Of a stretch of DNA of 64,000 nt, positions 1-64,000 are shown in pieces. The stretch is taken from NCBI GenBank assembly GCA_035533075.1, contig DATLUO010000091.1, positions 1 through 64,000 of the forward strand. Direction: 5' to 3'. Below the pieces are notes generated by a model that saw only the letters and a list, made by a program, of their open reading frames with translations, was not told the origin of the DNA and searched no databases. The first letter of the stretch is position 1, and each line of letters begins with the position of its first letter. Made by a program: the position numbers and the translations under genes. Source of the stretch: Pirellulales bacterium. Its GTDB lineage: Bacteria; Planctomycetota; Planctomycetia; Pirellulales; JAICIG01.

Positions 1-946
1 CGGCCGGGCCGCTGGGCACGTGATAGCCAACGACCGGTAGTCCGCCATCCGGGCGCGGGGCCAGATGCCTCGTGTCGCCGACGAACGTTCCAGGCTCGAG
101 ATCCAAACGGAAGGCGTCGTCGGCAACATCGAAGCGGATGTCCTGCATACTGCATCGAAAGCGCAGCCACACATCCGCGCCCGCGAACATTTCCAGAACG
201 ATCCGCTTAGCCAGCCAAAGGCCCTCGCCTATCTCGAAAAAATCATCACAGACGTACCGCGTCGAAATGCTCCCCTGCGGTGAACACGCCTCGCGACCGA
301 CGATCGCATATCCGCGTTTCGGGTCGAGGAAAATGCGATCTTGCTTCGACGAAATCACCACGCAATCCGTCCCATGGAACTCTCTGTTTCCGACCGCCAA
401 GTACTCGCCGTTTGCCAGAATTGCGGCGACATCGCAGGAAAACGGTTGGTCGGGGGGCTTGTTTGGGTCGCTCTGCGCCCAGAACTGATAACCGAGGTCC
501 GTCGGATGCCCCTGCAACGCGAGGAATTCCTCCAGGTACCTGGCCTGCGCCCGACGATCGCCGCTATGAACGGTGGCATTGGCAGGCCCGTGCAGCACCC
601 AAGTCGACTTCCCATCGTAACAAAGTGCGCGCCGCCGGAAGTCCTGCGGAATCTGACGCCCGGCCGGAGCGAAACACCGAACGTCGTACAGTCGCTTGTC
701 TCCCTTCACCACGGCGCGGCAATCACAATCGCGGTCCGGAGCAATGATGTCCACGCCTTCGGCCAGGCGCTGTTGCAGCAACCTACTCGAATGCTTCCAG
801 CGAACGTCGACGGTGGCTAATTTGGCGTTTCCATTAACATAACGCTGACGGATCGAACCAAGATCGACCGCCGTGGCGACGGCAAAGTTGTCCGTCGCTA
901 ATACCGCGAAATGCGCAATGATGCAAAAGCTTAATGTGGGGTTCAT
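1..946 (-). CDS. Exported protein of unknown function, C-terminus outside the window
   Basis: The reverse-strand frame is open from the left edge to an ATG at 946, about 315 codons, so the C-terminus is missing. The first 20 or so residues (MNPTLSFCIIAHFAVLA then TDNFAVA) are hydrophobic enough to be an export signal. An AGGGAG ribosome-binding site at 959-964 supports this start. It overlaps the stop codon of the Cys-rich gene at 963, so the two are probably translated from one message. A segment near residue 290 (FRLDLEPGTFVGD) has the strand-plus-'PGT.V.D' look of planctomycete exported proteins distantly like LolA; this is a family impression only. No catalytic motif was recognised. It is the last visible gene of the cluster that begins with the ECF sigma factor at 4.3 kb. 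Confidence 0.7.
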   Translation of the reverse strand, partial: MNPTLSFCIIAHFAVLATDNFAVATAVDLGSIRQRYVNGNAKLATVDVRWKHSSRLLQQRLAEGVDIIAPDRDCDCRAVVKGDKRLYDVRCFAPAGRQIPQDFRRRALCYDGKSTWVLHGPANATVHSGDRRAQARYLEEFLALQGHPTDLGYQFWAQSDPNKPPDQPFSCDVAAILANGEYLAVGNREFHGTDCVVISSKQDRIFLDPKRGYAIVGREACSPQGSISTRYVCDDFFEIGEGLWLAKRIVLEMFAGADVWLRFRCSMQDIRFDVADDAFRLDLEPGTFVGDTRHLAPRPDGGLPVVGYHVPSGPA

Positions 947-962
947 AAGCGCCCGAATCTCC

Positions 963-1370
963 CTAACGAAGTGCGGTGACGCCATCTGCGAAAAGGGCCG
1001 GCGTCCCGCCCCTGAGAGGCGAAAAACGACAGTTTCCCGGCGGGCAACTGGCGGGCGCGTAGTAAGAACCGCACATAAAGGGACCGACGCCAAAGGTGCA
1101 CCAGCTTTGGGTCGTACTTATGCACTGGCCGCCCGCTGTTCCCGGCCATGTTATGTATAAACCGACGAATGCGCAATAACTCAGCGGAGGGATCGGGCCG
1201 CCGCACCCTGGCTGCGTCGTCTCCGTAACGGAGCAGCAACCGTTCCCCGCGCCGAATACCTGCCCCGCTTCATTCGGAGACAGCTCCGATGCCCGAAAGC
1301 CCGCGATGCATAGGAAACAGCCAATAACGGCGGCAAGCGCGCCGATGACCATGCACAAAACAGATCGCAT
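963..1370 (-). CDS. Small Cys-rich exported protein
   Basis: Predicted 135-residue protein. The first 28 residues form a clear signal peptide (hydrophobic core ALAAVIGCFLCIAG, cleavage near FRA-SEL). The mature part has nine cysteines in about 107 residues, including a CC pair, spaced through Gly/Pro/Ser-rich sequence. That suggests a disulfide-stabilised or metal-binding extracellular protein. A perfect GGAGG lies five bases before the ATG, so it should be well translated. It sits 87 bases after the C39-like protease gene and 16 bases before the next exported gene, in the same direction. The context makes it a candidate substrate or partner of the protease. There is an RGG before the C-terminal 13 residues, but a C39-type cleavage site cannot be claimed from this alone. 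I recognise no named family. Confidence 0.7.
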   Translation of the reverse strand: MRSVLCMVIGALAAVIGCFLCIAGFRASELSPNEAGQVFGAGNGCCSVTETTQPGCGGPIPPLSYCAFVGLYITWPGTAGGQCISTTQSWCTFGVGPFMCGSYYAPASCPPGNCRFSPLRGGTPALFADGVTALR

Positions 1371-1418
1371 AACAACCTCCGTTCAGAATAGGCAATGCCG
1401 GAAGCTAACCGTGAACCG

Positions 1419-1447
1419 TACAATACAATACAATACAATACAACACA
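1419..1447. repeat. CAATA pentanucleotide microsatellite
   Basis: Four exact CAATA units followed by two CAAC-type variants lie in the 87-base spacer between the C39-like gene and the start of the Cys-rich gene. The AT-rich run stands out in GC-rich surroundings. Its position just upstream of a strong ribosome-binding site makes slipped-strand change of promoter or leader spacing possible. Confidence 0.85.
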
Positions 1448-1457
1448 ACGCCGCTCG

Positions 1458-2069
1458 CTAAAAAGATATCGGAGCCGTAGGACGCTTCCTCTCGCGCAGT
1501 CCGCTCCAACCGAGGAAGGCGGCTGCGAGGGTGACCGCTGCGGCTCCGGCGGAAGAGGCATAGGCTAATTGGCCAAGTAGCAAATTGTTCCAAGCGCGCC
1601 GCTCGACAAGTGCCACCCCGGTCCAAAGGTCGTAAAAGTCACCGCGTGACATTTGCCGCATTTCGCCGCGCGTGCATTCTAGTACCGTGAACGTGTCGTC
1701 CGCGGCGATCCGAAGTAATAACAGGTAGTGACCCCGGTCGCCGGCTTCCTTAAAATGAACGATTGCGGGAAGTGGCAGCCGCTCCACATCGCCGACATCC
1801 GCGCGCACCGCCGCCAACCGAATGCCGAAACGCTCCGCGACGCGCATGAGCTCGGCCGCGCTGGTGCCGCGGTCGGTCACCTCGGTCGCTGAGACCAAGC
1901 TGGGATAGTCGACCCGCTTGCCGAAAATGAAAAGCATGACGTACAGGCAATTCGGCCCGCAGCGCACCGCCTCGCGCCAGTCAAGGTTCGTGGGCTTTGC
2001 ATCGCGCCCTTCGGCGGGCGCGCCGAGCGATCTTAGCGCCATGATGCCGACAATCACGTTTGGAAGCAT
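1458..2069 (-). CDS. C39-like papain-fold cysteine protease with C-terminal membrane anchor
   Basis: About 203 residues from the ATG at 2069; the frame is open upstream to 2132, but that part overlaps the preceding gene. The motif CGPNCLYVM near residue 40 is the catalytic-Cys block of C39-type double-glycine proteases, and GHYLLLL near residue 120 supplies the His. A hydrophobic segment near the C-terminus (about residues 170-190) followed by Arg/Lys predicts one membrane anchor. There is no ABC transporter domain, so it is not a bacteriocin exporter of the usual C39-ABC type. Free-standing C39 proteins are common in planctomycetes. The start lies 16 bases after the Tat-protein stop. Its likely role is processing an exported protein, perhaps the Cys-rich product encoded next. 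Confidence 0.65.
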   Translation of the reverse strand: MLPNVIVGIMALRSLGAPAEGRDAKPTNLDWREAVRCGPNCLYVMLFIFGKRVDYPSLVSATEVTDRGTSAAELMRVAERFGIRLAAVRADVGDVERLPLPAIVHFKEAGDRGHYLLLLRIAADDTFTVLECTRGEMRQMSRGDFYDLWTGVALVERRAWNNLLLGQLAYASSAGAAAVTLAAAFLGWSGLRERKRPTAPISF

Positions 2070-2085
2070 TGGTAACTCTATCGGC

Positions 2086-3264
2086 TCAGATCCTATTTCG
2101 TCCGGGCGTCGCGCTGCAACGCAGCAGCACACGTCCCGCGTGGCTGTAGGGGCAGTAGTCGCTCATCACATCGTCGTCTGAAGCAAGTGTGAAGGCGCGC
2201 TCAAGGCAATTCAGTGCGCGCCGCACAGAGTCGTGGGCGATGCGCAGGTCCTCAGGAAGGTAGAGTTGGGCCTCAATCACATGCGCCGTAATATGAAGGT
2301 CACGGTGCCGATAATCGGCGGTCGCCGCGCCTTTGATCCAATGCGCCCCCCATGTGCCCTCGGGGCTCTGACTGTCCGCAAGCGAGCGTGAGAGTTCGGA
2401 GCAGCGGTTACGCACGCGCTCTGACATGCGGCGGCCCAGCGCAATATCCTCATTGCCACGCGCCAACCGCAGCAGAAGGGCCAGTGACTGAAGGAGGTGC
2501 GTTCCGCCGCAACAAAACCGCGTCGGCTCTCGGTCCAGGAGGAACGACGCCCAACCATCGAGCGAAATCATCTCTCCCCAACGGTTTGTCCACGCCGCCA
2601 CTGCCGAGTAATGCGCAGCGACGCACAGTGCCCATTCCGGCTCCGCCCTTCGCCCCTCGCGAAGCTGCACGTTAAGCAGGCAATCGCGCACCGCGTCGCC
2701 CAGGACGCGCGTGCGCGAAGCAGTCGATATGGGCTTTGACGCGGGCAAGCCCGCCTCCGCAAATGCGGCCAGTTCCTGAAATGGATGAGCAGGCCTTGAG
2801 TCTACGCGAAGCTTACGGTTCACCAAGCCCGACAGATACCGAATGCCGTGGTCGGTTTCGACGATGACAGCCGCCTGTCCGAACCGGCTCTCGATCTTCC
2901 GCGCGTCGGTTAGGAGCGATATGACTTCGCGCGCGGTGTCCGGGATGAACTCTTCGGACGAAGGGTCCGCGAACACGCGCATCCAGTGAAGCAAGTGCGA
3001 AACGCCCATCTCAGCGCGCCAGCGGAGGCGGTCCCTGACGAGGTTAATGAGCGCGGGCGAGAGCATCTTGTGCGTATCGCGTAGCGGAACCATCGGCAAA
3101 CTGCGCGGCTGTTCGCGAACAACCAGCGAGGGCGATTGCAAGGTTGCCCACGCCGCCGCAAGAGAAAGCGGGACCCCCGCTCCTCCGGTCGCTAGCAACT
3201 GCCGGCGCGACAGGCGACGTGGTCTGCCAACGGCGCTGGTGTTCGGCTCGCAAGCTAAGCGCAT
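2086..3264 (-). CDS. Tat-exported protein of unknown function
   Basis: About 392 residues from the ATG at 3264, chosen because GGGAGG lies just upstream and because it places a twin-arginine signal (RRLSRRQLLATGG then a hydrophobic stretch) near the N-terminus. The frame is open upstream to 3426. The mature part is mostly helical, with repeated Trp- and His-containing segments (LDGWASFL, FCCGGTHLLQSLALLLRLA, SPEGTWGAHW, DLHITAHVIEAQLYL). This resembles alpha/alpha-toroid proteins such as the prenyltransferase/squalene-cyclase fold, but no catalytic signature is certain. The Tat signal implies folding, perhaps with a cofactor, before export. It is followed 16 bases later by the C39-like gene and preceded by the sigma factor gene, suggesting one regulon. 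Confidence 0.6.
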   Translation of the reverse strand: MRLACEPNTSAVGRPRRLSRRQLLATGGAGVPLSLAAAWATLQSPSLVVREQPRSLPMVPLRDTHKMLSPALINLVRDRLRWRAEMGVSHLLHWMRVFADPSSEEFIPDTAREVISLLTDARKIESRFGQAAVIVETDHGIRYLSGLVNRKLRVDSRPAHPFQELAAFAEAGLPASKPISTASRTRVLGDAVRDCLLNVQLREGRRAEPEWALCVAAHYSAVAAWTNRWGEMISLDGWASFLLDREPTRFCCGGTHLLQSLALLLRLARGNEDIALGRRMSERVRNRCSELSRSLADSQSPEGTWGAHWIKGAATADYRHRDLHITAHVIEAQLYLPEDLRIAHDSVRRALNCLERAFTLASDDDVMSDYCPYSHAGRVLLRCSATPGRNRI

Positions 3265-3554
3265 AGCCGCCTCCCGCGGAAGCATCTTCCGTTCAACAAC
3301 CACCGCATAGCGCAGTGTCCCGCGATCGGCCGCGATGCGCCGTCCGGCGAAGGTTGGTCGACCTCGCGATCCGGACATGCACGCCCAAGGCTGGCGATAC
3401 CGGCGCCGCCCAAATGCGGCAGCCACGCGCAGCGTTTCATCCAGGGGAGCCTTGCTTCGCCCATCGGATTCGACCTCGTTCGTTCAAAGTGTCCCCGCCG
3501 CGGTCCGGCGTCCGGCCGTCCTGCATCGCTTCTATTAACCTATACGGAAGGGCC

Positions 3555-4289
3555 TTACACTTCCGCTCCATTTTTGTCGGATTCGCCAGACCCGGCCCGA
3601 CCTATTGTTTCTGCGCGTGGCTCGCTATCCCCTCCGCTGGCAGCATGTGCTTTTGGCGCGAGCCCGCGGGCTTCCAGTTCGGGACCAAGCCTTTTTTTTC
3701 CACGCGAGCGATGCACGTAGACGGCGGAGAGGGAGATGCCGAGCTCCGTGGCGAGTTCGGCCGCTGGCGCGATGCCGCCTGGGGAGCGCGCATCCGCCAG
3801 CAGAACAGCTTCCTCATTGGAAGAAAGGCGGTCATCCATCGCTTGCAGTATTTCGGGCCGAATGTCTGCAACGTCCGTGGCGGCGTCTTCGATGTCGACG
3901 GCCGCGTGCGGGTCCGGCAGGGCCGTTTGCCAATCGTCGCTGGCCGCCGTCGCGCGATCCCGCTTCTTGTGCCACGGCGCGCCAAGCTCCTCGAGCGCCA
4001 GGTGATCCGCTATCGTCCAGACCCAGCCCTTGAGCGTGCCTTTTTTGGTATCGAACGCCGCGCGGCGCTCCCAGGCATGCTCGACGGCCGAGACAGCGAT
4101 TCCGTCGGCCTGCTCTCGCGATAGAGACGCGAAGTATTTCAGCCGTAGTAGTGACGCGAGCTTGGCATGCGCCCAGCGCAACGCCGCAACGACCAGCCGC
4201 TCGTCGCCGGCGCGCCATCGCTCGCCGAGCCGCACGGCAGCGCGGCCATCGCCGCCAACCCTCGCGCACCCTGATGAGCCGTCCGTCAC
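3555..4289 (-). CDS. ECF-type RNA polymerase sigma factor
   Basis: About 244 residues from a GTG at 4289, preferred because GGAGA lies just upstream; the frame is open to a GTG at 4403. Region 2 is visible as a helical block with LRLKYFASL and GTLKGWVWTIADHLALEEL. Region 4 is near the C-terminus (SSNEEAVLL, then LATELGISLSAVYVHRSRGKKRL), giving the helix-turn-helix for -35 recognition. The two are joined by an acidic, Ala-rich linker. No anti-sigma gene is adjacent. The four genes that follow in the same direction (Tat protein, C39-like protease, Cys-rich protein, exported protein) are the obvious candidate targets. The last 30 residues are low-complexity. Confidence 0.75.
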   Translation of the reverse strand: MTDGSSGCARVGGDGRAAVRLGERWRAGDERLVVAALRWAHAKLASLLRLKYFASLSREQADGIAVSAVEHAWERRAAFDTKKGTLKGWVWTIADHLALEELGAPWHKKRDRATAASDDWQTALPDPHAAVDIEDAATDVADIRPEILQAMDDRLSSNEEAVLLADARSPGGIAPAAELATELGISLSAVYVHRSRGKKRLGPELEARGLAPKAHAASGGDSEPRAETIGRAGSGESDKNGAEV

Positions 4290-4598
4290 GGGATCTCCGC
4301 TTTCAGTGGTGAGAACCGAAGCGCCTGGGCGTCGCAGACTGATTGATCGCGCGCCGACGGCGTGACGGTTCGCTCGTGAAATATGGGGCCGTGAATCCAC
4401 CACGCGAAGCTCACGGCATGGCCGTCATCCTAACCTCTGCGCCGCCGGTGTCAAGGGTCCCCGCCCGCGCGGCGCCCGCGGCTTGGCCAGAAGGTAGGGA
4501 AGCGACGGCGCTCGCGTTCGGAAGCCTCGTGGCGGCCCGGGGATCCCGGCGGGCCGGGACTCCGCGGGAGCCACACGGTCGGTTATCATGCGCTGCGA

Positions 4599-6662
4599 AT
4601 GAAGCTGCGTCGCCGAATATCGGTTGTCTGCCCGCTGGCCGCTCAGGCGCTCATGCTGCTCACGAGCGCGGCGCTGCACAGTCCGGTGATGGATGAGGCC
4701 GCGCACCTGGCCGCCGGAATCAGCCATTGGGAACTGGGCCGCTTCCGGTTGTTCAAGGTCAATCCGCCGCTGGTGCGGATGGTCGCGGCGCTGCCGGCCA
4801 TCGCCTCCGGGGCCAAGACCGATTGGAGCAACTACTCGGAGGGCGTCGGCGCGCGGCCGGACTTCACCGTCATGGACGACTTCGTACATGCCAACGGCGA
4901 GCGCGTCTTCTGGCTGGTCACGCTCGCCCGCTGGGCGCTCGTCCCGATCGTGCTCTTGGGCGGCTATGTATGCTATCGCTGGGCCCGCGAGTTGTATGGC
5001 GACGCGGCGGGCATCATGCCGCTCGCGCTGTGGTGCTTTTGCCCGAACGTGCTGGCCTACGGTCAGATCATCAATGCCGACGCCTGGGCTACGGCGCTTG
5101 GTGTGGCGGCGGGCTACTGCTTCTGGAAATGGCTGAAGGATCCGGCCTGGGACCGCGCGCTCGTGGCGGGCATCGTGCTGGGGCTGGCCGAGCTGACCAA
5201 GACGACCTGGTTGGTGTTGTTCGTGCTGTGGGCCGTGCTTTGGATCGTGGTCCGTTGTCCGTGGTCCGTTGTTTGCGCCGCGATTGTTCGATCGGCGCGG
5301 AGACAAACAACTCCAAAGTCGCTAGAGAAGGGTTCAGGGTTCAGGGTTCAGGGTTCAGGAAAGAGCCGGAAGTCTCACGACTTCTGCAACGAGGACGCAC
5401 AGTTGGTGGCGATATTGACGTTGGGCGTGTTCTGCATCAATGCGGGCTACGACTTCGAAGGCAGCGGCACGCGGCTGCGCAATTACCTGTTCGTCAGCCG
5501 CCCGTTGAAAGGCGCCAACGAGGCGGGGCGGGCGGCGCAGATCGGCAATCGGTTTGCGAAAAGTTGGTGCGGAGGGATGCCTCTGCCGCTGCCGAAGGAT
5601 TACGTCGAAGGCATCGATATGCAGTGGCACGATATCGAAGTCGGCAAGCCGTCGTATTTGCGCGGCCAGTGGCGGGACCGCGGCTGGTGGTATTGGTATC
5701 TCTACGCGCTGGCCCTGAAGGTGCCGTTGGGCACCTGGGGACTGTTCCTGCTGGCGGTGGGAGTGCGCGTGACACACTGGCGGCGCGGGAAAAGGAGTCG
5801 TCGGACCGAAAGCGGCGCCGCGCACCCTCACCCGCGCCCTCTCCCGAAGGGAGAGGGAGACAGCATTCCTCACGTCAGCCGTCTCCCGGAACGAGAGGGA
5901 GAAGCACGCAATCCAAAATCCAAAATCGAAAATCCAAAATGGGCCGACGAACTGGTGCTGTTGGCGCCGGCGGCGGTGGTGCTGGTGTTGGTCAGCTCGC
6001 AGACCGGCTTCAGCAGGTACATCCGATATGTGTTGCCGGTCTTTCCGTTCGTGTTTATCTGGATCGGCAGCGTGGCTTGTGGAATTGGCTCGTTCGCCCG
6101 GAACGCCACGGAGGGCGTTCCCTACAGACGCGGTCGCGCGCTCGCCGCGTTGACGGCGATCCTCCTGGCCTGGTCGGTCGGCGGCAGTCTGTGGTACGCG
6201 CCGCACTGGATGTCGTACTTCAACGAACTGGCGGGCGGGCCGTTGGGCGGACCCGCGCACCTCATCGACGCCCAGGTCGATTGGGGACAAGACCTGCTCT
6301 ACCTCAAACGCTGGCTCGACGCGCATCCCGAAGCGCGGCCGCTGCGGCTGGTCTATTTTGGGCCGATCGATCCGCGATTGGCCGGCATCGAGTTCTCGCC
6401 GCCGCCCGCGGCAGACCACCCGCCGGACGATCCGGCCGGAATTGCCGTCCGGCCGAGCGACCTCCCGCCGGGCTGGTACGCGATCAGCGTCAACTTTCTC
6501 TATGGCTATCCGCACTACGCGCTCGACGGGCATGGCGGCCGCGCGCACTTCGCACGCGGCGCCTACAGCTACTTTCGCCGCTTTCAGCCCGTGGCCAGGG
6601 TCGGGTATTCGATCTACATTTACCACGTCGGCGACCGCGCTATCGGGCATCGCAGCGGCTGA
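4599..6662 (+). CDS. PMT/ArnT-like integral membrane glycosyltransferase, interrupted in frame by dispersed repeats
   Basis: 687 residues. The N-terminus carries the GT-C signature of PMT/ArnT-like enzymes: MDEAAHLAAGISHWELGRF near residue 30 (Asp-Glu acid pair in the first periplasmic loop) and VNPPLVRM. Several membrane segments follow, and a C-terminal soluble part with DWGQDLLYLKRWL is typical of planctomycete members. Such enzymes move sugars from polyprenyl-phosphate donors to exported acceptors. The unusual feature is four patches of repeat DNA translated in frame: FRVQGSGFRVQGSG (GGGTTCA heptads), HPHPRPLPKGEG (a CCCTCTCCC/GGGAGAGGG hairpin), NPKSKIENPK (GGATTTT heptads) and RNATEGVPYR (a GGAACGCC hairpin). 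They fall in loops between membrane segments, so function may survive. Confidence 0.75.
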   Translation: MKLRRRISVVCPLAAQALMLLTSAALHSPVMDEAAHLAAGISHWELGRFRLFKVNPPLVRMVAALPAIASGAKTDWSNYSEGVGARPDFTVMDDFVHANGERVFWLVTLARWALVPIVLLGGYVCYRWARELYGDAAGIMPLALWCFCPNVLAYGQIINADAWATALGVAAGYCFWKWLKDPAWDRALVAGIVLGLAELTKTTWLVLFVLWAVLWIVVRCPWSVVCAAIVRSARRQTTPKSLEKGSGFRVQGSGKSRKSHDFCNEDAQLVAILTLGVFCINAGYDFEGSGTRLRNYLFVSRPLKGANEAGRAAQIGNRFAKSWCGGMPLPLPKDYVEGIDMQWHDIEVGKPSYLRGQWRDRGWWYWYLYALALKVPLGTWGLFLLAVGVRVTHWRRGKRSRRTESGAAHPHPRPLPKGEGDSIPHVSRLPEREGEARNPKSKIENPKWADELVLLAPAAVVLVLVSSQTGFSRYIRYVLPVFPFVFIWIGSVACGIGSFARNATEGVPYRRGRALAALTAILLAWSVGGSLWYAPHWMSYFNELAGGPLGGPAHLIDAQVDWGQDLLYLKRWLDAHPEARPLRLVYFGPIDPRLAGIEFSPPPAADHPPDDPAGIAVRPSDLPPGWYAISVNFLYGYPHYALDGHGGRAHFARGAYSYFRRFQPVARVGYSIYIYHVGDRAIGHRSG
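5331..5359. repeat. GGGTTCA heptad tandem repeat inside the membrane glycosyltransferase gene
   Basis: About four copies of GGGTTCA in the reading frame, encoding the RVQGSGF-type peptide. Seven-base units change frame each copy, so three copies encode seven residues and then repeat. The same heptad occurs at 40.65-40.86 kb and 56.76 kb. Confidence 0.9.
5824..5940. repeat. Hairpin repeat plus GGATTTT-type heptads inside the membrane glycosyltransferase gene
   Basis: A block at 5824-5860 has CCTCACCC followed by CTCTCCC-gaa-GGGAGAG, a short perfect hairpin. A related degenerate copy follows at about 5880-5903. From 5910 to 5940 come four CCAAAAT units (one altered), the complement of the GGATTTT heptads at 37.09 kb and 63.9 kb. 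All of it is translated without a stop codon. Confidence 0.85.
6099..6126. repeat. GGAACGCC hairpin repeat inside the membrane glycosyltransferase gene
   Basis: CGGAACGCCACGGAGGGCGT followed by TCCCTACAG forms a GGAACGCC/GGCGTTCC hairpin and encodes ATEGVPY. The same element in the same translated frame occurs in an unrelated gene at about 56.56-56.58 kb, also giving ATEGVPY. A longer relative forms the inverted repeat at 33.98-34.08 kb. Confidence 0.85.
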
Positions 6663-6719
6663 GAATCCCGGGCTGACGCGTTTCGCCGCGGGCCACCCGG
6701 AATTCCGGACGGAGGTATA

Positions 6720-7625
6720 TTGAATAGGATGCATACTGCGATGTACTACCCCGTCCGAAATCCTCAGGCCACCCACCCAATGCGTCTCGGCTACAACACC
6801 AACGGCCTCGCTCATCATGATCCGTTTGAGGCGGTGGAACTGCTGGCGGAGATCGGCTATCGCAGCGTGGCACTCACGCTCGACCATGGTCCCCTGAACC
6901 CGTTCGCCGGCGACTTCGACGATCAGCTCCGCAAAATGCGGCAATTGTTAGAGCGGCTTGACATGCGCAGTGTCGTCGAGACCGGTGCCCGTTACCTGCT
7001 CGATCCGAGGACGAAACACGAGCCGACGCTCGTCTCGCGCGACCCGCGGGGGCGCCAGCGGCGAACCGACTTTCTCAGGCGGGCCATCGATGCGGCCCAC
7101 GCGCTGGAGAGCGACTGCGTTTCGCTTTGGTCGGGCGTCGTTCGCGACGGCGCCGCCGACGGGGCCGACGAGGCGGCGGTCTGGCAACGCCTGCTCGGCG
7201 GCCTGCACGAGACGCTGGACTACGCCGAGGCGCGCGGCGTCGTGCTGGGCTTCGAACCCGAACCGGGCATGTTCGTCGACACCATGGCCCGCTTCGACGA
7301 TTTGTCGCGGCGGCTGGACCACGACCGCTTTCGCTTGACGCTCGACATCGGCCACCTGCAGTGCCTGGGCGAGCTGCCGATTACGGATCACCTGGTCCGT
7401 TATGCGGAGCGGTTGGTGAACGTCCATCTCGAAGACATGCGGGCCGGCCGGCATGAACACCTGATGTTCGGCGAGGGCGAAATCGACTTTCCGCCCGTCA
7501 TGCGGTATCTTTCAGAGAGCGGGTACGCGGGCGGCATTCACGTTGAGCTGAGCCGCCACAGCCATCTCGGCCCGGAGGCCGCCCGCCAGGCGTTCGCCTT
7601 CCTCAGTCCGTTGATGGCGACGTGA
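6720..7625 (+). CDS. Sugar-phosphate isomerase/epimerase family TIM-barrel protein
   Basis: 301 residues if translation begins at the TTG at 6720, which has GGAGG directly upstream; ATG codons at 6729 and 6780 are alternatives (the latter gives MRLGYNTNGLAHHD). The fold belongs to the AP-endonuclease-2-like TIM-barrel family. Metal-ligand blocks can be seen: LGFEPEPGMF (Glu), LTLDIGHLQCLGE (Asp, His), NVHLEDM and the C-terminal GGIHVELSRHSH (Glu). These proteins isomerise or epimerise sugars, or act on related metabolites, with divalent metals; the substrate cannot be read from sequence. The MBL-fold gene follows 24 bases later and may share a transcript, suggesting a common small-molecule pathway. 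Confidence 0.8.
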   Translation: MNRMHTAMYYPVRNPQATHPMRLGYNTNGLAHHDPFEAVELLAEIGYRSVALTLDHGPLNPFAGDFDDQLRKMRQLLERLDMRSVVETGARYLLDPRTKHEPTLVSRDPRGRQRRTDFLRRAIDAAHALESDCVSLWSGVVRDGAADGADEAAVWQRLLGGLHETLDYAEARGVVLGFEPEPGMFVDTMARFDDLSRRLDHDRFRLTLDIGHLQCLGELPITDHLVRYAERLVNVHLEDMRAGRHEHLMFGEGEIDFPPVMRYLSESGYAGGIHVELSRHSHLGPEAARQAFAFLSPLMAT

Positions 7626-7649
7626 CCCGCGGCAGGATATAAGAGAAAC

Positions 7650-8390
7650 ATGCAACTGGCTCTGCTGGGAACCGCCGGTTATCACCCCAATGAGTCGCGC
7701 CACACGGCGTGCTTCATGCTGCCCGAAGTCGGCGTGGTGCTCGATGCGGGCACCGGCTTCTTCCGCGTCGGCCCGCGGCTTTTGACCGACGAGTTGGACA
7801 TTTTTCTCACGCACACGCACCTCGACCATGTGTTTGGGCTGACGTTCCTGTTCGACGTGCTGTATGGCCGCGACCTGAAGCGTGTCGACGTTCATGCCGA
7901 GGCGGCAAAAGTGGCCGCCATCCAGAACCACCTGCTCTACGAGTTGCTCTTTCCGGTCGGACTTCCCTGTCAATACCGGCCGCTCACCGGGCCGGTGCCG
8001 TTGGCCCGCGGAGGGACGCTCTCGTCGTTTCCCTTGTCGCACCCCGGCGAAACGGTCGGTTTCAGGCTCGATTGGCCCGGCCATTCGATGGCCTACGTGA
8101 CCGACACCGTGGCCGATCCGGCCGCCGGCTACGTCGAGCGGATTCGCGGCGTCGACCTGTTGGTCCACGAGTGCAACTTTTCCGACGACTATTCCGAGCA
8201 GGCCAAGCTCACCGGCCACAGTTACACCACGCCGGTGGCCCAGGTGGCCAAACAGGCGGGCGTCGGGCGGTTGCTGCTGGTCCACCTCAATCCGCTGATC
8301 GTCGACAAAGACCCGGTGGGGCTCGACGTGGCGCGGGCCATCTTTCGCGACACGACCATTGCCGAAGACAACACGGTCGCCGAGTTCTAG
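7650..8390 (+). CDS. MBL-fold metallo-hydrolase (RNase Z-like subgroup)
   Basis: 246 residues. The zinc motif THTHLDHVFG near residue 54 (HxHxDH), a later His (FPLSHPGETVGF), the Asp of YVTDT and the terminal VHLNPL block define a metallo-beta-lactamase fold closest to the RNase Z/ElaC-type hydrolases. LVHECNFSDDYSEQAKLTGH is the characteristic fifth motif. Without the long exosite arm of true tRNase Z, a role as a phosphodiesterase or small-molecule hydrolase is as likely as tRNA processing. It starts 24 bases after the TIM-barrel gene, probably co-transcribed, and ends 15 bases before a convergent DUF433 gene. Confidence 0.75.
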   Translation: MQLALLGTAGYHPNESRHTACFMLPEVGVVLDAGTGFFRVGPRLLTDELDIFLTHTHLDHVFGLTFLFDVLYGRDLKRVDVHAEAAKVAAIQNHLLYELLFPVGLPCQYRPLTGPVPLARGGTLSSFPLSHPGETVGFRLDWPGHSMAYVTDTVADPAAGYVERIRGVDLLVHECNFSDDYSEQAKLTGHSYTTPVAQVAKQAGVGRLLLVHLNPLIVDKDPVGLDVARAIFRDTTIAEDNTVAEF

Positions 8391-8405
8391 TAAAACCGGA
8401 TCGTG

Positions 8406-8690
8406 TCAGCCACCGAGCTTTTTTCTCAACTCGGCGGGAATCTTTGACGGAGCGTTCGCCCTTCCCCAGTCGTAGAGATCATCCTCTTTGCGGAAATCTT
8501 CTTGGATGTCGTCCTCGTGATCGAAATAGTAAGCCAGTGCCGCGTGGATATCGGAAAGCGTGATGCTCGGATACTCCGCCAGGATTTCCTTGGGCGACAT
8601 GCCACGCATTTCATGCATGACGACGATGTCTTGTACGCGGATGCGGTGCCCGGCGATGCAGGGCCGCCCGCCGCAGATGCCCGGCGACAC
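8406..8690 (-). CDS. DUF433 (VapB-like) antitoxin-type protein, shortened N-terminus
   Basis: 94 residues from a GTG at 8690. The core GICGGRPCIAGHRIRVQDI followed by MSPKEILAEYPSITLSDI and ALAYYFDH is the DUF433 winged-helix signature. Family members are often the antitoxin beside a PIN-like DUF5615 toxin. Here an in-frame TGA lies four codons before the GTG, so the usual N-terminal strand (typically ending in I.DP) is missing; VSPGIC begins where that strand should end. No toxin gene is adjacent, the neighbours being MBL hydrolase and metG. It is either an orphan or a decaying remnant. The C-terminus is longer than usual and acidic. Confidence 0.7.
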   Translation of the reverse strand: MSPGICGGRPCIAGHRIRVQDIVVMHEMRGMSPKEILAEYPSITLSDIHAALAYYFDHEDDIQEDFRKEDDLYDWGRANAPSKIPAELRKKLGG

Positions 8691-8905
8691 GTCCCGCAGC
8701 CATCACGCATGCCCATGCGATCGTCGTGACTTCGGTTTTCGGCACGGCTTCGCCAAGGTTGAGCGTATCGTAAGCAAATTGGTTGTCGGAACATAGGCAA
8801 GTCGCGGCCGTTACGGCATAATCGGTGGTTCGCCCGCGTTGCCAGGACGGCGAACCTGCCGCCCGCGGCGGGTGTCGCCCAGTGTAGCCGGTCCCCGGAG
8901 CATGC

Positions 8906-10954
8906 ATGAGCCAGCGTCGAATTCTTGTCACCAGCGCACTCCCCTATGCCAATGGCCACATCCACATCGGCCATCTGGTCGAGTACATCCAGACCGATAT
9001 CTGGGTGCGCTTCCAGAAGCTGGCCGGCCATCGTTGCGTCTATATCTGCGCCGACGATACGCACGGCACGGCCATCATGATTCGTGCCCGGCAGGAAGGC
9101 CGCAACGAAGAGGCCGTGATCGCCGACATGAAAGCGGCCCACCAGCGCGATTTCGCGGGCTTCCAGATCGTGTTCGACAACTACGGCAGCACGCACAGCC
9201 CCGAAAACCGCGGGCTGTGCGCCGAGATTTGGGCCGCCTTGCGCAAAGCCGGACTGATCTTCGAACGCGAGGTGACGCAGCTTTTCGACCCCGTCGCCAA
9301 CACCTTTCTGGCCGACCGCTTCGTCAAAGGAACGTGTCCCAAGTGCAAGCTGCCGAACCAATATGGCGACAGTTGCGACAACGGCCACACCTACAGCCCC
9401 AGCGAGCTGATCGACCCGGTCAGTACGCTGAGCGGGGCCAAACCGGAGCTGCGCTCGTCGAAGCACCTGTTCGTCAACACGGAACAACTGCACGGCTTTT
9501 TGCAGGAGTGGACTCAGACGGGCGATCATTTGCAGCCCGACGTGGCCCACTGGCTGGCCGGGGCGTTTCTCTCCGAGCCGCTGCGCGACTGGGATGTTTC
9601 GCGCCCCGCGCCGTATTTCGGGTTCGAGATTTCCGACGCGCCGGGCCATTACTGGTATGTTTGGTTCGACGCGCCCATCGGCTACATCGCCTCGAGCAAA
9701 GAGTGGTGCGTCAGGCAGGGCGAAGAGTTCGATTCGTGGTGGCGCAGCGACCAGACCGAAATCCACCATTTCATCGGCAAGGACATCACCTATTTCCACA
9801 CGCTCTTCTGGCCGGTGATGCTCAAGGCGTCAGGCTTCAACCTGCCGCGGAAAGTCCACATTCACGGCTTCTTGACGGTGGGCGGCGAAAAAATGTCGAA
9901 GACCAAGGGCACGTTCGTTCGCGCTTCGACCTACCTGAAGCACCTCGATCCGGCCTACCTGCGCTATTACTATGCCACCAAGCTGGTGCCCAAGCTCGAC
10001 GACCTGGACCTGAATCTTGCTGAGTTCGTGGCCAAGGTGAACGGCGATCTGGTGGGCAAAGCGGTGAACCTGGCCAGCCGCACGGCCCGCTTCGTGCGCG
10101 AGACGGGTCTGGCGGCAAGCTATCCCGACGACGGCGGGCTGTTCGCGCAGGCGGCGGCCGCCGGCGGCGAGATTGCGGCCAGCTACGATGCCTGCGACTA
10201 CAACCGGGCCATGCGGCAAATCATGCTGCTGGCCGATCGCGCCAACAAGTACGTCGAAGACGCCGCTCCTTGGAGCCTGAAGGGAGCGAATCACGCCGAG
10301 CAACTGCGGCAGGTTTGCACGGTGTCGCTGAATCTGTTTCGGCAGTTGGTAGTCTATCTGACCCCGGTCTTGCCCCGGCTGGCCGAGCAGACGGGCAAGC
10401 TCTTCGGCAAGCCGATCGAGCGTTGGAGCGACGCGGGCCAGCCGCTGGTCGGCACGCCCGTCAGCGAATTCGAGCATCTGATGCAACGTGTAGAAACCAA
10501 ACAGGTGAAAGCCATGATTGACGAGAGCAAAGAAGAAGCGCCGCAAACCGCTGAGACAAGCGGGCCCGCAAGCGCGGCCCAACTGGTCGACGGCCCGGAG
10601 CCGTTGGCAGCCGAGCCGCTGTTGGGCCAGATCAGCTACGACGAGTTCGCCAAGGTCGATTTGCGGATTGCCCGCGTCGTGGCGGCCGAAGAGGTGCCCA
10701 AGGCGAAAAAGCTGTTACGGCTCACTTTGAGCCTGGGCGGCGATATGCGGCGGAACGTGTTCGCCGGCATCAAGAGCGCCTACAAACCTGAAGAACTGGT
10801 GGGCCAGCTCGTCGTGTGCGTGGCCAATCTGGCCCCGCGGCAGATGCAGTTCGGCACCAGCGAGGGGATGGTGGTGGCCAGCGGACCCGGCGGCGAAGAG
10901 GTGTTCTTGCTGCGGCCCGACGAGGGCGCCAAGCCGGGGCAGCGCGTGCATTAG
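8906..10954 (+). CDS. metG: Methionine-tRNA ligase
   Basis: 682 residues, full length. Class I synthetase signatures are complete: [11 protein letters not shown] at residues 12-22 (HIGH) and KMSK at 329-332. A zinc-knuckle insert is present (CPKC at about 150, then DSCDNGH). The anticodon-binding helical domain runs to about residue 530. After a charged linker rich in Glu/Ala, the C-terminal 110 residues form a Trbp111/EMAP-II-like tRNA-binding OB domain ([23 protein letters not shown]). This domain dimerises the enzyme and tightens tRNA binding in many bacteria. It charges tRNA-Met in the cytoplasm. It is monocistronic by layout, with a roughly 215-base upstream spacer opposite the DUF433 gene. 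Confidence 0.96.
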
Positions 10955-11108
10955 TGATCGCCATATATGTCCAGACCAACCGCCGGACCTACGATTACGG
11001 ACTTTTAAGGGTTGCGGCCTCGGTCTGCGCCGCCGATTCAATTGCATTAGGGACCGATATTGTGGATACTAAGCATAACCTTCCCCGCCTTTCTGAAAGG
11101 AGCCTTCC

Positions 11109-11510
11109 ATGACCGTCGCCCGCCTTTTCGACCGTCACGCTCGCCGCTTGCTGGCCGGTGCCCTTGTTGTTGCCATCGTGTGCCTGCTCGAATCGAACGC
11201 CGTTGCCCGCGGAGGCTCAGGGGCGATGCGGATGTATATGAAGGTCGCCCAGGCCCAAATGAAGTGGACGCAACAGCAGATGGCCATCTATCAAAAGCAG
11301 CAGAAGGAACAGTACGACGCTTTCATGAAGCGGTTCGACACCAACAAGAACGGCAAGATCGACGGCAAGGAAAAAGGGCCGGCCCAAAAGTATCTGCGTG
11401 CGTTGGAACTGGGCAAGGATCCAGACAAGTCGATGAAGACGTTGGGCGGGTCGTCCGCCAGCTTCGGGCCGCGGACGCACACCAAGCCGGCCAGCAGCAA
11501 GTCGAAGTAA
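11109..11510 (+). CDS. Small exported EF-hand protein
   Basis: 133 residues. AAAGGAG lies nine bases before the ATG. The N-terminus has basic residues then a hydrophobic core (LLAGALVVAIVCLL) and a likely cleavage near VARGG. A Met/Gln-rich helix (about residues 40-75) is followed by one canonical EF-hand loop, DTNKNGKIDGKE at about 77-88, with Asp/Asn/Asn/Lys/Asp/Glu at ligand positions. The C-terminus is Lys/Ser-rich. Single EF-hand exported proteins are common in planctomycetes and probably bind calcium outside the cytoplasmic membrane. Function is otherwise unknown. It stands alone between metG and a long non-coding stretch. Confidence 0.75.
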   Translation: MTVARLFDRHARRLLAGALVVAIVCLLESNAVARGGSGAMRMYMKVAQAQMKWTQQQMAIYQKQQKEQYDAFMKRFDTNKNGKIDGKEKGPAQKYLRALELGKDPDKSMKTLGGSSASFGPRTHTKPASSKSK

Positions 11511-12103
11511 ACCGGTTTCTGGCCGCGCTGCAACGCTACTTCTGGGAATCGCCGATGAATCGAGCCGTGGCAGCCGGAAAGGGGGACTTATCAGCGGCGG
11601 CCATCGTGCGTATGCTTGATTACCACGTCCTTCTTTCCCTTCGGTACCATTCCTGCTTTAGGGGGCGCCACGGTTTCGACAGGCGTCTGTTTGGCCTGCG
11701 TCGCACCTTCTGGCGCGGGTAAACTGACAGATTCTGGGCCAGGCTTTGCCGACACTTCCTCTTTGGATCACGCCCGCGCTTGGCCTGCCGATCGACCTGG
11801 ACATCACCTACCAGGCGGCCTGTGCCGCCAGGCGAATCGCCGTTGAACCATCGTGATCTGGCAGCCGTGAACCCGTGAGCGTTGGGTTCCGGGGACATGG
11901 CAGAGGTGGCGTAATGCTGTTCATGCGAACCGCCATGTGGCGTCTCGTTGTGTCTCCGCGGGCTGGTCGTCGATCGTCCGACGGCATGCCGTGTCGTAAC
12001 CCCCCATTGACCTCCACTCTGCACCAAGGACTCGCGGTTAGCCGGCCGCGCCATATGATGTGGATGCGGTTGACGCGATGCCTAACGGGAGACGACGTTC
12101 GTG
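11511..12103. other. Gene-free stretch with a small protein-like fragment
   Basis: No complete gene is convincing here. On the plus strand at 11728-11856 a frame without a start codon reads ALPTLPLWITPALGLPIDLD then ITYQAACAARRIAV and stops. Its composition is protein-like, so it may be the C-terminal remnant of a lost gene. The rest shows no ribosome-binding site with a long frame, no clear terminator and no repeat. Confidence 0.4.
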
Positions 12104-12448
12104 ATGCACAAGGTCGAGACAATTCAACAGGCCGGCGATGATCGGATGCTGCACCTCGCAATCCCGGTCGATGGAGCGAAGCGGCGTTACCAAGTTACCG
12201 TCCTGGTGCGGCCGGTGCCTGACGCTTCGGAGCCGGGCTCGGGTTGGCCGCCTGGCTTCTTTGAGCAGACCGCGGGCTCGATCCAAGACGATGCCGTACT
12301 CGGCGAAAGATCCGCTGAGCGTCGAATTGATCGGTGGCGGACGCTACAATCGGATCCTTGTACCCACCGGACTTCCCCCCATGCCACTGCCGATACCTGG
12401 CGACGACCGTTCGCGAGATCAAGCCCACCTGCTCCACTCGCTCCATAA
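12104..12448 (+). pseudogene. Truncated antitoxin-like small gene
   Basis: The frame from ATG 12104 (a GTG sits just before) gives MHKVETIQQAGDDRMLHLAI, then PGSGWPPGFFEQTAGSIQDD. The stretch GWPPGFFEQTAG is a recurring end motif of small VapB/antitoxin-like proteins in cyanobacteria and planctomycetes, where it is normally followed by an acidic tail ending in RxxLE-type residues. Here the sequence after IQDD becomes Arg/Ser/Pro-rich and runs 68 bases into the aminotransferase gene in another frame, as expected when the native tail has been lost. No toxin gene follows. I read it as a broken antitoxin gene, though a short functional protein cannot be excluded. Confidence 0.4.
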
Positions 12449-13736
12449 CCGCGAGGCGCAGGCCCGGGCCCATGTTTGGGTCCGGGGCCACGGGGCGGTG
12501 CTGGTCGACCAGGATGGCAAGGAGTATCTCGACGGGCTGGCCGGACTTTGGAACGTCGTCGCCGGACATGGCCGCCGCGAATTGGCCGATGCCGCCGCGC
12601 GGCAGATGAACGAACTCGCCTACGCCTCGTGCTACGCCGGCAGCACGAACCGCCCGGCCATCGCGCTGGCCGAGCGGCTCGCGGGGCTCGGTTACCCCGG
12701 CATCAACCGCTTCTACTTTACCTCCGGCGGGGCCGAGTCGAACGAATCGGCCTTCAAGACCGCCCGCTACTACTGGAAGGTCGCCGGCCAGCCCGACAAG
12801 TACAAGATCGTCAGCCGCGTCTGGGGCTATCATGGCGTGACGCTGGCCGCCATGTCGGCGACCGGCATCGCGTCGTACTGGCCGATGTTCGAGCCGCGCA
12901 CGCCCGGTTTCGTCCAGATCGAGAGCCCGTATCCCTATCGTTTCCAGGCCTCCCCAAATGACTCGCGGACTGCGGGTCAACAGGCGGCCGACTTGCTCGA
13001 AGCGGCCATCCTGCGCGAGGGTCGCGACACGGTGGCCGCGTTTCTGGGCGAGCCGGTGCAGGGCGCCGGCGGCGTGATCGTGCCTCCTGACGACTACTGG
13101 CCGCGCGTTCGCGAGATCTGCGACCGCTACGGCGTGCTCTTGATCGCCGACGAGGTCATCACCGGATTCGGCCGGACGGGCGAGTGGTTCGCCCTTTCGC
13201 GCTACGGCATCGAGCCGGATATCGTGAGCTTCGCCAAAGGAATCACCAGCGGCTATTTTCCGCTGGGCGGCATCGGCGTCAGCGACCGCATCGGCGCCGC
13301 GATCGACGGCGCGGCCGGCGATCGCACCTGGATGCATGCCTTCACCTACTCCGGGCATCCGGTCGGCTGCGCCGTCGCGCTTGTTAACCTCGCGATCATC
13401 GAGCGCGAGGGGCTTGTCGCGCAGGCCGGCGCACTCGGCCGGCGGTTGCTCGAAGGTCTTCGGACGCTCGGCTCGCATCCCCACGTGGGCGATGTGCGCG
13501 GGCTGGGGTTGATGTGCGCCGTCGAGTTGGTGGCCGATAAAACGACGAAAGCCGAGTTTCCCGCGGCCGAGCAGGTTGGACCTCGCGTGTATGCTGCGAC
13601 GCAAGAGCGGGGCCTCTTCACCCGGCTGCGCGGCGACGTTTACAACCTTGCCCCTTGCTTTGTCACCACCGATGCCCAGATCGACCGGATGGTCGAGATT
13701 CTAGGTGACTCGATCCAGGCCGTGTTGGGCCCATGA
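12381..13736 (+). CDS. Class III pyridoxal-phosphate aminotransferase
   Basis: 451 residues from ATG 12381; upstream codons in this frame (back to 12138) lack protein character. All hallmarks of the class III fold are present: GLAGLWNVVAGHG near the N-terminus, TSGGAESNESAFK for phosphate binding, LLIADEVITGFGRTG with the PLP-contacting Asp, and the Schiff-base Lys286 in SFAKGITSGYFPLGG. Members transfer amino groups from omega-amino acids, polyamines or beta-alanine to pyruvate or 2-oxoglutarate. The substrate cannot be assigned here; omega-amino-acid:pyruvate type is the nearest impression. It ends eight bases before the convergent M56 gene. A degraded antitoxin-like gene overlaps its 5' end. 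Confidence 0.88.
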   Translation: MPLPIPGDDRSRDQAHLLHSLHNREAQARAHVWVRGHGAVLVDQDGKEYLDGLAGLWNVVAGHGRRELADAAARQMNELAYASCYAGSTNRPAIALAERLAGLGYPGINRFYFTSGGAESNESAFKTARYYWKVAGQPDKYKIVSRVWGYHGVTLAAMSATGIASYWPMFEPRTPGFVQIESPYPYRFQASPNDSRTAGQQAADLLEAAILREGRDTVAAFLGEPVQGAGGVIVPPDDYWPRVREICDRYGVLLIADEVITGFGRTGEWFALSRYGIEPDIVSFAKGITSGYFPLGGIGVSDRIGAAIDGAAGDRTWMHAFTYSGHPVGCAVALVNLAIIEREGLVAQAGALGRRLLEGLRTLGSHPHVGDVRGLGLMCAVELVADKTTKAEFPAAEQVGPRVYAATQERGLFTRLRGDVYNLAPCFVTTDAQIDRMVEILGDSIQAVLGP

Positions 13737-13744
13737 CGGTCTCA

Positions 13745-15967
13745 TCACTTCTTGCGGACGTCGAAACCAGCCGAGCTCCCTTCGGTCAGCAGGATGCCGT
13801 TGCGTTCCAACAACGAGCCCTTGCGGAAGTGAACCTGCAGGATCGCCACGTTGTAATCGACCAAGGCGCGCCAGTAGGCGATCTCGGCGTCGGCCAGGCG
13901 GCGCTGGGCGTCGAGCAACATGTCGAGGGTAGCGGTGCCCACCTCGTAAGAGCCTTTGACCGCCTCGAGCTGCTTGGCGGCCGCCACCCGGCGATTGGAC
14001 GTGGTGTGGCTCACCTGGTAGTTGCGGTCCAGATCGCGCAGGGCGTTGGTCAAAAGGTGAAACAACTCCAGTTCCTTGTCTGACAGTTCTTCCTTGTCTG
14101 ACGGTTCAACGCTACGGTTAAGCCCTTCGGAAAGGACCTCCTTCCAATCGAAGCGGACTTCCTCGCTGGTCGGGTCGTCGGCCGGGCGGATCAGGCGGCC
14201 GTCGCTCGGAAGAAGCCCCATCATGTGTCGCAGGCGGCTCTCGGCCGTGTAGAGCTGGCCCAGCGCGTTTTCCGCCTGGGCGCGGAAGAGGAAGTACTGC
14301 TCGCGGGTCTGTGCTTCTTTCTCGGCCTCGCCGCCCTTGGCGCCCGTCATGTTCAAGGCGTGAACCTTTCGCCACGTCTGCAACGCGCTGTCGCGTCCGG
14401 CCTGCACGGCGTTCAGGTTGCGGTAGTGGTAATAGAGATCCCAATAGGCCCGTTCCAGGTCGCTGACCATGTTCCGCACGCCGGCCTCGAAGTCGGCCAG
14501 TGCGACGTCGTCGTCGATCCGCGCCAAGACGAATCGGACATTCGTGCCGCGAACGGCCTTTGAGTCGCCCACCGACCCCTTGGCGTCCTGGCTGGCGCCC
14601 TGTTTCAGGTCCGATTGCGGCCTAACAGGCGTGAAGAGAAAACCGCCCATGTTTCGCAGCACTCTGGAGTTCCCCAATGCGGTCCGAACGGCCTCTTCAA
14701 TCGTGAGATCCCAAATCTCGTGGACATCGGGATTGCTGAGCGTGAGTGGGTCGCGGTCGACGTGTACCTGCTCCACTTGCCGTCCGGCCGGGCCCAAATC
14801 CATGATGGGCGCGGCTGGCGGCTCCTTCTTCTGTTCTGCAGGTGCCGACTCCGTCGATTCGGGAGGAGCAGCGCGAAGCATGGCCAGCGGGGCCATCATG
14901 GCGGCCGCGAGTGCCGCGCCCAGGCAGACTGCCGACCTGGTGAGCGCCGCCCGACTGCGGCGACTGTCGAGAATGCCGTGGAGACGATCATCCAGTACGC
15001 CGCGGCGAGCCATCGGCACGGCCACGAGCGCCGACACCTGCGCATCGGACAGGCCCGTCGCCAGCGCGAGCAACTCGCGGGCATAGTCGCTGGCCCGGGC
15101 GCCTGAGGCCAACACGATGTCGTCGCAGGCCCGCTCACGCTCGATCCGCATTTGCCTTGCGGCCAACCAGACGAGCGGGTTGAACCAGTACACGGCGCAG
15201 GCGACGTGGGCGACCAGTTGCGTAAGCCAGTCCCAGCGGCGGACGTGAGCCAATTCATGCAGCAGCACCAACCGCCGCCGCTCGTCGGGCCAAGCGCCGG
15301 CCTCGAAAGGCACCAGCAGCACGGGCCGCAGCGCACCCCAGGTCAACGGCGCAGGTGCCGATTCGCATTGGCGGAGTTGCACACTGCGGCGCACGCCCAA
15401 TTGCCGGCGCAACTCGTCGAGCAGGTTCAGCCAGCGACGATCGCCGATGACTTGCGAACGGCGGTGCAAGCCGGCCAGTTGCCAGAGTCCGATCGCCAGC
15501 GGAACGAGCGACAGCAATCCGCCCGCCGGCCATGCGATCGCCAGCCATGGCATCGCGGAGCGCGGCGGGCTGGTCGTTTCGATGATGGCAGGCGGCAGAT
15601 TGTGCGGCTCCATTTCCGAACGAGCGGCGATGGGCGGCAAGATGTTCGCCGCATCATGGTGCGGTGCTTCATCGAGCGGCGCGGGGCGATTCGCCTGCGC
15701 GAGCCCGGTGTGCCCCGTTGCGGCGAGCTCCGTTGGCTTGGCGGTCCACTGAGGCAGCCAGGCCACTCGCCAGTCCGGCAGCGCCAGCGACAGGACCGGC
15801 AAGAGCAGCAAGCTCGCCACGCTCAGGCACCACACCAGGTGCCGCCAGGCAGCCGAGGCCCGGCCCAAGACCACCGCAACGACCACGGCAAGGAGCACAA
15901 CGGCCGCGCTTTTGAGCGCCGGGTCCGACAATTCGGATGCAGAAACGAGCGTCAGTAGTGAGGACAT
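13745..15967 (-). CDS. M56 (BlaR1-type) metallopeptidase fused to an internally deleted TolC domain
   Basis: 740 residues from ATG 15967. Residues 1-340 are an M56 membrane peptidase: N-terminal membrane segments, HELAH at about 236-240 as the zinc site, and ERACDD at about 277-282. A further membrane segment near 350 is followed by a Pro/Glu linker. From about residue 417 the sequence is outer-membrane efflux protein: WDLTIEEAVRTALGNSR, a helix with LERAYWDLYYHYRNL, SRLRHMMGLLPSDGRLI, and the terminal VGTATLDMLLDAQRRLADAE and HFRKGSLLERNG blocks typical of planctomycete TolC. The middle of TolC (second barrel segment and its helices, roughly 150 residues) is absent, replaced by SDKEELSDKE. 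A closed barrel is therefore impossible, and the domain may act as a periplasmic sensor. The start is one base after the blaI stop. Confidence 0.85.
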   Translation of the reverse strand: MSSLLTLVSASELSDPALKSAAVVLLAVVVAVVLGRASAAWRHLVWCLSVASLLLLPVLSLALPDWRVAWLPQWTAKPTELAATGHTGLAQANRPAPLDEAPHHDAANILPPIAARSEMEPHNLPPAIIETTSPPRSAMPWLAIAWPAGGLLSLVPLAIGLWQLAGLHRRSQVIGDRRWLNLLDELRRQLGVRRSVQLRQCESAPAPLTWGALRPVLLVPFEAGAWPDERRRLVLLHELAHVRRWDWLTQLVAHVACAVYWFNPLVWLAARQMRIERERACDDIVLASGARASDYARELLALATGLSDAQVSALVAVPMARRGVLDDRLHGILDSRRSRAALTRSAVCLGAALAAAMMAPLAMLRAAPPESTESAPAEQKKEPPAAPIMDLGPAGRQVEQVHVDRDPLTLSNPDVHEIWDLTIEEAVRTALGNSRVLRNMGGFLFTPVRPQSDLKQGASQDAKGSVGDSKAVRGTNVRFVLARIDDDVALADFEAGVRNMVSDLERAYWDLYYHYRNLNAVQAGRDSALQTWRKVHALNMTGAKGGEAEKEAQTREQYFLFRAQAENALGQLYTAESRLRHMMGLLPSDGRLIRPADDPTSEEVRFDWKEVLSEGLNRSVEPSDKEELSDKELELFHLLTNALRDLDRNYQVSHTTSNRRVAAAKQLEAVKGSYEVGTATLDMLLDAQRRLADAEIAYWRALVDYNVAILQVHFRKGSLLERNGILLTEGSSAGFDVRKK

Positions 15968-15968
15968 G

Positions 15969-16358
15969 TCAGCGTCCCTCCTTTCGAGCTTGCTGGATGA
16001 GTTGCGCCAGGCGCTGGAGATCTTGATCGGAAAGGTCGGCGTCGGCCCCTTGCAACAAGGCGGCGACGGCTTTTTCGAGTGAGCCCTCGAAAAAAGTGTC
16101 CAGCACGCGGCGCAGCGCCGAGCGACCGGCCTGGGCGCGGCGGCGGGTGGGGACATAGATATAGCGCCCCTGCTGGGAACGGTGCTTGAGATGCCCCTTG
16201 TCGACGAGGATCGCCAGCAGGGCGCGCACGGCGGAGTAGCTGGGCGGGTCGGGCAGGGCGGCACGGACGTCGGCCGCCGTGGCCTCGCCCTGTGCGTACA
16301 CGATATCCATGATCTGTCGTTCGCGGCGGCTCAGTGTGTCGGCGGGTGCGCGGCTCAT
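15969..16358 (-). CDS. BlaI/MecI-family transcriptional repressor
   Basis: 129 residues from ATG 16358 (MSRAPADTLSRRERQIMDIV); an upstream ATG at 16406 is in frame but lies inside an operator palindrome. The winged-helix domain (about residues 8-75) contains EATAADVRAALPDPPSYSAV and LVDKGHLKHRSQQGRYIYVP, the standard BlaI pattern. The C-terminal helices (about 85-120) mediate dimerisation. It encodes the repressor partner of the M56 peptidase starting one base after its stop, the classic blaI-blaR1 arrangement in which signal-driven proteolysis relieves repression. Two palindromes directly upstream are the likely operators. No beta-lactamase gene is present, so the regulated target may be the operon itself or distant genes. 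Confidence 0.88.
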   Translation of the reverse strand: MSRAPADTLSRRERQIMDIVYAQGEATAADVRAALPDPPSYSAVRALLAILVDKGHLKHRSQQGRYIYVPTRRRAQAGRSALRRVLDTFFEGSLEKAVAALLQGADADLSDQDLQRLAQLIQQARKEGR

Positions 16359-16361
16359 AGT

Positions 16362-16377
16362 TGCTAAAAAATTAGCA
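16362..16377. promoter_or_regulatory. Palindromic operator for the BlaI-type repressor
   Basis: TGCTAAAAAATTAGCA is a perfect inverted repeat (TGCTAA/TTAGCA around AAAA) four bases upstream of the blaI start. Position and AT-rich symmetry fit autoregulation. Confidence 0.6.
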
Positions 16378-16405
16378 GCCAGGCGGGAGGCGGTCAATAG
16401 CGCCA

Positions 16406-16422
16406 TGCTGAATTATTCAGCA
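16406..16422. promoter_or_regulatory. Second palindromic operator for the BlaI-type repressor
   Basis: TGCTGAATTATTCAGCA is a perfect inverted repeat (TGCTGAA/TTCAGCA) sharing the TGCT outer bases with the palindrome at 16362. Their centres are about 44 bases apart, roughly four helical turns, so two repressor dimers could bind on one face. Confidence 0.6.
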
Positions 16423-16559
16423 CGCCGTCGTGCCGGGAGGAGGTTTGTCCCTCAATCATCAACTCCCAGCCGGTGAAATCCGAGATTTCGGTCGCCACGC
16501 CAAAGTCAGCCGCGAAAGAGCCGATCGCCGTCGACATCATCCTCGTCTGCCGCAAGTGG

Positions 16560-17201
16560 CTAACTTTCTTCGGCATCGGTGGCAAGGCCCCAGACTCGCA
16601 TGCGAAACGCGAGCGCGTCGTACAAATCATCGTACGTCATGCAGCCAACTTGCACCGAGTCGACCTTCACCTTGTCCGCTCGCCAGCTTAACCGTTCCTT
16701 TTCGTCGCCCTCCAAATTCGCCGACCTGCCGATTAAAAGCAAGCCGCTGAACCGAACGTGTCCGCCGCCAAAATCGCGCGAGAACCGTCGGGTCCGCTTG
16801 AAATCGTCCAGCGAACAAAACCAGTCGACGATTTGACTGAAGCCGTGATTGAACCGCGGACTCCAATCTCGGGCTGCCCTGTCGCCGACCCGAGAGAAAA
16901 CGCTGTTCTGCCTGGCGTCTTCGAGCTCCACGAATAAAAATGCGCGCGGCACTCGATTGCCCACGACGAGGTCCGCCGAAAAATCGCCTACGATGGGAAA
17001 TTCGAATGCGAGGCAGTCGGCCACCGATCCATGTGGCCCACATGTCCCGACGAGGGCGCAGAGGTGTCGCCGCTCCTTGAAAAACTGCTGAATATCGGCA
17101 CGTTCGGCGAGTTCGGCACGAGACGCCAAAAGCTCGCCAAATTCCCGCAACTCTTGCGCACCTTTGGCGGGATCGAAATCGACATCCGCCAGTTTCTTCA
17201 T
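16560..17201 (-). CDS. Shedu (SduA/DUF4263) nuclease-domain protein
   Basis: 213 residues from ATG 17201, which overlaps the upstream stop as ATGA. The C-terminal 140 residues carry the Shedu/DUF4263 pattern: FSADLVVGN (catalytic-type Asp), AFLFVELEDARQNSVF (Glu-x-Glu where the classic form has Glu-x-Lys), the helix RFNHGFSQIVDWF, and SGLLLIGR, ending with MTYDDLYDAL. SduA proteins are PD-(D/E)XK-like nucleases of the Shedu anti-phage system. The N-terminal 60 residues are helical and could be a sensor. Coupling to a RelE-like gene is the notable context. Defence function is inference; the ELE variant may be native to a subfamily. Confidence 0.75.
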   Translation of the reverse strand: MKKLADVDFDPAKGAQELREFGELLASRAELAERADIQQFFKERRHLCALVGTCGPHGSVADCLAFEFPIVGDFSADLVVGNRVPRAFLFVELEDARQNSVFSRVGDRAARDWSPRFNHGFSQIVDWFCSLDDFKRTRRFSRDFGGGHVRFSGLLLIGRSANLEGDEKERLSWRADKVKVDSVQVGCMTYDDLYDALAFRMRVWGLATDAEES

Positions 17202-17491
17202 AGCCCTCGGTGGTCTCCGGCTTTGACCGTCCGCAGAGAATCCTTTCGAGCAACGTCGACGACCGTGATTTGATCTTCGTCCACGGTGAAAAAGATTCGC
17301 ACGTCCGACGTGGTTCGCAGAACGTAGACGCCATGCTCGTCGTCGGGGAAAACGGGCTTCGAATTCTTTCGGACCTCCGGATCGGTACGCCAGTTCCTGA
17401 GATGGTCGAACCAAGCATGCACCCGCCGTCGATCTTCATCGGGCAAGCCCGTTACAGCAATCTTCGCCGCATTCGTAACTGCTACGTTCAT
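17198..17491 (-). CDS. RelE/ParE-like toxin-family protein
   Basis: 97 residues from ATG 17491; the frame is open upstream to 17590, but that part is not protein-like. The sequence runs AVTGLPDEDRRRVHAWFDHL, then YVLRTTSDVRIFFTVDEDQI and VVDVARKD, matching the RelE/HigB/plasmid-stabilisation fold: helical hairpin, then a beta-sheet with R..F. and the V.V......D ending. Such proteins are ribosome-dependent mRNA nucleases or gyrase poisons. No conventional antitoxin gene is adjacent. Its stop overlaps the Shedu-domain start (ATGA), and its own start overlaps the stop of a 19-codon leader frame. It may therefore be regulated by, or serve, the Shedu protein. Confidence 0.7.
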   Translation of the reverse strand: MNVAVTNAAKIAVTGLPDEDRRRVHAWFDHLRNWRTDPEVRKNSKPVFPDDEHGVYVLRTTSDVRIFFTVDEDQITVVDVARKDSLRTVKAGDHRGL

Positions 17492-17547
17492 GTCACATGC
17501 ACCTCGCGCGCCGCTGATTCGACAGAATTGGGTGGAACGGTCCTCAT
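17488..17547 (-). CDS. Possible 19-codon leader peptide
   Basis: ATG 17547 opens a 19-residue frame, MRTVPPNSVESAAREVHVT, whose TGA overlaps the RelE-like ATG as ATGA. It begins just downstream of the palindrome at 17550-17568. Translational coupling is plausible, but there is no independent proof that it is translated. Confidence 0.3.
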   Translation of the reverse strand: MRTVPPNSVESAAREVHVT

Positions 17548-17549
17548 TT

Positions 17550-17568
17550 GATCCTATTCTGTAGGATC
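17550..17568. promoter_or_regulatory. Palindromic operator upstream of the RelE-Shedu operon
   Basis: GATCCTATTCTGTAGGATC is an inverted repeat with perfect 7-base arms (GATCCTA/TAGGATC) around TTCTG. It lies about 60 bases before the RelE-like start and resembles the sites through which toxin-antitoxin operons control themselves. No DNA-binding protein is encoded in the operon, so the regulator is unknown. Confidence 0.5.
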
Positions 17569-17591
17569 GCATTGGACAAGCAAAGAGCATT

Positions 17592-18068
17592 GCCGTCAGG
17601 TAATCGAGCCGCCTCCGCCTGCCGCGGCGCGCGGTTTATGTGCGCTGGCAGCCGTAACGTATCAAGCAGTCATGCATGGCGCGCTGGGCCGCGGCCAGGG
17701 CTGCGCGGGCACGCTCGGTGAAATCGTTCGGGCCGCCGGAACCGTTGGCCACCAGCCGCCGCCAAACACGGTAAACGGGCGAACGACTTGCGGGCACGAC
17801 CCTTGTTCTTCGAAAGTGTTTTCGTCCGATCCCGGCGGCGGGTCAACTGTCGGAATCCGACAGTTGGCCATTGGTGGGGGGCGTCCGTCTTTGTCGCCAC
17901 CGGTTTCCGGCACGGCCCCAGAAGGCATGGTGCGCCACAATGGAGAAGTTGCGGAGGTGTTTGCGGTAAGCTAAAAAGGAAGTGGAAGGGGCCTGTCAAA
18001 AGGCGGGCTGTCACACGCCGGTGCCGTGATCCGAGCCACGGTTGTCCCGTCGAGCGATTCGTGCCGCC
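17592..18068. other. Gene-free stretch with a 23-bp palindrome and a possible gene fragment
   Basis: No complete gene is convincing. At 17844-17866 CAACTGTCGGA and TCCGACAGTTG flank a single A, a perfect palindrome that could be a terminator stem (no T-run) or a binding site. On the minus strand, ending near 17638, a short frame with FTERARAALAAAQRAMHDCL is protein-like but has no start. The last 60 bases presumably hold the promoter of the helicase gene. Confidence 0.4.
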
Positions 18069-19469
18069 ATGCCGCCTGTCACGCCCTCCCTGTCCTTCGC
18101 CGGCGGCACGTTGCTGCTGAAAGACCTTCCGGCGGCGGGCGTCCGGCGCGTTTTTGGCGATTTACCTTGGACCTGGGACGACCGGACGGCCGCGTGGCGC
18201 ATCGACGCGATCGAGTATCCCGCGGTCCGCTCGGCGATCGATGCTCGCCGCCTGGCGTGCCACGACACCGTACCCAAGTGGCAACCGGTCCGCTGGTCCA
18301 AGATCGAGTTGCCGCCGTTGCGAGCGGAGCAGCAAGCGGCCCTGGCGGCCTGGCAGACCGGGCGCCGCGGACTGGTGGTCATGCCCACCGGCACCGGCAA
18401 GACCGAAGTGGCCTTGTCGATCGTTCGCGACCTGGCCGTTTCGACGCTCGTCGTCGCGCCGGTGCGAGACCTGATGTATCAGTGGCACCGCCGCATTGCC
18501 GAGCGCCTGGGTTACGAGGCCGGCATCGTCGGCGACGGCGTCTATCGCGTTTCGCCCGTATCGGTGACCACTTACGACAGCGCGTTCATTCATACCGAGC
18601 GGCTCGGCGACCGGTTCGGGCTGATCGTGTTCGACGAATGTCACCACCTGCTCGGCACCCTGCGCCGCGACGCCGCACGGATGAGCGCCGCGCCGTGGCG
18701 GCTAGGCCTGACCGCCACGCCCGAACGATCGGACGGCCGCCATGCCGACTATGCACGGCTCATCGGGCCGGTCGCATATTCGCTTCCCTTGGCGGCGGTC
18801 CGCGGTTCCACGCTGGCCAATTACGAGGTGGTGCGGATACCCGTGTTCCTGGCACGCGAAGAACAGGCGCGCTACGACGCCCTGGCCCGCCAAGTGCGGC
18901 AATACGTCTGCCAGCGGCGACAGACTCAGCCCGACTTCGGCTGGGCGGAGTTGTGTGCCGATACGGGCAAGTCGCCCGAGGCGCGACGCGCGCTGCGGGC
19001 CTATCGTGCCAAGCTGGCCATCGAAGACCGGGCCGAAGAAAAGCTGCGCGTGCTGGAAGACCTGTTCCGCCTGCACGCGGGAAGCCGGACCATCGTCTTT
19101 ACCGGCTCGAACGCTATGGCCCGCGAGGTGTCGCGCCGCTTTCTCATCCCGTGCCTGCTCAGCCACTGCGGCAAAAAAGAGCGGCTGGAAGTGCTGCGCG
19201 GCGTGGAAGACGGCACCTACCCGGCGCTCGTCGCCAACCAGGTGCTCGACGAGGGCGTCGACTTGCCGGCCGCCAAGGTGGCCGTCATCCTGGGTGGCAA
19301 AGGCTCGGCGCGTCAGGCCAAGCAGCGGTTGGGGCGGATATTGCGCAAGGCCGGAAACGAGCGGGCCACGTTGTATGAGGTCGTTTGCACGGGCACCAAC
19401 GAAGAAGACCGCTCGCGGCGGCGGCGGCGAAACGATGCTTACCAGGGAACACGCCATCGTCGAATATGA
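18069..19469 (+). CDS. XPB/Rad25-type superfamily 2 DNA helicase
   Basis: 466 residues from ATG 18069. The N-terminal 80 residues form a damage-recognition-like domain (GGTLLLKDLPAAGVRRVFGD and so on). Helicase motifs follow in order: Walker A MPTGTGKTE near residue 113, Ia VVAPVRDLMYQW, DEAH-type VFDECHHLLG, III LGLTATPERSDGR, then domain 2 with RTIVFTGSN, LVANQVLDEGVDLPAA and the arginine-finger motif RQAKQRLGRILRK. This is the compact XPB form known from archaea and some bacteria. It overlaps the Bax1 gene by 35 bases, so the two are coupled. In archaea XPB and Bax1 work as a helicase-nuclease that opens and cuts DNA around damage. Confidence 0.88.
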   Translation: MPPVTPSLSFAGGTLLLKDLPAAGVRRVFGDLPWTWDDRTAAWRIDAIEYPAVRSAIDARRLACHDTVPKWQPVRWSKIELPPLRAEQQAALAAWQTGRRGLVVMPTGTGKTEVALSIVRDLAVSTLVVAPVRDLMYQWHRRIAERLGYEAGIVGDGVYRVSPVSVTTYDSAFIHTERLGDRFGLIVFDECHHLLGTLRRDAARMSAAPWRLGLTATPERSDGRHADYARLIGPVAYSLPLAAVRGSTLANYEVVRIPVFLAREEQARYDALARQVRQYVCQRRQTQPDFGWAELCADTGKSPEARRALRAYRAKLAIEDRAEEKLRVLEDLFRLHAGSRTIVFTGSNAMAREVSRRFLIPCLLSHCGKKERLEVLRGVEDGTYPALVANQVLDEGVDLPAAKVAVILGGKGSARQAKQRLGRILRKAGNERATLYEVVCTGTNEEDRSRRRRRNDAYQGTRHRRI

Positions 19470-20661
19470 GGGCGGCCGCGTCCTGCCCGACCGGCTCGAC
19501 CGCCGCAGGCACGCCCGCTATGCCGGCTATGCCGAGCGGATGCTCACCGTCTATCGGCACGGCGCGGGTCGAACGCGCGGCGAGCTGCACCGCGCGGTGC
19601 GCGACATCTTCATCGACGAGCCCGATTGCCCCGTGCGGCGCATCGCAGCGTTCTGCAAGCTGCTCGACGACGCCAGCAGCTACGATTACGACCGGGCAGG
19701 CGACGCGGCCGCACTGCGAAAAAAGGTGTTTCAGCTCGCCGCCGCGTCGCATCCGTTGGTCGCGTCGGCCGAGGGCCTCTTCGGCCGAAACGAGCAGCGG
19801 GTCAAGGCGGAGATTGCCGCCGAGCTTGGCAGCAGTTGGGACGACATCGACGCGAGGCTGTTTTCCGACATCATCGACTTCCATCGGCTGCGCGAGTTTG
19901 CCGGCTACGTCGACGGCCGCGCTCTTTTGGCGCGTTACAACGTGGCCCAGACCCAGGCGGCCCTGTTCGACGCCGTCGAGATGACGGTCTGGGCGGAGGA
20001 CGATTTCAAAACCATCTTTCGCTATGCGAAGTTGGCGCGGCTGCTGCACACGGTCCGCCGCACGGCCGACGGCAAGTACGTCATTCGGCTGGATGGCCCC
20101 GCGTCGTTGCTGCGCGAAACGCGACGCTACGGCGCGGCGATGGCCCGCTTTCTGCCGGCCCTGTTGGCGTGCCGAGGCTGGCGGATGCACGCGCTCGTGC
20201 GTACACGCGGGCAGCAGCGGATCAACCGGCTCGAACTTTCGCCGGCCGACGGTTTGACCAGCCATCTGCCGCCGCCCGAAGAGTTCGACTCGTCTGTCGA
20301 AGCGGCGTTTGCCGACAAGTGGGGCGTCGCCCCGCGCGAGGGCTGGACGCTGCTGCGCGAAGGCGAGGTGTTGTGCCGCGAGCAGCACGTGTTCGTGCCC
20401 GACTTCGTGCTCGCGCACGACGACGGCCGCCGCGTGTTGCTGGAGATCGTCGGCTTTTGGACGCCCGAATACCTGGAAGCGAAGTTGACCACGATGCGGC
20501 GTTACCGCGACGAGCGAATCATCCTTGCGCTGGCCGAAAGCAAGCGCCACGAGGCGTTTGCGGAGCGGTTCGCGGCCGCCGGCTTTTCCATCGTCCGCTT
20601 CAAAGCCGCGTTGTCGGTGAAGAGTGTGCTCGACGCGTTGCGGTCGCTTTCGCAGAGATAG
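19435..20661 (+). CDS. Bax1-type (DUF790) nuclease partner of XPB
   Basis: 408 residues from ATG 19435; the frame is open further upstream inside the helicase gene but is not protein-like there. The N-terminus starts MLTREHAIVEYEGGRVLPDR, the usual DUF790/Bax1 opening. The C-terminal nuclease domain has FVPDFVLAHDDGRRVLLEIV followed by GFWTPEYLEAKL. The Asp, Glu and Lys in these blocks form the PD-(D/E)XK-like active site conserved in Bax1. The middle is helical with RLLHTVRR and LRETRRYG. The gene overlaps its XPB partner, which strongly supports a complex. In archaea Bax1 cuts 5' of a DNA bubble with XPB. A full RNA-polymerase-coupled repair role is not implied in bacteria. Confidence 0.85.
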   Translation: MLTREHAIVEYEGGRVLPDRLDRRRHARYAGYAERMLTVYRHGAGRTRGELHRAVRDIFIDEPDCPVRRIAAFCKLLDDASSYDYDRAGDAAALRKKVFQLAAASHPLVASAEGLFGRNEQRVKAEIAAELGSSWDDIDARLFSDIIDFHRLREFAGYVDGRALLARYNVAQTQAALFDAVEMTVWAEDDFKTIFRYAKLARLLHTVRRTADGKYVIRLDGPASLLRETRRYGAAMARFLPALLACRGWRMHALVRTRGQQRINRLELSPADGLTSHLPPPEEFDSSVEAAFADKWGVAPREGWTLLREGEVLCREQHVFVPDFVLAHDDGRRVLLEIVGFWTPEYLEAKLTTMRRYRDERIILALAESKRHEAFAERFAAAGFSIVRFKAALSVKSVLDALRSLSQR

Positions 20662-20850
20662 GGAGTACCGGCTCTGCTTGTCGGAACCCATTGGCTAAAG
20701 CCTCGTCCGGCTCCTCGGTCTGATCGCAAACCGAAGCGCCGATTGCTAGAATCAGGGAGCACTGCATCATCGGCTCCCGGACCCTTTATAGCCTTATCGC
20801 CCTCGCGCTGACACGAGCCGCCCCTCAACTGGCTCAGAAAGGAGGATCGC

Positions 20851-21585
20851 ATGGGAATCCAGGACATTAAGTTCACGGGCCTGATCCAGAATCGCAAGCT
20901 ATCCGAAATCACGGGGCCGGAATTCTTCAACGCTTTGGCGGCTTGTGGCTGGAAAGAGGGCACAGGCACGCATTTCTTCCAGCAGCTTCGCAAAGACGGA
21001 CCATCGCGAGGCATCAACACGCCGGCGGACCTCGTGCGGGCGATCGCCGCCGGCAGCTCGGAGCCGGGTCGCGACGGGAAGACGATTCATCGGATTTGCA
21101 GCCAAACCGCCTACCTGATCTACAACGCGACGACACGAACGCTGATCACATTCAGCCAGGGGAGCCCGTCCGCGAGATGGGACGTCGACAAGGCGATTCA
21201 GCATCTGAGATCGAAGGCCGGATCGCCCTATGGCGTCGGCAAATGCGCGACGTTCGTCCGGGAGGCAATTGAGGCCGGCGGATTAACCATTTCCCGGACC
21301 GGGTCAGGGGCCGCAAAAGACTATGGCCCTCGGCTGACCCAAGCCGGCTTCGTCGCGCAGATGGGCGCTGGCACGCCTTACCAAACAGGCGATGTCGCCG
21401 TTATCGACGGATTTACGAAAGCTGCCGCCCAGGGCATCAAGAAAGATCACATCGACGGGCACGTGGCGATGTACGATGGCACGCAGTGGATCTCGGATTT
21501 CAAGCAGGTTGGCCTATCGCCCTATCCGGGCAGCGACTACGAGCGGGCAAAGCCAAAGATCGTGATCTACCGATACGGACGGTAG
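20851..21585 (+). CDS. Two-domain toxin-like protein: RNase-toxin-like N-terminus and CHAP/NlpC-type amidase
   Basis: 244 residues with a strong AAAGGAGG ribosome-binding site. The C-terminal half is a Cys-His peptidase of the CHAP/NlpC-P60 superfamily: Cys132 in YGVGKCATFVREAIEAGG, a GDVAVIDG strand, and His204 in DGHVAMYDG, then WISDFKQVGLSPYPG and a terminal IYRYG. This layout resembles peptidoglycan amidase effectors. The N-terminal 100 residues (LSEITGPEFFNALAACGW, HFFQQLRKDGPSRGI, LIYNATTRTLITF) resemble small RNase-toxin domains of the BECR/DUF4258 type; this is inference. There is no signal peptide, so it would need a specialised secretion route or act on lysis. No immunity gene was recognised next to it; downstream are relics. 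Confidence 0.65.
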   Translation: MGIQDIKFTGLIQNRKLSEITGPEFFNALAACGWKEGTGTHFFQQLRKDGPSRGINTPADLVRAIAAGSSEPGRDGKTIHRICSQTAYLIYNATTRTLITFSQGSPSARWDVDKAIQHLRSKAGSPYGVGKCATFVREAIEAGGLTISRTGSGAAKDYGPRLTQAGFVAQMGAGTPYQTGDVAVIDGFTKAAAQGIKKDHIDGHVAMYDGTQWISDFKQVGLSPYPGSDYERAKPKIVIYRYGR

Positions 21586-21591
21586 CCGCGA

Positions 21592-21775
21592 TCACGAACA
21601 ACGTGAACAGGCGAAGGCGAACAGGCCGAAGATCAGCGACCAGGCCAGGCCCGAAATGATCGGGGCGATGATGATCGGCATGGCGCCCAGCATCGCCGCA
21701 CTGGCGGTGAACAGAATCGGCCGCAAACGCACGACGCGGCTTTCCATGATCGCGTCGAACAGCAAACGACACGCG
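21592..21775 (-). pseudogene. RND efflux pump C-terminal fragment with frameshift
   Basis: On the minus strand the frame reads AIMESRVVRLRPILFTASAA then MLGAMPIIIAPIISGLAWSL and IFGLFA, the unmistakable next-to-last membrane region of an RND/AcrB-type transporter (RLRPIL..., LG..P.). The expected LFTLFVI continues in a different frame about ten bases further, so there is a frameshift. Nothing of the rest of the pump is present. It abuts the amidase gene on one side and a 14-bp palindrome on the other, and is clearly a relic. Confidence 0.75.
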
Positions 21776-21780
21776 TGTCG
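21767..21780. repeat. 14-bp perfect palindrome at a recombination junction
   Basis: CGACACGCGTGTCG lies where the RND fragment (minus strand) gives way to the carboxypeptidase-regulatory fragment (plus strand). Similar GACACG/CGTGTC motifs recur in the next 40 bases. Confidence 0.7.
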
Positions 21781-21829
21781 CGTCGCCCCGGCGCCGACAA
21801 GCGACGTGTCACGCGGTTGGAACGTCGAG

Positions 21830-22789
21830 GCGCTCGCGCACAACCCGCCATGTGTGCGCGAGATTGAAGGAAAGGTCACGGACGCCGACACGGGCGAACC
21901 GATCAAAGGCTGCGTCGATTACCTGGCATTGAGAACAAACAAGAACATTCCACAAGAATTCGGACTTCAAGACGGTTGGGAATCGGAACGCTTTTTGACC
22001 GACGCGGGGGGCCGGTATCGCGCGGCCGGATTGCCGGGGCCGGGAGTGCTGCTGGTTCGTTCGTTCGGCAAAACGATTTATCCTCTGAGCGTGGGGGCGG
22101 AAAAAATCGAGGGCTACGATCCCAAGAGCAACTTCATACCCACGACCCCGACGGGCATGCCCCTTTCCAATTGGCACCTCGTTCAGTTCATCGATCCGGG
22201 CGTGGATGCCGACTCATATACCTGCGACATGACGCTTTCGGCTGGAATTTCGTTGGTCGGACGGATCGTCGGGCCGAACGACTCGCCGGTCTCCCACATC
22301 GAAGCCTTGGGACTGGTCGAAAAGGGCCCGTTCTTCGAGTCCTTGATGGACGACAAGTTCACGCTGACCAATTACCAACCTGACGTGCCGCGAAACCTGT
22401 TCTTCAAAACGGGTGATGGGGCCTTGGTCGGACTCTTGCATCTGGAGGGCAAGCCGCCCGCCGACTTGACCGTTCGCCTGCAACCCTCGGTCACGGTCCG
22501 CGGAACGCTGATTGAAACCGAAACCGAAGAACCGGCCGCGGGATATGGTATCTATTGCAACTCGTCGAAGCACGGCAACTTCCGGATCGAAGACACGACG
22601 ACGGACAAGGAAGGCGGCTTCGGAATCAAAGGGCTGATGGCCGGAAACGTCTACGAAATGAACGCGTTCAATGTCCAGCTTTTCTCCAGTGGAAAGAACT
22701 GCTTCACGATCGACCTGACGGAAGCCAAGCCCGGAGATGTGGTCGAACTGGGTGACGTTACGGGCAAGAACGCTAAGCGGAAGGAATAG
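21830..22789 (+). pseudogene. 5'-truncated carboxypeptidase-regulatory-like domain protein
   Basis: Protein-like sequence starts near 21830 (REIEGKVTDADTGEPIKGCV) and runs about 315 residues to a stop at 22789. The formal frame extends back to 21656, but that part is antisense to the RND relic. The content is two or three carboxypeptidase-regulatory (CarboxypepD_reg-like) beta-sandwich modules (GRYRAAGLPGPGVLLVRSFG, LSAGISLVGRIVGPNDSPVS, LQPSVTVRGTLIETETEEPA). In planctomycetes these normally form the periplasmic half of large M56 or sigma-linked membrane proteins. The catalytic or membrane N-terminus and any signal peptide are missing here, so this is most likely a fragment left by recombination. 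It may still be translated. Confidence 0.65.
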
Positions 22790-22874
22790 GCAGGGTGAAG
22801 AGGCGGTCTTGCCGCCGCTCGACGCATGATGCTATGCTGCTTGCGTAAAGGCCGTCGCGCAAGGAGGTACCGTC

Positions 22875-25800
22875 ATGTTCAAGCGTTTCCTTTGCCTGCT
22901 GGGAATTGCGGGGCTTGTTTTGCTCTCGGCAGCCTATGCTGTCGACCACAGCGCCGCCGATGCCGCCGCAGATGGATGGACCGGCCGGTTCGTGTTGGCC
23001 AAATCGCCGGCGGTCGTGCTGCGCGAGGCCCCCGACGGTAATTCGGCGACCATCCAACTGTCGCTAACGGGCATCTGGCTCGAGGTGCAGCAAAAGGAGG
23101 GCGACTGGCTGAAATTCGCCGAAGGTTGGCTGCCAGTGAGCGACGTCATGGGCGAAGAGGGCGTCGTCGAGCATTTCACGGCACAGCTCAAACAGGGCGA
23201 AAGCGTTTTCAGTTATCTTGGCCGGGCGCGCGGTTGGTTGAATCAAAACGACTTCGGCAAAGCCGAGGCCGACGTCAGTGAGGCGCTGCGTCTGGAGCCG
23301 CAGAACGCTCGCGCTTTCTTCGTGCGCGGGAAAATCGCCGCTAAACGGCAGCGTAACGACGAAGCGCTGGCAAACTACGACCGTGCGCTGGATTTGTCTC
23401 CACGCGGTGCGGCGGTGCTCGCCGAGCGTGGCGTGCGGCTGATGAACCTGGGTGAAGACGAGCGCGCGATTCGCGACTTCGACGCAGCCATCGAAGTAAA
23501 CCCGGCCGACTCTCACTCTTGGGCTATGCGAGGCTGGTGCCGCTCCAACAAGCGCGAGTTCGAAAAAGCCTTGGCCGATTTGGCGGAGGCCGTGCGGCGA
23601 AATCCCCGCGATGCGTACGTGCGCGCTGCCCATGCGGTGGTTTATCTTCGAAACCAGAAACTTGATGAGGCCCTGGCAGAGGCTCAGGAGGCGCTGCGGC
23701 TCAATCCAAAGCTCGGCGAAGGATTTGCCACGCGCGGCGCCGTGTACGCATTCCAAGAAAAACTTGACGAGGCCCTGTCCGACCTGAATGAGGCGATTCG
23801 ATTGGGCGTGGCAGCGGCATCTACGTTCTCATATCGCGCCTACGCCCATTCGCTGAAGGGGAATCTCGATGCGGCGGCGCTCGACTATACGCAAGCCATC
23901 TCGCTGAAAGCCGACGATGCCGGTCTCTACTTTCGACGGGCCGAGGTGTGGGCCGGCAAGGGCGACAATGCCAGCGCCATCGTCGATCTCGGAGAATGTC
24001 TGAAGCTGGCGCCGCAGACCGTCGAGGCTTACGTTCAACGGGGCCGCTTGCGGAGCGAACCGGATGCGGACGGCGCCCTGCCCGGTGCGGCGCGCCTGGA
24101 CGAAGCCCTCGATGACTTTCAGCAAGCCTTGCGGCTTGACCCGCGGCACGTGGATGCCCTGATCCACCGGGCCTATATCTGGTCGGCAAAAAATGAAACC
24201 GAGAAGGCCCAGGACGACCTCTCCGCCGCCATTCGCATCAATCCCCACGAGAGCGAGGCTTATTGCCAGCGGGCGGGAATTCACACGTCGCGCGGCGAAT
24301 ACGGTGCGGCGATCGAAGACTTGACCGCCGGCATCGGCGCCGAGCCGACGAAGACCGCCTGCTTGCTCGATCGCGCGGTGGCCTTCGCATTGAAGGGCGA
24401 ATACCAGAAAGCGATCGACGATTGCCAGGCGGTCCTGAAGATCGAACCGAACAACACGATCGCTTACTTTCATACCGCGATGGCGTGCTCGTGGGGTGAC
24501 CGAAGTGAGGAGGCCTATGAAGCGTATAGCGCCATTTTGCGGATCGATCCGGACGATGCGGGCGCTCTCGAGTCGAGGGGCCACGTAGCAGCTAGGCTAG
24601 GCAAGTTTGACATGGCCCTGGCCGATTTCGAGCGGCTGAGGCAGATGAAGGGACACGAGGCTGAGGCGATCCGCGCGCGCTCGCAAGTCTGGGAGTATCA
24701 GGGTCAGTGGGACAAGGCGGCGGCCGATTTGACCGAGGCCATTCGGCTCAAGCCCGACGACGCCGAGATGCTCCGCCAGCGGTCAGCCTGCTGGCTACAA
24801 CTTAAGAAGTTTGACAAAGCGATTGCGGGTGCGAAGGAAACGGTGCGGTTGGAGCCGAATTCAGAGCTGGCCTTGCAGACGCTTCATGTAGCTCAAGAGG
24901 CGAAAGCGGGGCGCACCGTCGTCCGGCCGCCAATCATGGGCGCGACGACCGAAACGATAACGATTAATGATGCAGTGTTGGGGAATAGCGAAGCCGGGCC
25001 GTTGACGCCTTTGTACGACCTTACATTGCAGGGGCCGGCCGGTTTCCAGCTCGCTCTTGAAGGCGCTCAAATGGAGGAGTTCGAAGACAACGCGGCGCCT
25101 TTTCCGCAGCGAGTGCCGATGTTCGACCAAGGCATGGCGCGTTTCAAGCTTGCGGCCGACAAAGAATTGGCGAAAGATCTCTTTGGGCGGATCGAGTCGG
25201 CACATTTATCGCCCGAGGAGGCTGCGCGTTGCAACAAGAAGGCCCCGTCACTGCAACTCACGAAGGACAACCTCCATATCGCCAGATCCGGCACAGACGT
25301 GATCAAAGTGCTCGTGCTGGCGCATGCCGGAAACGAGCCCGCGAGCGAGCCTGAATTCGAAGTTCTGACGAGCACGGCAACGCGGCGTCTGCCCGAATTG
25401 CTCAGCGAGGCAGCGCGCCGCGGCACCGTCATCGCGGCGCTTGACCTGAGCGAGCACCTGCCACCTCTGACGCCATTTTTGCCTTCGCAGCTTTTGCCTT
25501 TGACGCCCAATGACCGGTTCGTCCGTTTTACGCTCCGTGGTCCCCAAGGACTGACGCTGGCGCATGAGTTGCCAGTCCCAGGAAAGTTCGACGAGCAGCC
25601 GCAGCCGGTAGCGGCCCATTTTGCGTTCTTGCCCGGCATCGAGATGCGGTTTCAGCTAAAGGGACCGCCGATACCCGCGGGTACACCTCTCTACGGCTGG
25701 CTGTCAGTGAGTGGTCCTTGGCCGACGGAGCTTGGCCCGCCGGGAAAAACCGAATTGCTGATCGACCCGACCGTCCGCCCGGAAGCGTTCAGGTGCGGTT

Positions 25801-25952
25801 CGGCGCATCGGTCGATGAAACCGAATGCAGGTTGCCGAAGCGCCGCCAACCAGCGACGCACGACTGGATGTCTCTTGTCGCGGTCGGTGCGGTTGGCTGC
25901 GGAGGACGATGCCACTGCCGCACGATCTCGTCCAGTCTCGGTGGGTAGCTGA
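22875..25952 (+). CDS. Large exported TPR protein
   Basis: 1025 residues, with AAGGAGG eight bases before ATG. A signal peptide (FLCLLGIAGLVLLSAAYAV) leads into an SH3-like segment (about 35-95). From about residue 110 to 640 there are roughly fifteen tetratricopeptide repeats of the A-D-x-x-E-A-I-R-L-x-P type (DVSEALRLEPQNARAFFVRG is a good example), making a long superhelical binding surface. The last 350 residues are beta-rich and unlike TPR. They include two similar segments (PLYDLTLQGPAGFQLALEG; FVRFTLRGPQGLTLAHELPV), perhaps two ligand-binding modules. The final 55 residues are Arg/Ser-rich and may be non-native. It probably acts in the periplasm as a scaffold; the partners are unknown. 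Confidence 0.8.
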   Translation: MFKRFLCLLGIAGLVLLSAAYAVDHSAADAAADGWTGRFVLAKSPAVVLREAPDGNSATIQLSLTGIWLEVQQKEGDWLKFAEGWLPVSDVMGEEGVVEHFTAQLKQGESVFSYLGRARGWLNQNDFGKAEADVSEALRLEPQNARAFFVRGKIAAKRQRNDEALANYDRALDLSPRGAAVLAERGVRLMNLGEDERAIRDFDAAIEVNPADSHSWAMRGWCRSNKREFEKALADLAEAVRRNPRDAYVRAAHAVVYLRNQKLDEALAEAQEALRLNPKLGEGFATRGAVYAFQEKLDEALSDLNEAIRLGVAAASTFSYRAYAHSLKGNLDAAALDYTQAISLKADDAGLYFRRAEVWAGKGDNASAIVDLGECLKLAPQTVEAYVQRGRLRSEPDADGALPGAARLDEALDDFQQALRLDPRHVDALIHRAYIWSAKNETEKAQDDLSAAIRINPHESEAYCQRAGIHTSRGEYGAAIEDLTAGIGAEPTKTACLLDRAVAFALKGEYQKAIDDCQAVLKIEPNNTIAYFHTAMACSWGDRSEEAYEAYSAILRIDPDDAGALESRGHVAARLGKFDMALADFERLRQMKGHEAEAIRARSQVWEYQGQWDKAAADLTEAIRLKPDDAEMLRQRSACWLQLKKFDKAIAGAKETVRLEPNSELALQTLHVAQEAKAGRTVVRPPIMGATTETITINDAVLGNSEAGPLTPLYDLTLQGPAGFQLALEGAQMEEFEDNAAPFPQRVPMFDQGMARFKLAADKELAKDLFGRIESAHLSPEEAARCNKKAPSLQLTKDNLHIARSGTDVIKVLVLAHAGNEPASEPEFEVLTSTATRRLPELLSEAARRGTVIAALDLSEHLPPLTPFLPSQLLPLTPNDRFVRFTLRGPQGLTLAHELPVPGKFDEQPQPVAAHFAFLPGIEMRFQLKGPPIPAGTPLYGWLSVSGPWPTELGPPGKTELLIDPTVRPEAFRCGSAHRSMKPNAGCRSAANQRRTTGCLLSRSVRLAAEDDATAARSRPVSVGS

Positions 25953-26207
25953 ACGGGACAGGTCCAATATCGAAACACTCAACGTGGCACGAGCACGACA
26001 GCCGCCGACTCGTGTGCGCAAAACGGGGCGCAGCTTGTTTGGAGAACGATCTGCGCCCTCTCTTCGCCCGCTGCCACCGGGTTTCGCCGCCGATCGGCAA
26101 ATCCCTCGCGTTGGAGCGTTGTCATCGCGACTTGGCGAGCATCGCGCTCGGCCTGATCGAGCCGCCACGGCCGGCCGCATCGTCTGGGCTGACGAAACGA
26201 CCGCCTC

Positions 26208-26645
26208 CTAGAAAAACCCCTTGTTGATCGAAACGGCCAGTTTGCGTCCGTCGATAATGGCTTTGAGCCGGTTGTGAACAAGAGCCCGCAGCCCGAGAAG
26301 CGGCAGCCTCGGACTTAGAAGATCGTCGCGCGGATGAACTACAATGCCTTCGGGCAATTCGAGTGGGACCGGCGGCGTCGCCAAAAGCTCGTCCCGATGC
26401 CCCTTCAAATTGCGATGTAAGCCCACGCCTGCCCGGCTTAAGAAGACCGGGCGGTTGTTCAGCGTCGTGCGGCCAATTTCCTTGAGAGCACTGTGCAGGA
26501 TGCCAGCCCAATCGCGAAGCTGCTCCTCCTTGATCGAAAAGTTCAGCGAATGCCCGACGTCGAGAATGGCCGGAAAGGGCCGCGAAACGGCCGTGCCGAC
26601 TCGGATGCTCACCCAAAGAATGATTTGATAGGGTCGGATCTCCAC
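26208..26645 (-). CDS. Retropepsin-like aspartic-protease-fold protein
   Basis: 145 residues. FPAILDVGHSLNFSIKEEQL matches the D-[TS]-G position of single-domain aspartic proteases, with Val replacing Thr/Ser. PRLPLLGLRALVHN and the closing IDGRKLAVSI form the second hydrophobic-hydrophobic-Gly strand block. Relatives in cyanobacteria and planctomycetes are usually encoded just after a small protein like the one upstream here (26703-26957). The DVG variant makes proteolysis uncertain. Role unknown; the pair is sometimes thought of as mobile small genes. The neighbourhood is full of fragments, so the pair may be decaying, but this frame is intact. Confidence 0.55.
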   Translation of the reverse strand: MEIRPYQIILWVSIRVGTAVSRPFPAILDVGHSLNFSIKEEQLRDWAGILHSALKEIGRTTLNNRPVFLSRAGVGLHRNLKGHRDELLATPPVPLELPEGIVVHPRDDLLSPRLPLLGLRALVHNRLKAIIDGRKLAVSINKGFF

Positions 26646-26702
26646 CCGCGACGGTCACCTGTGTCGCCGCTCTGTAAAAAGGGCATTGGCGAATGATGGA
26701 GC

Positions 26703-26957
26703 TCATTGATCCAGGTAGAGGTGGACCTCCCCGGCCTCGTAAAACGACGGGTCGGTTTGTGCGACTTCGAGAAGAGCTTTCATCTTCTCGAGCTGATCGG
26801 CTGAGATGACATAGTAGGTTTGCGGTCCATCCTGGATGGGCACCGCGCGGCCGGCTTCGAGCGCCTGCCGTTGTTCGTCGACTACCCCTTCACGGACCGC
26901 CAGGGCAGCAAAGTGCGCCCGGCGCTTGTCGTGCAAGCAAGATCGGAGACATGCCAC
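26703..26957 (-). CDS. Small partner protein of the aspartic-protease-like gene, altered N-terminus
   Basis: The conserved part begins at QRQALEAGRAVPIQDGPQTY and continues YVISADQLEKMKALLEVAQT and DPSFYEAG, typical of a roughly 60-residue acidic protein encoded upstream of retropepsin-like genes. The first 28 codons of the frame (from a GTG at 26957) are antisense to a MazF-like remnant on the plus strand and look unnatural. The native 5' end was therefore probably replaced. It lies 57 bases upstream of the protease-like gene. Function unknown; it has an antitoxin-like look. Confidence 0.45.
   Translation of the reverse strand: MACLRSCLHDKRRAHFAALAVREGVVDEQRQALEAGRAVPIQDGPQTYYVISADQLEKMKALLEVAQTDPSFYEAGEVHLYLDQ
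26865..26943 (+). pseudogene. MazF/PemK toxin fragment
   Basis: The plus strand encodes LPLFVDYPFTDRQGSKVRPA followed by LVVQ, matching the first strand pair of MazF-type endoribonucleases (normally V.FPFTD..G.K.RPALVVQ). The sequence before and after loses similarity, so only about 25 residues remain. It overlaps, in antisense, the N-terminus of the small minus-strand gene. Confidence 0.6.
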
Positions 26958-27029
26958 CGGTTCTTCTGCGTCAAATCGACGCCTGCCTCCAAGGCCGCAT
27001 TGGATCTGCCGTAGTCTGCCGCGTCTCCG

Positions 27030-27180
27030 CCATCACGAATTGGCGGCGTACGTTGATCGCTTTCACAACCTGCCGCGAAGGCGCCACATCGCGGTCGGGC
27101 AAGGGATACTCAGTGATGTACTGGGTGAGATGGCGCCTGCGCTGCGAATAAAGCTTGTTTTGAAAGGCCAGGTCGTGGTA
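27030..27180 (-). pseudogene. Possible DNA-methyltransferase C-terminal fragment
   Basis: The minus frame reads FQNKLYSQRRRHLTQYITEY followed by PLPDRDVAPSRQVVKAI. This resembles the target-recognition end of N6-adenine DNA methylases (N.LY..RRR..TQYI..YPLPD). No catalytic NPPY motif is nearby and both ends decay, so at most it is a relic. The assignment is tentative. Confidence 0.3.
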
Positions 27181-27340
27181 GCGCGAGATCAAGGCACTGG
27201 GGTGCCGCGGTCCAAGAGGGAGCGGCCAAAGCGGGGGTGGCAACGGTTGCCGCCGGCCGATCGCGCAGGTATATGGTGACGAGCATCAAGCAGATTCCCA
27301 ATCAGGCGCAAGACGAGAGAGCCGCCGCCTGATTTCTTCC

Positions 27341-28987
27341 TTATTGAAGCTCGTGCCAACGACTTGGCGGCCAGTAAATCCAGCGGACGACTCCCAGGAT
27401 GTCCTCGGTTGGCACGCCGCCGAAGAAACGGGAATCAACTGAGCGAGCGCTGTTGTCGCCGAGCATGAAGCATTCACCGGCGGCCAGCACGAGTGGTTGG
27501 CTCGGTTCGCCGTAAAACGGTTCAAAGCCGATCTCGCTGTCCACGTAATAGACGTCGCGGTGGACCGTGATGCGACGCAGGTCGATTGAGCAGTCGCTTG
27601 CCGCAATCGCGATCCGGCAACGAAAGTCAGATGTCTCGATGCTTGCCGACGATTCGAAGTAATCCGGCTCGAACGTGGCAAGCGCCGCCACATAATTGTT
27701 ATGCAGCACATAGGCTTGTCCATCGCGGACCGCGAAGCCGAGCGTGTCACCAGGCTTAAGGGACCGATCGAGCCGTCCCGCCGCACGCCCGCGATTGGGC
27801 CCGTCCCATTGCGCGACGCCTTTCGCTTCCATCGCCACGTGTCCGTCGCTTTGCAATTCCGCGATGATGCTCGCGCCACCAAATCGCCATTCGAAGCCAA
27901 GCTTGCCCGATCCGCTCAGATCGGCGATTTCGCAACTCACCAACACGTCGCCGACGTGGTGCTCATCCAGGTAGCCATTCGTCGGAGTGTGGTCGTTATA
28001 GGCGACAAAATCGGTGATTCCGCCGGTGAAGTCGAGCCTGTCGGGGCCGTCGCCGGCGGCGTTCCGCGACCAGCGTCCTCCCTGCTCGCGCCAGCCGCTG
28101 GTTTTCTCGCGCGGGCGCCAGCGCGGAGTGTCGTCGCGCAGTTCCTTCGCTACGAGGGCGGTGTCGTTCAACGGCAGCCAAAGATCGGCAGCCACTTGGG
28201 GCCCCTTTCGAAGCAGCTTGCCGTTAATAAAGACTTCGCCGCCGGTGATCCCGACCGCTTCGCCGGGCAGGCCGACCACTCGCTTGACATAATTCTCGTC
28301 CCGATCCCGCGGATTCACGAAAACCGCCAGCGACCAACGCTCGGTGGGCGTCGTTTTATCGCACAGGATGCGATCGCCGCGAATTGTCTCCGCCTTTACG
28401 TCGACGACATGCCGCTCTCGGCAATTCGGACAATTGGTGATGATCTCTTCCCGACGCGGCTCAGCTGCGTTGTTGTGGCGCGCAACCCATGCACTTAGTG
28501 AAACGTTGAACCCGCAGCCGCAATTCGCGCAAGCGCGCTTGGCATGGGCGCCGATGATGGTAGGCGCCATGGCGCCCGTCGGCACAATGAAGCCCTCGGC
28601 GAAGAGCACCCTGGTGGCCGTGGTCAACGCCGTGTTCACGAGCACCAACGGCACGCTAGCCGAAAGAAACACCGCCGCGGCTCGTCTACCGTTGGTACGA
28701 AGGATGATCCTGACCCAGTTCCACTGGATGAGAAGACCGGCGAAGCACAGCATCAGCACGACTATGGCTGTGACGTCGGTGCCTTTACTGGTCCACAGCA
28801 AGAGCCAAGCAAGCACCGGCACCACCACCGAGGTGGCCAAAAGCGCCGCGCAAAGTCCAGCGGCCCGCCGTAGGCTCGTCTGGGGCGTCTTCCACCACTG
28901 CGCGGCGATATAGAATAGTAGCGTGCCTACCACAAACGACTCTACTAGAGCCGCCACCAGAAGCACAATCAGGCTGGCAAGTGACAT
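27341..28987 (-). CDS. Signal peptidase I (S26) paralog with the catalytic Ser replaced by Ala
   Basis: 548 residues. Four or so N-terminal membrane segments (to about residue 130) precede the S26 box B VPTGAMAPTI, where Ala139 occupies the position of the catalytic Ser (normally TGSM). The codon is GCC. The general-base region YVKRVVGLPGE near residue 235 and box E GDNSARSVDSRFFGG near 520 are kept. Between boxes are a zinc ribbon (CANCGCGF and CPNC) and an insert of about 200 residues with a beta-sandwich-like part, as seen in planctomycete S26 proteins. By established mechanism, loss of the Ser nucleophile should abolish Ser-Lys dyad activity. It may bind precursors without cutting them, or be regulatory. 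Stands alone. Confidence 0.85.
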   Translation of the reverse strand: MSLASLIVLLVAALVESFVVGTLLFYIAAQWWKTPQTSLRRAAGLCAALLATSVVVPVLAWLLLWTSKGTDVTAIVVLMLCFAGLLIQWNWVRIILRTNGRRAAAVFLSASVPLVLVNTALTTATRVLFAEGFIVPTGAMAPTIIGAHAKRACANCGCGFNVSLSAWVARHNNAAEPRREEIITNCPNCRERHVVDVKAETIRGDRILCDKTTPTERWSLAVFVNPRDRDENYVKRVVGLPGEAVGITGGEVFINGKLLRKGPQVAADLWLPLNDTALVAKELRDDTPRWRPREKTSGWREQGGRWSRNAAGDGPDRLDFTGGITDFVAYNDHTPTNGYLDEHHVGDVLVSCEIADLSGSGKLGFEWRFGGASIIAELQSDGHVAMEAKGVAQWDGPNRGRAAGRLDRSLKPGDTLGFAVRDGQAYVLHNNYVAALATFEPDYFESSASIETSDFRCRIAIAASDCSIDLRRITVHRDVYYVDSEIGFEPFYGEPSQPLVLAAGECFMLGDNSARSVDSRFFGGVPTEDILGVVRWIYWPPSRWHELQ

Positions 28988-29114
28988 GATGTCAAATTCG
29001 GTGGAAACGTGAACTCGCCGGTTCCTTACGGCTTTGCCGGAATGCCTAGCGGCATTCTACAACGTGCGCCGCAGGTGCCGCCAGAATCTCACGAATTCCG
29101 CCGCTGCGTTCCGC

Positions 29115-30465
29115 TCAATATCCCAAGCCCGGCCCATTGAGCACGGCCGTGCCCAGCGTGCCGTCGCGCAGGTTGAACATGCTGGGATAACGCTCTCGCC
29201 AGCCTTGGTTGCCGTTCGGGCAGTATTGCCGGGCGTTGCCTTCAATCGCGACCACCGTCGGAATGCGGGCTGAAATCGAGGCCGAGTGCAAGAACGACGC
29301 GCCCGGACAGGTAAGATCCTGGACGCAGAGAAACATGCCGTATTTTTGGGCCGCGGCGCCCATCAACAGGGCCTCGGTCTGCCCCTTGCACGCCTTGAGG
29401 GCCACGCCCGAATAGCCCATCTCGCGCGACAGCAGCAAGCTCTCGAAGTCGATCAGCGACTCGTCGATGACCACCGGCTTGACCTTGGCAGCCGCATGCA
29501 TGCGGTGATGGGGATGGGCCTTCAGGTCGCGGTGCGTCGGCTGCTCGATATAGTGGACGCGGGCCAGCGCCGCGGGATTTCGCTCTTCGATTTGCCGCAG
29601 GAAATCGAGCACATAGCTCACGTCGGCACAGCGTTCGTTGAAGTCGAGCGAATAATGCCACTGGCGACACCCGCGGGCCGTCTGGGCCGCGACCGCCTCG
29701 CGTTCGACCCCCAAGACGCGCTCCACGTCCCAGTTCAGATCGTCGCCGTTGAGCTTGATCTTGAGGTGCGTCAGCCCATCGGCGGCGATCCACTGGCCGA
29801 GCGTTTCGGGCAGGCCGTCGCCGATCGGCTGTTGCACGTCGGCTTCCGTCAGCGGATCGAGCGCGCCGACCAGGTGATAGAGCGGCATCCGCGGCTTGGG
29901 CTCGCGAAGCGTGTAGCGGTCGAGATACTCACCGCGGAAATCCTCGTTCAGCCAGGCCGACAAGTCGCGGCTGACGAATTCAGGGCCGAGAGCGTTGTAC
30001 GAATTCAACCCCAGGGCCTTGCCGAAGCCGTCGTGAATCGCGGCCTCGATGGGGCTGGCCGCCACAAGCTGGGCCAGCCGCGGCATCGGCTCCTCGATGC
30101 CCAACGAGCGCACCACGTCTTGCGTGGTGGCTTCGTGCGTGCCCGCCAGATCGGTCGTGATGTCGAGCGGGTGCCCCTGGCCGCGGTACTGGTCGGCCTC
30201 GGCCGCCAGCCGACAGCCCAGCTCGATCATGGCGGCCAACGTCTTTTCGGCGGGCACCTCGCGCGTCGGCCAGGCCCAGGTATTGCTCATCGGCATCGAG
30301 CCGAAACCGCGGGCACGCCGGCCGTCGCGCGTTTCGACGTCGGCATGCACGTGCAAGAGAACGGCATCGGTGACCACGCGGCCGCCGAACTTGATCGGGG
30401 CGCGATAGCCGATGCGCTCTTGCTCGACCGTCACGCTTTTCAACGAGATGTCGGTGGGCTTCGAC
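29115..30465 (-). CDS. Mandelate racemase/muconate-lactonizing family enzyme (enolase superfamily)
   Basis: About 450 residues, beginning at a GTG at 30467 that overlaps the TAG of the upstream regulator (TAGTG). The C-terminal barrel shows the family residues: LKIKLNG (KxK base), LDFNERC (Asp metal ligand), YIEQPTHRDL (Glu), VVIDESLIDF (Asp/Glu) and the opposite-face Lys in GVALKACKGQTEALL. The N-terminal capping domain includes FGSMPMSNTWAWP. The enzyme abstracts the alpha-proton of a carboxylate, giving racemisation, dehydration or cycloisomerisation; the substrate is unknown. Homologues are widespread in planctomycetes and Verrucomicrobia. Coupling to a response regulator suggests control of a sugar-acid catabolic step. 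Confidence 0.85.
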
Positions 30466-30466
30466 A

Positions 30467-31099
30467 CTAGACCAGTCCTTTGCGGACCGCCCAGACGGCG
30501 GCTTGGGTGCGGTCCGTCACGCCGATCTTGCGAAGCACGTGTTGCACGTGCTCCTTGACCGTTTCATAGCTGATTCCCAGCACGACGGCGATTTCCTTGT
30601 TCGTCTGGCCCAGCGCAAGCTGTTTCAGCACCTCGCTCTCGCGTTGGGTCAACGGCACTTCCACGTCGGCCGCCAGTCGCGGCGTGGCCAGCGCGCCGGT
30701 CACGCGCCGCAGTTCCTCGCGTGTCCAGGCATCGCCCCCTTCGGCGACGCGGTGAATGGCGGCCAACAACTCCTCACGCTTCAGGCCTTTCATCAAATAG
30801 CCGCTGGCGCCCAGGGCGACCGCGCGGGCCACGTAGGTGGGGTTGTCGTAGGTCGAGAGGACCATGACGGGAATCTTAGGACGGTTGAGCTTGATCCGCG
30901 CCAGTGCGTTCAGCCCGTCGCTCTCGCCCATGCGAATGTCGAGCAGCACGAGATCGGGCTTGTGCTTGTCGGTGAGCTTGACGGCTTCTTCGCCGGTGAC
31001 CGCCTCGGCGATGATTTCAATATCGGTCCCCTGGAAAAGGATCCGCAATCCAGACCGCACGACCTCGTGATCGTCGGCAATTAACAGTCGAATGGACAT
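30467..31099 (-). CDS. NarL/FixJ-family response regulator
   Basis: 210 residues. Receiver domain (1-120): acidic pair ADDHEVV near residues 8-10, phosphoacceptor Asp in LVLLDIRMGE near 54, the Thr/Ser of VMVLSTYDN near 82 and Lys in GYLMKGLKRE near 104. A LuxR-type helix-turn-helix closes the protein (LTQRESEVLKQLALGQTNKE, then VKEHVQHVLRKIGVTDRTQA). No histidine kinase is adjacent, so it is an orphan regulator. It is followed, with overlapping stop and start, by the enolase-superfamily gene. About 240 bases upstream lies a 230-bp inverted-repeat element. Confidence 0.92.
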   Translation of the reverse strand: MSIRLLIADDHEVVRSGLRILFQGTDIEIIAEAVTGEEAVKLTDKHKPDLVLLDIRMGESDGLNALARIKLNRPKIPVMVLSTYDNPTYVARAVALGASGYLMKGLKREELLAAIHRVAEGGDAWTREELRRVTGALATPRLAADVEVPLTQRESEVLKQLALGQTNKEIAVVLGISYETVKEHVQHVLRKIGVTDRTQAAVWAVRKGLV

Positions 31100-31716
31100 C
31101 GATTACTCCGCTGGTCCGTTCAATTCAAGATTCAATTCAGCGATTATGAGAATAACCTCGGCTCCCGGGCAAGGGTTATAACCGAGGTGGGTTGGCGACG
31201 CGTCCTGCTGAGCAGGCATGCCAACCTTAGCAGCACACTATGTTAGGGCACGAACGGCCGGTGATGCAACAGAGCGGCGCGAGTTTTTTCCCTAAACGGT
31301 TCAGCTTTGTTGGCAGGCGCGCATGGCCCAAACGAACCATACCTCACGCGGCCGAGAATGAGACATTGGCGGTGGCTGGGGCAGAGCCTGGCCGCGTGCA
31401 GGCTGGCACTTCGTTCATCTCGGCGGCCAGGCGATGCCCAGGTTGGACGCACCGGGGCATCGCTTGGCCGCCAGGCTGTCGACGCGCGCCACCCGCTATC
31501 TGGCCAAGCTCTGCCCCAGCCACCGCTTTTCCGCGGCAAAACGTCTCATTCTCGGCCGCGTGAAGTATAAATGCCGCTCGCGGCAACGACCCGCCCGTCA
31601 TGGCGGTCGGTTCTTCCAAGCGGACCGGCTAGCAAACCGCCGGCCTTTGGCGGTATCGTTAGTATATTGTCGACTTCCGGCTCATCAATGCTTTTTTCGC
31701 CCACGAGGTGAGTTCG
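31100..31716. other. 617-base gene-free stretch between divergent genes
   Basis: It separates the response regulator (leftward) from the protease-SirB1 gene (rightward), so it holds two promoters. The middle, 31339-31568, is a nested inverted repeat described separately. Frames up to about 125 codons open across it are mirror copies produced by the repeat and are not credible genes. An AGGTGAG site precedes the downstream gene. Confidence 0.6.
31339..31568. repeat. 230-bp nested inverted-repeat element (MITE-like or structured RNA)
   Basis: The outer left arm starts ATACCTCACGCGGCCGAGAA and continues TGAGAC then GGCGGTGGCTGGGGCAGAGC. The right arm, read in reverse complement from 31568, starts ATACTTCACGCGGCCGAGAA and has the same two blocks, separated by a 14-16-base insertion with its own small stem (TTTTGCCGCGGAAAA). 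Inside, GGCGGCCAGGCGATGCCC at 31422-31439 pairs with 31455-31472. The whole can fold into one long hairpin or cruciform. It encodes no transposase. A non-autonomous element or a structured transcript is the best reading. Confidence 0.8.
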
Positions 31717-33957
31717 ATGCGTTCACTTTCGAGTGGCCCGCCGTTGGGCCTTTGTTGGATTGCCGCCGCGTTGGCAACCGTCGCCACCTTCGGCCCACGC
31801 GGTTTGGCTGACGATGCCGACAACTCCCTGCCGGTCTCGGTGGAAAAGCTCTTCGAAACCGTGCGGCCGTCGGTGGTGGTGATCAAGTTCGCCGGACGCG
31901 ACGGCACACGCGACGGGCTGGGAACCGGATTCATCGTGGGCCGCGACGGGCTCATCGCCACCAACCTGCACGTGATCGGCGAGGCCAGGCCGATTTCGGT
32001 CGAGACCGCCGACGGCCAGCGTCACGAAGTCACGGCCATCGAAGCCTCCGACCGCGCCGCCGACCTGGCCTTGGTCCGCATCGACGCTCGCGACCTGCCC
32101 GCTCTGGAACTGGGCGATTCCGATACCCTCAAGCAAGGCCAGCCGGTCGTGGCCGTCGGCAACCCGCACGGGCTGAACCACAGCGTCGTGACCGGGGTCG
32201 TTTCCGGGCAACGCGAGATCGACGGCCGGCAGATGATTCAGCTCGCCATACCGATCGAGCCGGGCAACAGCGGCGGCCCGCTCATCGACCTCGAAGGGCG
32301 AGTCTACGGCCTGCTGACCATGAAATCGCAGGTCACGGCCAACCTCGGTTTCGCCGTGCCCGTCAATCGCCTGAAGCCGCTGATCGAGAAGCCCAATCCG
32401 GTTCCGATGGACCGCTGGCTGGCCATTCGCGCACCCGACCCCAAGCAATGGGCGCCGCTGTTCGGCGGCCACTGGCGTCAGAAGGCCGGAAAGCTGCTGG
32501 TCGACGGCGCCGGTCAAGGCTTCGGCGGCCGCACGCTCTGCCTGGCGCAACAAGCGGTGCCGGAGTCGCCTTACGAGTTGGCCGTGTGGGTGCGGCTCGA
32601 CGACGAAGCCGGCGCGGCGGGTCTGGTTTTCGCCAGCGACGGCGGCCACCGCCACTTCGGGTTCTATCCCAGCGCCGGCAAACTGCGGCTGACGCAGTTC
32701 GACGGCCCCGACGTCACCACCTGGCACGTGCTCGATGAACGTGCCAGCCCCGACTATTTGCCCGGCGATTGGAACCGGCTCAAAGTGCGCGTCGATCGCG
32801 AGAAGGTGCTGTGCTACGTCAACGGGCGGCTGCTGATCGAATCGACGCAGGCCCAGCCGAACCCCGGGCGTGCCGGCCTGGCCAAGTTCCGCGATACGCG
32901 GGCCGAATTCAAAGGCTTCGAATTGGCCAAAGAAATCGTGTCGCCGCAAATCGACGCGGCGCTGGCCGCGAAGGTTGAGAGCTTATTGGGCAGCTTGCCG
33001 GCCAAGGGCGAAATCGATGCCGACGCCATCGAGCGACTGGCGCCCGAGGGCGAGCTGGCCGTCGTCGCGCTGCGCGAACGGGCCAAGCTGCTCGACCAAC
33101 AAGCGGCCAGGCTGCGCCAACTCGCGGCGGCCGTGGCCGAGCAACGCGTGCTGGCCGAACTCCGCAAGGAACTGGACCAGGACGAGGGCCAGGTCGATCT
33201 GTTGCACGCCGCTCTGCTGATCGCCAAGCTCGACAACGACGATGTCGACGTGGCGGCTTACCGCCAGCAGTTCGAGCGGCTCGCCGACGAGCTGAAATCG
33301 CGCTTGCCCGCCGACTCCGATGACGACGCACGGCTCAAGACGCTCGACGAGTTTCTCTTTACGCACCACGGTTTTCACGGCAGCCGAGGCGACTACTACA
33401 ATCGCCGCAACAGTTACATCCATGAAGTGCTGGACGACCGAGAGGGGCTGCCGATCACGCTTTCGCTGCTGTATACGGAGCTGGCCCGGCGGCTGGGCCT
33501 GGATGTGGCAGGGGTGGGGCTGCCGGGCCATTTTGTGGTCGCCTGGCAACCGGCGGAAGGGGAACGACAATTGATCGATGTGTTCGACCGCGGCCAACGT
33601 CTGACTCGCGAGCAGGCGCAATCGCGGGTGTTGGCCACGACCGGCCAGCCGCTCGACGACGAGCAGCTCAAGCCGGTCGAAAAGCGGGCCTGGCTGGTGC
33701 GGATCCTGCGGAACTTGCAGTCGCTCGCCGGCCGGGGCCGCGACCTGCCCGCGCTGTTGCGATACCTGGATGCCATTTTGACCATCTTGCCCGACTCGGC
33801 CGACGACCGCATGTATCGCGCCTTTTACCGCTATCAGAACGGCCAGGGGCGGCTGGCGCTGGACGACGTCGATTGGCTGCTTTCCCACGAGCCGCCGGGT
33901 ATCGAGCTGGAGCGCGTGGCCGAGCTGCGCGACGCGATTCTCCGCCGCGCGGAGTAA
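31717..33957 (+). CDS. Exported trypsin-like protease fused to a beta-sandwich and a SirB1 transglutaminase-like domain
   Basis: 746 residues from ATG 31717 (AGGTGAG just upstream; a GTG at 31708 is in frame). A signal peptide ends near GLA-DDA. Residues 45-225 are a DegP-like serine protease with His in TNLHVIG, Asp in ADLALVRID and Ser in EPGNSGGPL. About 235-405 resembles a laminin-G/3-keto-disaccharide-hydrolase-type sandwich (FGFYPSAGKLRLTQFDG, GDWNRLKVRVD). A helical segment follows, then a SirB1/transglutaminase-like domain (about 515-740) with YYNRRNSYIHEVLDDREGLP and GVGLPGHFVV. No PDZ domain is present. SirB1 proteins normally stand alone with TPRs, so this combination is unusual. 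It probably acts in periplasmic or envelope quality control. Confidence 0.85.
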   Translation: MRSLSSGPPLGLCWIAAALATVATFGPRGLADDADNSLPVSVEKLFETVRPSVVVIKFAGRDGTRDGLGTGFIVGRDGLIATNLHVIGEARPISVETADGQRHEVTAIEASDRAADLALVRIDARDLPALELGDSDTLKQGQPVVAVGNPHGLNHSVVTGVVSGQREIDGRQMIQLAIPIEPGNSGGPLIDLEGRVYGLLTMKSQVTANLGFAVPVNRLKPLIEKPNPVPMDRWLAIRAPDPKQWAPLFGGHWRQKAGKLLVDGAGQGFGGRTLCLAQQAVPESPYELAVWVRLDDEAGAAGLVFASDGGHRHFGFYPSAGKLRLTQFDGPDVTTWHVLDERASPDYLPGDWNRLKVRVDREKVLCYVNGRLLIESTQAQPNPGRAGLAKFRDTRAEFKGFELAKEIVSPQIDAALAAKVESLLGSLPAKGEIDADAIERLAPEGELAVVALRERAKLLDQQAARLRQLAAAVAEQRVLAELRKELDQDEGQVDLLHAALLIAKLDNDDVDVAAYRQQFERLADELKSRLPADSDDDARLKTLDEFLFTHHGFHGSRGDYYNRRNSYIHEVLDDREGLPITLSLLYTELARRLGLDVAGVGLPGHFVVAWQPAEGERQLIDVFDRGQRLTREQAQSRVLATTGQPLDDEQLKPVEKRAWLVRILRNLQSLAGRGRDLPALLRYLDAILTILPDSADDRMYRAFYRYQNGQGRLALDDVDWLLSHEPPGIELERVAELRDAILRRAE

Positions 33958-33980
33958 GGTTGCCCCCGTTTCTCGCGGCC

Positions 33981-34078
33981 AAGTCTCTGTAGGGAACGGA
34001 CTCCGTGCCGTTGCGAGCGCGCGGAGCGATCATCGAAATTCGGCGGAACGGCACGGAGTCCGTTCCCTACCGAGACTT
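33981..34078. repeat. Long inverted repeat with 32-bp arms
   Basis: The arms at 33981-34012 and 34047-34078 match at 31 of 32 positions (AAGTCTC then GTAGGGAACGGACTCCGTGC and CGTT), separated by 34 bases. It lies 24 bases after the protease-SirB1 stop. It can act as a strong hairpin, though no T-run follows. Its TAGGGAACG core is shared with hairpins at 6.1 kb and 56.56 kb. Confidence 0.9.
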
Positions 34079-34190
34079 CGCAGACTCGCACGCGAAAGCG
34101 TTCCTGCACCGAGGAGTAAGGTTGACCCACGGCGTTCATCCCGCTACAGTCCGCCGTCACAATTCGGCAGAAAGCGGTAAGGGCCATGAG

Positions 34191-35156
34191 ATGAGTTTGT
34201 CTGGACCACAGTCGAAAGCCTGTTGGGTCTCGTGGCTGGCTTGCGCGCTGATGCCGACGTTGGCAACGGCGGCCGACTACCCTCCGCCTGGTCTGATGCG
34301 GCCGAACTCGTCTCCCGCCACCCAGTTCGCCGACAGCCCCGATCTTTCCAACGAGCCGGCGGTCGCGGAAGCGGCGCCGTCGTTTGAAGGCCAGATCGCG
34401 CCGCAGCAGCAGTGGCTCGACGCGCCCGCCGATCCTTGCCAGCCTGCGTGCCCTTGCGCGCCTGCCCCGCTTGTGGAAGGCCCGCCTCCCGACGCCAGCC
34501 CCCTACGGCGATTCATCTGGAATCACGCACCGGAAGGAGTCGTGCCTTACTGGGGACCGCGCACGCCCGATTATCGCAAGGACTTTGGCTTCGGTCGCCC
34601 CTTGCCGCCCGGAAACGGTTGGCGGTCGCAGCCTTTCTCCATCAGCGGTTTTGCGGGTGCCACGAACGGCGGGCCGCTGATCCGCAACCACGTCGATGAG
34701 TTGCCCAGCGCCTACGCGGGGGCCAATTTCGGCTGGGACTATGACCATTTCTGGGGCATTGAAAAACGGCTCGGCTTTGGCGCCCTGAACCTGACCAACG
34801 GACTGCACCAGCGACTGCCGCAAACCGGCCTGAGCGTGACCGGCGAGTACCGCGTGATGTTCTATCCCTTGGGCGACACGCGCTGGCGGCCTTTTCTCAC
34901 CACCGGCATCGGCTGGAGCGACTTCTATTTCTACGACGACTTTCATCACCGGCACATCAACACGCTGTTGAGCTTTCCCTTCGGCGTGGGCCTGAAATAC
35001 CACTGGAGCGACCACTGGGCCTTGCGGATCGACCTGATGGATGAACTGACGCTGAGCAGCGCCCAGACTTCGACGTTCAATTATGTGGCTCTCACGGCCG
35101 GACTCGAATTCCGCTACGGCAAGCGGCTGTTGAACATGCCTTGGCACCGCAAGTAG
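34191..35156 (+). CDS. Outer-membrane beta-barrel-type exported protein
   Basis: 321 residues from ATG 34191 (an out-of-frame ATG lies five bases before). A signal peptide ends near ATA-ADYPPP. A Pro/Ala/Cys-rich region (about 35-105) with CQPACPCAP may anchor or cross-link the protein. From about 150 on it alternates aromatic and polar residues in strands: AYAGANFGWDYDHFWGIEKR, GEYRVMFYPLGDTRWRPFLT, NTLLSFPFGVGLKYHWSDHW, and a C-terminal VALTAGLEFRYGKRL. This is the layout of a small OmpA/OmpW-type eight-strand barrel. Related proteins are common in planctomycetes. Stands alone; function unknown, probably structural or a porin. Confidence 0.75.
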   Translation: MSLSGPQSKACWVSWLACALMPTLATAADYPPPGLMRPNSSPATQFADSPDLSNEPAVAEAAPSFEGQIAPQQQWLDAPADPCQPACPCAPAPLVEGPPPDASPLRRFIWNHAPEGVVPYWGPRTPDYRKDFGFGRPLPPGNGWRSQPFSISGFAGATNGGPLIRNHVDELPSAYAGANFGWDYDHFWGIEKRLGFGALNLTNGLHQRLPQTGLSVTGEYRVMFYPLGDTRWRPFLTTGIGWSDFYFYDDFHHRHINTLLSFPFGVGLKYHWSDHWALRIDLMDELTLSSAQTSTFNYVALTAGLEFRYGKRLLNMPWHRK

Positions 35157-35172
35157 GGACCCTGGCCCCACC

Positions 35173-37086
35173 CTACGTTGCTCTTTTCCAGACCAACACC
35201 GCCAGCGGCGGCATGGTGACGTTCAGCGAATGCGAGCGGCCGTGGACCGCGATCGGAACCGCATCGGCGCCGCCGGCGTTGCCCATGCCGCTGCCGCCGT
35301 AATACTCGGCGTCGCTGTTGAGCACTTCGCGCCAGTGGCCACTGGTCGGCACGCCTAGCCGATAGTTGTGCCGCGGCACCGGCGTAAAGTTGCACGCCAC
35401 CACGATGCCTGTCTGGTCGGTCTTGCCCCGACGCAGATAGTTGAGGATGCTGTTCTCCGTATCGCAGCAATCGATCCACTCAAAACCGCCGGCCTGTACG
35501 TCTTTCTCGTACAGCGCCGGCTCTTGCCGGTAAACGCGATTCAGGTCGGCCAGCCAGTTGACCACGCCCTGGTTGCGCCGGTCGTCGAGCAGACCCCAAT
35601 CGAGCTGCCCCTCGTGGTTCCATTCACGCCGCTCGGCGAACTCGCTGCCCATGAACAGCAGCTTCTTGCCGGGCAAGGTGAACATGTAGCCGTACAACAG
35701 CCGCAGATTGGCGAACTTCTGCCATTCGTCGCCCGCCATCTTGTTCCAGATCGACCCCTTGCCGTAAACGACCTCGTCGTGCGAGAGCGACAGCACGAAG
35801 TTCTCTGAATACTGATACATCGCCCGGAACGTCAACGCTTTGTGCTCGAACTTGCGATAAACCGGATCTTTGGCCATGTAGTGCAGTGTGTCGTGCATCC
35901 AGCCCATGTCCCACTTCATGCCAAAGCCCAGTCCGCCCACGTACAGCGGCCGCGAGACCATCGGCCAGGCGGTCGATTCCTCGGCGATCGTCTGCACGTC
36001 GGGACAGGCCCCGTACACCTGCTGGTTCATCTGCCGCAGAAAGCTGATGGCCGCCAGGTTCTCGTTGCCGCCGTGCTCGTTGGGAATCCATTCGCCGGCC
36101 TTTCGCGAGTAGTCGAGATAGAGCATCGAAGCGATGGCGTCGACCCGCAGGGCATCGACGTGATACTTGTCGAGCCAAAAGACGGCGCTCGAAGTCAGAA
36201 AGCTCCGCACCTCGTTGCGGCCGTAGTTGAAGATGAAGCTCTTCCAGTCGGGATGGAAACCGAGCCGCGGGTCGGCGTGCTCAAAGAGGTGCGTGCCGTC
36301 GAAGTACGACAAAGCGTGCCCATCGGTGGGAAAGTGAGAGGGAACCCAGTCGAGAATCACGCCGATGCCGTGCCGGTGCAGCTCGTCGATCAGGTACATG
36401 AAGTCCTGCGGCGAACCATAGCGGGCCGTGGGCGCGAAGTACGACGTACACTGATAGCCCCATGACCCATAGAACGGATGCTCCATCACCGGCAAGAACT
36501 CCACGTGCGTGAAGCCGCAGCGTTCGACGTGCTCGATCAACTGCGTGGCCAGCTCGCGATAGCCCAGCCACGTGCCGTCGGGCTTGCGCCGCCACGAACC
36601 GAGATGCACTTCGTAGATCGAGATCGGGGCGTCCAGCGCATTGCGGCGATAGCGAGAAGTCATCCAATCGTGATCGCGCCAGTCGTAATCGAGCGGTTGC
36701 ACGATCGAGGCGGTCTTCGGCGGCACCTCGCCATAGAAGGCAAACGGATCGGCTTTGTCGACGACGTAGTCCGCATAGTTCGATTCGACGCGATACTTAT
36801 AAACCGTGCCGGGCCCGATCTGGGGCACGAAGCCCTCCCAGATGCCCGAACTGCCGCGCGACCGCAACGCGTAGCTTCCGCGGCCATAGGCTTCAACCGT
36901 GATGCGGCGGGCATTCGGCGCCCAGACGGCGAACGCCGTGCCGGCCGTGCCGTCGAGCGTGGTGGGATGCGCGCCCAGCTTTTCGTATAGCCGGGCGTGC
37001 GTTCCCTCGTTGAACAGGTAGAGGTCGTCTTCGCTCAGCAAGCTGAAAGGGCTGACTTTTGGTTTATCTGCTTGAATTACGGCCAT
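35173..37086 (-). CDS. glgB: 1,4-alpha-glucan branching enzyme
   Basis: 637 residues. N-terminal CBM48 module (GTAFAVWAPNARRITVEAYG), then a GH13 (subfamily 9) barrel: GVILDWVPSHFP, the nucleophile Asp in DALRVDAIASMLYLDYSR, general acid Glu in IAEESTAWP and the third Asp in LSLSHDEVVYGKGS. WNHEGQLDWGLL and the C-terminal beta domain complete it. It forms alpha-1,6 branches in alpha-glucan. It is the last gene of the glgE-treS-glgB cluster, all on the minus strand, so it acts on GlgE product. The treS-glgB spacer (78 bases) is filled with GGATTTT heptads and a hairpin repeat. No obvious ribosome-binding site precedes the ATG. Confidence 0.95.
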   Translation of the reverse strand: MAVIQADKPKVSPFSLLSEDDLYLFNEGTHARLYEKLGAHPTTLDGTAGTAFAVWAPNARRITVEAYGRGSYALRSRGSSGIWEGFVPQIGPGTVYKYRVESNYADYVVDKADPFAFYGEVPPKTASIVQPLDYDWRDHDWMTSRYRRNALDAPISIYEVHLGSWRRKPDGTWLGYRELATQLIEHVERCGFTHVEFLPVMEHPFYGSWGYQCTSYFAPTARYGSPQDFMYLIDELHRHGIGVILDWVPSHFPTDGHALSYFDGTHLFEHADPRLGFHPDWKSFIFNYGRNEVRSFLTSSAVFWLDKYHVDALRVDAIASMLYLDYSRKAGEWIPNEHGGNENLAAISFLRQMNQQVYGACPDVQTIAEESTAWPMVSRPLYVGGLGFGMKWDMGWMHDTLHYMAKDPVYRKFEHKALTFRAMYQYSENFVLSLSHDEVVYGKGSIWNKMAGDEWQKFANLRLLYGYMFTLPGKKLLFMGSEFAERREWNHEGQLDWGLLDDRRNQGVVNWLADLNRVYRQEPALYEKDVQAGGFEWIDCCDTENSILNYLRRGKTDQTGIVVACNFTPVPRHNYRLGVPTSGHWREVLNSDAEYYGGSGMGNAGGADAVPIAVHGRSHSLNVTMPPLAVLVWKRAT

Positions 37087-37090
37087 GATT

Positions 37091-37169
37091 CGATTTTGGA
37101 TTTTGGATTGTTTGGTAGGTTCTGTGTAGGGTGGGACCAGCGAGCTTGCGAGCGCCGGCCCACCCTACG
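37091..37169. repeat. GGATTTT heptads and GTAGGGTGGG hairpin repeat in the treS-glgB spacer
   Basis: 37091-37110 holds three GATTTTG units. 37127-37168 is a copy of the dispersed hairpin repeat: GTAGGGTGGGACCAGCG, loop AGCTTGCGAG, then CGCCGGCCCACCCTAC, with outer arms of ten perfect pairs. Its right arm supplies the TAG stop codon of treS at 37165-37167. Confidence 0.9.
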
Positions 37170-40100
37170 CCGCACACTGGCTCGCCTCCAACAACTCAGT
37201 AATTCCCAGCAGCGGCACCTCGACCCAATCGGGACGGTTGTTCAATTCGTAGTTCAACTCATAGACCGATTTTTCCAGCAGCAGCGCGTTCAAGAGCAGC
37301 TTCAACTCATCGAGGGATGAGGGCAAAAACGACGCCTGACCGGCGATTTCCAGATACTTGCTCAAAAATCGCGCGCTGGCCCACAGATACCAATGTCGGG
37401 CCGCCGACCGCAACGACTCACGTGTTTCAGGAAATTGCTCGATGTGCTGAAAATACGCCGTGTAGGCGGCGTAGTGGAACGAACGGATCATGCCGGCCAC
37501 GTCGCGCACCGGCGAACGCTTCATCCGCCGCTCGTTGAGCGACCGGGCAGGCTCGCCCTCGAAGTCGATGATCATGAAGTCGTTGCCCGTGTACAGCACC
37601 TGCCCCAAGTGGTAATCGCCGTGCGTGCGGGTCCGCAGGGCGCGAATGCGCCGGCTGAGGATGGCGTGCAGGCAGCGGTCGAGATCGCGATCGTGTTCCA
37701 GCACCGCCCTGGCGTCGGCCTGCACCGCCTCGCCCAGCACGCTCAGCCGCCGCCGCAACAGCGCCAGCGTTTGCGCCGTCAGGTTTCGCATCGACTGATA
37801 GAGCGAACGCTGATAGTGCTGCGTGAAGGGCTCGGCCGCAAACTCCGGCAAGGTCGTTTCGCCGGCCAGCGCCTTGTGCAGCTCGGCCGTGCGCTGGCCG
37901 AGCAATTCGGCCGAGTGGCGGAAGACGCCCAGTCGCTCGGTCGCCGTGCGCGAGATTTCGCGCTGTGCCAGATCGACCAACGATTGACCGGCTTGCAGGT
38001 CGTCGCTGTCGGTAATCTCCATCGGTTCGACGGCCGCCTGTTCGAAGTACCGCGCCAAAACTTCCAGCGCATGTTGCCACGCCGTTCCCTGGTTCGGCAC
38101 AAAGCCGCTGAGCATGCCCACCACCAGCGGTTCTTCGCGGCCGGCGCGATACTCCATCCAGCCGGCCACCGGCGGTATGTGGTCGAATTTGGCCTCCTCC
38201 GTGAGAAACCGTCCGACTTCCAAGTCGGGGTTGACGCCGCGTTGCGCATGGCGAAACAGCTTGAACACGAACTGGTCGCCGTAGGCCAGCGAGCTGTTGC
38301 TCTGTTCGCCTTTGAGCACCGTGGCCGCCGGCAGCGTGCTTGTGGTGTCGGCGTCCCGCCGGCTGGTTGTGCTATCGGCGTCCCGCCGGCTGGTTGTAAT
38401 GTCGCCGTCCCGCCCACCCACATCCTCGCCGTTGTGCCGGCTGATGCCGATGCTCCGCCGCAGAAGCTTGCTGCCGTGGCCGGCCAATTCACCCGCGCGG
38501 CCCTTGAACCGCCGCCGCCGCCGCATCGCTTCCAGCAGCCCGCTGGTGAATTCGTTCCGCCAGAGCGCGTCGTAGAGCAGCCCCGGCTCGGCCTCACCGG
38601 CGATCTGCAGCCGGCAGATCGGCGCCTGGGGAACTTTGCTCTGCAGCTCGGCGGCCGCCTGCGAAGGGGCAAAGGCCATCGGCCAAACGTAGGTTTCCGT
38701 TTCACCGATCACGTAATCCACCCGCAGGATGGCGATTACGGTCGGTCCGGCCTCGTCCTCATGTTCCATGACGATCGTGTCGACAATCTGCAGCGACTGG
38801 ATAATCCGCGCCTTGGCACCGAACCAGCGCCGCAAGCGGATGGCGTCGCGCAAGATCGCTTCCAAGCGTGTCTTGGTCCGGCCTTTCTCGAAGGCGTTCG
38901 TCCATGCTCCTTCGACTCGCAGGCTGGGCATCTCGGCCGCCGGCACGACCACCGCGCCGTTGCCGCCGACCGGCTTGGGCTCGATGGCGAACCAGTAAAA
39001 GGCGTGCGGCGAAAGCGTCAGGAAATACGGCTCCTTGGTGATGTGCGGAAAGGCCGTGCGGCCGAACATCTCCGTCGGCATCTGCCCCTCGAAACGCCCC
39101 AGGTCGATGGCCGCGCACTGCGCGTAACGCGACAGGTTGGCCACCACCAACACCTGCTCGCGGTCGTCGGCCCGCACGAAGGCCAGCACCTTGGGATTGT
39201 CGGGAAAGAGAAACTCCAGCGACCCGCGGCCGAACACCGGGTGCCGCTGCCGCAGGCCGATCAACCGCTTCGTCCACCACCACAGCGACTCCGAGTTGAG
39301 CCGCTGCGTCTCCACGTTGACGCTCTGAAAGTGGTATTCCGCGTCGATGATCGGCGGCAGGTAAAGCTGCTGCGCGTTGGCCCGCGAAAAGCCGGAGTTG
39401 CGGTCGGGGCTCCACTGCATCGGCGTGCGCACGCCGTTGCGGTCGCCCAGATAGATATTGTCGCCCATGCCGATCTCGTCGCCGTAATAGATCACCGGCG
39501 TGCCGGGCAACGAAAACAACAGCCCGTTCATCAACTCGATCTTGCGGCGGTTGTTCCCCAGCAGCGGCGCCAGCCGACGGCGGATGCCGAGGTTGATGCG
39601 CGCCTGCCGGTCGTGGGCGTAGACGCGATACATATAGTCGCGCTCTTCGTCGGTGACCATCTCCAGCGTCAGCTCGTCGTGGTTTCGCAGAAAGAGAGCC
39701 CACTGGCAGTTGGCCGGGATCGACGGCGTCTGCTGCATGATGTCGACGATCGGAAAGCGGTCTTCCATCTGCGTGGCCATGAACAGCCGCGGCATGAGCG
39801 GAAAATGAAACGCCGTGTGGCACTCGTCGCCGGCGCCGAAATAGGAAATGGCGTCTTCCGGCCACTGATTGGCTTCGGCCAGCAACATGCGGTCGGCGAA
39901 TTTGTCTTGAATGTGCTTGCGCAGCTCGCGCAGCAGGGCGTGCGTTTCGGGCAGGTTCTCGCAGTTCGTCCCCTCGCGCTCGAACAGATAGGGAATGGCG
40001 TCGAGCCGCAGGCCGTCGACGCCCATCTCCAGCCAGCGGTCCATGACTTGAAACACGGCCCGGCGGACGCGTGGACTGTCGTAGTTCAGGTCGGGCTGAT

Positions 40101-40641
40101 GGCTGTAGAAGCGGTGCCAGTAATAGGCCTGGGCTTCGTGGTCCCACGACCAGTTGGAGTGCTCGAAATCCTGGAAGATGATTCGCGCGTCCTGGTATTT
40201 GGCGGGCGTGTCGCTCCAGACGTAAAACTCTCGCCAGGAACTGCCCGGCCGCGCCCGCCGCGAACGCTGGAACCAATAGTGCGCGTCCGACGTGTGGTTC
40301 ATGACCAACTCGGTGATCACCCGCAGGCCGCGATCGTGCGCTTCGCGCATGAACGTCTTGAAGTCGCGCAGGGTGCCGTAGATGGGATTGATGTCGGTGT
40401 AATCGGCGATGTCGTAGCCGTCGTCGCGCAACGGGGAAGGATAAAACGGCAGCAGCCAGAGGGCGGTCACGCCGAGATCCTGGAGGTAATCAAGTTTGTC
40501 GGTCAGGCCGACAAAATCGCCGATGCCGTCGCCGTTGCCGTCGCAAAACGCGCGCACGTGCAGCTCGTAGATGATAGCGTCCTTGAACCAGAGCGGATCG
40601 GCCGGCAGCGCCGCCACGTGACCGTTTTTACCGTTGTGCAT
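37165..40641 (-). CDS. treS: Trehalose synthase fused to maltokinase (TreS-Pep2), with in-frame repeat insertion
   Basis: 1158 residues. Residues 1-560 are GH13 trehalose synthase: [34 protein letters not shown] (nucleophile Asp), [11 protein letters not shown] (acid Glu), [12 protein letters not shown] (third Asp). The C-terminal half is maltokinase: [19 protein letters not shown] for ATP binding and [20 protein letters not shown] followed by DFEGEP for catalysis and metal. Together they turn trehalose to maltose and then maltose-1-phosphate, the GlgE donor. Near residue 750 a 27-bp tandem repeat adds TTSRRDADS-type peptides just before the ATP-binding strand; standard enzymes lack it. The ATG is preceded by heptad repeats with no clear ribosome-binding site. 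The stop codon lies in a hairpin repeat. Confidence 0.95.
38348..38414. repeat. 27-bp tandem repeat inside the maltokinase part of treS
   Basis: Two exact-length units (38348-38374, 38375-38401) starting TCGGCGTCCCGCCGGCTGGT, plus a partial third, keep the frame because 27 is nine codons. The encoded peptide is a repeat of [14 protein letters not shown]-type symmetry gives each unit a small stem. Confidence 0.9.
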
Positions 40642-40646
40642 TTATG

Positions 40647-40860
40647 AGGGTTCAGGGTTCAGGGTTCAGGGTTCAGGGTTCAGGGTTCAGGGTTCAGGGT
40701 TCAGGGTTCAGGGTTCCGCGCGCTGTGCGTGAGAGGCACCATCACGCGGAGCGCGATGCGCAGCACGTCCAGGGTGTCTCCGGACTTTTCTGAACCCCGA
40801 ACCCTGAACCCTCTTCCTCTGGGCTTTCCTGAACCCTGAACCCCGAACCCTGAACCCTCT
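40647..40860. repeat. Facing arrays of GGGTTCA and TGAACCC heptads
   Basis: From 40647 to 40716 about ten GGGTTCA units run head to tail. From 40790 to 40860 the complementary TGAACCC units run, some altered, interrupted by CTCTTCCTCTGGGCTTTCC. The two arrays face each other across about 75 bases and could pair as a long imperfect hairpin between glgE and treS. Encodes nothing credible. Confidence 0.92.
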
Positions 40861-40861
40861 T

Positions 40862-42898
40862 CTACAGAAAGTATTCAAACTCATGCTCCGTCCTCACCCA
40901 ACGCCTTACCCTAAATATGTGTGCGGGCACGACTTGCGGATCGAGCTCCACGTAGTTTCGCTGGCCGTGCCATAGGTAACGACCATCACCGAGCAAGTCG
41001 TGTACCTGATACGGCCGATTCGCTTCGATGCCCAGTCTCGCGACGGGCACGCTGATCCAACCCGAATGCCGGTGATAGGGATCGAGATTCACCACCACCA
41101 CGACCAGGTTCGAGCCCGACTGCTTGCTGTAACAGAGGAGCTGCTCGTTGGTCGACTCGTGAAACTCCAAGTTGGCGTCGCCCTCCAGCGCGGGGTTCTC
41201 GCGGCGGATGGCATTTACGCGGCCGATGAACTCCGCCAGGCTGTCGCCGCGCGTGATGTCCCAGGGAACAATCTGATATTTTTCGGAGTTCAGGTACTCT
41301 TCGCTGCCCGGCTCGCGGGGCCGGCCCTCGCACAACTCGAAGGCCGGGCCGTAAATGCCGTAGTTGGCGCCCAACGTCGCCGCCAGCACCAGCCGTGCCA
41401 TGAACGCCGGCCGCCCGCCGGTCTGCAGATACTCCGGCAGAATATCCGGGGTGTTCGGCCAGAGGTTCGGGCGAAAGAATTCTCGCACCTTCGTCTGCGT
41501 CAGCTCGGTGAAGTATTTCGTCAGCTCATAGCTGGTGTTGCGCCAGGTGAAATAGGTGTATGACTGCGTAAAGCCCACCTTCGCCAGTTCATACATCACC
41601 TGCGGCCGCGTGAACGCCTCCGACAGAAAGATCACGTCGGGATGCTCGCGTTTCACCTCGTCGATCACCCACTGCCAGAAGGCGAACGGCTTGGTGTGCG
41701 GATTGTCGACGCGAAAAATGTGGACGCCGTGCCCGACCCAGAACGTAAAGATGCTCTTCAACTCGTCCCACAACTCGCGCCAGTGTTCGGTCTCGAAGTC
41801 GATCGGATAGATGTCTTGATATTTTTTGGGAGGGTTCTCGGCATACTGAATCGTGCCGTCCGGCCGCAGCCGGAACCACTCGGGGTGCTCTTTCACGTAG
41901 GGATGGTCGGGCGAGCATTGCAGGGCCACGTCGAGCGCCACCTCGATGCCCAGCGCCCGGGCCTGCTCGACCAACGTGTGAAAATCGTCGAACGTGCCCA
42001 GTTCGGGGTGAATCGCCTTGTGTCCGCCTTCTTTGCCGCCGATGGCCCAGGGGCTGCCGGTGTCGCCCGGCCCGGCCCGCTCAACGTTGTTCTTTCCTTT
42101 GCGAAACGAGGTGCCGATGGGATGGATGGGCGGCAAATAGAGCACGTCGAAGCCCATCGAGGCCACATAAGGCAGCCGCCGCGCGCAATCGGCCAGCGTG
42201 CCGTGGCGGCCCGGCCCGTCCGCGCAAGACCGCGGAAACATCTCATACCAGGCGCTAAAGCGGGCCTTGGGCCGATCGACCACCACGGCCAACTCGCGGT
42301 CGTAAGTCGTTTGCCGCGACCGGTCGGGATATTTCCGCATCAGCTCGACGAGTGCCGGATCGAAGGCCGCCAAGGTGCGCGCGGTTGAGCCGCGCTCGGC
42401 CGAAAGCGCGGCGGCGGCTTCTTCGAGCCGGGCGGCATCCGCGCCGGCGGCACGGTCCGCGCCCTCGCACACTAATTGGGCACCGATCAACAGCTCGACG
42501 GACACATCCTGGTCAGCCTCGATGCGCTTGCGCATGTCGCGGCACCAAGTGTCATAGCGGTCTACCCAGGCTTCCAGCGTGTAGTAGTAACGGCCGATTT
42601 GGGTGACGTTGAACGCCCCCAGCCAGCGGTCTTGGCCCAGGGCCTCCATGACGACTTCGTGCCAGTCGTCTTCCGCTTCGTGACGGTAGCGGAGCACGGC
42701 GCGCACGAGCTCATGGCCGTCGGCAAAGGCGGCTGCTTCGACCACCACCTGCTCGCCGGTCGTCCGTTTGATCGCATAGCGACCGCCGTCGATTTCCGGC
42801 TCGACTTGGGCGATCACCACTCTTCTGCGTCCATCATCGACGTGCATCACTGGATTCCTGTTCCGATGCGTAAGAAACCAAGGTAGGGCAAATCGCAT
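40862..42898 (-). CDS. glgE: Maltosyltransferase GlgE (alpha-1,4-glucan:maltose-1-phosphate)
   Basis: 678 residues. N-terminal beta domains include YYYTLEAWVDRYDTWCRDM. The GH13_3 barrel has the GlgE-specific YVASMGFDVLYLPPIHPIG, FRKGKNNVERAGPGDTGSPW, nucleophile Asp in IFRVDNPHTKPFAFW and acid Glu in IFLSEAFTRPQVMY. These sequences separate GlgE from other GH13 enzymes. It extends alpha-1,4-glucan from maltose-1-phosphate, which the TreS-maltokinase fusion downstream makes; GlgB then branches it. The cytoplasmic glucan may serve as storage or stress reserve. It leads the three-gene cluster and is divergent from dnaE, with about 200 bases between. The stop is directly beside a heptad array. 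Confidence 0.95.
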   Translation of the reverse strand: MRFALPWFLTHRNRNPVMHVDDGRRRVVIAQVEPEIDGGRYAIKRTTGEQVVVEAAAFADGHELVRAVLRYRHEAEDDWHEVVMEALGQDRWLGAFNVTQIGRYYYTLEAWVDRYDTWCRDMRKRIEADQDVSVELLIGAQLVCEGADRAAGADAARLEEAAAALSAERGSTARTLAAFDPALVELMRKYPDRSRQTTYDRELAVVVDRPKARFSAWYEMFPRSCADGPGRHGTLADCARRLPYVASMGFDVLYLPPIHPIGTSFRKGKNNVERAGPGDTGSPWAIGGKEGGHKAIHPELGTFDDFHTLVEQARALGIEVALDVALQCSPDHPYVKEHPEWFRLRPDGTIQYAENPPKKYQDIYPIDFETEHWRELWDELKSIFTFWVGHGVHIFRVDNPHTKPFAFWQWVIDEVKREHPDVIFLSEAFTRPQVMYELAKVGFTQSYTYFTWRNTSYELTKYFTELTQTKVREFFRPNLWPNTPDILPEYLQTGGRPAFMARLVLAATLGANYGIYGPAFELCEGRPREPGSEEYLNSEKYQIVPWDITRGDSLAEFIGRVNAIRRENPALEGDANLEFHESTNEQLLCYSKQSGSNLVVVVVNLDPYHRHSGWISVPVARLGIEANRPYQVHDLLGDGRYLWHGQRNYVELDPQVVPAHIFRVRRWVRTEHEFEYFL

Positions 42899-43095
42899 GC
42901 CGGGAATGGGTCCGAACGACTAAAGACCGCGGACGCGCACGGGTCCGATGCCACATTATGTCAAACCCATCGGAGGCAATGGCCAACCGGCGGGCCCCTC
43001 GCTACATTACGAGTGCTAGCACCACTTCCCTCCATCGGGAACGCCCCTTTCATAACCACCAACCCACGGCGGTCAACCGCCGGCAATGGACTGCC

Positions 43096-46000
43096 ATGAC
43101 GCAACGCTCCTTTGTTCACCTGCACTGCCATAGCCATTTCAGCCTGCTCGACGGCGCCAGCCGCATCACCGATCTGGTCAAGCAGGCCAAGACGCTGGGC
43201 ATGAATGCCCTGGCACTCACCGACCACGGCAACCTCTACGGCGCGCTGGAGTTCTATCAGAAAGCCAAGGCCGCCGGCATCAACCCCGTCATCGGCTACG
43301 AAGCCTACATCGCGCCCGGCAGCCGCTTCAACAAGGACGTCAGCAAAGACGATGAAGCCAGCTATCACCTCACGCTGCTGGCCCGGAACCAGACGGGCTT
43401 CAAAAACCTCATCAAGCTCGCCTCGGCCGCGTTTCTGCAAGGCTTTTATCGCAAGCCGCGGATCGACAAGGAGTTGCTGACGGCTCATCACGAAGGACTC
43501 GTTTGCCTCAGCGGCTGCGTGTCGGGCGAGTTCAGCCGGGCCCTGCTGCGGGGCCAAACGGCCGAACCCGATCTGAAGCAGGCCAGCGAGATCGCCGCCT
43601 GGTTTCACAAGCTGTTCGGCGACCGCTACTTCATCGAAATCCAGAACAACGGCATCGAAATCCAGCGGATGGCGATGGAAGGCGCGGTCGAAGTCGCCCG
43701 CCGCATGGGGCTGCCGTTGGTCGCCACCAGCGATGCCCACTACGTCAACCGTGCCGACGCCGAAGCCCAGGACGTGCTGTTGTGCATCAACACCGGTAAG
43801 TTCCGCACCGACACCAATCGCATGCGGATGGAGGGCGACCAGTTCTATCTGCGCGGGCCCGACGAAATGTACGCCGCCTTCCCCGGCTTCGACGAGGCCG
43901 TGGCCCGCAGCCAGCAGATCGCCGATAGCGTCAACATCGAGTTGGAGTTGAACAAGCGACACTTTCCCACGTTCGACGTGCCGCAGGACAAGACGCCCAC
44001 CGACTATCTGCGTGAGCTTTGCCTGGAAGGGTTGAAGCGGCGTTACGCCGACGTGCCCGAAATGTGGGCCGACTGCGTGGGGCGACCTTCCCAGGTCGTC
44101 GATGACGCTACGCCGGATACCGACTTAGCAACACCGCCGCACGTTGACGACCTAGGAAGGTCGCCCCACGTTGACGACCTAGGAAGGTCGCCCCACGTTG
44201 AGTTGGCCCCGCTCGTCATCGAGCGGCTGGAACGCGAGCTCGACGTGATCGACAAACTCGGCTTCCCGAATTACTTCCTCATCGTCTGGGATTTCGTGCG
44301 GTTCGCCGCATCGCGAAACATTCCGGCCACGGCCCGCGGTTCGGGCGTCGGGGCGCTCGTCTCCTATGCCTTGGGTCTGAGCCACGTCTGCCCGTTGAAG
44401 TATGATCTGCTGTTCGAGCGGTTCCTCGACATCAGCCGTCTTGAGGCGCCCGATATCGACATCGACTTTTGCAAAGACCGCCGCGGCGAGGTGATCCAGT
44501 ACGTCAAGGAAAAATACGGCGAGGAGAACGTCGCCCAGATCGGAACCTTCGGTACGCTGGCGGCACGGGCGGCCATTCGCGACGTCGGCCGCGCCCTGGG
44601 CCTGCCGATTCCGCGCGTCGATGCGATCGTGGCGATGGTGCCCGAAACGCTCAACATCAAGCTGAGCGAGGCGCTCGACCAAAGCGAGGACCTGAAAAAG
44701 ATTCATGCGGCCGACCCGGAGGTGCGTGAGCTGCTGGACCTGGCGATGAAGATCGAGGGGCTGGCCCGCAACGTCGGCACGCACGCCGCCGCAGTCGTCA
44801 TCGCCGATCGCCCGCTCACCGAATACGTGCCGTTGCAGCGCGTGACGGGCAAGGAAGAAATCATCACCCAGTGGGCCATGGGCGACGTGGAACGCGCCGG
44901 CCTGCTGAAGATGGACTTTCTCGGCCTGCGGAACCTGACGATCCTGTCGAAAGCGGTCGACCTGATCGAGCAATCGACCGGCCGGCGGGTCGATCCTTAC
45001 AGGTTTCCGCTGGACGACCAGGAGACGTTCGCCCTGCTCTGCCGCGGCGAGACGAAGGGCATCTTCCAGCTCGAAAGCGGCGGCATTCGCGACCTGTTGC
45101 AGCGGATGAAGCCCGACCATTTTCGCGACATCATCGCCACCAACGCCCTTTATCGGCCGGGTCCGCTGGAAGGCGGCATGGTCGATGACTACATCCAGGT
45201 GAAGCACGGCCGCAAGCCGGCGGAGTATAAGCATCCGGTGATGAAAGACATCCTGGAAGAGACCCACGGCGTAATGGTCTACCAGGAGCAGGTGATGCGA
45301 ATTCTGAATCGCTTGGGCGGCATCGAGCTGCCCAAAGCCTACACCTGCATCAAGGCCATCAGCAAAAAGAAGCTGGAGACGATCGCCAAGTTCCGCGAGC
45401 AGTTCGTCGCGGGTTCGACGGCCCAGGGACTGACGAAGCACGAGGCGAGCGACTTGTTCGGCATGATCGAAAAGTTCGCCGGTTATGGCTTCAACAAGAG
45501 CCACTCCACGGCTTACGCCCTGATCGCCTACATGACGGCCTATCTCAAGGCCCATTACCCAGTGGAGTTCATGGCGGCGCTGTTGTCGGGCGACATTCAG
45601 GGCCGCAACTTCAAGAAGAAGGACTCGCTGGTCGAGCACCTCGAAGATTGCCGCCGCATGGAGATCGAGGTGGTGCCGCCGGACGTGAACCGCAGCCACG
45701 GCGACTTCACGGTCGTCGAGGGCAAGATCGTGTTTGGTCTGGCGGCGATCAAGGGCTGCGGCGGGCAAGCGGCCGACGTGATTACCGCCGAGCGCAAGTC
45801 GGGCGGGCCGTTCCGCGACCTGTTCGAGTTCTGCGAGCGCTGCGATCCGACCGGCGTCAACCGCGGGGCCATCGAATCGCTCATCAAGGCGGGCGCCTTC
45901 GACTCGTGCGGCGGCCGGCGGTCGCAATGGCTGGCCGTGCTCGACAAGGCCGTGCAAGCGGGCGCTTCGGCCCTGGCCGACCGCAAAAGCGGCCAGCGCG

Positions 46001-46803
46001 GCTTGTTCGATTCGGGTGACGACGGGCCGGCCACGGGCGGCAAAGCGATTTTGCCCGACCTGCCCGAATGGCCCGAACGCGAACGCCTGGCCAACGAAAA
46101 AGAAGTGCTGGGGTTCTATCTGTCGAGCCATCCGCTGGCGGAGTATCAGTCGACGTTCGACACCTATTGCACGCACAACACGGCCACCGCCGCCACGCTG
46201 CCGCACAAGACCGAGGTGCTCTTGGGCGGCATGCTCAGCGCCATCAAGTTCACGCACTCCAAGAACCCCAAGCCGGGTGCGCCGTCGAAATATGCGATGT
46301 TCGACCTGGAAGACATGGCCGGCATGATCCGCTCGATCGTCTGGCCCAGCGACTTCGTCAATATCGGCCATCACGTGCAGGCCGACCGCGTGTTGGCCGT
46401 GCGCGGCACGATCGACAAGCGGCCCGGCAGTGAAGAGGCGAACCTGATCGTCAACGAGTTCATTCCGCTGGAAGAGCTGAAGGCCCGCTACACCAAGGGT
46501 GTTGCCGTGCGGGTCGACGAGCAGGCGCACGGCGAGAAGGCGTTGGAACGGCTGCGAGAGATCGTGCGCGGCTATCCGGGCAACTGCGAGCTGCAACTCG
46601 TGCTGGTGTTGGCCGACGGCTGCAAAGTTTACTGTCGTTGCGATGATGTGCGGGTGGAATTGAACGACGAGATGCGTGTACGCATCGAAGAGCTTGTGGG
46701 TGCGGAGAACTTCCGCACGTTTGCGGCGCCGCCGGCGACAAAGCCCGCCTCGAACGGCCGGTCGCGCAGTCACGGGCGCGGCCCGGCGCTCGCCCGCGTG
46801 TGA
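43096..46803 (+). CDS. dnaE: DNA polymerase III alpha subunit
   Basis: 1235 residues from ATG 43096 (MTQRSFVHLHCHSHFSLLDG); the upstream frame is not protein-like. PHP domain first (HLHCHSHFS, LTDHGNLYGALEF, ATSDAHYV), then the polymerase core with PATARGSGVGALVSYALG and the catalytic aspartates in PDIDIDFC (about 453-457), the fingers (FGYGFNKSHSTAYALIAY-type block), a helix-hairpin-helix, and an OB domain near 1080-1160. It is the chromosomal replicase. At residues 328-368, between PHP and palm, a hairpin-repeat insertion encodes GRPSQVVDD and two copies of DDLGRSPHV, not found in standard DnaE. Length is otherwise typical. Confidence 0.96.
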   Translation: MTQRSFVHLHCHSHFSLLDGASRITDLVKQAKTLGMNALALTDHGNLYGALEFYQKAKAAGINPVIGYEAYIAPGSRFNKDVSKDDEASYHLTLLARNQTGFKNLIKLASAAFLQGFYRKPRIDKELLTAHHEGLVCLSGCVSGEFSRALLRGQTAEPDLKQASEIAAWFHKLFGDRYFIEIQNNGIEIQRMAMEGAVEVARRMGLPLVATSDAHYVNRADAEAQDVLLCINTGKFRTDTNRMRMEGDQFYLRGPDEMYAAFPGFDEAVARSQQIADSVNIELELNKRHFPTFDVPQDKTPTDYLRELCLEGLKRRYADVPEMWADCVGRPSQVVDDATPDTDLATPPHVDDLGRSPHVDDLGRSPHVELAPLVIERLERELDVIDKLGFPNYFLIVWDFVRFAASRNIPATARGSGVGALVSYALGLSHVCPLKYDLLFERFLDISRLEAPDIDIDFCKDRRGEVIQYVKEKYGEENVAQIGTFGTLAARAAIRDVGRALGLPIPRVDAIVAMVPETLNIKLSEALDQSEDLKKIHAADPEVRELLDLAMKIEGLARNVGTHAAAVVIADRPLTEYVPLQRVTGKEEIITQWAMGDVERAGLLKMDFLGLRNLTILSKAVDLIEQSTGRRVDPYRFPLDDQETFALLCRGETKGIFQLESGGIRDLLQRMKPDHFRDIIATNALYRPGPLEGGMVDDYIQVKHGRKPAEYKHPVMKDILEETHGVMVYQEQVMRILNRLGGIELPKAYTCIKAISKKKLETIAKFREQFVAGSTAQGLTKHEASDLFGMIEKFAGYGFNKSHSTAYALIAYMTAYLKAHYPVEFMAALLSGDIQGRNFKKKDSLVEHLEDCRRMEIEVVPPDVNRSHGDFTVVEGKIVFGLAAIKGCGGQAADVITAERKSGGPFRDLFEFCERCDPTGVNRGAIESLIKAGAFDSCGGRRSQWLAVLDKAVQAGASALADRKSGQRGLFDSGDDGPATGGKAILPDLPEWPERERLANEKEVLGFYLSSHPLAEYQSTFDTYCTHNTATAATLPHKTEVLLGGMLSAIKFTHSKNPKPGAPSKYAMFDLEDMAGMIRSIVWPSDFVNIGHHVQADRVLAVRGTIDKRPGSEEANLIVNEFIPLEELKARYTKGVAVRVDEQAHGEKALERLREIVRGYPGNCELQLVLVLADGCKVYCRCDDVRVELNDEMRVRIEELVGAENFRTFAAPPATKPASNGRSRSHGRGPALARV
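44077..44199. repeat. Hairpin and 27-bp tandem repeat inserted in frame in dnaE
   Basis: Units at 44146-44172 and 44173-44199 are identical (GACGACCTAGGAAGGTCGCC then CCACGTT). The segment 44077-44100 is their reverse complement with one mismatch, so this is an inverted plus direct repeat. Each unit also has an internal CGACCT/AGGTCG stem. The frame is kept through all copies. Confidence 0.92.
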
Positions 46804-46953
46804 CGGACGACTGCCGCGATTGTCGTCTTTCGCTCCTCGAAAGAACGCCCTTTAGCGGAGCCGTCGACGTTTTTGCTTTGCATCCGCGCACAAAGACGCT
46901 ACAATGCATCCACTCCCCTAGAATGAAGATCACATCGAAAACGGGGTTTGGCC

Positions 46954-49058
46954 ATGCGTGCGAGTATTGTCGTGGCGTCACACCAGGAAGGTGAACGGCT
47001 GTGGCGCACCATCGAGTCGTGCGTCGAAACGACGATCGGCTTGGAGCGAGAGATCGTCGTCGCGGATGACGCTTCATTTGATGGCTCGGTCGAAGAGGCG
47101 ATTCGCCGCTTTCCGCAAGTGCGTCTCTTCCGCCATGAAGAGCGGCTCGGCGCATCGCCGTCGAAGGCGCTGGGCGCCCGCCACGCTCGCGGCGACACGC
47201 TGGTTTTTCTCGACGGGCATTGCAACCCCGAGTGCGGCGCGATCGAGCGTCTGATTGACGACGTCGAGCAGGTGAAAGGCCAGGCGATCGTTACGCCGGC
47301 CATCCCCGCCCTCGACGTCCCGAGTTGGAAAAACGCGGAATCGCAGATCGGTCACGGCTACTTCCTGGATCTCGAAGAGTTCCACTGCGGGTGGCTGCCG
47401 CTGGGCGAGCTGCGCGGCGTGTGGAGAGGGCCAAGAAAGTTTTACGAATCGCCGGCCCTGATCGGATGCGCCTTGGCCGTCGGCCACGAACTCTACGACA
47501 AGCTGGGCGGTTTCGACCCGCACATGCGCTGCTGGGGCGTCGAGGATCTCGACTTCGGGCTAAAAAGCTGGCTGATGGGCTTCCCCATTCTTCACGACCC
47601 CGAGGCCGCGATCGGGCATCGGTTCCGTGCGGCCTTTGAGAATTTTTCGGTGCCAATGGAGCACTTGCTGGCCAACCAGTTGCGGATGGCGCGGAAGAAC
47701 TTCACCGACGCCACCTGGTCGGATTGGGTCGAGCGTTGTCGGTCGCGGCATGTGGGCCGCCTGCCGGACCATCCGGAGGGACTTTGGACGCTGGCCTGGG
47801 AAGTGTTTCAAGCCGATCGCCGCAGCGCCGACCACGAGCGGGCGATGCTGCTGGGGCATCGCCACCACGACGAATTCTGGTATGCGGAACGGTTTGGGCT
47901 CGAATGGCCGCGGCTGGCGACGACGGCGTCGGTTACGGTGCCGCGCCTGTTTTCCGCGCAGCCGAGCCCAAGTCCGAGCCCCAGCCCGCCGCCATGCGAG
48001 GTCACCGGGGTCACACCGGCGACGAAAACCCTCTGCGTGGGCGTCTCGCAAACTTTCACCGCACAAGGGACGAACCTGAAGAATATCACGTGGTCGACCG
48101 GCGGCGCGGGAACGCCTGACACCGGAAAAGGATCGACCTTTTCGACAAAGTTTAATCAGCCAGGTGTTTACACCGTTACGGCGAAGTGCGGTAAATCGTC
48201 CGCGTCTGCGACTGTGACTGCTGTATCGATCACGTTTGCGCCAAATCCTGTTAGAACAGGCATGATCAAACCGCTGCCGGCGAACAAGTGCAACATTCAA
48301 AATATCAGCATCTCGACGACCGTGGTTGCGACGGTTCGCCCGTCTTCCGCCGTCGGCTCTGTGACGATCAGCCTTAGCGGAGCGGATCGAGCGACGCTTT
48401 TGGGCCAGCCCGTCGTCAACCCGCAGCAAGGCACCATCACCGTGCGGCTGACCGGCACGGCAATGACGCCTAAACGCGTTGCTGACACCTTCCTTCAGGC
48501 GAGCCTCGGAAGCAAAGTTTGCAGCAAGGTGCCGGTGTTTGTGATTGTCCCGTACAAGGTGGTGCCCGTGTCGGCTGCGCCGACAGTCGTGAACGGTACG
48601 AATAAAAATCTTACCGCCTGTACGAAACCGGCGTACACCTGGAGCCTAAAAAGTGGATTCGTCTATTTAGCTTCCGTCTACGGGATCACCCAAACCGTCC
48701 AGGTATTGGATCAGTTTAACGCGCCGCTCGACCGGATGTACAACGGCGCGCCCGTGTTCGAGAACGTTGGCAAGGGCTGGTTCCCAATTAACGTGACCGT
48801 CAATGGGGCGTCCTACCCCGATCCGGTCGGCCAGTTCTTTCCTGGCGCCCAGAATCCGAAAGTTGACGCGAACAGCACGGCAGCCCAGCAGTGGCCGGGA
48901 AGAGTCCGGTGCCAGCCGACGCCACGCCGCCCGATGTCCAGAATATTTTCATCAAAATCGCGGGCATCACCCTCAATGTCGGCGTTGTGAACCGTATCGT
49001 CCTCGTTGTACCGGGTCCGGGAAACACTTCCGCGACGGTGACTATTAATTGGCAATAG
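46954..49058 (+). pseudogene. GT2 glycosyltransferase fused to Ig/PKD-like exported modules, with a frameshift near 48895
   Basis: The first 320 residues (ATG 46954) are a GT2 of the polypeptide-GalNAc-transferase-like type: SIVVASHQEG, ADDASFDGS, FLDGHCNPE (DxH metal motif) and GVEDLDFGLKSWLMG. Then PSPSPSPSPPP joins it to about 330 residues of beta-sandwich (ITWSTGGAGTPDTGKGSTFS, GVYTVTAKCGKSSASATV). The direct frame ends at 48990 with an Arg/Pro/Ser-rich tail, but one missing base in the GGG run near 48895 would restore NIFIKIAGITLNVGVVNRIV followed by a terminal TVTINWQ, stop at 49056. So the gene is frameshifted, or the base call is wrong. A cytosolic GT joined to exported-type modules without a signal peptide is odd; the join may be a recombination scar. 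Confidence 0.7.
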
Positions 49059-49093
49059 GGTATTACAGTAAGCAAAGGACATTCGCTATTTGT

Positions 49094-50326
49094 ATGCGTC
49101 TTCTAATTTGGGGTGCGGTGGCTAGCGTGTTCGTAGGACAGTTGTCCGCTCGGGTCACCGCCGCGGATGATCAGGCGGCGACTGAAGCTGATCGTTTGCC
49201 ATGGGAGTGGTTTCTGACCGCTACGGGTGAGCGAATGGGACTGCAGTTTACCTACGAAATCGCAGGATTTCCACCGGCGAATGTGGGCCCCGCGGATTGG
49301 TTGATCGATTCCAGCATGAGGTTCGCCTCGGCGGCAGATTTGATTGAGCGTTTACCAAAGAAGCTGCATTGGCTCGCGTTTGAGCTCGACGCGACCCACC
49401 CGCACGTCATCCACATCATCGACAAGCGCCTTCAGGGGCGCAACGGATACGCTTTGGAGAAAAAAATAGACATCGACTTCGCGGGGACACTTGACGGTCT
49501 CGCCTGGGCACTCCACCGCCGGATCGGCAATCTTTACGGATTCAGAGGGGCCGCCATTCACGATATCACTACTGACTATGAGACGGAGACGGTTGTGGAG
49601 GCCAGAAACAAGACCGTGCGACAAATTCTCACCGACGCAGTTCCATTACGCTGCTACGGGCCGATCCTGTGGCGCGCTCGGATGGCAACCGACGGTGGCG
49701 ACGCGGCGGCGCCGATCGATGTCAACTTTTACGAGAATAAAGAGGACCGGCGGATTGGCTGGTCGCGGTGGTGGTGGTGGCTCGAGACGCTGCATAAACC
49801 AAACGCGGCCGGCAAGCGACTGGACTGCTATTTCACGATAGAGACGACGTACCGGGAGCCCAGCGAAACGGCAAGTTGCCTCGCCTATTTCAACGACGAC
49901 GAGAGACCGGAATCACCAGACGCGCTCATCGCGGAACTAACAAAACGCGTCAAGTGGCTGACGGCGGTGAAAAACCCCAAGCGGCCTGAAATTGTTCATC
50001 TCGTGGACGAACGGCTCCTGACGCTTCCGGGCTACGCGCTGCGCCGAAGGGTCGACGTCGACTACGACGGCACTCCCGATGGCCTTGTGGATTGGCTCGC
50101 GACGCATGGGGACGGCGTTGGGCGGAAGGTCGGACCGCGGACCGGTGACGCATTAAATGGAGATCCTGAGACTCGCATTGGGGCGCATGCGAAAGGGCAG
50201 CCGCTACGAGGCGTTTTGACCGCTTGCATGCCGACGGAGCGGGAGCGCGCGGTGCTCTGGCACGCGCGCACTTGGGTGAGAAAAGATGGGCCACATACCA
50301 CGGTCGAATACGTATTTCCTCGGTAG
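49094..50326 (+). CDS. Exported protein with a duplicated unknown domain (paralog A)
   Basis: 410 residues from ATG 49094; a signal peptide (LLIWGAVASVFVGQLSARVT) follows. The mature protein is two copies of a domain of about 190 residues. Shared landmarks are HVIHIIDKRL/EIVHLVDERLL, NGYALEKKIDIDFAGTLDGL/GYALRRRVDVDYDGTPDGL, and VRQILTDAVP/LRGVLTACMP followed by LWRAR/LWHAR. Between copies is a Trp-rich stretch (WSRWWWWLETL). The alternation of short strands and helices recalls STN/secretin-type N-domains, but no family is certain. The next gene encodes the same architecture, so this is a tandem duplication. Function unknown; probably periplasmic. Confidence 0.7.
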   Translation: MRLLIWGAVASVFVGQLSARVTAADDQAATEADRLPWEWFLTATGERMGLQFTYEIAGFPPANVGPADWLIDSSMRFASAADLIERLPKKLHWLAFELDATHPHVIHIIDKRLQGRNGYALEKKIDIDFAGTLDGLAWALHRRIGNLYGFRGAAIHDITTDYETETVVEARNKTVRQILTDAVPLRCYGPILWRARMATDGGDAAAPIDVNFYENKEDRRIGWSRWWWWLETLHKPNAAGKRLDCYFTIETTYREPSETASCLAYFNDDERPESPDALIAELTKRVKWLTAVKNPKRPEIVHLVDERLLTLPGYALRRRVDVDYDGTPDGLVDWLATHGDGVGRKVGPRTGDALNGDPETRIGAHAKGQPLRGVLTACMPTERERAVLWHARTWVRKDGPHTTVEYVFPR

Positions 50327-50382
50327 TCGTCTGAAAATGACCCTGTGGCGGCCGGATGGCCTCGTTCGATTGGAGCTATACA

Positions 50383-51639
50383 ATGTGCGTACTCGCCGAC
50401 CGTATCCGAATGGGACTTGCGTTCTTGCCTGCTTTAGTTTTGCTCGCGGCATTACAAATCTTTGCAGCGAGCGCGGCCGCGGAAGATGCGGAAGACGACG
50501 CGCCAAGGACGCTGTTTTGGTGGCAGTACCTGTATGAGGTGGGCGAACAGCACGACTGCTGGTTTACGATCGAGGAGCTGAAAGAGCCGATTTCCGACGC
50601 GATTGCGCCGGTCGACTTAACACTCACGGTGACAGAGCGGGCACGAACGCGCGAGGCGGCTATTCAGATCGTATCGGCGCGGTTCCCCTGGCTGAAATTC
50701 ATCGAAAACAAGAAGCACTCCAACGTCATTCACGTTGTTGACGAGAAGCTTCTCGGAATCAATAATTACGCGATCGAGAAGACAGCCGACGTGGATTTTG
50801 TTGGGCTCGTCGACGACATCGTATTTCAGTTGCATACGCAGGTTCCCTCGATTGACGGGAGGAGGGTTTGTTTTACCGGGCGCGGCCCGGGAGACGGTTA
50901 CACCGAGGTGGCGTTCCGCGCGATTGGGAGGAAAGTCCGCGACATCCTTACCGACTGCGTGCCGCGACGACGTGGATACTCACGGTTTCTTTGGCGAGCG
51001 GAGACGACGCGGCGCGATGATGGCGCCCAGACCACAGTTGAATACGGTGGTTTGGGTGAGCTATTCCAAGATCCGGGGGGATGGTCTTGGCCCTGGTGGG
51101 AACAGCTAATCATCGCCGGAAAGCGGCTGAATTGCCATTTCACGGTCGAAACGATTTATCGCCAGCCCGATGATCCGAAAGCGCTGCCCGTCTTCCTGCG
51201 GCAAGACGAGGAGTTCCCTGACGCAAAGGCACTAACGGACGCCTTATCGAAACGAATTCCGTGGTTGGTGTTCGACTTTGACAAGGAGGCGCCTGGGCTC
51301 GTGCATGTGATCGACCGAGACCTGCTGAAACTGAAAGACTATGCCTTGGCGAAGTCCGTGTCCGTCGATTACCAAGGGACGCCTGACCGCCTGTTGGCGC
51401 ATCTGGGCGCGCGGGTCGACAATCTCTTCCAAGAGCTTAATCAAGACCCGGTAACGGCATATCCTATTTGCGTTGATGACACCACCCCGATTCAGTGCAA
51501 TGTGCGAAACAGGTCGGTCCGGTATGTTTTAACAGCCGGCCTGCCGTTGGAGACCTACGAAGCGGTGCTGTGGCACGCACGAACCTGGCTCACCGAAGCT
51601 GGACCGAAGACTCGGGTCGAGTACAGGGGCGCGCCCTAG
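50383..51639 (+). CDS. Exported protein with a duplicated unknown domain (paralog B)
   Basis: 418 residues from ATG 50383, or 409 from ATG 50410, which leaves a tighter signal peptide (FLPALVLLAALQIFAASAAA). Same two-domain layout as paralog A: SNVIHVVDEKLLGINNYAIE then VDFVGLVDDIVFQL, and later PGLVHVIDRDLLKLKDYALA, VDYQGTPDRLLAHL and VRYVLTAGLPLETYEAVLWH. A WSWPWWEQL stretch sits between copies, as in A. It lies 57 bases after A and 48 bases before the glycosyltransferase fusion, all plus strand, so one transcript is likely. Function unknown. Confidence 0.7.
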   Translation: MCVLADRIRMGLAFLPALVLLAALQIFAASAAAEDAEDDAPRTLFWWQYLYEVGEQHDCWFTIEELKEPISDAIAPVDLTLTVTERARTREAAIQIVSARFPWLKFIENKKHSNVIHVVDEKLLGINNYAIEKTADVDFVGLVDDIVFQLHTQVPSIDGRRVCFTGRGPGDGYTEVAFRAIGRKVRDILTDCVPRRRGYSRFLWRAETTRRDDGAQTTVEYGGLGELFQDPGGWSWPWWEQLIIAGKRLNCHFTVETIYRQPDDPKALPVFLRQDEEFPDAKALTDALSKRIPWLVFDFDKEAPGLVHVIDRDLLKLKDYALAKSVSVDYQGTPDRLLAHLGARVDNLFQELNQDPVTAYPICVDDTTPIQCNVRNRSVRYVLTAGLPLETYEAVLWHARTWLTEAGPKTRVEYRGAP

Positions 51640-51686
51640 CCGCTGATAGCGGCACGAGGAACCGTAACAGCATAGGACTTGCGGCA

Positions 51687-53669
51687 ATGTTAGCTGGCGA
51701 TGCGTGTCACGATTTACCCGCGAACTGGTCGCATGGGGCGGGATTGGGTCCGCGGGTCAGTGTTATCATGGCGGTGCGTAACTGCGGCTCATTGCTTCGC
51801 GCATCGTTGGAGTCGTTGGCGAGACAATGCCTGAGCTCATTCGAGATCGCCATCATGGATGACGCGTCGACCGACAGCACCTCCGAAATAATAGACGAAT
51901 TACATCGCTTCAATCCAAGCTTGGCGATCTGCGCCGGTCGTAACTTCGAGAACCAGGGCATCGGCGCGAGCCGCAACAGCGCTCTGGCCCTCGCGACGGG
52001 CGAGTATGTGGCAATCCTTGATGGCGACGATCTGTGTCGGGCGGATCGGCTCGCGCAGCAGGTCGCTTTTCTTGATGCCAGGCCGGGTTGCTTCTGCGTC
52101 AGCAGCACTGCGGTGCAACTAGACCGCGAGGGCTCGGTGGCCGGAATCCTGGATTTCGGTGTGCGGACGAATGACGACGTGGTGCGCCACCTTCTGGCCG
52201 GTCTCAACCCGATTATCAATTCCTCGGCTATGTTCCGCCGAAAGGAAGCAATCGAGATCCTGCGCGGTTACGCGGCCGAGGGTCAGGCTGCGGTAATCGA
52301 GGATCTCGATTTCTGGTATCGCGCGGTTCTGGCCGGCTTGCGGTTTCAGGTGCTGCCCGATCCGCTCATTTGGTATCGCTCGAACCCGCTGGGCCACACG
52401 CGAACGCGCCAGCGGGAGATTCTGGCCGCTCAGCACTCCCGATTGAGCGAATTTCGGCGCGATTTTGAGCGGCGGCGGACGTCGATCGTGAGCACGGGCG
52501 CCGTCGCGATGGACGGCGACCGGCGCAACGGCGCGCGTCCGCGGCGGCGCTCTGCCGCCGGTTCCATCCGCGCCGCGATTTTGACGCCTGTGCTGCAGGT
52601 GGGAGGGGCCGAGCAGTGGCTGCTCAGCCTCGCGAAGCGCAGCGATCCGTCGCGAATTCGCTGGGTCGGCGTGGCGCTGACGGAGCAGGCCCCGGTCGAT
52701 GCGGACTTTTGCAGCGAAGTCGCGCGCAATGTGCCGGTATTCGGGGCTGAGGAGGCGCAAGGCGACGCGGCGGTTCGCTGTGCCACGGCGCGCGAGGCGC
52801 TGCGCGCCGCGGCGAGCCAGGCCGACGTGCTCGTCGCCTGGGGGCTTCGCGACACTCTGCCGGTTCTTGAGGCGGTTGACATTCCGACGGTCTATGTCTC
52901 ACACGGGTCCGGCGAGTGGTCGGCAAACTGCGCACGTGCCATCGAAGATCATCCGGTTCGGCTGGCGGCGGTGTCGGAGGCGGCACGCGAGGCGTTCAGT
53001 CCAGCGAAGCGGCCACACGTGCGCGTAATCCATAACGGCATCGAGGTCGATCGCTGCACGCCGACCCGCTCGCGCGCGGCTGTTCGGTCGGCCTGGGGCT
53101 ACGACTCGCGGCATCGGCTGGTCGCCTACGTCGGCCGATATTCGGAAGAGAAGAACCCGGCCGCGGCCGCCCTGGCGGTCACGCGATTGCCCGATCATTT
53201 TTATGCGATTTATGCGGGCGCCGGCCGCCATGAGGAAATGGTCCGATCGCTGGCGTGGCAGATTGCTGGCACGCGCGCCAGGTTCGTCGCGCCGGAGCGG
53301 CGAATCGGCAATCTCTTGCAGGCGTTCGACGTGGTCATGCTGGCCAGCCCTTCCGAGGGCTTTTCATTATTGCTGGCCGAGGCTTGGTACTGCGGCGTGC
53401 CCGTCGTGGCCACGCGCGTCGGAGCCGTACCGGAACTTGAGGCGGCGCATGGACCGCTGGTTTCGCCGGTCGCCATTGGCGCAGCGGCTGACGAACTCGC
53501 CGCCGCGGTCGAGCACGCCCTCAGCCCCGCGTTTCAGCGCGAAGTCGTCCCCCGGGCCCGCGCGCTCGTCGCCCAAAAGTTTACCGCCACGCGAATGGCC
53601 GACCGCTGGACCGACTACCTGACGGAGATTTGCAGGGAGGCGGCGCGATGCGGCGAACCGTCGCCTTGA
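51687..53669 (+). CDS. Bifunctional glycosyltransferase: GT2 fused to GT4
   Basis: 660 residues from ATG 51687; the upstream frame overlaps paralog B. Residues 25-270 are a GT2 fold with RVSVIMAVRN, IMDDASTDST, ILDGDDLCRADR (DxD) and EDLDFWYRAVLAGLRF. After a basic linker (RRNGARPRRR), residues 355-650 are a GT-B/GT4 enzyme: TPVLQVGGAEQWLLSL at the N-lobe, HNGIEVDRC, VAYVGRYSEEKNPAAA, and ASPSEGFSLLLAEAWYCGVP with the E-x7-E-type nucleotide-sugar site. Such fusions add two successive sugars in polysaccharide or protein-glycan synthesis. The stop overlaps the sulfotransferase gene by 22 bases. Substrates unknown. Confidence 0.85.
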   Translation: MLAGDACHDLPANWSHGAGLGPRVSVIMAVRNCGSLLRASLESLARQCLSSFEIAIMDDASTDSTSEIIDELHRFNPSLAICAGRNFENQGIGASRNSALALATGEYVAILDGDDLCRADRLAQQVAFLDARPGCFCVSSTAVQLDREGSVAGILDFGVRTNDDVVRHLLAGLNPIINSSAMFRRKEAIEILRGYAAEGQAAVIEDLDFWYRAVLAGLRFQVLPDPLIWYRSNPLGHTRTRQREILAAQHSRLSEFRRDFERRRTSIVSTGAVAMDGDRRNGARPRRRSAAGSIRAAILTPVLQVGGAEQWLLSLAKRSDPSRIRWVGVALTEQAPVDADFCSEVARNVPVFGAEEAQGDAAVRCATAREALRAAASQADVLVAWGLRDTLPVLEAVDIPTVYVSHGSGEWSANCARAIEDHPVRLAAVSEAAREAFSPAKRPHVRVIHNGIEVDRCTPTRSRAAVRSAWGYDSRHRLVAYVGRYSEEKNPAAAALAVTRLPDHFYAIYAGAGRHEEMVRSLAWQIAGTRARFVAPERRIGNLLQAFDVVMLASPSEGFSLLLAEAWYCGVPVVATRVGAVPELEAAHGPLVSPVAIGAAADELAAAVEHALSPAFQREVVPRARALVAQKFTATRMADRWTDYLTEICREAARCGEPSP

Positions 53670-54514
53670 TCGTCGGCACTCGCTACTGCGGCAGCAGCCT
53701 CTTGAACCTGCTGCTCGATTCGCAGCCCGCCATTCGCGGGCTCGGCGAAGCCGTGAACCTCCTACCCGGTTCGCCCGCCGCGCCCTGCAGCCGCTGCGGC
53801 GGAGACGCCCCTTGCGAGCTTTATGGCGCGATCGACGACGGGCGCTTCTACGGCTCGCTTTTCGACTTCTACGGCGACTCGTTAGTGCTGGTGGACTCGT
53901 CGAAGGATTTCTCCTGGTGCTTCGGCGCGCGCCGTTTTGAGTCCGATTACGCTTACGAACCTATTCTGCTCAGTAAGACTCCTCATGAATTCGCGGGCTC
54001 GTGGCTTGGCCATCATCCTGACGACTTGCCGCGAGACGCCTTCACACGCTACATCGAGTTTTACGAGCATCAACTCGACTGGCTATCTCGCCAGCCCTGG
54101 TTCAACCGGGCCCGGTGTCAGACGATCCGCTATCGGGATCTCGCCAACCGGCCGGAAGCAACGATCCGGGCCATTTGCAGTTCTCTGGAAACGCCGTTCG
54201 CGTGGAAACCTGACTGGTGGCAGAGCGGCAGCCACATTGTTGCGGCCAATCGGATTGTGTCGGCCCAGGTGAAAGATGAGCCCAGCGGGGCGGCGATCGA
54301 GCCCGAGTATCTCGGTGGCAAATATCGCGACCGTTTCCACACCATCTTTTACGATGCGCGGTGGCAATCGAACGCGGAGTTTGTTGGCGAATGTCGCAAT
54401 TTGTACCATGAGCTCGAGCGGCGCATCGAGCCATTGCTGAATCTGCTCGGTCAGCGCGATTGCCGTCAACTGGCTGGAGAGTTGGACGGTCACATAGACG
54501 GCGTTGACTCGTGA
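53648..54514 (+). CDS. Sulfotransferase-family protein
   Basis: 288 residues from ATG 53648 (GGGAGG upstream), overlapping the glycosyltransferase gene end. The 5'-phosphosulfate-binding loop GTRYCGSSLLNLLLDSQP opens the protein. LVLVDSSKDFSWC is the 3'-phosphate/Ser block and IRYRDLANRPEATI is the later conserved stretch of PAPS-dependent sulfotransferases. A short Cys-rich loop (CSRCGGDAPC) may bind metal. Coupled translation with the GT2-GT4 enzyme suggests sulfation of the glycan it builds. Planctomycetes are known for sulfated polymers and sulfatases; whether the product is secreted cannot be read. Confidence 0.75.
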   Translation: MRRTVALIVGTRYCGSSLLNLLLDSQPAIRGLGEAVNLLPGSPAAPCSRCGGDAPCELYGAIDDGRFYGSLFDFYGDSLVLVDSSKDFSWCFGARRFESDYAYEPILLSKTPHEFAGSWLGHHPDDLPRDAFTRYIEFYEHQLDWLSRQPWFNRARCQTIRYRDLANRPEATIRAICSSLETPFAWKPDWWQSGSHIVAANRIVSAQVKDEPSGAAIEPEYLGGKYRDRFHTIFYDARWQSNAEFVGECRNLYHELERRIEPLLNLLGQRDCRQLAGELDGHIDGVDS

Positions 54515-54841
54515 AGCTCAGGCGGCGACGATGGTAGTAGGGAATCGATCTTTATGAAAGCGCGGTTGTCGCACGTGGCATCGAAAAGCGACCTCAAATC
54601 CGACTCGAACCAAAGCGATCGATCATTCCACAAGCGAGCAGCAAGTTCAGTCGCGCTGCGACGGCTCACAGAGCGAGGCAAATGGCGTAGGGTGGGACCA
54701 GCGAGCTTGCGAGCGCCGGCCCACCGATTTGAGGCGTCAGGTTTCAGGCGTCACGCGTCAGGACAAACAGCTGATGCCTGATGCCTGCTGGTGGGCCGGC
54801 GCTCGCAAGCTCGCTGGTCCCACCCTACCATTGGTGCAGCA
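54515..54841. repeat. Composite repeat block: two facing hairpin repeats flanking heptads
   Basis: This gene-free stretch contains a GTAGGGTGGG hairpin repeat at 54687-54725 and an inverted copy at 54790-54828. Between them a 7-base-periodic run (GCGTCAG, GTTTCAG, GCGTCAC, GCGTCAG, later GATGCCT twice) spans 54728-54789. The whole can pair as a larger hairpin. The first 150 bases hold no recognised signal. Confidence 0.85.
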
Positions 54842-55747
54842 ATGAACGCAACGCCCTCAAGTCCGCTCATCTCGCCTTCGCACCTGGACCATCTCTGGTT
54901 TCAGGTGACGGGCACGCGTTGCAACCTGACCTGCCGGCACTGCTTTATAAGCTGCAGCCCAAAGAACGACCGTTTCGGATACCTGTCGTTCGACGAAGTC
55001 CAGCGGCGGCTGGAAGAGTCGCGCGCCCTGGGCGTGAAGGAATACTACTTCACCGGTGGCGAGCCGTTTCTGCACCCCGAGATGGTGCGGATGCTCGTCG
55101 AGACGCTGCGGTTCGGTCCCGCCACCGTGCTGACCAACGGCACCGTGCTGAAGAACGAGTGGCTCGTGTCGCTGGCCGAGGCCGAGCGAGGCAGCTTGTA
55201 TAGTCTGGAGTTCCGCGTGTCGATCGACGGTTTTTCGGCCGAGACGAACGACCCCGTGCGGGGCGAGGGAACGTTCGAGCGGGCCATGCGGGGCGTGATG
55301 CAACTTGTCGAGCACGGGTTTCTGCCGATCATCACCGCGGCCCGCGTCTGGTCCGATGCGGACGAGGATGAAGTCGTCGGCCAGTTTATCAAAATGTTGC
55401 AAGCGCGAGGTTACGAGCGACCCCGGCTGAAGATATTACCCGTGCTGCGGTTGGGAGCGGAAGTCGAGCGGACGCACGGCTACCACGACGCGCAGCGCGT
55501 CGACGCGCGGATGATGGAAGGCTTCGATCGCAGCCAGCTTGTGTGCGAGCACAGCCGCATCGTCACCGATCGCGGCGTTTATGTATGCCCGATCTTGATT
55601 GAATCGCCCGAGGCCCGGCTGGGCGAGACCCTTTTGGAATCGCTGCAGCCGTATCCGCTGCGCCACGGTGCTTGCTACACTTGCTATCAGTATGGAGCGA
55701 TCTGCTCCAATCCATCTATGGGAACAAGAACCACAAGCCGGTGGTGA
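54842..55747 (+). CDS. Radical SAM protein with SPASM-like C-terminal cysteines
   Basis: 301 residues from ATG 54842; the frame extends upstream through the hairpin repeat, giving GRRSQARWSHPT, which is not native. TRCNLTCRHCFISC provides the [4Fe-4S] CxxxCxxC motif, followed by KEYYFTGGEPFLHPEM (the GGE motif) and a full TIM-like core. Near the end CEHSRIVTDRGVYVCPIL and ACYTCYQYGAICSN supply extra cysteines for auxiliary clusters, as in SPASM/twitch proteins that modify peptides or sugars. No small precursor peptide was seen nearby. The last 11 residues overlap a convergent gene, and the GTRTTSRW tail may be extended. Substrate unknown; an island glycan or peptide is possible. Confidence 0.85.
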   Translation: MNATPSSPLISPSHLDHLWFQVTGTRCNLTCRHCFISCSPKNDRFGYLSFDEVQRRLEESRALGVKEYYFTGGEPFLHPEMVRMLVETLRFGPATVLTNGTVLKNEWLVSLAEAERGSLYSLEFRVSIDGFSAETNDPVRGEGTFERAMRGVMQLVEHGFLPIITAARVWSDADEDEVVGQFIKMLQARGYERPRLKILPVLRLGAEVERTHGYHDAQRVDARMMEGFDRSQLVCEHSRIVTDRGVYVCPILIESPEARLGETLLESLQPYPLRHGACYTCYQYGAICSNPSMGTRTTSRW

Positions 55748-56735
55748 TGACGCCCTGCGTGGCGGCGCCGCGGATGCTAAGCGGAAAGGGACCCACGGTG
55801 TAGGGCGCACAGCTTCCGGGCCGGTACCAGCCGAGCGGATAGACGCATTCCCAAGGTGGTTCGACGCCCATCAGGTAGGGCAGGCAGGGCACCGTCACAA
55901 AGAAGGTCCCAGCCGAGATGATCGGCGTCAACAGGCCAAAGGTGTGACCATAGCGTTCGAGCTTCGGTTGCTCGAAGTAGAGCGGCTTGTGGCACAGCGA
56001 CGATGCCTTCCAGGTGAAGGTAATCGGGGTGAAGTTGCGGGGCTGGAAGGGATCTTCGCTGAGCGCGCATTCCTGCGGAAACAGTCCCGGCTCGGCGGCG
56101 ATGCGATGGTCGATCTGATTGATCGGTTTCAGGTCGCGCGGCGACGGACAGCGTTCGGGCTCGCCGGGGCCGGCCTCGGCATATTCTTCGCCCAGCGTCG
56201 GCAACTCCGATTCGGCTTGCCGCAAGTTCAGCCGCGGCGACCCCGGCAATTGCGACGCGTCTTCGTTCATCCCCTCGCGCTGGGCAAATTCGTCGGCGTC
56301 GAATTCCAGCTCTTGTTCGAGATCCTCGTCGCTGGCCGGTTCCTCCCCGTCAGCAACCGCGCCCTCTTCGCCTTCTTCATCCGGCACGACTTCGTCTTGG
56401 AAAGGATCGTTGGCCGGGTCGTCGGCCGGCGTCGAGAGCGACATCAGTTGGATCGCGCCCGTTTCGCCGCCCTCGTCGGCCTCGTGCAGCGCGCGGGCGA
56501 CCCGCGGCGCGTGAAGCTTTGGACCTTCGTCGCTGGCTGTGGCGTTCCGCCCGCTGTAGGGAACGCCCTCTGTGGCGGTCCGCCATTTTAGCCCGGCGTT
56601 ACCGGCAACCGGCCTGGCTGCGGCGGGCTTGGACGTGCGTGTCGACCAGCCGGCGGCCGCCGGAGCGTCGAAACTGTCCGCTCGGGCGATGTTGCCCGCG
56701 AGCATTGAGATGAGCGTCGCAGCTATGCCGCCCAA
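55716..56735 (-). CDS. Conserved planctomycete exported protein, start disturbed by repeats
   Basis: The frame is open from 56993, inside guaB, but protein character starts at about 56735 with a TTG (LGGIAATLISMLAGNIARAD), a signal peptide; no ATG precedes the hydrophobic core outside repeat DNA. After an acidic middle (DEEGEEGAVADGEEPASDED) comes the conserved C-terminal 140 residues: FTPITFTWKASSLCHKPLYF, LERYGHTFG, ECVYPLGWYRPGSCAPYTVG. I recognise this as a recurrent planctomycete-only family of unknown function, probably envelope-associated, with conserved Cys. A hairpin repeat encodes ATEGVPY near residue 50. The CGTTGGG and GGGTTCA heptads sit exactly where the native start should be. 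Confidence 0.6.
   Translation of the reverse strand: MGGIAATLISMLAGNIARADSFDAPAAAGWSTRTSKPAAARPVAGNAGLKWRTATEGVPYSGRNATASDEGPKLHAPRVARALHEADEGGETGAIQLMSLSTPADDPANDPFQDEVVPDEEGEEGAVADGEEPASDEDLEQELEFDADEFAQREGMNEDASQLPGSPRLNLRQAESELPTLGEEYAEAGPGEPERCPSPRDLKPINQIDHRIAAEPGLFPQECALSEDPFQPRNFTPITFTWKASSLCHKPLYFEQPKLERYGHTFGLLTPIISAGTFFVTVPCLPYLMGVEPPWECVYPLGWYRPGSCAPYTVGPFPLSIRGAATQGVITTGLWFLFP
56554..56586. repeat. GGAACGCC hairpin repeat inside the exported-protein gene
   Basis: CTGTAGGGAACGCCCTCTGT followed by GGCGGTCCGCC is the reverse complement of the copy at 6099-6126. It is again translated in the frame giving ATEGVPY. A GGCGTTCC just upstream at 56541 pairs with GGAACGCC. Confidence 0.85.
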
Positions 56736-56787
56736 CGCCCAACGCCCAACGCCTTCCCTGAACCCTGAACCCTGAACCCTGAACTCT
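56731..56787. repeat. CGTTGGG heptads next to GGGTTCA heptads
   Basis: On the plus strand CCCAACG occurs three times (56731-56751), then CCCTGAA four times (56756-56783). Two different 7-bp units are adjacent in the spacer between guaB and the exported-protein gene, overlapping the latter's presumed start. Confidence 0.92.
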
Positions 56788-56790
56788 CGC

Positions 56791-58269
56791 TCAATCGGCC
56801 TCTGCCAGCCCGTAGCTGGTACTGTAATTAGGCGCTTCCTGCGTAATCGCGATGTCATGGGGGTGGCTCTCCCGCACGCTGGCCGGTGATACTTGTATGA
56901 ATCGTGCATCCCTGCGCAACTCCTCGATGTTGCGTGTCCCGCAATATCCCATTCCTGCCCGAAGCCCGCCCACGAGTTGATACACGTGGGCACTCAGCGG
57001 GCCGCGGAAGGGAACCCTTCCCTCGACCCCTTCGGGCACCAACTTGTCGTTCCTTCCGTCGCCCCGCTGCCGATAGCGTTCGCTCGAGCCTTTGACCATG
57101 GCCCCCATCGACCCCATGCCGCGGTAGATTTTGTAGGTGCGACCTTGATAGAGGATCATTTCACCGGGGCTTTCGCTCAGCCCGGCAAACAGTCCTCCGA
57201 TCATCGCGCACGACGCTCCCGCGGCAATGGCCTTGGTCAGATCGCCCGAATAGCGGATTCCTCCATCGGCAATGATTGGTGTTTCGGTGTTCCTGGCCGC
57301 TTTCGCGGCATGATAAATCGCCGTGACCTGCGGCACGCCCACGCCGGAAATGACGCGCGTCGTGCAAATCGACCCCGGCCCGATGCCCACTTTGACGGCA
57401 TCCGCTCCGGCGGCGATCAGGTCGCTGCAACCTGCCTCGGTTGCCACGTTTCCCGCGACAACGTCGATATCCCAGCGTTTCTTGATTTGTCGGACCGTCT
57501 CGATCACGTTGGCCGAGTGGCCGTGGGCACTATCGACCACGACCACGTCGACGCCTTTGGCAATCAGGCTTTCGACGCGTTCGTACTCATGCACCCCCAC
57601 CGCGGCACCGACCCGCAGCCTCCCTTGCCTGTCTTTACAGGCGTTGGGGAACCGCCGCATTTTGTCGATGTCTTTGATGGTGATCAGGCCGGTCAGTTTG
57701 TTATTTTCGTCCACCAGCAAAAGTTTCTCGACCTTATTTGCCATCAGAATCTTTTCAGCTTCTTCAAGTGATACATTCCCCGTGGCCGTCACAAGATGTT
57801 CGCGGGTCATCACTTCGGCGATCTTCAGGTCGCTGCGCTCGAGAAACCGCAGATCGCGTTTGGTGAGAATTCCGGCCAGCTTGCCGCCGCCGGCCGTGAT
57901 CGGCAGGCCCGACACGTTGAACTGATCCATGATCTCGCGTGCCCGGCTGACGGTCGCGTCGGGCGGCAGCGTGACCGGATCGAAGATGATGCCGTTGGCG
58001 CTGCGCTTGACCTTGTCGACCTCTTCGGTCTGCCGCTCGACCGACATATTCTTGTGGATCACTCCCAGGCCGCCTTCCTGTGCCAGGGCGATGGCCATGT
58101 TGCTCTCGGTCACCGTGTCCATCGGCGAGCTGAGCAGCGGCACATTGAGCTGGATGCGCTTGGTGAGATGGGTCGTCACGTCGCAATCGGCGGGCACGAC
58201 CTCGCTGTAGCGGGGTTCGAGCAGCACGTCGTCGAAGGTGATGCCCGAATACGGGAGTTTGTCTTGCAT
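56791..58269 (-). CDS. guaB: Inosine-5'-monophosphate dehydrogenase
   Basis: 492 residues. N-terminal barrel part ([39 protein letters not shown]), then two CBS modules (about 95-210; [25 protein letters not shown]), then the catalytic half. Cys302 in [15 protein letters not shown] forms the IMP thioester. [13 protein letters not shown] and [11 protein letters not shown] bind phosphate, and RYRQ-type flap residues follow (SSERYRQRG). It catalyses the NAD-dependent first step of GMP synthesis. Monocistronic by layout. The 3' side is crowded by heptad repeats four bases from the stop. Confidence 0.96.
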
Positions 58270-58516
58270 TGGCGATGGTTTCGCTTTGGCTGCGTAATTC
58301 AGGGGAAACCCGTATTATTGCGCCGCGGGCCGGGATTGGCTAGCGGCGCTTCGGCACCATCAAAGAGTAGCGCAACGCGAACATCGTCTATCAGCCGAGC
58401 GAATTGGTGGGCACGTGGCGGACCGGCCGGCGCGGGATAGTCCCCGGCGAAGGAAGAGCACAGGATATGCACCAGCCACGTTGAGCGGTCGAGCCTGACG
58501 GTGGTATCATGCGGGG

Positions 58517-58783
58517 ATGGAAGAACCGTCTTTCACCATCTACTTTCGGGGCGGCCCGCTGCACGGACGAAGCCGCGCGGGTGGTCTCGGATGTGGCGCC
58601 ATCGCCAGAATCGGCGAGCGATATACGATCGCCACGAACGTAGATCGCGGCAGAATTTCAGCAATCCACGAGTACGAATTCACCCACGTCCAGGGGCCGA
58701 TGATCGTCGCGCAATTCGTGAAGACCATTGAGATAAGCGAGGACACAGATCAGCCATCTTGGGGGCCGTGGCGGAGGAAGTAG
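58517..58783 (+). CDS. Small protein of unknown function
   Basis: 88 residues from ATG 58517, with GCGGGGA upstream. The sequence FTIYFRGGPLHGRSRAGGLG has a Gly/Arg-rich turn, then RYTIATNVDRGRISAIHEYE in strand-like alternation and FVKTIEISEDTD. It looks like a small beta-rich cytosolic protein. No family recognised. A short hairpin with a T-run follows at 58822-58843, consistent with a real transcription unit. Confidence 0.5.
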   Translation: MEEPSFTIYFRGGPLHGRSRAGGLGCGAIARIGERYTIATNVDRGRISAIHEYEFTHVQGPMIVAQFVKTIEISEDTDQPSWGPWRRK

Positions 58784-58821
58784 CCTGAGCCACTGCCTAA
58801 CACCCGCGCACTCCCCCAGGC

Positions 58822-58843
58822 ACCCGAAACCGGGTTTTTATTT
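58822..58843 (+). terminator. Rho-independent terminator
   Basis: ACCCG-AAAC-CGGGT stem (five pairs) followed by TTTTATTT, 39 bases after the stop of the small gene at 58783. Confidence 0.6.
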
Positions 58844-58951
58844 GACAGAGGGGGCAAATGGAATCATTACCCGTTGGCGTCGGGCGCCCTTTCCGCGCCA
58901 CGTTTTCTGAGACGCGGCACCGCTGCTGGCCTCGATGTCTGACGCCTCGAA

Positions 58952-59493
58952 CTAAGCGCTTTGCGGCAACCATCTAGGCTGTTGTGCCGGCTCCCAGGCA
59001 AACGTGTGAAGATAGACGATCGCGAAAGGGATTTCCGCCGTTGTTCCGTCGCTGAATAAAACCCGATGCACGAACTTTCCATGTTCGCCCAGAGCGACGT
59101 CGACCTCGTCGTACAGCCAGCACGGGGTCGAATCGACAAACGGCCAGCCCTTGGGAGCGGGACGGTGGCGGATCTTATCCCAAAGCACGTAATTCAACGA
59201 CACCACTTCGCCATCGCGGCGCAACGACAGGACGCTGAAGGCCGACCAGACGGGAAGCGGTCTCGCCGAAAACCGCGGATCCGGCTCGATGTTTTCGTCC
59301 CACCCAGCAGCTCGCAGTCGTGAGGAAAAAGTTCCGAGAGACTCTTCACCTGCTGCGACATTTGGTCGCGGATGCGATCAAGATGTTCGTGGTAGGCCTT
59401 GATGGCGGATTCCCAGCACCGGTCCGCCTGGTCTGCGATATCGTCGTCCTGCGAGTTAAACCGCAGATAGAGCTCTGGCGTAAAAAACTTCAT
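58952..59493 (-). pseudogene. Unknown protein gene split by a frameshift
   Basis: From ATG 59493 the frame reads MKFFTPELYLRFNSQDDDIA and continues to FPHDCELLG, then goes out of frame. The next frame continues as WDENIEPDPRFSARPLPVWS and SAFSVLSLRRDGEVV to a stop at 58952 (FAWEPAQQPRWLPQSA). Adding one base in the run CTGCTGGGTGGGAC near 59305 would give one protein of about 181 residues: a helical N-terminal half and a beta-rich C-terminal half. Similar openings (MKFFTP.LY..FNS.D) occur in other planctomycete proteins of unknown function. Either a recent pseudogene or a sequencing error. Confidence 0.65.
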
Positions 59494-59765
59494 GCTCTGC
59501 TTTGCCATTTCCCGCTACGATGTCTTCCGAACATTCCTTAGCTTATCCGACGGCTTCGCCGATGACCACTCGCGTCGAATGCATGAATGCAGGCGACTTC
59601 GCCTCAATTGTTTCGCCATCAGGTCCAGAGGGCAAATGCCGCCCAAGCAAGCAACGCGCCGAGTGATCGGGCCGCCAGAAGGTACGAGACGTATTGGTGA
59701 TTGGCGCGCGAAGTGCGTGTTATGGCACTGGGCTGCAACCCACAAATCAACAAGGAGACAGGGCA

Positions 59766-60719
59766 ATGCGAGTCACAATCTTGTCGTGGCTATTGGTGGC
59801 GGGCATTCTGCCAGCAGCCGCTGTGTTGGCACAGGCGCCCGGCAACGGCGGCATCGGTCTGCCGAGCCCCAATGTGGGCACGGCGGGCCAGCAAGACATG
59901 ACGGCAGGCGCCACGGTTGTCGGTGTTGGTCCGGGGGGCGGCATGCGAGGCGGGCAGGTGCCGGAGGCCATTGGGGCCAATTGGGCGACCACGAATTTCG
60001 GCGATCGAAGCATGGGGGCGACCATCACCGGCACCGGGCAGTTTGCCCGCGGCAGCATGACGCCCGGTGTCGGCAGCAATTTCACGACGGTCAACGGCCA
60101 GGACCGGCGGCCGGAGGCGGGCGCCGTGAGCTTTCAGTTTGGCCAGCCCAACCAACAGCTTCCCTATGGTCCGGGAGCCAATATCAACACGGCCGCCGGT
60201 AGAGACCTGGGACTGGAACATGCGGCGATCAACGGGGGCGCGAACGCCTTTAGCGGCGGGGGTTGGAGAATAAACGGCTTGGGGCCGCCTGGGGTCGGCT
60301 CCAATATGAGCACGGTGCCGGCCGGCAACCTCGGCCCGGAGGGTATTGCCGCCGCTACCAGCGTGAATGCCCGTCTCGGCGAGAACCGATTGGCGTACCA
60401 GCAGGCCGGCGGTCGCACGTGGGCGCGAGGCACCGTCAATCCGCAGCCCACGACGGGATACCGCGGCATCCCAGTGTCGGGCTGGGCGGGACATTACGGC
60501 AACCGCTTCTTTGGCAATGGATTCAACGGCGGCGGTTACAGCCCCTATGGGAGCGGCTATTTGGGCTACGGGTTTTACGGCAACAGCCTTCCAACAAACG
60601 GCGGGAGCGCCAACGCCTCCGGATTCACTCCCAGCGGCTTCAATGGCAATGCTTTTGCGCCCAGCGCCTCGAACGCCAACGGCTTCATTCCCAGCGGTTT
60701 CAACGGGAACGGCGGTTAG
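59766..60719 (+). CDS. Exported Gly/Asn-rich low-complexity protein
   Basis: 317 residues from ATG 59766 with AAGGAGA ribosome-binding site; the upstream frame is not protein-like. The signal peptide ends near LAQ-APGNGG. The mature protein has repeated NWATTNFGDRS/SNFTTVNGQDR/ANINTAAGRDLG/SNMSTVPAGNLG-type units of about 40 residues, each with a Gly-rich turn. The tail has tandem SGFNGNA and FIPSGFNGNGG segments with Tyr/Phe. The repeat pattern suggests an extended beta-structured surface or matrix protein. No cysteine. Function unknown; stands alone. Confidence 0.65.
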   Translation: MRVTILSWLLVAGILPAAAVLAQAPGNGGIGLPSPNVGTAGQQDMTAGATVVGVGPGGGMRGGQVPEAIGANWATTNFGDRSMGATITGTGQFARGSMTPGVGSNFTTVNGQDRRPEAGAVSFQFGQPNQQLPYGPGANINTAAGRDLGLEHAAINGGANAFSGGGWRINGLGPPGVGSNMSTVPAGNLGPEGIAAATSVNARLGENRLAYQQAGGRTWARGTVNPQPTTGYRGIPVSGWAGHYGNRFFGNGFNGGGYSPYGSGYLGYGFYGNSLPTNGGSANASGFTPSGFNGNAFAPSASNANGFIPSGFNGNGG

Positions 60720-60836
60720 CGGGGCAAGGCGAGCTTGCGAGCGCCGGCCGACGGATTCGAGGCATCAGGTTCATGGCGACGAGGGCGTGGCAGGTGTCAC
60801 GGTAGCGGCGACGGTTTGCCAACCAGATGTTTGACA

Positions 60837-62726
60837 TCAGGGTTCATCCGCAGGCTCTAGCGGCAGTTCCGGTAATCGGGCTTGGCGCACAGCCGCGGCG
60901 GCGGCAGTGACCCATGTTTCGTTCATGGCCGCGTACCGGAAATCGGTGCATTGACAGGCCAGCGTCGCATAAAACGACGCCTCCGCGGCGACGCGCAGGC
61001 CGGGCCCGCGGAGCGAAAGACAAGATTTCGCCAGGTGGTCGGCCCGGGCCGCGATGTTCGGATCGCGCCGGACCGCCTGGCCATACAGTCGCCGTGCTTC
61101 GCCTTCATCCCCGGCATTGCAGCGGGCCGCGGCCAGCATGGCCAGCAACGCCGGGTTGTCCGGGTCGAGCTCGAGGGCACGTCGGAATTCCATGCTCGCT
61201 TGGCGCCAGTCGGCATGGCACGCTCGGACCAGGGCAAGTTGTTGCCAGGTGCCTGCCCGCCGCGGATCAATGGTCAGTGCCCGTTGGAAGTCGACGATGG
61301 CCGCTCGCTCGTGACCTTCCCAGCGGTGCGCCACGCCGAGGCTCGCGTAAGCCAGGTCAAAATGTGGGTCGAACTGGAACGCCGAGCGAAAGTGTTCTTT
61401 GGCCTGGCGCAGGCGACCGGACGTCAGGTCGAGCATTCCGAGACAGTGGTGAGCGACCGGATTCGCCGGCTCGACCCGCAGCGCGCGCTCCCAGAGCGCT
61501 TGCGGCGTTTTCCAATAGGAAACCTGGACGCGGCCGAGCCACAGACAAAGCGCGAGCGCCGCACAGGCCGTTGCCACCAGCGCCGCACGAGCAGCTCGGC
61601 CGGAGGCAATCGGGACGCCCCAGGTGATCGCCAGAAACACGCCGATGAGCGGGAGGTACGTATAGTGATCGGCCGCCGCCTGTTTGCCGACCTGGACCAG
61701 ACCGATTACGGGCACCAGCGTTCCAAGATACCAAAGCCAGCCGACGAGCACCGCCGGCGTTCGGCGGACGCGCAGCACCGCGAGCGCGGTGATCCCGACC
61801 AGGCACAACGCCGAGGCGGCCACCGTCCAGCCATCGATCCGCCCCGTCGTCACGGGATAAAAGAAGGCCAAGTTGACGGGCCAGGCGGTCTTGAGCAGAT
61901 AGTCGGCGTAGGTCACCACCGAATTCGCGACACGCCAGGCGAACGGAAACTGATCGAGAGGAATCACGGACCCGCCCGAGCGTTGCGCGAGGAACGTCAC
62001 CACGCCCGACGCGGCCGACAGGGCCAGCAGCGGCAATTTTTCTGCCACGACACCACAAGGCCGGTTCTCGGATAGCCTGTCCAAGGGCCAGTAATCGAGA
62101 AGCAGCATGACACAAGGGAGCGTCACGAGCATCGGCTTTGCCATCAGGCCGATCGTCAAGGCCAACATGACCAGGCAATAACGGCCGACCGTCGGCTTCT
62201 CGGTGTATCGAACATAGGCCCACAGGCACAAAATCCCGAAAAATGTGCTCAAGAGGTCTTTCCGCTCGGAGATCCAGGCCACGGACTCCACGTGCAGCGG
62301 GTGCAGGGCAAACAGCGCGGCGACAAAGGCCGGCCTCCAGTCTTCGCCCGTCATCCGACGGAGCAACAAAAATAATCCCAGGGTGTTGGCTGAGTGCCAG
62401 CACAGGTTTGTGAAATGGTGTCCCTGCGCATCCACACCCCAAAGCTGAACATCCAGCATGTAAGATAGCCACGTCAGCGGATGCCAGTTCGACAGATGAA
62501 ACGTTCGGAACGCCCACAACGCGCCGTTGGGGGTGAGCCCGTTGGAGACCGGGGCGTTATTAAACACGTATTCGCCATCGTCGAAATTGATGAACCCGCA
62601 TTCGAGCACCGGGAGGTAGAGGGTCCAAGTGAGCGCCATCAGCGCCATGCCCAGCCGGAGGGCCGTACGTCGGCCCGCGAGAATCTGCTTGCCGGTGGGT
62701 CGTTTCGCGGTCGATCGTTTCATCAA
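60837..62726 (-). CDS. TMTC/PMT-like membrane protein with C-terminal TPRs
   Basis: 629 residues. An acidic FDDGEYVFNN loop after the first membrane segment, HLSNWHPLTWLSYMLDVQLW, and LFALHPLHVESVAWISERKD are hallmarks of the TMTC-type O-mannosyltransferase-like family. About ten membrane segments run to residue 410. The C-terminal 210 residues are TPRs (AHHCLGMLDLTSGRLRQAKE, LAYASLGVAHRWEGHERAAI, RALELDPDNPALLAML) outside the membrane. The likely role is transfer of a sugar from a lipid donor to exported proteins, with the TPRs recruiting the acceptor; direct activity of bacterial members is largely untested. Stands alone between two repeat-bearing spacers. Confidence 0.82.
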   Translation of the reverse strand: MMKRSTAKRPTGKQILAGRRTALRLGMALMALTWTLYLPVLECGFINFDDGEYVFNNAPVSNGLTPNGALWAFRTFHLSNWHPLTWLSYMLDVQLWGVDAQGHHFTNLCWHSANTLGLFLLLRRMTGEDWRPAFVAALFALHPLHVESVAWISERKDLLSTFFGILCLWAYVRYTEKPTVGRYCLVMLALTIGLMAKPMLVTLPCVMLLLDYWPLDRLSENRPCGVVAEKLPLLALSAASGVVTFLAQRSGGSVIPLDQFPFAWRVANSVVTYADYLLKTAWPVNLAFFYPVTTGRIDGWTVAASALCLVGITALAVLRVRRTPAVLVGWLWYLGTLVPVIGLVQVGKQAAADHYTYLPLIGVFLAITWGVPIASGRAARAALVATACAALALCLWLGRVQVSYWKTPQALWERALRVEPANPVAHHCLGMLDLTSGRLRQAKEHFRSAFQFDPHFDLAYASLGVAHRWEGHERAAIVDFQRALTIDPRRAGTWQQLALVRACHADWRQASMEFRRALELDPDNPALLAMLAAARCNAGDEGEARRLYGQAVRRDPNIAARADHLAKSCLSLRGPGLRVAAEASFYATLACQCTDFRYAAMNETWVTAAAAAVRQARLPELPLEPADEP

Positions 62727-62872
62727 GACAGGTCATCGGCTTGCCGGGTCGAGACGACTGGCCCGGCGTTGACGGCTGGCGATGTCGGGGGACACCATGC
62801 CGATCGGTGGCCGATTTGTCAATACCATTGGCTAATTCAGCCAGTTGGCGTTCATTGAGGTGCGCAAAGCTC

Positions 62873-63934
62873 TCATTGCGACGACGCGGCCGGAGAGGAT
62901 GTCGCGGAAGAGGCCACGGTCGGCGGCGACGTCGGCGGGTTGAACGGATGCGCGACGTGGTTGGGACGCCAAGGTCCGGGTGAGGACGAACCGGGAGTGC
63001 GCGGTCCGAACCGGCCCAGCCACGAACTGTTGCGCGGCCGCACCCGGCCGTAGGTCACCAAAGAACCGTCCGAGGCCACTGGCGTCGTGGTTGCAGGCTG
63101 GCCGACCTGGGGCGTAGCAACGGATCCCGCCGAAGTCGATGCGGCAGCCTGCGCAGTGACCGCATCGGACTTGGCAGCGGCTTGCTCGGCCGCAGGCCAT
63201 GCCGGTCGTGGTCGGGCGATCGCGGTCGGCAACCGCAGATCCGGCGGACCCGCCAATTCGATCGTCGCGGTGTCCATCCGCGGCCGGCTGGGTGCGGCAA
63301 TTGGCTCTTGCCGTTGCGTCAGCTTCAACTCCGCGGCTTGCGTCGTCTCTGGGCCGTCGGCGGGATCCACGCCGGGCAACAATTGCTTCACCTGGTCGCT
63401 GAGGATGGCGCCGCCTTGCACCGGCGAGAAGCGGCAGATCAGGCTGACTTGCTTGGTCTCGCCGCCCACCGCGTCCCAGGGGATCCAAAAGCTATACGAA
63501 TGACCCAGCTCCGATTTGCTGTAGTGCTTGTGGACTTGTTCCGCCGGGAAGACGAACTTGCGATCGGGTTTGGGATTGTCGGGGTCGTGGTGGGCCTCGT
63601 CGAAAGCATAGATCGCCAGCGACCCGGCGACTTTCACCGGCTTGCTGTCCGAATGCTCGTAGAACATCAGCCGCCCGCCAAAGCCGCGCATGGCGGCTTG
63701 TCCCGGCGAGGTCCGCACCGTGTCGGTCCAGAAGGCGACGATCTTCATCGGCGTGCGAAACTCGCCGGTCTTTCCCGTCAAGCTCGGCAGGTATTTTTGC
63801 ACGTTGAACGACGAGCAGCCGCAGGCGGCCATCAGACAGGCGGCGGCAAGCGTAGGGTGGGACCAGCGAGCTTGCGAGCGCCGGCCCACCGTCGCGATTT
63901 TGGATTTTGGATTTTGGATTTTGGATTGTCTCAC
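62873..63934 (-). CDS. Putative planctomycete lipoprotein
   Basis: 353 residues if started at the GTG at 63934, which overlaps the TGA of the upstream frame (GTGA). The first 28 residues (KIQNPKSKIATVGRRSQARWSHPT) are encoded by GGATTTT heptads and the hairpin repeat. After them LAAACLMAACGC is a short hydrophobic core with a lipobox-type LMAAC, so the mature N-terminus would be Cys-Gly. The conserved part (about 45-190) has TGEFRTPMKIVAFWTDTVRT, FGGRLMFYEHSDSKPVKVAG, FVFPAEQVHKHYSKSELGHS and FSPVQGGAIL, a planctomycete-type exported domain. The C-terminal 160 residues are Ala/Pro/Ser-rich. Function unknown. The repeats have probably replaced the original signal-peptide start. Confidence 0.65.
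   Translation of the reverse strand: MRQSKIQNPKSKIATVGRRSQARWSHPTLAAACLMAACGCSSFNVQKYLPSLTGKTGEFRTPMKIVAFWTDTVRTSPGQAAMRGFGGRLMFYEHSDSKPVKVAGSLAIYAFDEAHHDPDNPKPDRKFVFPAEQVHKHYSKSELGHSYSFWIPWDAVGGETKQVSLICRFSPVQGGAILSDQVKQLLPGVDPADGPETTQAAELKLTQRQEPIAAPSRPRMDTATIELAGPPDLRLPTAIARPRPAWPAAEQAAAKSDAVTAQAAASTSAGSVATPQVGQPATTTPVASDGSLVTYGRVRPRNSSWLGRFGPRTPGSSSPGPWRPNHVAHPFNPPTSPPTVASSATSSPAASSQ
63852..63928. repeat. GTAGGGTGGG hairpin repeat and GGATTTT heptads at the lipoprotein gene 5' end
   Basis: 63852-63890 is a hairpin-repeat copy like those at 37.1 and 54.7 kb. 63896-63927 holds about four and a half GATTTTG units. The same two elements, in the same order and spacing class, occur at 37091-37169. 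Confidence 0.92.
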
Positions 63935-64000
63935 GGTTCGAACCTGGCTTCTCCGGGCGGGGCCTGATATTGCGCGGGCCGGACGTTTTGCTGCATGGCA
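63931..64000 (-). CDS. C-terminal end of a gene continuing past the window
   Basis: The minus frame from the right edge reads AMQQNVRPAQYQAPPGEARF then EP and stops at 63931. Its TGA overlaps the GTG of the lipoprotein gene. Only about 22 codons are visible, so the family cannot be told. Confidence 0.35.
   Translation of the reverse strand, partial: AMQQNVRPAQYQAPPGEARFEP

Follow-up and report, generated by a model that had tools for sequence, protein, structure and literature searches.

The window analysed here is a stretch of 64,000 nucleotides from a Pirellulales bacterium whose 8.5 Mb genome (G000) is available as a fragmented assembly. A single open reading frame on the minus strand, 13745..15967, encodes a protein of 740 aa, with the ATG at 15967-15965 and the stop codon at 13747-13745. 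The first-pass annotation of this DNA had described one uninterrupted frame joining M56 peptidase sequence to outer-membrane efflux-protein sequence. The coordinates of that frame were exact, its strand is minus, and the Pfam matches to M56 and to OEP both exceeded their cut-offs. A second copy of the fusion is present in JAICLL010000035.1 (G001; contig C109, L030:3114-6089, plus strand), a genome of the same family and another genus.

The peptidase half and the BlaI gene

Peptidase_M56 (PF05569) matched the N-terminal half of the protein with an E-value of 2.9e-36 and 125.6 bits, against a curated cut-off of 31. The domain covers aa 17-329 (14981..15919, minus strand); a genome-wide family search returned the same span, and the BlaR1 structures 8exs and 8exp also matched. 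The zinc-binding/catalytic motif HELAH at aa 237-241 (15245..15259, minus strand) aligned with HEYAH of BlaR1. In the same alignment, the ERACD sequence at aa 278-282 (15122..15136, minus strand) supplied E278, equivalent to the zinc-ligand Glu, and D282, equivalent to Asp246, so that the BlaR1 active-site residues correspond to H237, E238, H241, E278 and D282. Judged by this alignment, the M56 half is a BlaR1-type peptidase with a conserved active site. The NCBIfam equivalog models for the BlaR1/MecR1 beta-lactam sensors scored well below their thresholds (NF000326, 98 bits against a cut-off of 400; NF033108, 23 bits against 1200), and the matches to these models were confined to residues 144-353.

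Hydropathy placed the last transmembrane helix before the C-terminal domain at aa 346-364 (14876..14932, minus strand). The N-terminal side of this helix is positively charged and little charge follows it. On the basis of hydropathy and charge, the TolC-derived domain should therefore be periplasmic.

A BlaI/MecI-type repressor gene encoding 129 aa lies at 15969..16358 on the minus strand, and its product matched Penicillinase_R (PF03965) with an E-value of 8.5e-28 and 97.5 bits. The longest frame starts at 16406; we chose the ATG at 16358 because the G001 orthologue begins at the same place. The repressor gene ends 1 nt before the start of the fusion, and gene order and spacing are identical in G000 and G001. 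Comparison with solved repressors, made for the BlaI cleavage site, gave only weak N-terminal matches that were not usable.

A likely BlaI operator, TGCTAATTTTTTAGCA, is found directly before the BlaI start codon (16362..16377, no strand assigned). Comparison of the upstream regions showed a second palindrome, GCTGAATAATTCAGC (16407..16421, no strand assigned). In G001, TGCTAATATTTTAGCA stands at the place of TGCTAATTTTTTAGCA, and that genome's second candidate operator, TGCTAAATATTTAGCA, lies slightly upstream, at the position where G000 has GCTGAATAATTCAGC. Across the whole genomes, G000 has one copy of the pattern TGCTAAN4TTAGCA and G001 has two, all of them before this BlaI gene. When one mismatch was allowed, no additional site appeared in G000 and one additional stray site appeared in G001, while a control pattern gave 25 and 15. 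TGCTAAN4TTAGCA is thus likely to be the operator expected of an autoregulated BlaI.

The first-pass annotation had proposed that the fusion controls the BlaI regulon. The pairing of the fusion with BlaI fits this proposal, but the proposal is weakened by the finding of the likely operator only at the operon itself. No other operator-bearing target was detected in G000 with up to one mismatch, a search by perfect and one-mismatch patterns that degenerate sites could escape. As the candidate operator occurs solely at its own operon in G000, the visible regulon would be the operon itself, and by this pattern the circuit looks self-contained.

Among the neighbouring genes, 18042-20661 on the plus strand encodes an XPB/ERCC3-like helicase with ResIII and XPB_DRD domains and, after it, a DUF790 protein (E 1.9e-96). 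These two genes resemble the archaeal XPB-Bax1 repair pair, which would be unusual in a planctomycete. Phage and defence libraries returned nothing relevant.

The TolC-derived domain

The OEP model (PF02321) matched the C-terminal part of the fusion in two stretches, with an E-value of 6.3e-10 and 39.6 bits against a cut-off of 22; the G001 copy scored 20.6 bits, just under that cut-off. The source genome also encodes a full-length TolC, an 819-aa lipoprotein, together with ABC transporter genes on a different contig (C39 of G000; L031:4400-6859, minus strand). Aligning the fusion with this protein and with eight other TolCs of the order defined the boundaries of the missing stretches.

All parts of the domain are read from the minus strand. 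The first block is the equivalent of the equatorial helix H1 (aa 406-447, 14627..14752) and was identified by alignment with full-length TolC, at 65% identity to the organism's own copy. It is followed by the first deletion join (14534..14626), where the roughly 185 aa that hold H2 and the first barrel hairpin region in TolC (residues 44-228 of the TolC model) give way to a linker of some 30 aa without clear homology. The second block (aa 479-621, 14105..14533) comprises the H3-H4 coiled-coil hairpin with its tip and then H5, at 70% identity to the same TolC. At the second join (14104..14105) about 98 aa are absent (TolC-model residues 371-468), including H6, the second barrel hairpin and the start of H7. 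The third block (aa 630-730, 13778..14080) contains the rest of H7, a tip and H8, at 77% identity; the helices of the second and third blocks were also present in the model. The net loss over both gaps is about 250 aa, and the lipoprotein start and long C-terminal tail of TolC are absent as well. An automatic alignment scattered the non-homologous linker over the first gap, and the boundaries of that gap were taken from the alignment of the order's TolCs instead; a few strand residues nominally paired with the linker were not counted as kept.

The tree discussed below groups the fusions with this TolC. Because of that grouping and the block identities, the C-terminal part of the fusion is, on sequence grounds, the organism's own TolC lipoprotein in remodelled form.

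The gaps were then read against a model of the full TolC, which had a mean pLDDT of only 57 but showed its elements in the expected order. Its strands at residues 103-117, 129-144, 150-162, 172-186, 395-404 and 440-449 fall inside the two gaps. The fusion has all of helices 20-37, 239-289, 296-332 and 528-563, half of helix 357-390 and four-fifths of helix 455-523. H1, H3, H4 and H8 are therefore untouched and most of H7 is retained. In terms of the modelled TolC fold, the excision is symmetric: in each half the equatorial helix and the coiled-coil hairpin remain, while the barrel hairpin is absent together with the helix that runs into it. The earlier annotation had reported a single central deletion of about 150 residues with one barrel segment. 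A part is indeed absent, but alignment with full TolC and mapping onto the model replaced the single deletion with two, which remove both hairpins.

In TolC and related outer membrane factors, each protomer contributes four barrel strands, which gives a trimer of 12 strands. The fused domain lacks these four strands, as those of the TolC model fall in the gaps, and it retains the coiled-coil hairpins and tips typical of the family. Structural modelling, which the first-pass annotation had recommended, yielded a TolC-like helical bundle without a barrel. The model contains long helices at residues 94-146, 153-189, 231-282 (broken) and 287-322, small equatorial elements, and only two strands of 4 residues each. 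Confidence was moderate, with an overall pLDDT of 64, values of 75-90 along the main helices and a pTM of 0.59. In a fold search of the PDB with this model as query, the top 44 matches all belonged to the TolC family (best E-value 9.8e-6, probability 1.00), with TM-scores to the query of about 0.4-0.54. A profile of full TolC found no match among PDB sequences at 0.001, whereas a fold search did. The nearly strandless model and the position of the strands in both gaps bear out the earlier view that this piece could not form a barrel.

Conservation and history of the fusion

The fusion in G001 has the same join, the same two gaps, the BlaI gene and the likely operator, and it is flanked by different genes; the two fusion proteins are 66% identical. 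We considered whether the gene was the product of a misassembly or a chimeric contig, since both G000 and G001 are fragmented assemblies. As G001 is an independent assembly in which the same join and gaps recur at that level of identity among other flanking genes, this explanation was ruled out and can in practice be dismissed. The earlier annotation had asked how many genomes keep the fusion and its deletion, and had named separate M56 and full TolC genes in homologues, or a join unique to one assembly, as findings that would count against it. Both the fusion and the deletions proved to be kept in this second genome, and neither of those adverse findings was borne out. In the G001 protein, M56 and TolC are separated by some 250 additional aa, in which a secretin-type N-terminal domain (PF13629) matched weakly, at 0.0013 and below its cut-off. 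The geometry of any signal transfer is therefore not conserved between the two proteins.

G001 came from a scan of the genome collection by short exact patterns, which reaches close relatives only. No third fusion was detected: among 397 order genomes and 394 phylum genomes there was no other contiguous match across both gaps. A separate full TolC was present in 377 of the 397 order genomes. Known from two genomes only, the fusion is rare and seems to have arisen once. No published description of an M56 protein with TolC, or of such a fusion in Planctomycetes, was found in the literature available without subscription.

Selection on the gene was assessed by comparing G000 with G001. The dN/dS ratio was 0.33 for the TolC part of the fusion and 0.31 for its M56 part, compared with 0.16 for BlaI, 0.11 for MetRS and 0.05-0.07 for full TolC in the same blocks. 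The fused TolC piece is under purifying selection like the rest of the gene; its constraint is looser than that of the working tunnel, as its ratio is well above that of full TolC. We also defined a set of 100 positions constant across 17 full TolCs. One of the two fusions (G000 or G001) kept 86 of these 100 positions and the other 83, with both tips included.

Synonymous divergence between the two genomes was 0.33-0.69 for the BlaI-fusion operon (13745-16358), 1.0 for MetRS and 1.2 for TolC. This low divergence, together with the different neighbours in the two genomes, suggests that the operon moved laterally between the lineages after their split. The best tree placed the fusions beside the own-genome TolC with support of 95, and an alternative tree could not be rejected (AU p 0.32). 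Transfer is allowed by the tree but not required, and these trees fit an origin of the fusion before or after the genus split.

A putative sensor of efflux adaptors

The fusion belongs to the BlaI/M56 signalling kind, and matches neither the BlaR1 beta-lactam sensor models nor the barrel requirement of TolC. Like BlaR1/MecR1 with BlaI/MecI of Staphylococcus aureus and Bacillus licheniformis, it combines an M56 gluzincin membrane protease bearing a C-terminal extramembrane sensor with a Penicillinase_R repressor partner that is apparently autoregulated. It differs from these systems in that the sensor is a barrel-less TolC and not a penicillin-binding domain, that no beta-lactamase gene adjoins the locus, and that the visible candidate operator is confined to its own operon. 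With the TolC/OEP family (PF02321) the fusion shares the coiled-coil hairpins, the tips and most invariant residues; it differs in lacking the barrel hairpins, H2, H6, the lipoprotein signal and the C-terminal tail, and in being anchored, by its predicted topology, in the inner membrane through M56.

We favour, at a little less than an even chance, the reading that this is an autoregulated pair of the BlaI/BlaR1 type in which the penicillin-binding sensor has been replaced by a barrel-less TolC that docks onto adaptors. The protease would be embedded in the inner membrane, its zinc site facing the cytoplasm, and the TolC-derived bundle would stand in the periplasm, its pump-docking tips intact, without entering the outer membrane. 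There it would most likely bind the hairpin tips of the periplasmic adaptors of efflux or type I secretion pumps, competing with TolC or standing in for it. The bound or free state would be relayed through the membrane to the protease, which would cut BlaI and allow the operon to be expressed. Such a cell would be able to detect pump parts that are free or idle. The operon may have no target beyond itself; further decoy sensor is the sole output that is visible. The topology, the cleavage of BlaI, the adaptor binding and its partner, and the direction of the response are the parts of this scheme that we infer.

Docking onto adaptors is proposed because of the retained tips and because of two sets of published results. 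BlaR1 has an extracellular C-terminal sensor, and once this is engaged the protease cleaves BlaI directly (PMC9834060). Adaptors contact the TolC tip through the RLS motif of their own hairpin tips, and binding persists when a TolC tip is transplanted onto MacA (PMC3391258). That MacA-TolC-alpha tip chimera resembles the fusion in that a scaffold other than TolC, lacking a barrel, presents the TolC tip, and it binds adaptor tips; unlike the fusion, it was built in the laboratory and is not a signalling protein (PMC3391258). Mimicry of a TolC protomer, as suggested by the first-pass annotation, requires likeness to TolC at the tips and coiled coils, and these are the regions that appear to be retained.

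The domain might instead pair sideways with TolC protomers or assembly intermediates and report free monomers or blocked insertion into the outer membrane. The coiled-coil faces that pack on neighbouring protomers are kept along with the tips, and the long blocks are 70-77% identical to a full TolC which the organism retains. However, the equatorial and barrel parts that help to set the trimer are absent, and the fusion and tolC are not co-localised, the latter lying with its ABC transporter genes on another contig; we consider lateral pairing unlikely. The TolC piece could also be a generic helical spacer, or a sensor of a ligand or of the cell wall without any link to efflux, reflecting the swapping of C-terminal domains among planctomycete M56 proteins. 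The 15 M56 genes of the source genome bear many unrelated C-terminal domains (carboxypeptidase-regulatory repeats, HEAT, WD40-like, prenyltransferase-like and DUF1559 among them), and the inserted domain of the G001 fusion points the same way. A spacer need not, however, keep 83-86% of the TolC-invariant residues with the tips, nor lose both barrel hairpins and yet no coiled-coil hairpin, which makes this explanation improbable.

Decay of the gene, in which a duplicated tolC fragment fell behind an M56 gene and has been tolerated, would agree with the sparse distribution and with the evolution of the fused piece at a faster rate than TolC (dN/dS 0.33 against 0.05-0.07). As both genera have a stop-free frame with the two gaps in common, and as the dN/dS of the fused piece lies far under 1 and matches the M56 value, we regard decay as very unlikely.

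Monitoring of tripartite pumps by cells is mostly known from indirect stress responses. If the adaptor-docking reading is true, a protease linked to a decoy exit duct would read out the export machinery directly and would open the question to testing. The fusion also shows a possible use for the varied tails in the large and unexplained set of planctomycete M56 proteins, and it provides a naturally barrel-less TolC on which structure and binding can be studied. Secretin, polysaccharide-export and L-ring tails on related M56 proteins hint at a wider pattern. It is possible, though doubtful, that a class of BlaR1-type proteases in planctomycetes has repeatedly recruited soluble portions of the export machines of the outer membrane (TolC, secretin, polysaccharide-export, flagellar L-ring) to serve as decoy sensors, each protease reporting the assembly or occupancy of one envelope machine.

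Several M56 proteins with other tails were recorded. In the source genome, the protein at L081:1248-3575 (plus strand; contig C31) carries a piece of Secretin (PF00263) behind M56, with an E-value of 1.2e-6, and the sole relative of this tail found elsewhere in that genome was a stretch of 104 aa at 43%. Poly_export domains occur in M56 proteins of other genomes of the order (L105:1306-3915, L108:527-2707 and L109:1006-3891, all plus strand), and the L108 protein also has a flagellar L-ring FlgH domain (E 1.6e-13). A source-genome M56 protein at L032:2858-3220 (minus strand; contig C121) has a coiled-coil tail with a loop resembling the TolC tip, AFYVTGSRGGEEPK, at 40% over 35 aa and a probability of 74. 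The M56 protein at L079:892-4308 (minus strand; contig C219 of G000) combines a PD40 propeller with weak LTXXQ (Spy/CpxP-like) matches, another tail of the envelope-stress type.
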